DNA from: an uncultured Bacteroidales bacterium
GTDB taxonomy: Bacteria > Bacteroidota > Bacteroidia > Bacteroidales > Muribaculaceae
Direction of reading: 5' to 3'
Assembly (NCBI GenBank): GCA_902796035.1
Contig: CADBNR010000075.1
Location: forward strand, 1 to 35,063
Length of the DNA: 35,063 nt
The first letter of the stretch is position 1. The number at the start of each line of letters is the position of its first letter. The position numbers and the translations under genes are program-made. This document shows positions 1 through 35,063 of this stretch, one piece after another. Below the pieces are notes generated by a model that worked only from the letters and a program-made list of their open reading frames with translations, had not been told where the DNA came from and did no database searches.

Positions 1-200
1 AAGTTACTGAATTTCAGCGACTTGACCAAATTTTTAGTGTTAAATTTTCATGCTAAACATCATATTTTTAACGGATTAAACACTTGGCTCCTCGGAGCCG
101 TTAACAAACTCTCAAAAAATAACCGAAGTATTGTTCTATCTAAATCTATATCATCAATTAGATCATTAGACTTTTTCATAGACGTCTTTTCTTTTCACAA

Positions 201-232
201 TTTGGTGGTATAACAAATTATGTTTAAATTTG
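201..232 (+). promoter_or_regulatory. Bacteroidota-type promoter of the R-M left arm
   Basis: A TTTG box (201-204) lies 20 bp upstream of TAAATTTG (225-232), which matches the TTTG/TAnnTTTG consensus of Bacteroidota sigma factor promoters. Transcription would start near 236-240, only about 10 nt before the ATG at 248. A 6 bp inverted repeat, AATTTG (199-204) and CAAATT (214-219) with a 9 bp spacer, overlaps the -33 box and could be an operator for the HTH protein encoded just downstream. The operator role is inference. Confidence 0.7.
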
Positions 233-247
233 CACAAAAATTTCAAT

Positions 248-478
248 ATGACAAAGAACAAGTCTAAATATCAGAATCGCATTCGTGTAGTACTTGCGGA
301 AAAGGTTATCTCAAATCATTGGCTAGCTGATAAAATGGGAGTTACAGATATGACGGTATCCCGTTGGACAACCAATAAGATTCAACCTTCTATGTCACAG
401 TTTGTTGAAATATCTAATCTGCTTAATGTAGATATAAAAGATCTAATTGAATATAATCTGATAAAAATAATCAAATGA
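248..478 (+). CDS. Small XRE-family HTH regulator
   Basis: This is a 76-residue protein made up almost entirely of a Cro/C1-type helix-turn-helix. The recognisable core runs through NRIRVVLAEK, HWLADKMGVTDMTVSRW and the closing helix QFVEISNLLNVDIKDLIE. I start it at the ATG at 248 rather than the TTG at 230, because that TTG lies inside the -7 promoter element. Its TGA overlaps the ATG of the methyltransferase gene (ATGA), so the two are translationally coupled. By position it is probably a controller of the restriction-modification system, repressing or timing methyltransferase expression. It could instead be a generic XRE regulator. No other domain is visible. Confidence 0.8.
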   Translation: MTKNKSKYQNRIRVVLAEKVISNHWLADKMGVTDMTVSRWTTNKIQPSMSQFVEISNLLNVDIKDLIEYNLIKIIK

Positions 479-1560
479 GTAGAACAAACGATTTCAAAAA
501 TATAACAGTGTCATTGGGGAATAACCTCTACTATAGCAGTCAAGATGCCGTAGTAGCTTTTGGTGACTCTCTTCAACTATTGGAAAAATTACCGGATCAC
601 AGCGTGTCTCTTATTTTAACAGATCCGCCCTATCATAGCACTAAAAAAAATAATATAATTAATGATAAGGCATTTTCAACTGATGATGATTTTATTAGTT
701 GGATGGAATCGTATGCTTTGCAATGGAAACGAGTGCTACGTCCCAATGGTTCTATATTCATGTTTTGTTCTTCTTGCATGGAGTCAAAACTGGATAATAT
801 GTTAAGTAAATACTTTAATATTTTATCACACATAGTTTGGACAAAACCAAACGATCCAGGATACGATGGCTGGAAAGGGAAGATGAAAAAGGAAGCTCTT
901 AGGCAATGGTATCCTCATTCGGAACGTATTATTTTTATGGAGTCGGCATCCGATGGAAATTTAAATCGCTCATATTTTGGTAATTATCTTAGACGTTTGC
1001 GCAATAAATGTAATCTTTCTGGAAAGGATATGACAGAAATGATAGGCGCATACGGAAAAATAAATCACGGAGGAGCTGTGTCGAATTGGGAAAGCGGGCG
1101 TAATATTCCAAGCAGAGAACAGTATGCCTCCATTTGCGACGCATTGAGACGATCTGGAATCAAAGAAGATCTATTGACGTATGAAGACGTTATTCGCCCA
1201 TTTGAGGTTAATGCAAATGTGGAGTTTACAGATGTGTGGAACTTCCCGTCTGTAAAGCCTTACAAGGGCAAACATCCAGCAGAAAAGCCAGTAAACATGC
1301 TTGAACACTGTATTAATTGTACTACCTTCCCAGGAGATATTGTACTTGATTGTTTTGCAGGTTCAGGTAGCACAATCTTAGCCTCCTTAAAAACACATAG
1401 ATTAGGGATTGGGATTGAAATAGACGAAGGGTGGTGTTCTTCAATCAAAAAAAATATAGAAAATATGATAAAAGCAGGTGACGAATACGAAGACATACAA
1501 GTCTTGATGAAGAGGCAGACTGTTATTAAAGAACCATCGCTTTTTAATTTTGAAAATTAA
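475..1560 (+). CDS. Beta-class DNA methyltransferase (N6-adenine or N4-cytosine) with an HTH-like insert
   Basis: This 361-residue enzyme transfers methyl groups from S-adenosylmethionine to an exocyclic amino group in DNA. The catalytic motif IV, DPPY, is at residues 50-53. The AdoMet motif I, DCFAGSGST, is at about 292-300 and is preceded by HPAEKP at 267-272. Motif IV before motif I is the beta-class order, with the target recognition region between them. Within that region, residues about 170-226 resemble a Cro/C1 helix-turn-helix (YLRRLRNKCNLSG, then AVSNWESGRNIPS). That is unusual and may contribute to recognition or autoregulation. The gene overlaps its regulator upstream and converges on the endonuclease, with a few shared bases at the stops. 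It is the protective partner of a type II-like system. Whether it methylates A or C cannot be decided from the sequence. Confidence 0.9.
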   Translation: MSRTNDFKNITVSLGNNLYYSSQDAVVAFGDSLQLLEKLPDHSVSLILTDPPYHSTKKNNIINDKAFSTDDDFISWMESYALQWKRVLRPNGSIFMFCSSCMESKLDNMLSKYFNILSHIVWTKPNDPGYDGWKGKMKKEALRQWYPHSERIIFMESASDGNLNRSYFGNYLRRLRNKCNLSGKDMTEMIGAYGKINHGGAVSNWESGRNIPSREQYASICDALRRSGIKEDLLTYEDVIRPFEVNANVEFTDVWNFPSVKPYKGKHPAEKPVNMLEHCINCTTFPGDIVLDCFAGSGSTILASLKTHRLGIGIEIDEGWCSSIKKNIENMIKAGDEYEDIQVLMKRQTVIKEPSLFNFEN

Positions 1561-2504
1561 AAGGTATGAATATTGTTTTTTATCAGCACTCGACGCATCC
1601 ACTCTAAAGTCGCTTCAATACCGGAATCCTTAACTACGACATTGCAGTGGTGGTGTCCCCATCCTAAATTATAGGGTTTATGATTAAACTCTCCTGTACG
1701 AAGTTCATGTATATGAAATAAGCTAACCTCCGTTACAGTTAAATCTGGAACATCTCTTCCTTTAGCTTGTTGTAGTTTTTTACAAAAACCGATGGCAGAA
1801 ATATGCTGTAGGCACAATGGACATATAGTATATCCATCAGCATCTATTATTCGAGAACGCTCTAATTTTGTTCTGTCATATAATCCTTTCTGTGTCGCTT
1901 CATTTTTAAGTTCGGAAATATATTCACGTAAAGCATCCGGATTTTCTGCATCATTTATAATTTGCTCTATGTCTTTGCACGACCAAAATAGAACTTCTAG
2001 TTGCAACTTGCAGTCTTTGATGTTCTGCATGTTTGAATATTCATAAACTCGAATGCCGGCACCTTTCATCGAAGATGTACAAAAACCTTTTACAATTTTT
2101 GATTGTCCTTCTGAGGTTGTCGCAGGTATTCTTGCAACATACTCGCCACCTAATGGCATTCTCCTCGAGTTAGCAGCTTTCCATATCTTCAAAGGGGGAT
2201 ATTTGATCCACTGTTCTCGTGTTTCATAAAACACCAATAAATTTTCCCCAAGAATTAACCCTTTATGATGTGTTGAGGCAAAGTAATCCTCTGGTCTTAT
2301 CAATACAATATAACCATTTTCATATTGCCCATTGTCCGAAGGAGCTTGTGCACAAATTTCATATTCCTCATATGGGATGATAACTGTACTATTACGTCCA
2401 ACACGATTTTGGTATATTACATCGTCATCAGCACCACGGGTTTGACCAGTTTTATATATTTTCGTCTTTACGGATGCGGGAAGATATTCAGTTTTATTAG
2501 CCAT
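1557..2504 (-). CDS. HNH-like type II restriction endonuclease (possibly BstXI-like)
   Basis: This 315-residue protein is the likely restriction partner of the convergent methyltransferase. The C-terminal third carries an HNH/beta-beta-alpha-metal signature: a CPLC pair at residues 228-231, then HIHEL (264-268), GEFNH (271-275), and NLGWGHHHCN (279-288). The Cys pair and the terminal HC could bind zinc, while the histidines and N279 or N288 would form the metal-dependent nuclease centre. The N-terminal two thirds show no motif I recognise and probably carry DNA recognition. The NLGWGHHHCN block recalls the BstXI endonuclease family, but I assign that from memory and hold it loosely. The gene starts directly after the C-protein-like gene and presumably shares its promoter. 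Base composition is AT-rich, unlike dnaK downstream. Confidence 0.72.
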   Translation of the reverse strand: MANKTEYLPASVKTKIYKTGQTRGADDDVIYQNRVGRNSTVIIPYEEYEICAQAPSDNGQYENGYIVLIRPEDYFASTHHKGLILGENLLVFYETREQWIKYPPLKIWKAANSRRMPLGGEYVARIPATTSEGQSKIVKGFCTSSMKGAGIRVYEYSNMQNIKDCKLQLEVLFWSCKDIEQIINDAENPDALREYISELKNEATQKGLYDRTKLERSRIIDADGYTICPLCLQHISAIGFCKKLQQAKGRDVPDLTVTEVSLFHIHELRTGEFNHKPYNLGWGHHHCNVVVKDSGIEATLEWMRRVLIKNNIHTF

Positions 2505-2506
2505 AG

Positions 2507-2722
2507 TTAGAAGTCCATCAAATGGGATAATGTAATGTTCAATCCTTTTGCAATTTTATCAAGTGTGTTCAAAGTCGGACTTTTCTCACCTCGCTCAACT
2601 ATGCCGATATATGTCCGATCAACTCCGCACTTGTATGCAAATGATTCTTGAGAAAGACCAGATGCTTTCCTTAAGTCGGCCAATCTCTTTCCAAATGCCA
2701 TGTTTATCTTTGTCTTATTCAT
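2507..2722 (-). CDS. C-protein-like XRE regulator of the endonuclease
   Basis: This 71-residue protein is a single Cro/C1 helix-turn-helix with a classic controller-protein sequence: FGKRLADLRKASGLSQESFA, then YKCGVDRTYIGIVERGEKSP, then the helix LNTLDKIAKGLNITLSHLM. Proteins of this size and form, placed just upstream of an endonuclease gene, act in many type II systems as C proteins, which delay endonuclease expression after entry into a new host. The endonuclease begins 2 bp after its stop, so the pair is one transcript. The start at 2722 gives an mRNA with almost no leader. An internal ATG at 2701 (MAFGKRL) is an alternative start. Direct repeats in the promoter fit autoregulation. Confidence 0.85.
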   Translation of the reverse strand: MNKTKINMAFGKRLADLRKASGLSQESFAYKCGVDRTYIGIVERGEKSPTLNTLDKIAKGLNITLSHLMDF

Positions 2723-2726
2723 GTTG

Positions 2727-2768
2727 CGAAATTATAATAAAGTAGACTAAAGAACAACGGACTAAAGA
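2727..2768 (-). promoter_or_regulatory. Promoter with tandem operator-like repeats for the C-protein/endonuclease operon
   Basis: Read on the minus strand, TAATTTCG (2727-2734) is one base off TAnnTTTG. GTTG (2755-2758) sits 20 bp upstream as a -33 box. Two identical 9 bp repeats, TCTTTAGTC on the minus strand (2745-2753 and 2760-2768, 15 bp apart), bracket the -33 box. This is the geometry expected for dimers of the HTH protein binding over its own promoter. The predicted start site falls at about 2722-2723, that is, at the ATG itself. Confidence 0.55.
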
Positions 2769-2840
2769 TAGCATAATCTGCAAAATTTACATTGAAGTTG
2801 CAATTCACAATAAGAGATATATCATCGCTAATTAAGGGAT

Positions 2841-2862
2841 GTTCCAAATATGTTCCAAATAT
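2841..2862. repeat. Perfect 11 bp tandem duplication
   Basis: GTTCCAAATAT occurs twice without a gap, and the tail ATGGAA partly mirrors it. It lies between the AT-rich restriction-modification island and the GC-richer dnaK region. It may be a simple slippage duplication, a protein-binding site or a scar of the island boundary. The sequence alone does not tell. Confidence 0.6.
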
Positions 2863-2905
2863 GGAAAACTATATCAAAGTTAATCAATTCTTATCGATAA
2901 ACACT

Positions 2906-2945
2906 AAAAAGAAAATGGAGCGTAACCTTTTTAGCTACACTCCAT
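2906..2945 (-). terminator. dnaK rho-independent terminator
   Basis: On the minus strand ATGGAGTGTA pairs with TACGCTCCAT around an A-rich loop (arms 2936-2945 and 2915-2924, extended by a few GU pairs). It is followed by TTTTCTTTTT. It sits 34 bp past the dnaK stop. Confidence 0.8.
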
Positions 2946-2978
2946 TTATATGGATTTAGATATTTCTGAATTGACGGA

Positions 2979-4880
2979 TTACTTGACTTCCTCGAAGTCG
3001 ACGTCCTCGGGGCCGTTGTTGGGCTGCTGGCCTGCGTTAGGCTGTGCGCCTGCGTTGGGCTGAGCACCTGCTCCGGCTGCGTTCTGGGCATTGTAGATGT
3101 CCTGAGCGGCTGCCTGGAATGCGTCGGTCACGGCCTTGACGGCGGAATCGATGTCTTCTATCAGCTGCTGTTTATGAACATCTTTCAGATGCTGCAGAGC
3201 GGATTCAACGGTTGCCTTCTTATCGGCCGGAATCTTGTCGCCCAGTTCGGCGAGCTGCTTCTCGGTCTGGAAGATAACGCTGTCGGCGTGGTTGAGTTTG
3301 TCGGCACGCTCCTTGGCCTTCTTGTCGGCAGCCTCATTGGCCTTGGCCTCGTCGCGCATGCGCTGTATCTCGGAGTCGCTCAGACCGCTCGACGCCTCGA
3401 TGCGGATGGACTGTTCCTTGCCGGTGGCCTTATCCTTGGCCGTTACGTTCAGGATACCGTTGGCATCGACCTCGAATGTAACTTCGATCTGGGGAACGCC
3501 ACGGGGTGCGGGTGCGATACCACCTAAGTTGAACTCGCCCAACAGCTTGTCGTCGGCTGCCATAGGACGCTCGCCCTGAAGCACTCGGATTGTAACTTCA
3601 GGCTGGTTGTCGGCCGCTGTGGAGAATACCTCGCTCTTACGGGTCGGGATAGTGGTGTTGGCGTCGATCAGCTTGGTCATCACGCCGCCCATTGTCTCGA
3701 TACCGATTGACAGAGGCACGACGTCGAGCAGAAGCACGTCCTTCACGTCACCGCTCAGCACGCCGCCCTGAATGGCTGCGCCGATGGCCACAACCTCGTC
3801 GGGGTTAACGCCCTTGTTGGGTTCCTTGCCGAATATCTGCTTAACCTTGTCCTGGATAGCGGGGATACGTGTGGAACCACCCACCAGGATAACCTCGTCG
3901 ATGTCCGATGCTGTCATGCCGGCGTCCTGCAGAGCCTTCTGGCAGGGACCTGCGACAGCGTCGATCAGGTTGGAAGCCAGCTGCTCGAACTTGGCACGAG
4001 TCAGAGTCTTTACCAGGTGCTTCGGGCCGGAAGCCGTAGCAGTGATGTAGGGGAGGTTGATTTCGGTCGAAGTAGAGCTTGAAAGCTCGATCTTTGCCTT
4101 CTCGGCAGCCTCCTTCAGACGCTGCATTGCCATAGGATCCTGACGGAGGTCAACGCCCTCGTCTTTCTTGAACTCGTCGGCAAGCCAGTCGATGATTACG
4201 TGGTCGAAATCGTCACCACCCAGGTGTGTGTCACCGTTGGTGGACTTAACCTCGAACACGCCGTCGCCAAGCTCCAGGATGGAGATATCGAATGTACCGC
4301 CACCGAGGTCGAATACGGCTATCTTCTGCTCCGTGGTGGCCTTGTCCAGACCGTAAGCCAGAGCGGCAGCGGTAGGCTCGTTGATGATACGCTTAACCTT
4401 CAGACCGGCAATCTCACCGGCATCCTTGGTGGCCTGACGCTGTGAGTCGTCGAAGTATGCGGGTACCGTGATGATGGCCTCTGTGACAGGCTGTCCCAGG
4501 TAGTCCTCGGCGGTCTTCTTCATCTTCTGAAGGATCATGGCCGAAACCTCCTGCGGAGTGTAATCGCGGCCGTCGATGTCAACCTTAGGCATGTCGTTCT
4601 GGCATACTACCTTGTAGGGTACGCGCTTGATCTCGTCAGTAACCTGGTCGCATTTCTCGCCCATGAAGCGTTTGATGGAGTATATGGTACGCGTCGGGTT
4701 GGTGATGGCCTGACGCTTTGCGGGATCGCCTACCTTGCGTTCGCCGCCGTCAACAAATGCCACTACCGACGGGGTGGTGTTGCGTCCTTCGTTGTTGGGT
4801 ATGACAACAGGATCCTTGCCCTCGAGCACTGCCACGCATGAATTCGTGGTTCCTAAGTCTATACCAATAATCTTTCCCAT
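2979..4880 (-). CDS. dnaK: Molecular chaperone DnaK (Hsp70)
   Basis: This 633-residue protein is a full-length bacterial Hsp70. It folds, disaggregates and protects cytosolic proteins using ATP, working with DnaJ and GrpE. The N-terminal ATPase domain opens with [18 protein letters not shown] and contains [31 protein letters not shown] and [12 protein letters not shown]. The substrate-binding domain follows ([15 protein letters not shown]), then a helical lid and a Gly/Ala/Gln/Asn-rich repeat tail (AGAQPNAG repeats) ending in the usual charged EEVK-type motif (DVDFEEVK). The gene stands alone, with no grpE or dnaJ beside it and its own terminator. No CIRCE element (TTAGCACTC-N9-GAGTGCTAA) is visible upstream, so HrcA control is not supported. 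Confidence 0.98.
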
Positions 4881-5204
4881 GATTTCTATATTTTATTTGA
4901 TTAATTTTCTATCGTCATATCCGGGTCTTTATCCCGTTCGCTACTATATTAACAAATAAGATGCTAAAACGATTGAATTTAACAGAAAATTTTAAAAAAT
5001 GGCGTAACGAACTGAATTCCAAAATAAAAGAATTCTTAATATTTGGAATGATAAATGTGACAAAAGTGGCAAAACAGGCAAAAAAGCATCAAAATGCAGC
5101 CGAAATAGCGATTATCTGCCTAAAAATTCTTAACTTTGCATTCTGAACATATATGAAATCGCACGGCGGTGACGCACAGCGGTTAGAAAGACACTTCAAA
5201 AAGA
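4881..5204. other. Intergenic region between divergent dnaK and spt
   Basis: These ~320 bp hold no convincing gene. The spt side has TAACTTTG (5131-5138), an exact TAnnTTTG -7 element with no clear -33 TTTG, giving a predicted start near 5143 and a leader of about 60 nt. The dnaK side has only a poor match (CTTATTTG on the minus strand, 4953-4960). A 61-codon AT-rich open frame at 4961-5146 overlaps the -7 element and is not believed. Confidence 0.6.
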
Positions 5205-6395
5205 ATGAAACCATTACAGCAGAAGTTATCGGTATATGACGCGCCCCAGAAGGCTAAGGCCGCGGGCGTATACCCATATTTCCGGGCCATATCGAGCGAG
5301 CAGGACACCGAAGTAATAATGAACGGCAAGAAGGTGCTGATGTTCGGATCGAACAGCTACATGGGCCTGACCAATCATCCGAAGGTAATAGAGGCTGCGA
5401 TAGAGGCCACCAAGAAATATGGAACCGGAATGGCCGGTTCGCCGTTTCTGAACGGGACGCTGACCATACACAAGGATCTGGAGGCACGTCTGGCCGACTA
5501 TGTAGGCAAGGAGGATGCAATGATATATTCCACCGGATTCGGTGTGAACTTAGGTGTCGTATCGACGCTCACAGGTCGCGAGGATTACATCATACTCGAC
5601 GAGCAGGACCATGCGTCTATCATAGAGGGGCGCAGACTGTCGTTCTCCAACTATCTGAAGTATAAGCACAACGATATGGAGAGCCTGGAGAATCAGCTGA
5701 AGCGTTGCGAGCCTGACAAGGTGAAGCTGATCGTGACAGACGGTGTGTTCTCCATGGAGGGAGATGTGGCCAATCTGCCCGAGATTGTCCGTCTTGCCAA
5801 GAAATACCACGCTACCGTAATGGTGGACGAGGCTCACGGAATCGGTGTGTTCGGCGAGGGTGGCCGCGGTACTTGCAACCATTTCGGTGTGACAGACGAC
5901 GTGGACCTTATCATGGGCACGTTCAGCAAGTCGCTGGCGTCCTTAGGCGGATTCATAGCCACCGACAAGGTCATAACCAACTTCCTGCGCCATCATTCGC
6001 GTTCATATATATTTACGGCATCCATCACGCCGGCTTCAACCGCAGCCGTGAACGCCGCTCTGGACATCATCCTGGCAGAACCCGAGCGCCAGGAGCATCT
6101 GTGGAAAATCACCAACTACGCTCTGGAGCAGTTCCGTGCCATGGGATGCGAAATAGGCCATACATCCACGCCTATCATTCCTCTGTTTATCCGCGACGAC
6201 TACAAGACATTCCACGTAACCAGCGATCTGCTGAAAGAGGGAGTGTTCGTAAATCCTGTAGTAACGCCGGCTGTGGCTCCCCAGGACACACTGATACGCT
6301 ATTCGCTGATGGCCACGCATACCGAGGAACAGGTGCAGCGTTCGCTTGAAGCTATCGAGAAGGTGTTTAAGAAATACGACCTGTTGAAAAAATAA
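5205..6395 (+). CDS. spt: Serine palmitoyltransferase (sphingolipid synthesis)
   Basis: This 396-residue PLP-dependent enzyme of the alpha-oxoamine synthase family condenses L-serine with an acyl-CoA to give 3-ketosphinganine, the first step of bacterial sphingolipid synthesis. The PLP lysine is K242 in GTFSKSLASLGGF, the pyridine-binding aspartate is D208 in VDEAHGIGVFG, and H136 (DEQDHASI) should stack on the cofactor ring. GSNSYMGL (48-55) and GTGMAGSPFLNGT (73-85) are family signatures. Length and sequence fit the soluble Bacteroidales enzyme. Relatives such as glycine C-acetyltransferase or 8-amino-7-oxononanoate synthase share the fold, so the substrate is inferred from lineage and overall sequence. 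tgt starts 7 bp after its stop and the permease follows, suggesting one operon feeding the envelope. Confidence 0.87.
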   Translation: MKPLQQKLSVYDAPQKAKAAGVYPYFRAISSEQDTEVIMNGKKVLMFGSNSYMGLTNHPKVIEAAIEATKKYGTGMAGSPFLNGTLTIHKDLEARLADYVGKEDAMIYSTGFGVNLGVVSTLTGREDYIILDEQDHASIIEGRRLSFSNYLKYKHNDMESLENQLKRCEPDKVKLIVTDGVFSMEGDVANLPEIVRLAKKYHATVMVDEAHGIGVFGEGGRGTCNHFGVTDDVDLIMGTFSKSLASLGGFIATDKVITNFLRHHSRSYIFTASITPASTAAVNAALDIILAEPERQEHLWKITNYALEQFRAMGCEIGHTSTPIIPLFIRDDYKTFHVTSDLLKEGVFVNPVVTPAVAPQDTLIRYSLMATHTEEQVQRSLEAIEKVFKKYDLLKK

Positions 6396-6401
6396 GAATC
6401 C

Positions 6402-7532
6402 ATGGATTTCAGAATCGATGGAGTTGCGCCCGACAGCGCGGCACGTGCCGGCATGATCACCACTGCGCATGGTGAGGTGCCGACACCTATCTTTATGCCC
6501 GTAGGTACAGTGGGCAGCGTCAAGGGCGTGCACATGCATGAACTGAAGAACGACATCGACGCCAAGATAATCCTCGGCAATACATACCACCTATATCTTC
6601 GTCCGGGTCTGGACATTCTGCGTCAGGCCGGCGGACTGCACAAGTTCAACAGCTGGGACCGTCCCATATTGACCGACTCGGGTGGCTTTCAGGTGTTCTC
6701 GCTCACAGACATCCGAAAGCTGAAGGAGGAGGGCGTATGGTTCCGCAGCCATATAGACGGCAGCAAACATCTGTTTACACCCGAGAACGTAGTCGACACA
6801 GAGCGTGTGATCGGCGCCGATATAATGATGGCTCTCGATGAATGCTGTCCCGGCGACGCCGACCGCGACTACGCCGAGAAGTCGTTACGGCTCACCCAAC
6901 GGTGGCTGGAACGCGGCTGGAAGCGTTACAAGGAGACCGAGGGCCTGTATGGCTACGACCAGGCATATTTCCCGATAGTGCAGGGATGTACATACAAGGA
7001 TCTGCGTCAGGACGCCGCCAAACATATAGCCGACCTCGGCGCCGACGGCAACGCCATAGGCGGCCTTGCGGTAGGTGAGCCAACAGAGGTAATGTACGAC
7101 ATGATCGAAGTGGTGAACGACATCCTGCCTCAGAATAAGCCGCGCTATCTGATGGGCGTCGGAACACCCGCCAACATTCTTGAAGCCATTGACCGAGGCG
7201 TGGATATGATGGACTGCGTGATGCCCACGCGCAACGGTCGCAACGGCATGATATTCACCCGCAACGGCATAATCAACCTGAAGAACAAGAAATGGGAGAA
7301 TGATTTCGGACCGCTTGACCCCGGCGGTGCGTCGATAGTGGACGAGGAATACTCGCGCGCATATCTGCGGCATCTGTTCACTGCTCACGAGCTATTGGGA
7401 ATGCAGATAGCGTCGATCCATAATCTCGCGTTCTACCTCTGGCTGGTGCGCGAGGCACGCAAGCATATCCTGACCGGCGATTTCAAGAGCTGGAAGGAGG
7501 AGATGGTCGTTAACGTGACAAGACGGTTATGA
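6402..7532 (+). CDS. tgt: tRNA-guanine transglycosylase lacking zinc cysteines
   Basis: This 376-residue enzyme swaps guanine 34 in the anticodon of GUN tRNAs for the queuosine precursor preQ1. The general-acid aspartate is D92 (LTDSGGFQ), the nucleophile D271 (DCVMPTRNGRNG), and the base-recognition block GGLAVGEP is at 220-227. C148 in DECCP and V224 fit the bacterial preQ1 type rather than the queuine type. The zinc histidine position is kept (H340 in SIHNL). The three cysteines that normally bind zinc just before YSRAYLRHL are replaced (the segment reads LDPGGASIVDEEYS), so the structural zinc site appears lost. The gene is otherwise intact. It overlaps the next gene by ATGA. Confidence 0.95.
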   Translation: MDFRIDGVAPDSAARAGMITTAHGEVPTPIFMPVGTVGSVKGVHMHELKNDIDAKIILGNTYHLYLRPGLDILRQAGGLHKFNSWDRPILTDSGGFQVFSLTDIRKLKEEGVWFRSHIDGSKHLFTPENVVDTERVIGADIMMALDECCPGDADRDYAEKSLRLTQRWLERGWKRYKETEGLYGYDQAYFPIVQGCTYKDLRQDAAKHIADLGADGNAIGGLAVGEPTEVMYDMIEVVNDILPQNKPRYLMGVGTPANILEAIDRGVDMMDCVMPTRNGRNGMIFTRNGIINLKNKKWENDFGPLDPGGASIVDEEYSRAYLRHLFTAHELLGMQIASIHNLAFYLWLVREARKHILTGDFKSWKEEMVVNVTRRL

Positions 7533-8740
7533 AGTGGGTCGAAGGTCTGAAACGCAAGCGCCGTTACCGTAAGCTGATTAAGCTGCGGAAAGGACGCGTG
7601 CGTAAGAACAAGACCGATGCACACTCACGCGGCCTTATGGCCAGCTTCAAGGGAATGCCTGGCCTTAAGATACTTGATGTATATATCCTAAAGAAATTCT
7701 TAGGAACCTATTTCTTCGCCACGATTCTGATTCTGGCTGTCATCGCCATGTTTGCGATTACCGAGAAGCTTGATGCGTTTCTGAGGGCACCGCTGAAGGA
7801 AACGATTTTCGATTATTTTATGTCGTTCCTGCCTTATTTCGCATTGCAGCTGGCACCACTTATAACATTCATCTCTGTAATATTCTTCACGACCAAACTC
7901 GCCGACCACTCGGAAATCATTGCGATGCTGTCGAGCGGCATCAGCTTCAACAGGCTGATGCGACCGTATATGTATGGGGCGGCCGTGATTGCAGCACTGA
8001 CGTTTGTTCTAAGCAACTATCTGATACCTCCCACTAACATACGGCAGATTAACTATTACAACAAGTATGTGAAAAACAAGGAGGTAAAGACCGGTACGGA
8101 CATCCAGCTAATGGCAAAACCCGGCGTGGTGATGTATATCGGACGATATGAAAGCACGAATAAGACGGCCTATCGTTTCAGCCTTGACAAATTTCAGGAC
8201 AAGGAACTTGTGTCGCGAATGACGTCACAGCGTGCCACGTACGACACAACGAGGCAGTACCATTGGATTCTGTATAACTACATGATACGCGACTTTGACG
8301 GCATGTCCGAGAAAGTGACACGCGGCGCTCAGAAAGATACGCTCATACCGGTTGAACCCAGGGACTTCCTGATACAGGCCAATGATCAGGAGACCCTCAC
8401 GACACCACAACTGACGGAATTTATCGAGAAACAGAAGAAGCGTGGAGTAGCCAATATCGAAAGCTTCGAGATAGAGAAGGAACGACGCTATGCTTCCACT
8501 GCAGCGGCTTTCATCCTGACTCTGATAGGACTGTCGCTGTCCGCCAAAAAGGTCAAGGGTGGCATGGGTATAAATATCGGAGTGGGCCTGGCGTTGAGTT
8601 TCAGCTATATACTGTTCTCATCGCTGACAAGCCAGTTCGCGATTTCGGGTATGACCACACCGTTCATAGCGATGGAGATTCCCAATGTGGTGTATCTGCT
8701 TATCGGTCTTGGCCTGTATTATCGTGCAAGCAAGTTCTGA
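7529..8740 (+). CDS. LptF/LptG-family (YjgP/YjgQ) inner-membrane permease
   Basis: This 403-residue membrane protein belongs to the LptF/LptG family, the permease half of the ABC machine that extracts lipopolysaccharide from the inner membrane. The family start is KILDVYILKKFLGTYFFATILIL (residues 47 on), followed by two more hydrophobic helices (APLITFISVIFFTTKLADHSE and the helix after FNRLMRPYM), a large periplasmic beta domain (about 175-315), and three C-terminal helices. The first 36 residues are an Arg/Lys-rich extension atypical of the family. M37 (7637) or M43 may be the true start. The ATGA overlap with tgt supports 7529. No paralogous partner gene is adjacent. Confidence 0.9.
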   Translation: MKWVEGLKRKRRYRKLIKLRKGRVRKNKTDAHSRGLMASFKGMPGLKILDVYILKKFLGTYFFATILILAVIAMFAITEKLDAFLRAPLKETIFDYFMSFLPYFALQLAPLITFISVIFFTTKLADHSEIIAMLSSGISFNRLMRPYMYGAAVIAALTFVLSNYLIPPTNIRQINYYNKYVKNKEVKTGTDIQLMAKPGVVMYIGRYESTNKTAYRFSLDKFQDKELVSRMTSQRATYDTTRQYHWILYNYMIRDFDGMSEKVTRGAQKDTLIPVEPRDFLIQANDQETLTTPQLTEFIEKQKKRGVANIESFEIEKERRYASTAAAFILTLIGLSLSAKKVKGGMGINIGVGLALSFSYILFSSLTSQFAISGMTTPFIAMEIPNVVYLLIGLGLYYRASKF

Positions 8741-8808
8741 GGATACACTAAGCGTCATGCGACTCCGTTTTTTATAAAAGAAAAGGAAAGTACATAAGGC
8801 TCGGAGCT

Positions 8809-10185
8809 ATGAAAATTGACACCGGAATATCAGGCATACTAATTGCCGTATACATGGCGTCTGCGGTAATTATTTCCGCAGATGGCGCCAGCGTGCGTTT
8901 TCAAGGTCAGAGCATGAAAGTAATAGAAGAGGAAGCTCCGAAGAATACGGGACTTGACCGCATATTCGTGGCATACGATACAGAAGAGCTGACGGAAATG
9001 CGCATCGAAGGAGCGTCAGCCGATCTGGAAGTAAGCCGTTACAGCACGCTCGGAGGTGGATATGCCGAGCCGGTTCAGTTTCATTGGGAAGGCAATACTG
9101 CGATAATCGACAATCCGCAAGGAGAGATGGGGTACATCCTGACCGAAAATGGCCGCAACACATGTATATGGCTTGTAAATTATGCGATTCAACGTTTTTC
9201 GATATCGTCCGTAGCGCTTGACGACACGCAAGACTGCTCATATACGAATCTTGATGTAGAAGGCACCGGTCCGGCCATCCATTATTTCACAATCGACGGA
9301 CGACGAGCCACACTCAGTCGCGACATAGAGGTCAGTTACGATACCTGGATATGGGACGACACAGCGACGGACTTTGTAACAGAGCATACGGTAAAGAATC
9401 TGGAATATCTGACGAATCCCGTTACGCTTACCACACCGCTATATTGTTCCACCGTAGTTACGGTAAGTGGCGATCGTTTCCTGGCTGAGTGGGGCATGGA
9501 ACAGAAGGCCACGTCAATGACTTTGTCTCCCAACGGAATTGACGCTAATACCAATGCGGTTCAGACAAATCTCCCTGACGAATCGGATGACAGTGATCCA
9601 TCAAATATAGTTAACGGAAGTTCGGGCGAAGGGGGATTAGGCGGTTCCGCTCCGGCGACCATAGTATTTACGGCCTACGTCACTGAAGCCGTAATTCATG
9701 ACGAATGGCAGATGTCGGCGGATCCGGAGTTCCAGAACATCGATTATCGGTGGAACGAACGCGAAGTGGAGTATACGTTCGAGGAAGAAGGAACTTATTA
9801 TGTACGTTACATAGGCAGTAACGCCGACGGCACGTGCGAAGTCTACGGAGAGACATATACCATATCGATAGGAGCATCGGATCTGCGCATTCCCAATGCC
9901 TTTACTCCCAACGGCGACGGGGTGAACGACGTGTGGAAGGTGGCATACAGGTCGTTGCTTGATTTCAACTGTACAATATTCGACCGATACGGAAACAAGA
10001 TATACCATTTCAGCGATCCGAACCAGGGGTGGGACGGCAAATACAAGGGAAAAACAGTAGGCCCCGGCGTATATTACTATGTAATAGAAGCAAAGGGATC
10101 GGACGGTAAAAAATATAAAAAAGGAGGAGACATTAACGTTGTAGGGTATAAGAACCGCAACGCCCAGACCACTCCGGCAAATTGA
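8809..10185 (+). CDS. T9SS cargo protein with gliding-motility-type (type B) C-terminal sorting domain
   Basis: This 458-residue secreted protein has an N-terminal signal-like hydrophobic stretch (ISGILIAVYMASAVIISADGAS). The last ~100 residues (from about 361) are a type B sorting domain of the gliding motility-associated C-terminal (CHU_C) family: IPNAFTPNGDGVNDVWK, CTIFDRYGNKIY, GWDGKYKGKTVGPGVYYYVIEA. That domain is known to route proteins through the type IX secretion system to the cell surface. The middle (about 120-350) is beta-rich with PKD/Ig-like features (EEEGTYYVRYIGSNADGT) but has no catalytic motif I recognise. It leads a tightly spaced cluster: the LysM protein starts 8 bp after its stop. 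It is probably a surface structural or adhesion protein. Confidence 0.85.
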   Translation: MKIDTGISGILIAVYMASAVIISADGASVRFQGQSMKVIEEEAPKNTGLDRIFVAYDTEELTEMRIEGASADLEVSRYSTLGGGYAEPVQFHWEGNTAIIDNPQGEMGYILTENGRNTCIWLVNYAIQRFSISSVALDDTQDCSYTNLDVEGTGPAIHYFTIDGRRATLSRDIEVSYDTWIWDDTATDFVTEHTVKNLEYLTNPVTLTTPLYCSTVVTVSGDRFLAEWGMEQKATSMTLSPNGIDANTNAVQTNLPDESDDSDPSNIVNGSSGEGGLGGSAPATIVFTAYVTEAVIHDEWQMSADPEFQNIDYRWNEREVEYTFEEEGTYYVRYIGSNADGTCEVYGETYTISIGASDLRIPNAFTPNGDGVNDVWKVAYRSLLDFNCTIFDRYGNKIYHFSDPNQGWDGKYKGKTVGPGVYYYVIEAKGSDGKKYKKGGDINVVGYKNRNAQTTPAN

Positions 10186-10192
10186 AATATAG

Positions 10193-12115
10193 ATGAAGAA
10201 ACTGAGCATACTGACCGTGATGTTAATGTTAGTGACGACGACTGCGTCTGCAATGTCGTCCACGCTTAGCAAGGTGACCGTAATGGGGCAACCCTATTAC
10301 AAATACCAGGTAAAGAAAGGCGACACCATGTATGGAATAGCCCGTCAGTTCGGATGGGACGAGAAGCTGATTCAGCAGTCGAATCCCGGAGAGCTTACAA
10401 CTTTGAAGAAAGGCTCAGTGATTTATTATCCTTGCGATACGGATGATGCGACACAAAATAATACTGCAGATAAGGGAGCAGTAATCGATAATAATGGAGT
10501 GACACACCGTATAGAAAGGGGAGAGACTCTAAGTTCCATTGCGCGAGTATACGGCATGACCCCGGGGGAACTTATAAAACTCAATCCGGGAGCCGGAGAT
10601 TACATAAAGGCCGGAGACACATTGATTATCAGCGGTCATCAGCAAAATTCCGGAGATAAGAATAACGGAATAGACTACCACCTGATTCAGACAGGTGAGA
10701 CGTTGTATGGAATCGGCAAAAGGTATAATGTGTCGGTCGAGGCGTTGCTTAAGAGCAACCCCGGTGTTTCAGAACGAAATTTTCGCGCAGGAGAGACCAT
10801 ACGAATTCCAGTATCAGGCACCGGGATAGTAATGACGACAGAGATGGTGCGCGAAGATGTGCTGAAAGGATTCAGGACTCATAAAGTGAAAAAGGACGAG
10901 ACCTGGAACTCTATAGCCCGCAGATACGGCATTCCTTCGGAAGCATTGATGGAAGCCAACTCCGGTGTTGAATTGAAAAAGAACGTATATATCGGAGTGC
11001 CGATAGTAGCAAGCGAGGAGGTATCGAGGCAAGTCGTGGACGAAGACAAGCGTGAAGTTCAGGAAATATATGCCGATATCAACGGTATAAACGATAGCAC
11101 TGACTATACCGAGATCCGCTTCGCCGTCGTATCCGACAATCCCTCTTCACGCCGTGACAGGGAGATAATGAGAGGAGTGTTGATGGCGGTGGACAAGCTG
11201 AAGAACAGCGGTTCGAAAATTACGCTGAAGATGCTGGAGGGTGGAAATTCAGACAGCGCTATAGGAGAACTCGACACATTCAGGCCCAGCGTGGTGATGA
11301 GCACCGCAGAAACTGATTTCCCGGAATGGCTTGCCGGATATGCCAACGACCGTCGGGTACCCGTAATCAATACACTGGACGTGAAGAATGTGGATTTTCA
11401 GACAAATCCGTATATGGTGCAGCTCATCGCCACGCCCGACTATTTCAACGAAGAGGTGGCGAACTGGATATTCCAGAAGTATGGGTCGTATTCCCTCGTA
11501 TTCACCGGGGAAAAAGACCCCAACGATGCGCTTGCCGAATCATTGCAGGCCATCTGGGATCCGTCGCGGGTACGCTCGCGTTCAGTAGAGGATCTGCGGT
11601 CACTTCCGCTAAATGCAAAAGGCAAGTATCTGCTTTACAGTTATTCCACCAAGAAAGCCGATGTAATAGAGTTCCTTGATGCCGTGAACGAAACCAAGAC
11701 AAAGACTCCGGAATCCGAGGTGACCGTCATAGGCCGTCCCAACTGGATTGTGTTCGACGAGGTATTGGCGGATAAATTTCATAATGCCGACGTAGAGATA
11801 CCCGCTCGGTTCTATATGACTAAGGCACAGCGTAACAATTCAGATTTCAGCATGCGCTACCGTCAGTTGTACAATTTAACGGTTCCAAATACATTTCCTG
11901 TTTATTCCGGCATCGGTTATGACACCGCACTATATTTCCTTGAAGGTCTTGCAGCAGGTAAGGGTGACATCAATGCAATGGGACAGCCATCCGGAACCGT
12001 GCAGAGCGAATACTGTCTGGAACGGCCCAGTAACTGGAGCGGTTTGTTAAATCGCTCCGTGTATATGGTCCGATTCACACCATACGACTCTATTGAAAAA
12101 ACAGTGGTGAAATGA
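10193..12115 (+). CDS. Four-LysM protein fused to a periplasmic-binding-protein-like domain
   Basis: This 640-residue exported protein has a signal peptide in its first 20 residues. Four LysM repeats at about 37-80, 104-147, 162-206 and 228-271 (for example YQVKKGDTMYGIARQFG and HLIQTGETLYGIGKRYNVS) should bind peptidoglycan glycan strands. From about 307 to the end there is a domain resembling type I periplasmic ligand-binding proteins (IRFAVVSDNPSSRRDREIMRG, then VPVINTL, SYSLVFTGEKDPN, TVIGRPNW). A lipoprotein cysteine is not seen. It lies between the T9SS cargo gene and the PorT-like gene and overlaps the latter (ATGA), suggesting a cell-wall-anchored periplasmic part of the same envelope machine. 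The ligand is unknown. Confidence 0.85.
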   Translation: MKKLSILTVMLMLVTTTASAMSSTLSKVTVMGQPYYKYQVKKGDTMYGIARQFGWDEKLIQQSNPGELTTLKKGSVIYYPCDTDDATQNNTADKGAVIDNNGVTHRIERGETLSSIARVYGMTPGELIKLNPGAGDYIKAGDTLIISGHQQNSGDKNNGIDYHLIQTGETLYGIGKRYNVSVEALLKSNPGVSERNFRAGETIRIPVSGTGIVMTTEMVREDVLKGFRTHKVKKDETWNSIARRYGIPSEALMEANSGVELKKNVYIGVPIVASEEVSRQVVDEDKREVQEIYADINGINDSTDYTEIRFAVVSDNPSSRRDREIMRGVLMAVDKLKNSGSKITLKMLEGGNSDSAIGELDTFRPSVVMSTAETDFPEWLAGYANDRRVPVINTLDVKNVDFQTNPYMVQLIATPDYFNEEVANWIFQKYGSYSLVFTGEKDPNDALAESLQAIWDPSRVRSRSVEDLRSLPLNAKGKYLLYSYSTKKADVIEFLDAVNETKTKTPESEVTVIGRPNWIVFDEVLADKFHNADVEIPARFYMTKAQRNNSDFSMRYRQLYNLTVPNTFPVYSGIGYDTALYFLEGLAAGKGDINAMGQPSGTVQSEYCLERPSNWSGLLNRSVYMVRFTPYDSIEKTVVK

Positions 12116-12786
12116 AAAGAGTGTCATTGATTCTGGCGGCAGCGATATTTAGCGTATTGCCGATTGTTGCCCAGACTCATTACGAAGCCCAGATGTCGCT
12201 CGGCGTACATAGCGGCGTAAATCTGTCGCAGGTGATGTTCTCGCCAAGTATAAGGCAGAAGTTTCTGCCCGGCGTCAATGCAGGAATCAATTTCAGGTAT
12301 ACGGAGGAAAAGCATTTCGGCTTTATAGTCGAAGCCAACTTCGAACAGCGCGGATGGGCAGAGAATTTCGACGGCGAGCCGTTTTCGTATTCACGCACCA
12401 TCAATTATGTGCAGATTCCATTCATGTCGCATATATATTTCGGGCGCCGACATAAGTTCTTCATTAATCTCGGTCCGTCGGTAAGTTTCAAGATAGGAGA
12501 TTCAGTGAAATCGAACTTTGATTACGGTAATGTAGGGTCTATTCCTGATTTCCCGGTGCATACTTCTCAGCAGTACGGTTATCCCACCAAAGGAGCCGTT
12601 GATTTCGGCATTTCGGGAGGCCTTGGTGGCGAGATAGGACTCACACGCAGACATTCAATTTATCTCGAGGCCAGGTATTACTTCGGAATCGCCAACGTAT
12701 TGCCGGCACGCCGCACCGATCATTTCAAATCATCCAATCCGATGGCTCTGTCCATTACATTGGGGTATTGGTTCAGGATAAAATGA
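12112..12786 (+). CDS. PorT-like outer-membrane beta-barrel protein
   Basis: This 224-residue protein has a clear signal peptide (MKRVSLILAAAIFSVLPIVAQ). The rest is a pattern of alternating amphipathic strands: GVHSGVNLSQV, GINFRYTEEKHFGFIVEANFEQRGW, YVQIPFMSHIYFG, FFINLGPSVSFKIG, YLEARYYFGIANVLP. It closes with the terminal strand ALSITLGYWFRIK. This is the layout of small outer-membrane barrels of the PorT/OmpW-like group. Its company (T9SS cargo, LysM protein) makes a PorT-type accessory role in type IX secretion plausible, but a generic porin-family protein cannot be excluded. It overlaps the gene before it by ATGA and is followed by a 65 bp gap. Confidence 0.75.
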   Translation: MKRVSLILAAAIFSVLPIVAQTHYEAQMSLGVHSGVNLSQVMFSPSIRQKFLPGVNAGINFRYTEEKHFGFIVEANFEQRGWAENFDGEPFSYSRTINYVQIPFMSHIYFGRRHKFFINLGPSVSFKIGDSVKSNFDYGNVGSIPDFPVHTSQQYGYPTKGAVDFGISGGLGGEIGLTRRHSIYLEARYYFGIANVLPARRTDHFKSSNPMALSITLGYWFRIK

Positions 12787-12851
12787 CCGATATTAATAAC
12801 TCGGTGATATAACATATCGACAAAAAAAGCGTTAAATAGACAGCCGTCATC

Positions 12852-13613
12852 TTGACCATTAACAAGGAACGCGATTCGGGAGACGGCAGACCAATCAATA
12901 CTGGAGCGTTGAAAACATTGATACATAGCAAACAATCCGAAACAGTAACCATAAGCACCCCGGAGAAACTGAAGCGTCCGGAGCGGCCGAAAGAACCAGC
13001 CATCAATACGCATAGGTCATGGGTATCGCGAAGCGTCAAGCGAGGGTGTGACATGGTGTTATCGGCATTGGCTTTGGTCGTATTCTCTCCGATTTGTGCC
13101 ATCTGCGCATTGGCCGTCAAGTTACAGGATGGTGGTCCCGTCGTGTTCAAACAGGAACGTATAGGACGTTACGGAAAACCATTCAATATATATAAATTCC
13201 GTACCATGCGGATGGATGCCGAAGCCTTAGGCCCTCAGCTGAGTTGCTCGAACGGGGACATCGACGCGCGTCTTACAAGAGTGGGACGATTCATCCGTGC
13301 ACATCATCTTGACGAAATACCTCAGCTTTACAACGTCCTGAAAGGGGATATGGCATTAATCGGTTATAGACCGGAAAGGAAATTCTTCATCGATCAGATA
13401 ATGCGTCACGATAACCGTTACGAGTTGCTGTATCAGATTCGCCCTGGAGCCACATCGTATGCCACACTCTATAACGGATACACGGACACAATGGAGAAGA
13501 TGCTGAAGCGGCTGGAGTATGACTTGTATTATCTGGAGCATGGCTCATTCTGGTTCGATGCAAGAATATTGTTCAACACATTCTGCGCCATAGTATTCGG
13601 TAAAAAATTCTGA
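12852..13613 (+). CDS. Polyprenyl-phosphate sugar phosphotransferase (bacterial sugar transferase family)
   Basis: This 253-residue protein has the catalytic core of the WcaJ/WbaP-type initiating glycosyl-1-phosphate transferases, which put the first sugar phosphate on undecaprenyl phosphate for exopolysaccharide or O-antigen. It has the membrane-entry segment KRGCDMVLSALALVVFSPICA, then GPVVFKQERIGRYGKPFNIYKFRTM, LTRVGRFIRAHHLDEIPQLYNVLKGDMALIGYRPER and QIRPGATSYATLYNG. There is no N-terminal multi-helix domain, so it is the short form. The start is uncertain: a stop at 12837-12839 limits it, and the only starts before the core are TTG codons (12852, or codons 20 and 23). It sits behind the PorT-like gene and may make the glycolipid to which T9SS cargo is attached. 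That link is inference. Confidence 0.87.
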   Translation: MTINKERDSGDGRPINTGALKTLIHSKQSETVTISTPEKLKRPERPKEPAINTHRSWVSRSVKRGCDMVLSALALVVFSPICAICALAVKLQDGGPVVFKQERIGRYGKPFNIYKFRTMRMDAEALGPQLSCSNGDIDARLTRVGRFIRAHHLDEIPQLYNVLKGDMALIGYRPERKFFIDQIMRHDNRYELLYQIRPGATSYATLYNGYTDTMEKMLKRLEYDLYYLEHGSFWFDARILFNTFCAIVFGKKF

Positions 13614-13617
13614 CCTT

Positions 13618-14154
13618 ATGTCTGATACAGCAAAGGAATTTAGTGAGGCAATATCCGTATGTCGCGATATATTCGGTAAGAAATTACAGGATTACGGAAC
13701 CTCATGGCGTGTGATGCGGCCGATGAGTCTGACGGATCAGATATACATCAAGGCACGACGCATAAGATCTCTTGAAGAGAAAGGGGAGAGTAACGCCGCG
13801 GTGCACGAAGGAATAGTCCCGGAGTTCATAGGAATCGTGAATTATTGCGCCATCGCGCTGATTCAGATGGAACTCGGCAGCGGTGATCCCATACCAGCCG
13901 GGGAGGCGCTGAGACTCTATGACAGGGAAATAGAACGAGCCACGTCGCTGATGACGAACAAGAATCACGATTACGACGAGGCCTGGCGCAACATGAGGGT
14001 CAGCAGTTTCACCGATATAATCCTCCAGAAACTGATGCGGACCAAAGAGATAGAGGGTCACGACGGACGTACCATCATCAGCGAAGGTATAGACGCCAAC
14101 TATATGGATATAATCAATTATGCAATCTTCGCCCTCATCAAGCTTAAACAATAA
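13618..14154 (+). CDS. DUF1599-family protein
   Basis: This 178-residue protein is built from two related halves: CRDIFGKKLQDYGTSWRVMRPMSLTDQIYIKARRIRSLE, then ATSLMTNKNHDYDEAWRNMRVSSFTDIILQKLMRTKEIE. Each half is followed by a helix ending in FIGIVNYCAIALIQ or YMDIINYAIFALIK. This duplicated all-helical unit is characteristic of DUF1599, which is common in Bacteroidota. I know of no firm function. The conserved K-x-DY and D-x-x-x-K-x-x-R spacing suggests a ligand or metal site of the MazG-like helical kind, which is speculation. It starts 4 bp after the sugar transferase stop and overlaps the DoxX-like gene by 35 bp, so the two are tightly coupled. Confidence 0.85.
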   Translation: MSDTAKEFSEAISVCRDIFGKKLQDYGTSWRVMRPMSLTDQIYIKARRIRSLEEKGESNAAVHEGIVPEFIGIVNYCAIALIQMELGSGDPIPAGEALRLYDREIERATSLMTNKNHDYDEAWRNMRVSSFTDIILQKLMRTKEIEGHDGRTIISEGIDANYMDIINYAIFALIKLKQ

Positions 14155-15445
14155 TACACACGGGCAAACGCTGATTGCTCTGGTGACATGGTTGTGCAGG
14201 ATTGTCACCGGAGGTGTGTTCGTATTCTCGGGTTTCGTAAAGGGAATAGACCCCTGGGGTACTGTCTACAAGATGGACGAATATCTTGTGGCTATGGGTA
14301 TGCCCCTGTACGACAGTCTTATACTGGCAGGTGTGTTCGGACTCTGCGCGCTTGAGTTTCTGATTGGCATATATCTGATATTCGGATGCTACCGTAAGTC
14401 GGCGCCGATGTTGGCATTGCTGTTCATGTGCGTGATGCTGCCGCTGACGTTGTGGATAGCGATAGCCGATCCAGTGGCGGATTGCGGATGCTTCGGCGAT
14501 GCACTGGTAATATCCAATTGGGCCACTTTCTGGAAGAATGTGGCGATTACCTGCCTCATAATATGGCTTATTAAGTTCAACCGTCGGGTCCCGTGTATCA
14601 TAACGCCTGCTTTCCAGTGGATGGCTTTCGTGGCCACGGTGCTATACATGATCTGTATTTGCTGGTACGGACATAATATACAGCCCATGCTTGATTTCCG
14701 GCCTTTTGCCGTCGGAACCGATCTGGGCGCAGAGGTAGAGCAGAATGAAGAAAGCGAGGACACGACGTTTCTGTTTACGTACACCAAGGATGGAGTCACA
14801 AAGGATTTCGCGGCAGAGGAAGTGCCTGCCGATGACTCAGGCTGGACATTCGTAAGCCGCAAGGAGATATTTCCCGATGGCGATAAAAACAAGGAGACAG
14901 CCCACGATTTCAGTGTGATGGACCGGGATGGCAACGAAGAAGTCACATCAGAGGCTATAGATAGCGAAGGTAAGGAATTGCTGTTGTTGATTCCGTCGTT
15001 GGAACGGATATCCGCATCCACTACCTATAAGATCAACATGCTTCACGACTGGGCTACGGCAAATGATATTCGTTTTGTAGCGATTGTTGCGGCCCATACC
15101 GGCGACATAGCCGAGTGGGAGGATATGAGCATGCCGGGTTACGACATATATACCGCCGACGATACAGCCATCAAGGAACTGGCCCGCGGAAATCCGGCTG
15201 TCGTATATCTGAAGGATGGAGTCATCAAGTGGAAAACGAGTCTATATTCCATTAACGAAGACGAGTTTACGGCTGCCGAAGCAGGAAATAGCGTCAAGAC
15301 AGAGGTAGACTTACTTCCGTATGACGGCAAGCGCACTTTGATAAACTGGTCGATGATATATCTGGCAGTGATGACCATGCTGGTATGTATATCGTTCGTC
15401 CCGCGTCTCGCACGTCTGTTCCGTCCGTTGGAATATAAAGGCTAG
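14120..15445 (+). CDS. DoxX/MauE-like membrane protein with a thioredoxin-like extracytoplasmic part
   Basis: This 441-residue protein starts with a four-helix DoxX/MauE-type membrane domain (LCRIVTGGVFVFSGFVKGIDPWGTVYKMDEYL, helices to about residue 150) that includes the cysteine motif DCGCFGDA. A further helix (about 162-182) leads to a soluble region. Residues about 285-385 resemble a thioredoxin fold (LLLLIPSLERIS, RFVAIVAA, GNPAVVYLKDG) without a CxxC motif. The last helix is near 410-430. Membrane DoxX-like proteins of this kind are linked to redox or disulfide handling, and the convergent neighbour is thioredoxin. The exact activity is unknown. The ATG at 14120 lies inside the previous gene, and later in-frame starts would cut into the first helix. 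Confidence 0.8.
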   Translation: MQSSPSSSLNNNTHGQTLIALVTWLCRIVTGGVFVFSGFVKGIDPWGTVYKMDEYLVAMGMPLYDSLILAGVFGLCALEFLIGIYLIFGCYRKSAPMLALLFMCVMLPLTLWIAIADPVADCGCFGDALVISNWATFWKNVAITCLIIWLIKFNRRVPCIITPAFQWMAFVATVLYMICICWYGHNIQPMLDFRPFAVGTDLGAEVEQNEESEDTTFLFTYTKDGVTKDFAAEEVPADDSGWTFVSRKEIFPDGDKNKETAHDFSVMDRDGNEEVTSEAIDSEGKELLLLIPSLERISASTTYKINMLHDWATANDIRFVAIVAAHTGDIAEWEDMSMPGYDIYTADDTAIKELARGNPAVVYLKDGVIKWKTSLYSINEDEFTAAEAGNSVKTEVDLLPYDGKRTLINWSMIYLAVMTMLVCISFVPRLARLFRPLEYKG

Positions 15446-15456
15446 AGACACAAAAA

Positions 15457-15490
15457 GGAACATGCCGGAAAGAATCCTTCCGACATGTCC
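15457..15490. terminator. Shared terminator between DoxX-like gene and trxA
   Basis: GGAACATGCCGGAA pairs with TTCCGACATGTCC around a 7 nt loop. The minus-strand reading ends in TTTTTGTGT, so it is a good terminator for trxA. On the plus strand the U-run is poor. Confidence 0.75.
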
Positions 15491-15531
15491 GATAAATCCT
15501 GATGACGCCTTATCGAGCGTCGATACGTCAA

Positions 15532-15828
15532 TCAATAATGCTTTTTCAGTTCCTCCTCCAGAGTTGCGGCGGGAGTTACGCCCGACGTGCGCCATTTCAG
15601 CTCGCCGTTCTTGAATATCATGAGCGTAGGTACCGAGCGCACCTGATATACGCGGGACAGTTCCTCGTTCTTGTCTATATCAATCTTTATGACTCGGGCA
15701 TTGTCGCCTACAATCTTTGCAACATCCTCAAGCACCGGATGCATCATCTTGCAGGGACCGCACCATGTGGCATAGAAATCCACCAGCACCGGTTTGTCGG
15801 ATGCGATAATCTCATTAAATTTTTCCAT
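15532..15828 (-). CDS. trxA: Thioredoxin
   Basis: This is a 98-residue cytosolic disulfide reductase. The active site WCGPCK has cysteines at 23 and 26. The cis-proline motif is VRSVPTLMIFKNGE, and the buried aspartate is in VLVDFYATW. I choose the ATG at 15828 (MEKFNEIIASDKP) because thioredoxins normally begin there. An upstream ATG at 15888 would add 20 residues and lies inside a 20 bp palindrome, so it is less likely. The gene converges with the DoxX-like gene. The upstream gene on the same strand is closed by a strong hairpin, so trxA should have its own promoter, although I find no clear TAnnTTTG. Confidence 0.93.
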   Translation of the reverse strand: MEKFNEIIASDKPVLVDFYATWCGPCKMMHPVLEDVAKIVGDNARVIKIDIDKNEELSRVYQVRSVPTLMIFKNGELKWRTSGVTPAATLEEELKKHY

Positions 15829-15883
15829 AGTAATTTTTGTCTTTGACTTCTTGTAGAAATCCATTATCTCTACCATATATAAC

Positions 15884-15903
15884 AACATTATCCGGATAAT
15901 GTT
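15884..15903. repeat. Perfect 20 bp palindrome upstream of trxA
   Basis: AACATTATCCGGATAATGTT is its own reverse complement. It lies 56 bp upstream of the chosen trxA start and 16 bp before the next hairpin. It could be an operator for a dimeric regulator or, in RNA, an 8 bp stem with a CCGG loop. Confidence 0.7.
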
Positions 15904-15918
15904 GCGAAATAGACTTTA

Positions 15919-15970
15919 TATACAGGTAAGGCGATATGGCCGTGAGACGTCATATCGCCTTATCTGTATG
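15919..15970 (-). terminator. Strong hairpin terminator after the Cys-repeat gene
   Basis: ATACAGGTAAGGCGATATG pairs with CATATCGCCTTATCTGTAT around a 12 nt loop, with only one mismatch in about 19 bp. It begins 14 bp downstream of the stop of the minus-strand gene at 15984. No long U-run follows, so termination may be partly Rho-dependent, or the hairpin may protect mRNA ends. Confidence 0.7.
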
Positions 15971-15983
15971 TGACTGTGTCGGA

Positions 15984-16601
15984 TTAGCGGCGGTCGCGAT
16001 TTGAATCCTTGTAGGAATCCTTCTTATAAGCCTTCTTGGAGTTGTCGGCATAGGCACGGCCCTGGCCATGTTTGGTGAACTTGTGGTGCTTGAAGTTGCC
16101 GCGTGCGGCGTGCTTCGGACCCTGGTTTACGTAGTTCTGCTCCAGGAACTGGGTGTACTGCTCAGGAGTCAGGATCTTCTTGATGTCAGCGAGCTGTTGA
16201 CGCTTCAGGTCCTGTACCTTGTTACGCATATCCTTCTTCAGCGAGTCGTTGCGCTGTTTGTTCTGCTTGGCATCACCACGCAGTGCCTGACGTTTCTCGC
16301 TATAATTCTTGCAGAGTGCCTGAAGCTGCTGCTTCTGGGTGTCCGTGAGGTTCAGCCCGTTGAAGCAGCTGAAGCCGTTGCACTGTGCGGGACGCGCTTT
16401 ACACTGACGGTTGCAGGGAACCTGAGCGCAATTTGCCTGCGGGCAGTTGGTCTGTGCGCAATTTGTCTGCTGACAGTTTACCTGAGTGCAGTTCTCGCGC
16501 TGGCAGTTTGCAGGTGTGCCACAAGTAGCGGCGGTCTGTGCGTATGCGGATGCGATGCCGAATCCCAGCATACATGCAATTCCAATCATTGATTTCTTCA
16601 T
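15984..16601 (-). CDS. Secreted protein with Cys-pentad repeats and a Spy/CpxP-like region
   Basis: I do not recognise a named family for the whole protein. From the ATG at 16601 it begins with a signal peptide (MKKSMIGIACMLGFGIASAYAQ). An ATG 9 bp upstream is an alternative start. Numbered from that upstream ATG, cysteines at 36, 41, 46, 51, 56, 61 and 66 recur exactly every five residues in (N/P)Cxxx units (NCTQV, NCQQT, NCAQT, NCPQA). More cysteines flank them. Next comes a helical region with two LTxxQ motifs, LTDTQ (88-92) and LTPEQ (147-151), about 59 residues apart, as in the periplasmic chaperones Spy and CpxP. The tail is Lys/His/Arg-rich. It is probably a periplasmic or surface stress protein. 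Metal or redox binding by the Cys repeats is inference. Confidence 0.8.
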   Translation of the reverse strand: MKKSMIGIACMLGFGIASAYAQTAATCGTPANCQRENCTQVNCQQTNCAQTNCPQANCAQVPCNRQCKARPAQCNGFSCFNGLNLTDTQKQQLQALCKNYSEKRQALRGDAKQNKQRNDSLKKDMRNKVQDLKRQQLADIKKILTPEQYTQFLEQNYVNQGPKHAARGNFKHHKFTKHGQGRAYADNSKKAYKKDSYKDSNRDRR

Positions 16602-16725
16602 ATTTTCCATTATTTTTCGTTTCGTAAATATAGACCGCGGTTTATGCCCAAAGGTTTAGACGGCATTTAGCTAAATTATGTTAAGAACGTTTTAAGAAGT
16701 TTTAATTTCAAAACATGCTCATTAT

Positions 16726-17199
16726 ATGGAAGTCGTGCTTCTTGCGATAGGAAAGACCAATATAAAGTTTGTAGACGCAGGTGTCAAGGAATATGAGGGA
16801 CGGTTACGACGTTACGTGACGTTCCGGACGGAATGGCTGCGCGACGTTAAGGGCGCGGGACAATTGGCCGAGGTGCGTCAGAAGGAATTGGAGGGCGCGG
16901 TCATACTTGCCAAGCTACAGCCGTCGGACATGGTCATATTATTGGATGAGCGCGGCAAGGAATTTACCTCGCGCGAATTCGCGGTGTGGATGGAGAAGCA
17001 GATGGCTTCAGGCCGCAAGCGCATAGTGTTTGTGATTGGCGGCCCATACGGATTCAGCCAGTCCGTATATGACAGAGCCGACGGTAAGGTGTCGATGTCA
17101 AAGATGACTTTCAACCACGAGATGATACGCCTGTTCTTTGTGGAACAGATGTATCGCGCCATGACCATACTGCGGGGTGAGCCGTACCACCATGATTAG
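16726..17199 (+). CDS. rlmH: 23S rRNA pseudouridine-1915 N3-methyltransferase RlmH
   Basis: This 157-residue SPOUT-fold enzyme methylates pseudouridine 1915 in helix 69 of 23S rRNA of assembled 70S ribosomes, using S-adenosylmethionine. It has the family start MEVVLLAIGKTN, the central LLDERGKEFTSREFA, the AdoMet-binding knot IVFVIGGPYGFS and the C-terminal KMTFNHEMIRLFFVEQMYRAMTILRGEPYHH. The length is typical. It is a single gene following a 115 bp upstream region. Its final codons run into a 7 bp tandem repeat. Confidence 0.96.
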   Translation: MEVVLLAIGKTNIKFVDAGVKEYEGRLRRYVTFRTEWLRDVKGAGQLAEVRQKELEGAVILAKLQPSDMVILLDERGKEFTSREFAVWMEKQMASGRKRIVFVIGGPYGFSQSVYDRADGKVSMSKMTFNHEMIRLFFVEQMYRAMTILRGEPYHHD

Positions 17200-17221
17200 T
17201 GATTAGTGATGAGTGACGAGT
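17194..17221. repeat. Four-copy 7 bp tandem repeat
   Basis: GATTAGT, GATTAGT, GATGAGT and GACGAGT follow each other without gaps. The first copy overlaps the rlmH stop codon. Two copies are identical and the other two differ from the unit by one and two bases, so it is probably a slippage product. Confidence 0.75.
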
Positions 17222-17292
17222 TATAGAGGGAATTTGGGTTAAACCTGAAGTTTGTTTGTTATTCTAATATGTAATGTGAAAAACATGATATT

Positions 17293-18048
17293 ATGATGAA
17301 AAGAATCCTGTTTGTATTTGTATCTATAATAATAAGTGTGCAATGTCTGGCCGTGACTTTCCACAACGAGACACTGCATTATGTCATCAGCTATAAGTGG
17401 GGGCTGATACATAAGGATGCTGGCGATGCGACGTTGTCGCTGCGTCAGCGAGGACAACACTATGATCTGATGCTGGCGGGCAAGACGCGTCCCTGGGCCG
17501 ACAAGATATATATGACGCGCGACACGTTGTTAGGCACAATCAACAAGGTGGATCTTTCGCCCGTGTCATATACCAAGATCACGCATGAGAAGGATCATCA
17601 CGACCGTACCGAGATTTCATACACTAAGTTTAGAGGCGTCACCAAGGGCGAAACCGTCAAGTATAAGACCCGTAACGGCAAGACGACCGTCAAACGGCAT
17701 AAGATAACCGGTACAGGCCCTGTGTTCGACATGCTTTCGATATTCTATTATCTCCGTACTCTGGATTACGACAGACTTACCGAGAAGCATTATGTATATA
17801 AGGCCACGGTCTTTTCCGGCTCACGTTCAGAGACGGTGACAATACGTTGCGAAGGACGCAAAAAAATAAGGCTCCGCAACAAACAGACTCGAGAGGCTTT
17901 TCACATCAAGTTTAGGTTTACAACCGGAGGAGGTACGAAATCGAGCGATGACATCGATGCCTGGATTTCGACCGACAACCAGCATATTCCTCTGTATTTA
18001 GTCGGTAAACTTCCGGTGGGAGAGGTAAGAGCCTACTACGTTAATTAG
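17293..18048 (+). CDS. DUF3108-family exported protein
   Basis: This 251-residue protein has a signal peptide (MKRILFVFVSIIISVQCLA). The mature part is beta-rich and matches DUF3108 in layout: LHYVISYKWGLIHKDAGDATLSL near the start, VFDMLSIFYYLRTLDY in the middle and DIDAWISTDNQHIPLYLVGKLPVGEVRAYY at the end. Proteins of this group are periplasmic or outer-membrane associated in many Gram-negative bacteria and their function is not settled. The gene stands alone, followed by a strong bidirectional terminator it shares with sodB. Confidence 0.85.
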   Translation: MMKRILFVFVSIIISVQCLAVTFHNETLHYVISYKWGLIHKDAGDATLSLRQRGQHYDLMLAGKTRPWADKIYMTRDTLLGTINKVDLSPVSYTKITHEKDHHDRTEISYTKFRGVTKGETVKYKTRNGKTTVKRHKITGTGPVFDMLSIFYYLRTLDYDRLTEKHYVYKATVFSGSRSETVTIRCEGRKKIRLRNKQTREAFHIKFRFTTGGGTKSSDDIDAWISTDNQHIPLYLVGKLPVGEVRAYYVN

Positions 18049-18081
18049 GAAATAGACAGTAGATAGAGGGTGGATACATAA

Positions 18082-18108
18082 AAGCGCGGATTCAACGAAT
18101 CCGCGCTT
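18082..18108. terminator. Bidirectional terminator between DUF3108 gene and sodB
   Basis: AAGCGCGGATTC pairs perfectly with GAATCCGCGCTT around a 3 nt loop. It lies between two convergent stops. The plus-strand exit is TCTATGTTA and the minus-strand exit is TTATGTATCC, so U-runs are weak but the stem is very stable. Confidence 0.75.
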
Positions 18109-18144
18109 CTATGTTACATTCTTAATTATCGTTATCCGGTGAAC

Positions 18145-18723
18145 TTACTCGTAACGCATGGAGACGATGTCCCAGTCAACGATGTTCCACAGTTGCTTCA
18201 GGTAATCGGCACGTCGGTTCTGATAGTCCAGATAGTATGCGTGCTCCCATACGTCGAACGTCAGGATAGGACGTAATCCTTCGGTCATGGGGTTGCCGGC
18301 GTTCGGTCCTTGTGTGATGTGGAGGTCTCCGTTTTTGTCGGCGGATAACCAGACCCATCCGGAACCGAACAGGGTGGCGCCCTTCTCCTCGAACTGACGT
18401 TTGAACTCATCGAACGAACCGAAGGTAGCGTCTATCTTCTCACGCAATTTTCCCGTGGGTTCCTTCAGGCCCTCGGGCGAGAACTGGAAGAAATAGAATA
18501 TGTGGTTCCAGGCCTGTGAGGCATTGTTGAATATCTTGCCTTCGCTCTTGACGATTATGTCTTCGAGAGACATATTCTCGAATTCCGTGCCTTCTATCAG
18601 TGAGTTGAGAGTGTTGATGTAGTTGCTCTCGTGTTTGCCGTAGTGGTAATCGACCGTATTACGAGATATGTACGGCTGCAGGGCGTCTACCGCGTATGGC
18701 AGACGTGGTTGACTGAATTTCAT
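18145..18723 (-). CDS. sodB: Fe-type (or cambialistic) superoxide dismutase
   Basis: This 192-residue enzyme converts superoxide to oxygen and hydrogen peroxide in the cytosol. The metal ligands line up with E. coli SodB: H27 (DYHYGKH), H74 (SQAWNH), D157 and H161 (FDVWEHAYYLDY). The second-sphere glutamine of iron enzymes is in place (Q70 in NNASQAWNH), which favours Fe or dual Fe/Mn use. Bacteroidales enzymes of this group are known to be cambialistic. Where E. coli has KHH, this protein has KHE. The gene stands between two strong hairpins and is monocistronic. Confidence 0.96.
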   Translation of the reverse strand: MKFSQPRLPYAVDALQPYISRNTVDYHYGKHESNYINTLNSLIEGTEFENMSLEDIIVKSEGKIFNNASQAWNHIFYFFQFSPEGLKEPTGKLREKIDATFGSFDEFKRQFEEKGATLFGSGWVWLSADKNGDLHITQGPNAGNPMTEGLRPILTFDVWEHAYYLDYQNRRADYLKQLWNIVDWDIVSMRYE

Positions 18724-18774
18724 AATATCCTCTTAAGTTTAATCGAAAAAAACATATTACCGTAGGGCCCAAAA

Positions 18775-18813
18775 ACAAGGCGCCTCACTGAGAGAACAAG
18801 TGAGGCGCCTTGT
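18775..18813 (-). terminator. thi cluster terminator
   Basis: ACAAGGCGCCTCACT pairs perfectly with AGTGAGGCGCCTTGT around a 9 nt loop. Read on the minus strand it ends with TTTTTGGGCC. It is 20 bp past the thiH stop. Confidence 0.88.
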
Positions 18814-18833
18814 AAGTTCAGAAGTGCTCGACA

Positions 18834-20036
18834 TCAATCGAAAACGGAATCCCAGTCTTTCCATACCGGCTGGTAGCCGCCGGCCGCGATAGCCTGGATC
18901 ACTTCGGCCGGTGTGCGTTCGTCCGACACCTCGAACTGCTCCAGAGCCTCGGGCGTGCTGCAATATCCTCCTGGTTCCGTCTTGCTTCCGGCGCTAAGTG
19001 ACGTCACACCTAACGGGAAGATATGATTGCGGTACTCCGGTGCCTCGCGCGTGGAGAACGAGATGTCCACATCATGGTCAAAGATGCGGAACGCACAGGT
19101 CAGCTTCACCAATTCGCGGTCGGAGATGATGCTCTTGGGCTGATAGCCGCTCTCGGACGGACGCATACGCGGGAAGTTGACCGAATAGCGCGAGCGCCAG
19201 TACTTCTTCTGAAGATAGCGCAGATGCCGCGCCATCATCACCACGTCGGGCTGCCAGTCCTCAAGGCCGAGCAATACGCCGAGACCTATCTTGTGCACTC
19301 CTGCATCGCCCATGCGGTCATAACCGTTCAAACGCCATTCGTAGTGGCTTTTCATGCCCCATGGATGATACTTCCTGTACGATTCCCTATGGTATGTCTC
19401 CTGAAAGCAGACCACGCCGTTCAGGCCGGAGTGTGTCAGGCGTTCGTATTGCGACGAACGAAGCGGCATCACCTCGATGGTCATGTTGTGGAAATAGGGA
19501 CGGCACACCTGAAGCACATTCTCCAGATAATCGACGCCGCACTTCGACGGCCATTCGCCGGTGACGATGAGGATATTCTCGAACGGGCCGAGTTTCTTGA
19601 TGGCCTTGCATTCGGCCTCCACCTGCTCCATGGTCAGGATGGTGCGCGGCATTTTGTTGTCGAAGTTGAAACCGCAATACACGCACTTGTTGGTGCACGC
19701 ATTGGTGACGTACATCGGTATATACAGCGACACCACGTTGCCAAACCGCTCACGGGTGAAGTGGCGGCTCAGCTGCGCCATTTCCTCCAGGTGAGCGTCC
19801 GCAGCGGGGGATATCAGCACAGCGAATTCCTCCGGTGTCAGCGGCTTCACGTTGCGCGCGGCCTTGGCCAGCACACGTCGCACGTCGGCGTCCGTTGCCT
19901 CGCGAACCATGCGGAACGTATCGTCCCAGTCATAGTCGCCGATCATATCGGCGAATCCATGACCGAATATGGCATCGGGCGTCGGGTCGCTCGGAGCCTT
20001 GAATGAATTGATTTCTTTATCTGTCTTTACTGACAT
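18834..20036 (-). CDS. thiH: 2-iminoacetate synthase ThiH
   Basis: This 400-residue radical-SAM enzyme cleaves tyrosine to give dehydroglycine (2-iminoacetate) for building the thiazole ring of thiamine. The cluster motif CTNKCVYC holds cysteines 114, 118 and 121. SVNFPRMRPSESGYQP and the C-terminal PLGVTSLSAGSKTEPGGYCS are ThiH signatures. Having ThiH and no ThiO here indicates the anaerobic-type route. It follows thiC with a 21 bp gap and is closed by a strong terminator. It works with ThiG, and with ThiS and ThiF, which are not in this window. Confidence 0.96.
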   Translation of the reverse strand: MSVKTDKEINSFKAPSDPTPDAIFGHGFADMIGDYDWDDTFRMVREATDADVRRVLAKAARNVKPLTPEEFAVLISPAADAHLEEMAQLSRHFTRERFGNVVSLYIPMYVTNACTNKCVYCGFNFDNKMPRTILTMEQVEAECKAIKKLGPFENILIVTGEWPSKCGVDYLENVLQVCRPYFHNMTIEVMPLRSSQYERLTHSGLNGVVCFQETYHRESYRKYHPWGMKSHYEWRLNGYDRMGDAGVHKIGLGVLLGLEDWQPDVVMMARHLRYLQKKYWRSRYSVNFPRMRPSESGYQPKSIISDRELVKLTCAFRIFDHDVDISFSTREAPEYRNHIFPLGVTSLSAGSKTEPGGYCSTPEALEQFEVSDERTPAEVIQAIAAGGYQPVWKDWDSVFD

Positions 20037-20057
20037 TTTCAGTTGTTTATAATCCCT

Positions 20058-21779
<1,722 letters not shown>

Positions 21780-21785
21780 TTAAGT

Positions 21786-21889
21786 AGTTTAAAAAGTTTA
21801 TAAAGTTCAAAAAGTTAAGGTAATGGCATTGCCTTGAGTGCAAATATGGTATTCTCTTAACTTTATTAACTTCTTTAACTTTATTAACT
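21786..21889. repeat. Imperfect 34 bp inverted repeat between thiG and thiC
   Basis: The arms 21786-21819 and 21856-21889 match at 27 of 34 positions when one is reverse-complemented. Both are made of AAGTT/AACTT units, and the loop is 36 nt. The inner ends (AAAGTTAAG and CTTAACTTT) are perfectly complementary. In RNA this would form a long AU-rich hairpin between the two thi genes, which could act in mRNA processing or as an attenuator. It could also be AT-rich simple sequence. Confidence 0.6.
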
Positions 21890-21910
21890 GCAATTATACT
21901 AAATTGCTAT

Positions 21911-22690
21911 TTAATCGTTGAAGAATGCTGTTAATGAGCTTGTGGCCTGGGCGTTGGAAGATACAGCACCGAGACCTGCCAGGAATGCCTGACGTCCGGC
22001 GTGTACGGCCTCGGCGAATGCCTGAGCCATCAGGACGGGGTCGCCGGAAACGGCAATCGCGGTGTTCACCAGCACGGCATCAGCACCCATTTCCATAGCC
22101 TCGGCAGCATGTGAGGGGGCGCCGAGACCGGCGTCTACCACAACGGGAAGCTGTGACTGTTCGATGATGATTTCAAGCAAATCGCGTGTCACCAGGCCCT
22201 TGTTGGTGCCGATGGGAGCAGCAAGTGGCATCACGGCCGATGCTCCGGCCTCCTCCAGAAGTTTGCACAGGACAGGATCTGCCTGAATGTATGGGAGCAC
22301 CACGAAGCCCTCCTTGGCCAGCTCGCGGGTGGCCTTCAGAGTCTCTATCGGATCCGGCATCAGATAGCGCGGATCGGGATGTATCTCAAGCTTGATGAAG
22401 TTGGTCTGGAATATCTCACGGCTCATCTGTGCGGCCAGTATGGCCTCGTCGGCTGTACGCACGCCCGAAGTGTTGGGCAGCAATTGAACGTGCTCGCGGT
22501 TGATGTGGGTCATCATCTCGTCCGTGGCCTCGTTCATCATGTTGACGCGCTTCATGGCCACTGTAATCATCTGCGAGTTTGAAGCCTTGACGGCCTCAAG
22601 CATAACGTCCGGCGACGAAAACTTGCCGGTTCCCACAAACAGACGCGATGTGAACTCGCGTCCCCCTATGGTCAGTATATCATTATTCAT
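21911..22690 (-). CDS. thiG: Thiazole synthase ThiG
   Basis: This 259-residue TIM-barrel enzyme assembles the thiazole phosphate of thiamine from deoxyxylulose phosphate, dehydroglycine and ThiS-thiocarboxylate. The Schiff-base lysine is K100 in [67 protein letters not shown] and [29 protein letters not shown] are family blocks. It is the first of three thi genes on this strand and has a good -7 element upstream. Its partners thiS, thiE and thiF are not seen nearby, so the pathway genes are split. Confidence 0.97.
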
Positions 22691-22732
22691 TACTTTATGT
22701 CTTTCAATATCCGTTTAGTTGATCATAGTTTG

Positions 22733-22740
22733 CAAAGATA
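22733..22740 (-). promoter_or_regulatory. -7 element of the thi cluster promoter
   Basis: Minus-strand TATCTTTG matches TAnnTTTG exactly. TTTC lies 20 bp upstream (22761-22764), one base off the -33 TTTG. Transcription would start near 22727, about 37 nt before the thiG ATG. No TPP riboswitch would fit in that leader. Confidence 0.65.
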
Positions 22741-22778
22741 CGAAATTATCAGTAAATAATGAAATAAAATTAATATAG

Positions 22779-25274
22779 TCAGAACAACAACGCAATCCGA
22801 TACACGACAAATGCCAGACACCATGCCAGCACGGTATTGTAAACCAATGAGAACAGACCGTATTTCCAGCTGCCGGATTCACGGATTATCGCACTCATGG
22901 CGGCTATGCACGGAAAATAGAGCAGCACAAACACCATGAACGCCAGTGCGGAAGCTGGTGTGAATGGCGTGTGACCGGTAATCGGCGACGGCGTGCTGAG
23001 CCGTTGACTCAAAGCCTCGGCATCATCGTCGCCGACATACAGCACACCCAATGTGGACACAACCACTTCCTTGGCTGCGATACCGGCTAACAGCGAGACG
23101 CACGATTTCCAGCCCTGGTCCATCGGACGCATTACAGGTTCTATGAACTTGCCTACATGTCCCAATATAGAGTGGCTTTGCTGATACTCATTGAGCACTA
23201 TGCCGTCTATTTGCTCCTGACTCATGGCCTGCAAGGTAGCTGCCGGCATCTCGGACTTGACCTGTGCTGAGAATTCCGCCGGCACCTGATCCGCCTTATA
23301 TCGGGGGAAGTAGGAGAGCGCCCAGATTATGATGGATGCCACAAGAATAAGGCCTCCCATCTTCTTGAGGTACTGTTCGGCCTTGGCCCACATATTGCGC
23401 ATCGTGGCCTTGGCCGTCGGCATTCTGTAAGGGGGAAGCTCCATCACAAAGGGTGTCTCGTCGGCCTTGAACCAGAACTTGCGCAGCAGCTTGGCCGTAA
23501 TGACGGCCACCGCAATGCCTAAAAGATAAAGCCCGAAGAACACCCATGCGCCGTGATGCGGGAAGAAAGCACCGACCAGCAGCACATATATGGGGATACG
23601 TGCCGAACAGCTCATGAAAGGATTGATGAGTATGGTGATAAGCCGGCTCGATTTGCTTTCGATGATGCGTGTGGACATTATAGCCGGCACGTTGCATCCG
23701 AATCCCATTACCAATGGGATAAACGACTTGCCGTGCAATCCCATGCGGTGCATCAGTTTGTCCATGATGAACGCAACCCGCGCCATATATCCCGAATCCT
23801 CCATGAACGATATGAAGGCATAGAGTATCAATATGTTTGGAAGGAACACGATGACACCTCCCACGCCTCCTATTACTCCATCGAGCAGCAAGTCCTTCAG
23901 CGGGCCTTCCTGCATATACTTGCCTACGAGCGACGATATCCATGACACCAGGCTCTCGATCCATTCCATGGGATATGATCCCAGCTCGAATGTGCACCAG
24001 AACATCAGCCACATCACCAGCAGGAAGATGGGGAACCCGAACAGCTTGTTGGTGACGAAGGCATCGATAATCTTTGTGGCTTTTTCCTCGTGGGCCACAT
24101 TGCCTTCCAGAGTCTCCTGCAGCGCACCCTGTACGAATCCGTATTTCTCGGCTGAGATAGCCTCGGTTATGTCTTCGTTCGCATCGGCATGAAGAGTGTC
24201 GTTGAGCTGTTCTCGCACTTTGACCCACTTGGAATAATCGGGGTTGGATTTCAATGTGGCTTCAATTTCCGGATCACCTTCCAGAAATTTGATGGCTATG
24301 AAGCGGGGCGAGAAATGCTCGGCGACAGTGTGATCCTGCTTGAAATCGTGATTAAGGGTCTTGACAGCCGCCTCGATCGAAGGGCCGAGCGGTACATGAA
24401 TGTGCCGGACGTCGGAGTTCTTCATCTCATAGACATCGATGACGGTGTCGAGCAATTTTTCCACACCCCAACCGGTGGATGCGATGGTGGGTACGATAGG
24501 CACGCCGAGCATTTTGCCGAGGGCCTCATAGTCCAGCCGGGCGTCAGAACGCTTGAGCTCGTCGTACATGTTCAGGTCAATCACCATAGATCGGTTCATG
24601 TCTATAAGCTCTGTGGTGAGATACATGTTACGCTCCAGATTCGACGCCACCACCACGTTGACAATTACGTCGGGCGTCTCCTCGCGCAGATAGCGCATCA
24701 CATACAGTTCCTCGGGAGAATATGCCGACAACGAATAAGTGCCGGGTAGGTCAACCACGTTGAACACATATCCCTTGTAACGCATTGTACCCTCTTTGGC
24801 ACCGACGGTGACGCCGGCATAATTCCCCACATGTTCGTGTGCGCCGCTTACAAGATTGAACAACGATGTCTTGCCGCAGTTAGGATTACCGATAAGGGCG
24901 ATGTTGATTATTTTGTCCTTGCGGGGAGTGGAGGGGGTGTCAGTGCCTTCATGTTCGGGTCTGTCCTTAGGCTGTTCCGTATTGTCGTCGTTGTTCCATT
25001 CGTCGACATCGCATACCTCAATCAGATTCGCCTCGGCCCGGCGCAGAGACACTTCATAGTCCATCAATGAAAACTTGATGGGGTCCTGCAACGGTGCGTT
25101 CAACACCATCGTGACCTTGCGGCCCTTGACAAACCCCATTTCCATGACGCGCTTGCGGAAGGCGCCATGACCTAATATCTTGATTATTATACCTGACTGG
25201 CCCGCACGCAGATCGGAAAGTTTCATCGCTTTTCTGCACGTCTGAGCCTCCTGTAACCTTGACTGTGAATCCAT
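22779..25274 (-). CDS. feoB: FeoA-FeoB fusion, ferrous iron transporter
   Basis: This ~831-residue inner-membrane protein imports Fe(II). The start is placed at the ATG at 25274, because the longer frame begins with TTG. A FeoA domain comes first (MKLSDLRAGQSGIIIKILG, EMGFVKGRKVTMV, to about residue 87). An acidic linker follows, then the FeoB GTPase: G1 GNPNCGKTSLFN (about 130-141), G3 DLPGTYSLSAY (175-185) and G4 NMYD. After the helical domain there are two Gate segments with conserved Cys (MGFGCNVPAIMSTR, and GIAAKEVVVSTLGVLY) and many hydrophobic helices. FeoA fused to FeoB is common in Bacteroidales. It is monocistronic. No Fur box is recognisable. Confidence 0.96.
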   Translation of the reverse strand: MDSQSRLQEAQTCRKAMKLSDLRAGQSGIIIKILGHGAFRKRVMEMGFVKGRKVTMVLNAPLQDPIKFSLMDYEVSLRRAEANLIEVCDVDEWNNDDNTEQPKDRPEHEGTDTPSTPRKDKIINIALIGNPNCGKTSLFNLVSGAHEHVGNYAGVTVGAKEGTMRYKGYVFNVVDLPGTYSLSAYSPEELYVMRYLREETPDVIVNVVVASNLERNMYLTTELIDMNRSMVIDLNMYDELKRSDARLDYEALGKMLGVPIVPTIASTGWGVEKLLDTVIDVYEMKNSDVRHIHVPLGPSIEAAVKTLNHDFKQDHTVAEHFSPRFIAIKFLEGDPEIEATLKSNPDYSKWVKVREQLNDTLHADANEDITEAISAEKYGFVQGALQETLEGNVAHEEKATKIIDAFVTNKLFGFPIFLLVMWLMFWCTFELGSYPMEWIESLVSWISSLVGKYMQEGPLKDLLLDGVIGGVGGVIVFLPNILILYAFISFMEDSGYMARVAFIMDKLMHRMGLHGKSFIPLVMGFGCNVPAIMSTRIIESKSSRLITILINPFMSCSARIPIYVLLVGAFFPHHGAWVFFGLYLLGIAVAVITAKLLRKFWFKADETPFVMELPPYRMPTAKATMRNMWAKAEQYLKKMGGLILVASIIIWALSYFPRYKADQVPAEFSAQVKSEMPAATLQAMSQEQIDGIVLNEYQQSHSILGHVGKFIEPVMRPMDQGWKSCVSLLAGIAAKEVVVSTLGVLYVGDDDAEALSQRLSTPSPITGHTPFTPASALAFMVFVLLYFPCIAAMSAIIRESGSWKYGLFSLVYNTVLAWCLAFVVYRIALLF

Positions 25275-25334
25275 TATAACCGCGTTCTTATGCAACCATA
25301 CGGCGCGCGCGGCGCCTCAGGGCATTTTATCATG

Positions 25335-25342
25335 CAAAAATA
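25335..25342 (-). promoter_or_regulatory. -7 element of the feoB promoter
   Basis: Minus-strand TATTTTTG matches TAnnTTTG exactly. CTTG (25363-25366) lies 20 bp upstream in place of TTTG. The start would be near 25330, with a leader of about 56 nt. Confidence 0.6.
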
Positions 25343-25381
25343 CCCAAAATTTCAACATTTGTCAAGAGCGGATGGTTTATT

Positions 25382-25397
25382 TACTCACTTTTGAGTA
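25382..25397 (-). terminator. Weak hairpin after the glycosyltransferase gene
   Basis: TACTCA and TGAGTA form a 6 bp stem with a 4 nt loop, 14 bp past the stop. Read on the minus strand it is followed by AATAAACC, with no U-run, so it is at best a weak terminator. Confidence 0.35.
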
Positions 25398-25410
25398 TCG
25401 GGAACCGTAA

Positions 25411-26136
25411 TTAGATTTTGCCGAAGATAGCTTTAAGACGTAGTGTGATGACACCGAATATGGCCTCGCCGAAGATTGATGAATTCATCTTGCTGGTGCC
25501 GAGGCGACGGTTTACAAAGATGATAGGCACCTCCACGATCTTGAATTTGCGACGGTATGCGCGGAATTTCATCTCTATCTGGAATGCGTACCCTTTGAAT
25601 TGAATTTTATCGAGATCGAGGGCCTCGAGCACGTTCCGGCGATAGCAGACGAATCCGGCGGTAGCGTCACGCAGTTTCATGCGTGTAATGATACGTACAT
25701 ACATCGAAGCGAAATACGACATCAGCACTCGGCCCATGGGCCAGTTCACCACATTTACTCCCGATACGTAGCGGGAGCCGATGGACATGTCAGCGCCTCG
25801 GTCCTTGCATTCGTGATATAGCCGGGTGAGATCGTCGGGATTGTGCGAGAAGTCGGCATCCATTTCAATCATGTATTCATAGCCCCGCTTCAACGCCCAC
25901 TTGAATCCATGGATGTAGGCTGTACCGAGTCCCAGCTTCCCTTCACGGGTCTCCATGAACACACGGCCCGGATACTGCTGCATCTTGCTGCGTACCGCGT
26001 CCTGAGTGCCGTCGGGCGACGCATCGTCGATCACCAACACGTTGAAGCCGTCAGGCTTATCCATGACAGCGTCGATGATGTTCGAAATATTCTCTATTTC
26101 GTTATACGTGGGAATAATTACCAGTACGTCACTCAT
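25411..26136 (-). CDS. Polyprenol monophosphomannose synthase-like glycosyltransferase (GT2)
   Basis: This 241-residue cytosolic glycosyltransferase resembles dolichyl-phosphate mannose synthase (DPM1/Ppm1). Such enzymes load a hexose from a nucleotide sugar onto polyprenyl phosphate for later use in the envelope. It shows the GT-A start VLVIIPTYNEIENI, the nucleotide-binding VIDDASPDGT, the metal motif EMDADFSHNP, and IGSRYVSGVNVVNWP, RDATAGFVCYRR and EVPIIFVNRRLGTSKM. There are no C-terminal membrane helices. I choose the ATG at 26136 because the longer frame starts with a TTG inside the -7 element. The substrate sugar (mannose or glucose) cannot be read from the sequence. Confidence 0.9.
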   Translation of the reverse strand: MSDVLVIIPTYNEIENISNIIDAVMDKPDGFNVLVIDDASPDGTQDAVRSKMQQYPGRVFMETREGKLGLGTAYIHGFKWALKRGYEYMIEMDADFSHNPDDLTRLYHECKDRGADMSIGSRYVSGVNVVNWPMGRVLMSYFASMYVRIITRMKLRDATAGFVCYRRNVLEALDLDKIQFKGYAFQIEMKFRAYRRKFKIVEVPIIFVNRRLGTSKMNSSIFGEAIFGVITLRLKAIFGKI

Positions 26137-26163
26137 TGCAGCAAATATTGCGGATATTTGTTG

Positions 26164-26171
26164 CAAATTTA
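26164..26171 (-). promoter_or_regulatory. -7 element of the GT2 gene promoter
   Basis: Minus-strand TAAATTTG matches TAnnTTTG exactly and gives a start near 26158, about 22 nt before the chosen ATG. No clear -33 TTTG is found at the right distance. Confidence 0.5.
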
Positions 26172-26249
26172 GAAAAAAATACGAAACAATCAGCTTTCAG
26201 CCCACGATTTTTTTACAAAATTGAAATAAAAATAGACTTTTGTGCAATA

Positions 26250-27161
26250 TTATAGTGGAAGAAGGAACTTTCGCACCATCATGGCAGGGTGGTATGATTC
26301 CTTGCTGAGACGCAATGATTCATCGCCGGCATCGTCTTCGCGGTTGGCATATCTTGCGCCGCGCAGGGCTGCTTCCCGGGCCATGGCCGATGACAGCATC
26401 TGGTATATGCCGCGGTATTCTATGTTGCCCTTCTCCACATGGGCGAAGAACATGTCGCCTATTACTTCGCCGTATGCGAAACCGATCAGTTCTCCGCCGA
26501 TACGAACGGTGATGCCGAACAGATTGTTCCGGCCCAGCAGAGGCAACATGACGATGCAATGTTCGTTTTCGTAACGGAACTGAGGGCTTTCCTCATGCAT
26601 TTTGCCGAACGATTGGGCGAATATGCAGATATCCGCAAAATCACCGGCCGTGATGGGACGTATCTCGGCTTCGGGGAAATGGTTGCGGAAGAAGTTGAGA
26701 TGATTGCGCTTCTTCTCCATCTTGCGACCTTCGAAATGAGTGAACTGGCGTATGTCATAGCAATAGTCGTCCCAATGGGGCATACGGATGGCAGAGGCAG
26801 GAATGTCGGCTTCCAACGCCGGATCGAGCCAATCGGACCTGTAATCTACTATAGCCGCTTCATTATTACCCGCGTCATCCCGTATTATCCGCATGATGAG
26901 GTCAGGGGGAATCGGTCCTGATGGCATGTAGTATATCAGCAGGCCTGTGATCGGGTCCAGGCCGCGTATAAACAATGTATCATCTATAATTGCGATATGG
27001 TAATCATAATAATCGCGCCACATTATCAGGCCGGTAAGTGAATAGTCGCAGCTCGGTGATGGGTAACGTGCGAAACATCGGGATATATCCTCAACATCTT
27101 CAATATCCACGGGACGGAACAAAGTGTCCACCTCCGGAGTGCCAAACAATAGAGTGTTCAT
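26250..27161 (-). CDS. DUF2156-family (GNAT-like, LPG-synthase C-domain) protein
   Basis: This 303-residue protein resembles DUF2156, whose fold is a tandem of two acetyltransferase-like (GNAT) units related to the aminoacyl-transfer domain of phosphatidylglycerol lysyltransferase. Visible blocks are PVDIEDVEDISRCFARYPSPSCDYSLTGLIMWRDYY, GRKMEKKRNHLNFFRNHFPEAEIRPI, LFGITVRIGGELIGFAYGEVIGDMFFAHVEKGNIEYRGIYQML and REDDAGDESLRLSKESYHPAMMVRKFLL. There are no membrane helices, so lipid modification is not implied. The acceptor is unknown. It lies 45 bp after the THUMP-like methyltransferase gene and is probably cotranscribed with it. Confidence 0.85.
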   Translation of the reverse strand: MNTLLFGTPEVDTLFRPVDIEDVEDISRCFARYPSPSCDYSLTGLIMWRDYYDYHIAIIDDTLFIRGLDPITGLLIYYMPSGPIPPDLIMRIIRDDAGNNEAAIVDYRSDWLDPALEADIPASAIRMPHWDDYCYDIRQFTHFEGRKMEKKRNHLNFFRNHFPEAEIRPITAGDFADICIFAQSFGKMHEESPQFRYENEHCIVMLPLLGRNNLFGITVRIGGELIGFAYGEVIGDMFFAHVEKGNIEYRGIYQMLSSAMAREAALRGARYANREDDAGDESLRLSKESYHPAMMVRKFLLPL

Positions 27162-27206
27162 AGTAAAATCGTAATAACACTACAACGCATCAAGACGATG
27201 GAATGT

Positions 27207-28445
27207 TTATGTCAATATCATCAGTCGTGTGCCGTCGTGAGTGGTCGTGGCATATAACGTCCGGTCTTCACCCTCCATAAGTCGGTATTTCTTTCGGAGC
27301 TCGGATGCGCTGACCGGGAAGCATGAGGATACGACACGACAGCGGCTTCCCTTCAGATCTTTAAGTTCCCTGCCTGAAGGCTGAGCCTTTATTATGGATA
27401 TACGTCCGGGAAAATCCAGATAAAGTGTGTCGGAGACAAAGAGACCTGAATCTTTGGACAGGGATTTCATATCGGGATATCGATCGCATATCTGTATCGC
27501 GCATTGCAGTTTGCGCATGGAGGCTCCGGCCTCATAGAAATACATGCCGGTGACGACTTGTTCCGGAGTGGCATAGTTTACCCGGGCCTGAACCGCATCG
27601 GTGCAGTTGAACCGGTACCGAACCGCCGGAGTGCCGGCGGGGAAAGAGTCAGGGCTATCGGCCAGGTCAATTACATGGATAAGAGGCCAGGATTGATTTG
27701 ACTGCATATCGGCCTCAGTCCCGGCGTCTAAATAAGGAGAATGGACTCCGAGATGGATCAGCACTTCCTTCACTTCGTTTTTGAAGGATAGGATAAAAAT
27801 TGAGCGTACATGGCGGAAATCGCGAAGAGTCTGGGTTATATCGAGAAGAGGAGATGCCTTGATCATCACATGGTCGGCGTGAGCTAATAGGAGATCCTGG
27901 TGCGCAATGACATCAGGCAACGAGTCGCGAAGAAGGAAGCAGCGGTTATTGCCATTGTCGCGTCGGGCCGGATCAACGAAAATACAGTCGTAATGTTCGC
28001 TGGTCTGCTGAAGATGAATCACGGAATCACCTTCCACTACAGTTATGTTATTGACGCCGAGAATGCCGGCATTGTGCCTCAACGCCCGAACCCGTTCGGG
28101 CTCAAGCTCGTATGCCGTCACTGTGTTTCCGTTAAGTGCTATCGTCATTGCATCTATGCCGAGTCCGGCTGTCATATCCAGTACGCGTCTGTCGTGTCCA
28201 ATCAGCTGTGCGTGGAACAGCGCCACATTCTGATTTGTGGCTTGCTCGGCGGACATAGACGTTCCGAACATGAAACCGGGATTCTTCAGGAACCATGTCA
28301 GCTTATTTGATGTTTTACGGCGCATTTCTATCTGCATGCATGCATCTTCCACGCTGAAAGGCATCGCTTTGCCGTGATACCGCAATCGCAGCGCATTCAC
28401 GTCCGAATGCGCATGATTCATTATAAACTGCTGTATTTCATTCAT
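27207..28445 (-). CDS. THUMP-like class I SAM-dependent methyltransferase
   Basis: This 412-residue protein has a Rossmann methyltransferase core: motif I RVLDMTAGLGIDAMTIAL (about 102-119), the acidic AYELEPERVRALRHNA, and YDCIFVDPARRD as the catalytic-site strand with DPAR. The C-terminal part (about 290-412) fits the THUMP-like domain found in Bacteroidota members, so the substrate is probably RNA. The target is unknown. The N-terminal FLKNPGFMFGTSMSAEQATNQNVALFHAQLI block is typical. Its start codon directly abuts the left arm of the large inverted-repeat leader, so initiation should be sensitive to that structure. It heads a two-gene transcript with the DUF2156 gene. Confidence 0.88.
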   Translation of the reverse strand: MNEIQQFIMNHAHSDVNALRLRYHGKAMPFSVEDACMQIEMRRKTSNKLTWFLKNPGFMFGTSMSAEQATNQNVALFHAQLIGHDRRVLDMTAGLGIDAMTIALNGNTVTAYELEPERVRALRHNAGILGVNNITVVEGDSVIHLQQTSEHYDCIFVDPARRDNGNNRCFLLRDSLPDVIAHQDLLLAHADHVMIKASPLLDITQTLRDFRHVRSIFILSFKNEVKEVLIHLGVHSPYLDAGTEADMQSNQSWPLIHVIDLADSPDSFPAGTPAVRYRFNCTDAVQARVNYATPEQVVTGMYFYEAGASMRKLQCAIQICDRYPDMKSLSKDSGLFVSDTLYLDFPGRISIIKAQPSGRELKDLKGSRCRVVSSCFPVSASELRKKYRLMEGEDRTLYATTTHDGTRLMILT

Positions 28446-28784
28446 TAGGCATCATTCCTTAAAAAATATAAACGCCAGGGCGGTGGATTTTCTAGGTAAT
28501 TTTGCCGATTGATGAGGGAGCAGCCTCGCGGCTGTGACCGAGGAGAACGGATAAATTAACCGAAAAGACACCGGGCAAGGCACAAATTAATTTGGAATTG
28601 TTAAAAAATTATCTATTAACAACTGGCATCTCCGAAAATGATATTACCATAGACTCGCAGCTGCACCTCATCTTTAGCCTTTTGACTCAGTCACATAGCC
28701 TGTTATGCTCCTGAGTCTGCAAGGCTAAATCTGAGGCACATCTGCGACCCTGGCGTATATATTTTTTTAAGGAACGATGCCTTA
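28446..28784 (-). ncRNA. Long structured leader / nested inverted-repeat element of unknown kind
   Basis: Outer arms 28445-28480 and 28748-28784 are complementary at 33 of 36 positions plus one extra A (both contain GCCAGGG/CCCTGGC and CCTTAAAA/TTTTAAGG). Just inside the right arm a second stem (28656-28690 with 28711-28746, 20 nt loop) pairs over about 35 bp. In the minus-strand RNA its internal differences are GU wobbles, two side-by-side G-A mismatches and a small bulge. Smaller hairpins are CAGCC-GCGA-GGCTG (minus strand, 28521-28534, a GNRA loop) and TTGTTAA/TTAACAA (28598-28622). A consensus promoter lies upstream and a start codon directly downstream, so it should be a 5' leader of the THUMP-like methyltransferase mRNA. 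It matches no RNA class I recognise. A MITE is the main alternative. Confidence 0.6.
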
Positions 28785-28811
28785 CACAAAGCATTGGGCC
28801 GATAATCGATA

Positions 28812-28842
28812 CAAATTTAACACATTTCCATTAAACTGCAAA
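28812..28842 (-). promoter_or_regulatory. Consensus promoter of the THUMP-like/DUF2156 operon
   Basis: On the minus strand TTTG (28839-28842), 19 bp, TAAATTTG (28812-28819) is a full match to the Bacteroidota consensus. The start would be near 28806, which gives a ~360 nt leader containing the inverted-repeat element. The -33 box overlaps the stem of the terminator of the upstream sigma-factor gene. Confidence 0.75.
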
Positions 28843-28866
28843 AGAGCATCATGGCGATGCTCTTTT
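28840..28866 (-). terminator. Terminator of the ECF sigma factor gene
   Basis: AAAAGAGCATC (28840-28850) pairs perfectly with GATGCTCTTTT (28856-28866) around a 5 nt loop. The minus-strand exit is within the TTTT of the stem, followed by GCAG. Confidence 0.75.
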
Positions 28867-28942
28867 GGGGTTCCCGTCCGAAGACAGGTATGGTAAACAT
28901 TTAAAACTCGACTTATCGGAGGTTTATGAGGGGGTAAGATTA

Positions 28943-29449
28943 TTATCTGTAATCCTTCAGTTCCTCGCGCAATTTCTTGCGAGCTGCGAAGATACGGCTT
29001 TTGACCGTGCCCAAAGGCAGATTCATCTTTGCTGCTATTTCGTTATACTTGTATCCCGCTACATACATGTTGAAGGGGATACGGTAATCGTCGGAGAATG
29101 AGTTGAGAGCTACGGATATTTCCTTGACGGCATAGCTTCCTTCTGGCGTGTTGATACCCGAGTCCTGGCTTATGTTCAGGTGATATAGATCTTCAGTCTG
29201 GTCAATCACCGTGGCCTTGCGTACGGTCTGACGGTAATTGTTGATGAAGATGTTGCGCATTATGGTGAAGATCCACCCCTTGAAGTTGACGTTGTCGACA
29301 TACTTGTCTTGATTGTCAAGAGCTTTAAGCGTAGTGTCCTGAAGCAGATCTTCAGCCTGCTGGCGGTTAGTGGTGAGCTGATATGCGAAATTCAGCAAAT
29401 TTCTCTGTAGTCCGACTAATCTGTCTTGGAATGATAACTGTGATTCCAT
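28943..29449 (-). CDS. ECF-family RNA polymerase sigma factor
   Basis: This 168-residue sigma-70 factor has only regions 2 and 4. Region 2 is LLNFAYQLTTNRQQAEDLLQDTTLKAL through FKGWIFTIMRNIFINNYR (about 18-75). Region 4 is FNMYVAGYKYNEIAAKMNLPLGTVKSRIFAARKKLREEL (about 126-164), with the promoter-reading helix LPLGTVKSRIFAAR. It directs RNA polymerase to a small set of stress or envelope promoters. No anti-sigma factor gene is adjacent: the downstream gene belongs to another transcript and the upstream one is divergent. So it may be controlled by expression or a distant partner. I do not assign a named orthologue. Confidence 0.93.
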   Translation of the reverse strand: MESQLSFQDRLVGLQRNLLNFAYQLTTNRQQAEDLLQDTTLKALDNQDKYVDNVNFKGWIFTIMRNIFINNYRQTVRKATVIDQTEDLYHLNISQDSGINTPEGSYAVKEISVALNSFSDDYRIPFNMYVAGYKYNEIAAKMNLPLGTVKSRIFAARKKLREELKDYR

Positions 29450-29548
29450 TGCTTGTCGTTTTAAATGTTTGACTATAAAACAACGCGCGGCTCCAAAAAG
29501 TTTCAGTTTTATTTATTATTTTTGAAAATATTTAGCAACGCATTGATA

Positions 29549-29556
29549 CAAAGGTA
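29549..29556 (-). promoter_or_regulatory. -7 element upstream of the ECF sigma gene
   Basis: Minus-strand TACCTTTG matches TAnnTTTG exactly. No -33 TTTG is found at 19-20 bp. The leader would be about 95 nt. Confidence 0.5.
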
Positions 29557-29626
29557 AATAAATATTATATGTTTTTTACTGTCCGCGTGCATTACGGCAT
29601 GAACGGGCCGCGTATGTGGCGTTCAC

Positions 29627-29657
29627 TTTGCAATACGGTCGTTTTTTGTTAATTTTG
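29627..29657 (+). promoter_or_regulatory. Consensus promoter of the DEAD-box helicase gene
   Basis: TTTG (29627-29630), 19 bp, TAATTTTG (29650-29657) is a full match. The start would be near 29662, with a leader of about 50 nt before the ATG. In other bacteria cold-shock helicase genes often have long leaders. This one does not. Confidence 0.75.
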
Positions 29658-29713
29658 CATACAATAACACGAGACCGGGAAGGTTTCGCAGCGGTGTTAT
29701 ATATGCATATATT

Positions 29714-31015
29714 ATGAGATTTGATGAATTATTGACAAACGATTCCGTATTGGACGGTCTGTGGGACATGCATTTTGACGAATGTACGCCGATTCAGGAA
29801 CATACCATACCGGCAGTGCTCGAAGGACGTGACGTATTGGCTTGCGCCCAGACCGGCACGGGCAAGACTGCCGCCTATCTGCTTCCGGTAATAAACGAAC
29901 TTGCAGAGGGAGGATTTCCGGAGAATGCAGTTAATTGCGTAGTGATGGCACCCACTCGCGAACTCGCGCAACAGATCGACCGTCAGTTGCAGGGATTCGC
30001 ATATTTCATGCCGGTAAGCGGAATAGCCGTTTATGGCGGTACAGACGGAGTGACTTACGACCAGCAGCGAAAGTCGCTCAAGGCCGGGGCCGATGTGGTG
30101 ATAGCCACACCGGGACGATTGCTGGCCCATCTCGGCATGGGTTATGTAGATCTGTCGAAGGTGTCTTTCTTCATCCTCGACGAAGCCGACCGTATGCTCG
30201 ACATGGGCTTTTACGACGACATAATGCAGATTTATTCGCATTTGCCCAAGGAGACACAGGTGCTTATGTTCTCGGCCACGATGCCTCCCAAAATCCAACA
30301 GATGGCCAAGAAGATTCTGAAGGATCCGGTGGAGATAAAGCTTGCAGTTTCCAAACCCGCCGAGAAAATCAGACAGTCGTCGTATATATGTTATGAGTCG
30401 CAGAAGATGCCTATTCTGAAAAAGCTGTTCAAGGATAATCCGCCGCAGCGTGTCATCATCTTTTCCGGATCCAAACTCAAGGTCAAGACATTGGCACGTG
30501 AATTCCGGCGCATGCCTTTCAAGGTGGCAGAGATGCACTCCGACCTGGAGCAGACGGCCAGAGACAACGTGATGCTTGATTTCAAGGCCGGCAAGACACA
30601 GGTGATAATAGCAACCGACATTCTATCGCGTGGTATCGACATAGATGACATCGAAATGGTGATAAACTATGATGTGCCGCGCGATCCTGAGGATTATATC
30701 CACCGCATAGGACGCACTGCACGAGCCGACCGCGACGGCAGGGCAGTGACATTTGTATCACCCGAGGAAGCGTTCAGGCTGAAGCGCATAGAAAAACTGC
30801 TGGAGAAGGAGGTGCCTCGCGAGAATGTTCCTGCGGAGTTCGGTGACGCCCCTGTGATTCATTCCAGAGAGAATAATAAGGGAGGAGGCCGCAGTCACGG
30901 GCGGAAAGACCGTGGCAATTCGGGCAAGCGCCGCCGCTCGGGCCGTTCACGCCGCCGAGGGTCAGGGGCCGAAAAATCCGAAAAAGCGGTAGAAAATAAA
31001 TCCGCAACGCATTAA
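29714..31015 (+). CDS. DEAD-box ATP-dependent RNA helicase (RhlE-like)
   Basis: This 433-residue enzyme unwinds short RNA duplexes with ATP, in ribosome assembly or mRNA turnover. The Q motif is CTPIQ (24-28), the Walker A AQTGTGKT (45-52), Ia PTRELAQQ, motif II DEAD (156-159), motif III SAT (187-189) and motif VI HRIGRTARADRDG. The last ~45 residues are a Gly/Arg/Lys/Ser-rich tail (GGGRSHGRKDRG, GKRRRSGRSRRRGSG) that should bind RNA without sequence preference. It is monocistronic, with its own full promoter. A weak hairpin overlaps the stop. RhlE and CsdA-type assignments cannot be separated with confidence. Confidence 0.95.
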   Translation: MRFDELLTNDSVLDGLWDMHFDECTPIQEHTIPAVLEGRDVLACAQTGTGKTAAYLLPVINELAEGGFPENAVNCVVMAPTRELAQQIDRQLQGFAYFMPVSGIAVYGGTDGVTYDQQRKSLKAGADVVIATPGRLLAHLGMGYVDLSKVSFFILDEADRMLDMGFYDDIMQIYSHLPKETQVLMFSATMPPKIQQMAKKILKDPVEIKLAVSKPAEKIRQSSYICYESQKMPILKKLFKDNPPQRVIIFSGSKLKVKTLAREFRRMPFKVAEMHSDLEQTARDNVMLDFKAGKTQVIIATDILSRGIDIDDIEMVINYDVPRDPEDYIHRIGRTARADRDGRAVTFVSPEEAFRLKRIEKLLEKEVPRENVPAEFGDAPVIHSRENNKGGGRSHGRKDRGNSGKRRRSGRSRRRGSGAEKSEKAVENKSATH

Positions 31016-31074
31016 TAGCGTCGCGGATTCAAATGACGGGGGTATGGATATGCCTTCGGCATGTTGCAATGCCG

Positions 31075-33522
31075 TCAATTGGCGGCCAATTCGTCAAGTA
31101 GCGCGAAGTCAAGCACTTCCGCAGCTGTGTCTACATAATGGAACGTCATCCCCTCCAGATACTGCGAGGGGATTTCTTCTATGTCCTTCTGATTCTGACG
31201 GCACAACATTACGTCCGTTATGCCGGCTCGCTTGGCCGCCAGCATCTTTTCCTTGATGCCACCCACCGGCAAAACCTTGCCGCGTAGTGTCAGCTCGCCT
31301 GTCATCGCCAGCTTCTGGCGCACTTTGCGGTCGGTATAGGCTGATGCTATCGACGTCAACATGGTGATTCCGGCCGAGGGGCCGTCCTTGGGTATGGCAC
31401 CCTCAGGCACATGTATATGAAGGGCTTTGTTTTCGAATACCTGCGGATCGATTCCAAATCGCGCGCAGTTGGCTTTCAGATATTGTGTGGCAAGTATGGC
31501 AGACTCCTTCATAACGTCACCCAGGTTTCCGGTCAAAGTCAGCTTCGTTTCCTTGGAGGGTGAGACGGAAGATTCGATGAAGAGTATGTCTCCGCCCGAT
31601 TGAGTCCACGCCAGACCGGTCACGACGCCGGCTATGTCGTTGTTCTCGTATTTGTCGGGGAATATAGTGCGTTTGCCTAACAGTTCACGCACTTCGGCGG
31701 TGCCAATTACGTGAGGATAGTCTTCGCCCATCACTTTGCGCCGGGCAAGCTTACGCAATACTTCCGCTATCTTTTTCTCAAGCTGACGCACTCCGCTCTC
31801 GCGAGTGTAGCACTCGATGATTTCGTGCAACCCATCGCGTGTAAATGATATCTCTTTCTTCCCGAATCCGTGACGCTCAAGAGTAAGGGGCACCAAATGG
31901 CGAATGGCTATCTCTATCTTCTCGTCCTCGACATATCCGCCGATATCTATTACCTCCATGCGGTCGAGCAACGGAGCGGAGATTGTGTCCAGAGAATTGG
32001 CCGTGGCTATGAAGAGTATTTTTGAAAGATCGTAGTCATGGTCTATGTAATTGTCATGGAAATGGCTGTTCTGTTCAGGATCAAGCACCTCGAGCAGGGC
32101 CGTCTGCGGGTCTCCCTTGTAATCGGCTCCCAGTTTGTCAATCTCGTCCAGCACCATAACCGGGTCGGATGTGCCGCACTTCTCGAGAGCGGCGATGATA
32201 CGTCCGCACATGGCGCCAAGATATGTGCGGCGGTGGCCGCGTATCTCGGCCTCGTCGTGCACGCCGCCGAGAGCCACACGCACATATTTGCGGCCCAAGG
32301 CCTCCGCCACAGACTTGCCTAAGGAAGTCTTGCCCACTCCCGGAGGGCCTACCAGACACAGAATGGGCGCCTTGGTGTCCTGACGCAACTTAAGTACGGC
32401 CATCTGTTCGATTATGCGGTCCTTTACCTTGTCAAGGGCGTAATGGTCGCGGTTCAATATACGTTCTACCTCCTTGAGGTCGAAATCGCTGTTGTCGCAG
32501 TCAAGCCACGGCAGGTTCAGGAAGGTGTCGAGGTACGCATACTGCATGGCGTATTCGGGAGAGTTGGAGGCATAGCGTAATAGTTTGCGCATCTCCTTGT
32601 CGAACGCATCACGCGTTTCCTCCGTCCAGTTCTTGGCGTCGGCGCGCTGGCGCAGCTCCTCGTCGTCGTTCTCATCGACTTCGATATTCAGTTCGCGCTG
32701 AATGGTCTTGATCTGCGTGCGCAGGTAATCGGTCTTCTGGCGCTCGTTGAACTGCTCCATGGTGCGCATGTTGATTTCCTCTCGAATCTTTAGCTTCTGA
32801 ATATGTTCGGAGAAACGGTGCAGAATCAGTTCCATCCGCTTGGGCAGGTCGAGTTCGGCGAGTATCTCGAGCTTCTCCTTGTAATCAAGAGGTGAATGAT
32901 ACATCATGAACGAAATGCTTGCAAGCGAACGGGCAGGGAGTGCCGCCAGGCCGTTCTGAATCTCGTTGCGCACATGCTCCGGCAGGAATGACATCAGTTT
33001 CTCGAACGAAATGTCCAGCAGGTCGAGGTATTGCTCCGTGAGAACCGGATTCGGAATGGGTCGGTAATCGCATTCACGGACAGAAACGCCCACCAGGTCG
33101 GATATCCACGAAGTGGCGGACACTTCTCCCTGAAACCCTCCTTTCAGAAGGGTACGTCCGAATTCCATGCCGTTTGCTTCCTTCGGGGCCTCGAAGTTGA
33201 CAGGGTATGCAATAATGCCGGCAGTGCCTTTGAAACGGCTGGCAATCAGATGGTCGTCGGGCATATCGGCGCCGAATTCTGCTTCCGGCACCAGGAAAAC
33301 GGGCTGTCCCAGCCGCATGGCCATCTGGATGGCCTCGCGCTGATATTCCGATTGGAGCTCGAGCGGCATGTCGAAATAGGGGAGGCCCATCTGCTCGTCA
33401 AGCAGCGGAATAACCAAAATGCCGGTGCATTTCAGTTGTTCTCTGTTGGTAATGGTTTCCGATGAAAGGGGGTGGCCCGAGGCCATGTCTTGCGCTATGA
33501 TTGTCTCTTGCTTCTTGTTCAT
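31075..33522 (-). CDS. lon: ATP-dependent protease Lon
   Basis: This 815-residue protease degrades misfolded and regulatory proteins in the cytosol. The N-terminal substrate domain (about 33-240) begins near [11 protein letters not shown] coiled-coil linker follows ([32 protein letters not shown]). The AAA+ module has Walker [10 protein letters not shown] (392-400) and Walker [12 protein letters not shown]. The serine-lysine protease domain has S716 in KDGPSAG and K759 in GGIKEKM. Length and layout are normal for LonA. It is divergent from trmN6 with 91 bp between the starts and is not followed by another gene on its strand. No heat-shock operator is visible. Confidence 0.98.
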
Positions 33523-33547
33523 GATTGAAGAATCCGATTTGGGAATG

Positions 33548-33555
33548 CAAAATTA
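33548..33555 (-). promoter_or_regulatory. -7 element of the lon promoter
   Basis: Minus-strand TAATTTTG matches TAnnTTTG exactly, with a start near 33543 and a leader of about 20 nt. There is no TTTG at the expected -33 position. Confidence 0.5.
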
Positions 33556-33613
33556 CAAAAAATAATCGTTATATAAGGAGTATGACCGGAATTATTCGGC
33601 CATTCCCGGAGTA

Positions 33614-34339
33614 ATGAAAGGAGAAAGGAGAGAGAAAAGGCCATTTCAATTCAAACAATTTTCGTGCCATCATTATCGCAGCGCGATGCGTATCGGCGTT
33701 GACGGAGTGCTGACAGGCGCCTGGTGCGACGTGACGGGAAACCGCATACTCGATGTGGGAACCGGTTGCGGACTGATTGCCCTGATGTGTGCGCAGCGCA
33801 ATCCTGACGCTCTGGTGGATGCCGTAGAGGTAGATCCGGACTCGGTCGAAGAGGCACGAGGTAATTTCCAGAATTCTCCGTGGAGCGACCGCTTGAACGT
33901 GAAGTTGTGTAGCTTCACGGATTATAAGCCATTATGTCTATACGACCTGATAGTGTCAAATCCGCCGTACTTTAACTCCGGCGTAGAAGCAGATGAATCG
34001 TCGCGGATGCGTGCCAGACACGAAGGCGAGCTGTCGCCGGTTCTGATACTGCGGCATGGACGTTATATGCTGACTCCTACGGGCAGAATCGCCATGATAG
34101 TGCCATATCTGCGGGCTGACGAGATGATAAGGACGGCGAGTGACGTTTCGCTGACGCTGAAGCGGCGAACCGATGTGAAGGGAAACCTTACGACACCATA
34201 CAAGCGCACATTGCTGGAATTCATAAATGCGGAAATGACGGATGTTCCCGTTTGTGATGAACTGATTCTGGAGGAGTCCATCGGTGTGCCGACAGCTGAT
34301 CATCGTGCCCTATGCCATGATTTTTACTTGAAATTTTAA
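33614..34339 (+). CDS. trmN6: tRNA1(Val) (adenine37-N6)-methyltransferase TrmN6
   Basis: This 241-residue enzyme of the YfiC family adds a methyl group to N6 of adenine 37 in tRNA-Val. It has the family opening FKQFSCHHYRSAMRIGVDGVLTGAW (13-37), AdoMet motif I LDVGTGCGLIAL (46-57), the acidic VEVDPDSVEEA and the catalytic NPPYF (116-120), which is an N6-adenine signature. YMLTPTGRIAMIVPYLRADEM and the C-terminal ADHRALCHDFYLKF also fit the family. It is divergent from lon and has tmRNA downstream on the same strand. Specificity for tRNA1-Val is by family, not proven here. Confidence 0.9.
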   Translation: MKGERREKRPFQFKQFSCHHYRSAMRIGVDGVLTGAWCDVTGNRILDVGTGCGLIALMCAQRNPDALVDAVEVDPDSVEEARGNFQNSPWSDRLNVKLCSFTDYKPLCLYDLIVSNPPYFNSGVEADESSRMRARHEGELSPVLILRHGRYMLTPTGRIAMIVPYLRADEMIRTASDVSLTLKRRTDVKGNLTTPYKRTLLEFINAEMTDVPVCDELILEESIGVPTADHRALCHDFYLKF

Positions 34340-34386
34340 AAAATCGGGTGTTTTGGGTAGTCTTTTTGAAGATTATTGTGAAAATA

Positions 34387-34418
34387 TTTGGAGATTGGCG
34401 TGAAAATGATTAATTTTG
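34387..34418 (+). promoter_or_regulatory. ssrA promoter
   Basis: TTTG (34387-34390), 20 bp, TAATTTTG (34411-34418) matches the consensus. The start is near 34424, about 18 nt upstream of the mature tmRNA 5' end, leaving a short leader to be processed. Confidence 0.72.
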
Positions 34419-34441
34419 TAGGCTTAACGCAATATGCGCAA

Positions 34442-34842
34442 GGGGCTGACTGGCTTTGACAGCGTGTAGAAGCGGTAGGTAAGCATGCAGAGCTTTGATG
34501 ACCAAGCTCTATAATCGCAAGATCATCGACCTATAATTGGCGAAAATAACAACTACGCTCTCGCTGCGTAATCTGAAGAACAGTAGGATACCTTAATTCT
34601 CCTACCAGGTAGGAGAACGAGACATCACTCCATTGCCCCGTTCCGAGACGTTTGGATAAAGTGGTGCTAAGAAATTCGGAAATAGGAAGAGCGGTGTCCC
34701 GATGCGCTTCCGAGATTAAGGGACTAAGGTCCGGATTGGCCGTCGTGAGCCTGTCCTGACACGAAAACCAATTCACAGACTAAGCATGTAGAAAGCTTAT
34801 TGATTCCACGTTTGGACGAGGGTTCAATCCCCTCCAGCTCCA
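34442..34842 (+). ncRNA. ssrA: Transfer-messenger RNA (tmRNA)
   Basis: tmRNA rescues stalled ribosomes by acting first as alanine tRNA and then as a short message. The 5' end GGGGCTG (34442-34448) pairs with CAGCTCC (34835-34841) as the acceptor stem, and the discriminator A is 34842. The CCA is not encoded. The T arm is GAGGG-TTCAATC-CCCTC. The tag frame starts at the resume codon GGC (34539) and reads GENNYALAA before TAA (34569-34571). This is the tag type known from Bacteroidales, ending in the usual ALAA degradation signal. The rest, up to the acceptor end, holds the pseudoknots. A promoter and a terminator flank it. Confidence 0.97.
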
Positions 34843-34878
34843 CTATGTACTTCCGAACTAATTCGGAAAATTCGAGAC

Positions 34879-34915
34879 AAACCTCGGACTATCAAGCAGT
34901 TCCGAGGTTTTATTA
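34879..34915 (+). terminator. ssrA terminator
   Basis: AACCTCGGA (34880-34888) pairs with TCCGAGGTT (34901-34909) and is followed by TTATTATGT. A second hairpin just upstream, TTCCGAA-CTAA-TTCGGAA (34851-34868), may help 3' processing. Confidence 0.85.
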
Positions 34916-35045
34916 TGTCTAATCCTATCGGATTGAGGACTGATATAAGACTAAAATACGGGTCAAGCCGAAATCCCGGTGCATTTGTTAAAACCGGGAG
35001 ATTAAAGTGTTAAAAAATTAGGCATATAGTTTTACGAGGCGGAAG
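34916..35045. other. Intergenic stretch before the last gene
   Basis: It contains CCCGGT (34976-34981) and ACCGGG (34993-34998), complementary with an 11 nt loop. It has no exact TAnnTTTG. I see nothing else. Confidence 0.4.
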
Positions 35046-35063
35046 ATGAAGAAGTCACGATCC
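35046..35063 (+). CDS. Possible start of a truncated gene
   Basis: ATG AAG AAG TCA CGA TCC would encode MKKSRS, preceded by the purine-rich GAGGCGGAAG. A Lys-rich start after an intergenic region is plausible for a real gene, but the window ends after six codons, so the product cannot be named. Confidence 0.3.

What the first reader, a model, noticed from the sequence alone, without database searches (positions are those of the whole stretch)
28445..28842. Undescribed nested inverted-repeat leader ahead of a THUMP-like methyltransferase
A consensus promoter, then a ~360 nt leader, then an ATG touching the last base of a 36 bp stem. Inside is a second ~35 bp stem with GU wobbles and tandem G-A pairs, plus a GCGA tetraloop hairpin in the minus-strand sense. 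Folding would bury the start codon region, so the leader could switch translation of an RNA methyltransferase and the DUF2156 protein. No direct repeat flanks the arms, which argues mildly against a transposon. It resembles no riboswitch, RNase P, 6S or ribosomal leader that I know.
Basis: partly seen in the sequence, partly recalled or inferred. Interest (0 to 1): 0.75.

Follow-up and report, generated by a model that had tools for sequence, protein, structure and literature searches.

The report
Mobile element with two RNA hairpins
The "leader" is a small hitch-hiking transposon that landed just in front of a bacterial gene; unexpectedly, its two inner hairpins carry the marks of being preserved as a folded single strand, probably RNA, and not just as DNA.

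Summary
The structure is real, but it is not a dedicated leader. Window 28448-28781 is a 334-bp non-autonomous transposon (MITE): ~33-bp terminal inverted repeats (TIRs), a TTA target duplication (28445-28447, 28782-28784), and five full or near-full copies in the genome, this one included. A further, 1,259-bp copy has the same kind of ends around an intact IS5-family transposase. The window copy sits 2 nt upstream of the ATG of a THUMP-like methyltransferase gene, behind a Bacteroides-type promoter, so it is probably transcribed as a leader. None of 15 homologous loci with readable upstream DNA has it.

The surprise is inside. Each end carries a ~95-nt hairpin with tandem G.A pairs. Both covary strongly across copies (95.5% and 94.6% paired, no shuffle of 500 reaching the covariation score). 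Mismatches are strand-specific: G.U 136, A.C 33 in 94 divergent hairpins, while the outermost TIR bases are symmetric (33:30 in 85 elements). Both hairpins read inward. The core recurs in Bacteroidales elements with different TIRs, up to 106 hits per genome in this genus, without an Rfam match. The hairpins' job is unproven; an RNA guard or processing site is my best guess.

The parts
28445..28447 (.). left target-site duplication TTA (its first base pairs with the A of the minus-strand ATG)
   Evidence: read; at the matching register 39 of 148 elements have identical flanking trinucleotides, 36 of them TNA, against 8.6 for shuffled partners
28448..28480 (+). left terminal inverted repeat
28481..28573 (+). 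left hairpin, constrained sense plus strand; apical core 28516-28539 GGGAGC-AGCC-TCGC-GGCT-GTGACC with tandem G.A
28574..28654 (.). variable spacer, the place where the transposase gene sits in the 1,259-bp copy
28655..28747 (-). right hairpin, constrained sense minus strand; apical core 28689-28712
28748..28781 (-). right terminal inverted repeat
28782..28784 (.). right target-site duplication TTA
28812..28842 (-). probable native promoter TTTG-N19-TAAATTTG of the methyltransferase gene, now separated from it by the element
   Evidence: read by eye; consensus recalled, not tested
27207..28445 (-). THUMP-like SAM methyltransferase gene downstream of the insertion (not part of the element)

Best explanation
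Shown: the segment is a MITE of an IS5-family insertion sequence. It consists of TIR - inward-reading hairpin - spacer - inward-reading hairpin - TIR, flanked by a TTA duplication, and is the transposase-less form of an IS with the same architecture. Shown statistically: both hairpins have been maintained as folded single strands, each in its inward-reading sense, whereas the outermost TIR bases are not strand-specific. Inferred: the folded form is RNA, made when transcription enters the element from either side (here from the native promoter at about 28812-28842). Each entering transcript then carries a tandem-G.A hairpin at its 5' side, which most likely acts as an RNA-level guard or processing site (for a ribonuclease or an RNA-binding protein) that shields transposase expression or limits damage to the host messenger. 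At this locus the insertion turned a leader of about 20 nt into one of about 360 nt ending in a helix 2 nt before the AUG, which would probably lower translation of the methyltransferase. Confidence by step: MITE ~0.97; selection on single-stranded hairpins ~0.9; RNA rather than single-stranded DNA ~0.75; guard or processing role ~0.35.
For: Copies: five full or near-full places in the own genome, this one included (78-87% identity for the four others), plus a transposase-bearing one; 21 of 61 genomes searched, all of the same genus, have DNA matches. Transposase: 261 aa, NCBIfam NF033580 IS5 at 142.2 bits against cutoff 110, between both hairpins and TIRs of a 1,259-bp copy flanked by TTA; seven further loci of the genus have broken or partial relatives of it between or beside the hairpins (L019, L020, L030, L045, L048, L049, L051). 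Target duplications of TNA type. Covariation: right hairpin 95.5% of 814 cells paired, 19 of 37 pairs with double changes, slid controls at most 43.5% paired; left hairpin 94.6% of 558 cells, 23 of 33 pairs, slid controls at most 49.6%; no shuffle of 500 reached the covariation score in either. Strand asymmetry: G.T 236, A.C 37 in 135 units; in 94 representatives differing at 20 or more of 80 arm positions, G.T 136, A.C 33, with 59 units G.T>A.C, 8 the reverse, 27 ties; isolated mismatches 254:25 where base composition alone predicts 1.38:1. Left and right hairpins separately 64:12 and 61:11; outer 10 nt of 85 single-hairpin elements 33:30. Single-hairpin elements between co-directional genes have the hairpin in the genes' sense 45 times, against it 25 times (p 0.02).
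Against: No transcript was seen. G.T is tolerated more than A.C in DNA hairpins too (recalled), so the asymmetry fixes the strand better than the molecule. An inward hairpin at the end far from the transposase start does not fit a role in transposase mRNA alone. 17 hairpins without partner or long stem gave only G.T 16, A.C 10. The orientation bias is weak, rests on crude ORF calls, and copies of one family are not independent; the upstream gene shows no bias (65:59). In 97 of 148 elements no TNA duplication was found in registers -1 to 4. No intrinsic terminator was found. The outer 13 bp of the window-type TIR agree at only 7 positions with the transposase-bearing copy, so that transposase may not be the one that moves this copy.
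Confidence: 0.8

Rival explanations
1. The hairpins act as single-stranded DNA: strand-specific hairpins near the 5' end of each strand are recognised during transposition or replication, as hairpins are in IS200/IS605 elements or attC sites (recalled).
For: Both hairpins lie on the 5' side of their strand, symmetric about the element; G.T and tandem G.A are also compatible with DNA hairpins (recalled).
Against: The transposase is a DDE enzyme of the IS5 family, not known to me to use single-stranded substrates; L050 and L052 carry a related transposase (36-37% identity) between inverted repeats with no such hairpin between them (L050 has a hairpin core just outside its repeat, in what looks like a separate neighbouring element); single-hairpin elements have the hairpin on one strand only.
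Confidence: 0.2
2. The hairpins only regulate transposase expression in the parent IS (for example blocking translation of read-through transcripts, as the fold-back RNA of IS10 does, recalled); MITEs carry them passively.
For: The right hairpin lies upstream of the transposase start, on its coding strand, in the 1,259-bp copy; the IS and the MITE share both hairpins.
Against: The left hairpin faces the wrong way for the transposase mRNA yet shows the same asymmetry (64:12); hairpins of mostly transposase-less copies remain well paired; a single-hairpin class exists.
Confidence: 0.25
3. An evolved cis-regulatory leader or riboswitch of the methyltransferase operon.
For: Position between a promoter-like site and the ATG; stable fold.
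Against: Multi-copy at unrelated sites; absent upstream of 15 of 15 testable homologous loci; no Rfam match even at E up to 5; flanked by a target duplication.
Confidence: 0.04
4. The palindromes are maintained neutrally by quasi-palindrome (template-switch) correction, without selection.
For: Would produce paired changes in arms, TIRs included.
Against: Correction would remove mismatches of all kinds alike; instead G.A, G.U and purine-purine mismatches predominate on one strand. Tandem G.A at the core was required by the search pattern and is no evidence, but it recurs 2 bp below, where the pattern did not ask for it (G.A in 35 and A.G in 45 of 52).
Confidence: 0.04

Closest known systems
MITEs of Porphyromonas gingivalis (BrickBuilt, MITE239, MITE464/PgRS)
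   Same: Bacteroidales, intergenic, TIRs like those of resident IS5-family elements, predicted long stem-loops (PMC4596501; abstract and passages read).
   Different: BrickBuilt is built of 23-nt tandem repeats (none here), with target duplications that differ between copies, and a limited host range (P. gingivalis, homologues in P. gulae). The passages seen mention possible compensatory SNPs once, but no pairwise covariation or strand test. Whether MITE239 carries the tandem-G.A hairpin was not tested.
Caulobacter CIR elements
   Same: Two long arms, each an inverted repeat, joined by a linker (PMC2229807, passages read).
   Different: CIR has a GANTC motif at a loop. Here the TIRs also pair, the loops vary, and the conserved feature is tandem G.A. 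Different phylum (recalled); sequences were not compared.
Correia/NEMIS and ERIC elements
   Same: MITEs whose transcripts fold and are processed (RNase III for Correia/NEMIS, an RNase E site for ERIC, orientation-dependent; PMC10969869 and PMC2229807, passages read). This is the model for how this one may work.
   Different: No ribonuclease evidence here; different size and host (recalled); membership not claimed.
Pneumococcal BOX, RUP and SPRITE repeats
   Same: Small repeats with predicted RNA structure, co-transcribed with genes (PMC3049150, passages read).
   Different: Different modules and host; no tandem-G.A two-hairpin design in the passages seen.

Membership tests
MITE (non-autonomous transposon) | terminal inverted repeats | tested here: met
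MITE (non-autonomous transposon) | target-site duplication | tested here: met
   TTA/TTA at the window copy; over the family 39 of 148 match at one register (36 TNA) against 8.6 for shuffled partners, 97 of 148 show no TNA duplication in registers -1 to 4
MITE (non-autonomous transposon) | multi-copy, short, no transposase | tested here: met
MITE (non-autonomous transposon) | related autonomous IS in the same host | tested here: met
   1,259-bp copy, both hairpins and inner TIR shared; the outermost 13 bp agree at 7 positions only
IS5 family (parent element) | IS5-type DDE transposase above the curated cutoff | tested here: met
   NF033580 142.2 bits against 110
IS5 family (parent element) | short target duplication of TNA type (recalled) | tested here: met
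   TTA at both ends of the 1,259-bp copy; family signal
cis-regulatory leader / riboswitch | conserved upstream of orthologous genes | tested here: not met
   0 of 15 testable homologous loci
cis-regulatory leader / riboswitch | match to a known RNA family | tested here: not met
   no Rfam match in 28400-28850 at E up to 5; only a tRNA elsewhere in 17 other loci at gathering thresholds
BrickBuilt MITE | 23-nt tandem repeats | tested here: not met
   no tandem repeats
NEMIS/ERIC-like function | ribonuclease cleavage of transcripts carrying the element | not testable with these tools
   needs RNA data

The most novel reading that the evidence does not exclude
A mobile RNA module: one tandem-G.A hairpin (GA-RG-GA-stem-loop-GA-CY-GA) has spread through the Bacteroidales on several transposon backbones with different TIRs, in single-hairpin and two-hairpin forms, at tens to about a hundred hits per genome in this genus. 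It is kept folded in RNA because it binds a dedicated host or transposon factor, making it a genome-wide, orientation-sensitive RNA control or processing site and not merely transposon debris.
Probability: 0.35. Interest if true: 0.8.

Novelty: new variant of a known kind. Interest (0 to 1): 0.55.

Why it matters
The fold of a MITE can be a by-product of its inverted repeats. Here an internal control separates the two: pairing of the outer TIR is not strand-specific, pairing of the hairpins is. That makes 'do MITEs carry functional RNA?' testable at many similar sites per genome, in a large bacterial order. It also shows how an insertion between promoter and start codon can be mistaken for a riboswitch, and, since several copies lie at contig ends, such elements may contribute to breaks in draft genomes of this group.

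Tried and rejected
Conserved leader or riboswitch: rejected. Seven of the 16 homologous loci gave loose two-mismatch pattern hits; the covariance model found none of them (only the window's own two hairpins, and one partial hit at E 0.46) and blastn found no similarity. Intrinsic terminator: none found by the scan. No DNA match to the window element in the plasmid records nor to the IS copy in the phage records. Viral contigs: one partial relative of the transposase (59 residues, 46% identity), not followed. A pattern search of 295 genomes of the order was too loose: 207 of 295 had a match and reversed-pattern controls were often as high. A covariance model replaced it: 36 of 41 genomes of the genus, 11 of 295 over the order and 1 of 296 over the phylum, each count including the own genome. 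In some searches only 18 candidates per genome were scored with strict filters, so these are undercounts. Orientation toward neighbouring genes gave only a weak bias. A search for the autonomous partner of the window-type TIR found only known copies, solo copies of a 17-bp palindrome and partial pieces; the assembly is 91.9% complete.

Rows dropped before counts: units with arm score under 30 (176 to 135; 204 to 162, of which 17 without partner or long stem are reported apart); 24 of 136 motif places at contig edges, of 158 single elements, 30 at edges and 4 inside ORFs, 44 of 192 elements without a usable TIR alignment. The 'arms' include the two outer pairs of the core, which the pattern partly constrains. 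Near-identical hairpins were collapsed for alignment A1 (22 rows). For A2, 8 of 25 regex hits were left out: five chance matches, one right hairpin caught by the left-hairpin pattern, and two real but differently shaped hairpins (L087, L113). One of 52 units (L209, duplicated motif) was left out when A3 was aligned. One search failed; one search is the corrected script. One search printed its results and then failed on saving; one search repeats the job.

What is said about absence from print rests on ten searches of an open-access library only.

Full report
WHAT IS THERE. The reported structure exists. Arms 28447-28466/28763-28782 and 28461-28480/28748-28767 are each 95% complementary, and an inner stem spans 28655-28747. 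Folded as RNA, the minus strand of 28448-28781 gives -143.1 kcal/mol (100 dinucleotide shuffles: mean -82.2, z -13.1) and the plus strand -135.2 (z -10.5). The shape is a closed stem (TIR with TIR) carrying two long hairpins, left (28481-28573) and right (28655-28747). Contrary to the finding, a direct repeat flanks the element: TTA at 28445-28447 and 28782-28784.

IT IS A MOBILE ELEMENT. A search of the window's own genome finds five full or near-full places (this one; C70 87%, C61 80%, C2 78%, C24 79% identity) and one place, C43:2776-4024, whose two ends match but are separated by extra sequence. That copy is 1,259 bp long between TTA flanks, with both hairpins and TIRs around an open reading frame of 261 codons. 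The protein matches the IS5 transposase model NF033580 at 142.2 bits (cutoff 110) and Pfam DDE_Tnp_1. At seven loci in other genomes of the genus, broken or partial relatives of this transposase lie between or beside the same hairpins (L019, L020, L030, L045, L048, L049, L051). By DNA similarity 21 of 61 genomes have matches: 21 of the 37 genomes of the genus, own included, and 0 of 24 from other families. In 148 elements with detectable TIRs, the register one base inside the aligned end gives an identical flanking trinucleotide in 39 (36 of them TNA), against 8.6 with shuffled partners; 97 of 148 show no TNA duplication in registers -1 to 4. Single-hairpin elements have a median length of 194 bp and two-hairpin elements 336.5 bp.

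THIS COPY. It lies 2 nt upstream of the ATG of a minus-strand gene for a THUMP-like methyltransferase (Pfam Thump_like, Methyltransf_15), the duplication sharing the A of the ATG. A TTTG-N19-TAAATTTG site, fitting the Bacteroides promoter consensus as I recall it, lies just beyond the element at 28812-28842. The element is therefore probably transcribed as most of a leader of about 360 nt. In the predicted leader fold the AUG itself is open and the bases just upstream are paired. Homologues were found at 16 further places in 15 of 36 relatives (33-46% identity, orthology not proven). Of these 16 loci one had only 18 nt upstream; none of the other 15 has the element by pattern, covariance model or blastn (loose pattern hits in seven of them were not confirmed by the model).

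THE HAIRPINS COVARY. For 22 distinct right hairpins (sense: minus strand in the window) the named structure has 37 pairs: 95.5% of 814 cells are standard pairs (shuffles 83.4), 19 pairs have changes on both sides, 92 cells have double changes (shuffles 24), and no shuffle of 500 reached the covariation score (2 of 500 reached the number of pair types). Sliding the partner by 1-3 columns gives 31.9-43.5% paired. Two of the 37 pairs are unpaired in 12 of 22 sequences, where the letters form a second tandem G.A. For 17 left hairpins the RNAalifold structure has 33 pairs: 94.6% of 558 cells paired (shuffles 74.1), 23 pairs with double changes, no shuffle of 500 reaching any of the five measures, slid versions 37.6-49.6% paired. 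Both structures were derived from these sequences, which favours them on the cells-paired measure.

THE PAIRING IS STRAND-SPECIFIC. Scoring all non-Watson-Crick cells alike, in the sense that reads GGAG...TGAC, the arms of 135 hairpins show G.T 236, A.C 37, G.A/A.G 374, C.T/T.C 16; 102 units have more G.T than A.C, 3 the reverse, 30 tie. With near copies removed (94 representatives of 224), G.T is 136 and A.C 33, with 59 units against 8 and 27 ties. Isolated mismatches are 254 against 25, while base composition alone predicts 1.38:1. In two-hairpin elements the left hairpin (plus sense) gives 64:12 and the right (minus sense) 61:11, 30 hairpins each: both are constrained in the inward-reading sense. 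In 85 single-hairpin elements the outermost 10 nt, in the TIR, give G.T 33, A.C 30 and G.A 27, C.T 30; nearer the apex the asymmetry grows (inner part in all: G.T 249, A.C 100; G.A 413, C.T 89). A remainder of 17 hairpins gives only 16:10. So TIR pairing looks like DNA symmetry and hairpin pairing like selection on one single strand. A neutral template-switch origin does not predict this.

THE CORE. In 52 divergent units the core is R-G-[GA]-stem-loop-[GA]-C-Y, with the outer pair A-T in 27 and G-C in 20, and a second tandem G.A two pairs below in most (G.A 35, A.G 45 of 52) (the pattern fixed the first G.A, not the second). The same core sits in elements with different TIRs: in this genome there is also a single-hairpin family of 181-196 bp in five copies measured, TIR GAGTGTGTTTACTTTTAA and variants. 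The motif TCACATAGCCCGCTATGCTCC was found in 118 stretches of public genomes before the scan hit its limit; all 80 titles shown name Bacteroidales or groups of that order (the placement of some MAG names is recalled). A covariance model gave 32 hits in the own genome at E up to 0.01 and hits in 36 of 41 genomes of the genus, up to 106 per genome; over the order 11 of 295 and over the phylum 1 of 296, the own one, the last two being undercounts. Rfam has no match at the window region at E up to 5, and in 17 other loci only a tRNA.

HOW IT MAY WORK. Not shown. The inward sense at both ends fits transcripts entering from outside; the structure then appears near the 5' side of the invading RNA. 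Known MITEs offer a precedent in ribonuclease processing of their transcripts (Correia/NEMIS by RNase III; an RNase E site in ERIC, orientation-dependent; PMC10969869 and PMC2229807, passages read), and IS10 one for protection from read-through (recalled). Single-hairpin elements between co-directional genes have the hairpin in the sense of the genes 45 times and against it 25 times (p 0.02); the upstream gene alone shows no bias (65:59); 4 of 158 lie inside ORFs. This hints at a role or tolerance at messenger level but is weak. No T-run terminator was found. A single-stranded-DNA role in transposition remains possible because G.T and tandem G.A are also tolerated there.

NOVELTY. Membership: it meets the tested features of a MITE and its parent meets those of the IS5 family. 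It fails the defining feature of a conserved leader and of BrickBuilt. Ten searches of an open-access library brought up no description of these elements that I saw; I read abstracts and passages, not whole papers. The nearest are the P. gingivalis MITEs (PMC4596501) and, in layout, Caulobacter CIR (PMC2229807). New variant of a known kind, with a probable RNA-level property that deserves an experiment.

Noticed in passing
own genome C59:2308, C1:29786, C6:18567, C28:65761, C38:8725, C68:17605, C29:14052 and others (L313-L325): A 17-bp imperfect palindrome T[TA]AGGCATCGTTCCTTA, the outer end of the window-type TIR, occurs 16 times at up to 2 mismatches (0 in the reversed control); 5 belong to the copies C75, C70 and C61, the other 11 have no full element behind them, and some lie shortly before an ATG. 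It could be excision footprints, minimal elements or a regulator site.
   Followed up: partly
own genome C3, C26, C28, C32, C46, C49, C63, C69, C71, C74 (L189-L216): A second, single-hairpin MITE family of about 195 bp (TIR GAGTGTGTTTACTTTTAA, core GGGAGCGGTGCGGGCACCGTGACC and variants), several copies at contig ends, so it probably breaks the assembly.
   Followed up: partly
L236 (G244:C28:72579-72822): Two copies of the same kind of hairpin in direct tandem, 185 bp apart, in a distant family of the order.
   Followed up: no
own genome C24:2831-3131 (L013): A copy with the interior of the window type but the outer TIR of the transposase-bearing C43 type, suggesting that TIRs are exchanged between subfamilies (by eye).
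   Followed up: no
window 34442-34845: tmRNA gene (Rfam RF00023, 148.3 bits).
   Followed up: no
window 27207-28445: The methyltransferase has a partial match (100 residues, 53.2 bits) to the PADLOC model mad2, probably just a shared methyltransferase fold.
   Followed up: no
L238 (G055), L239 (G144), L233 (G241): Elements in distant families of the order share a variant core like GGAGCATACTNAAGTATGTGAC with other outer inverted repeats; G055 alone has about ten such places.
   Followed up: partly
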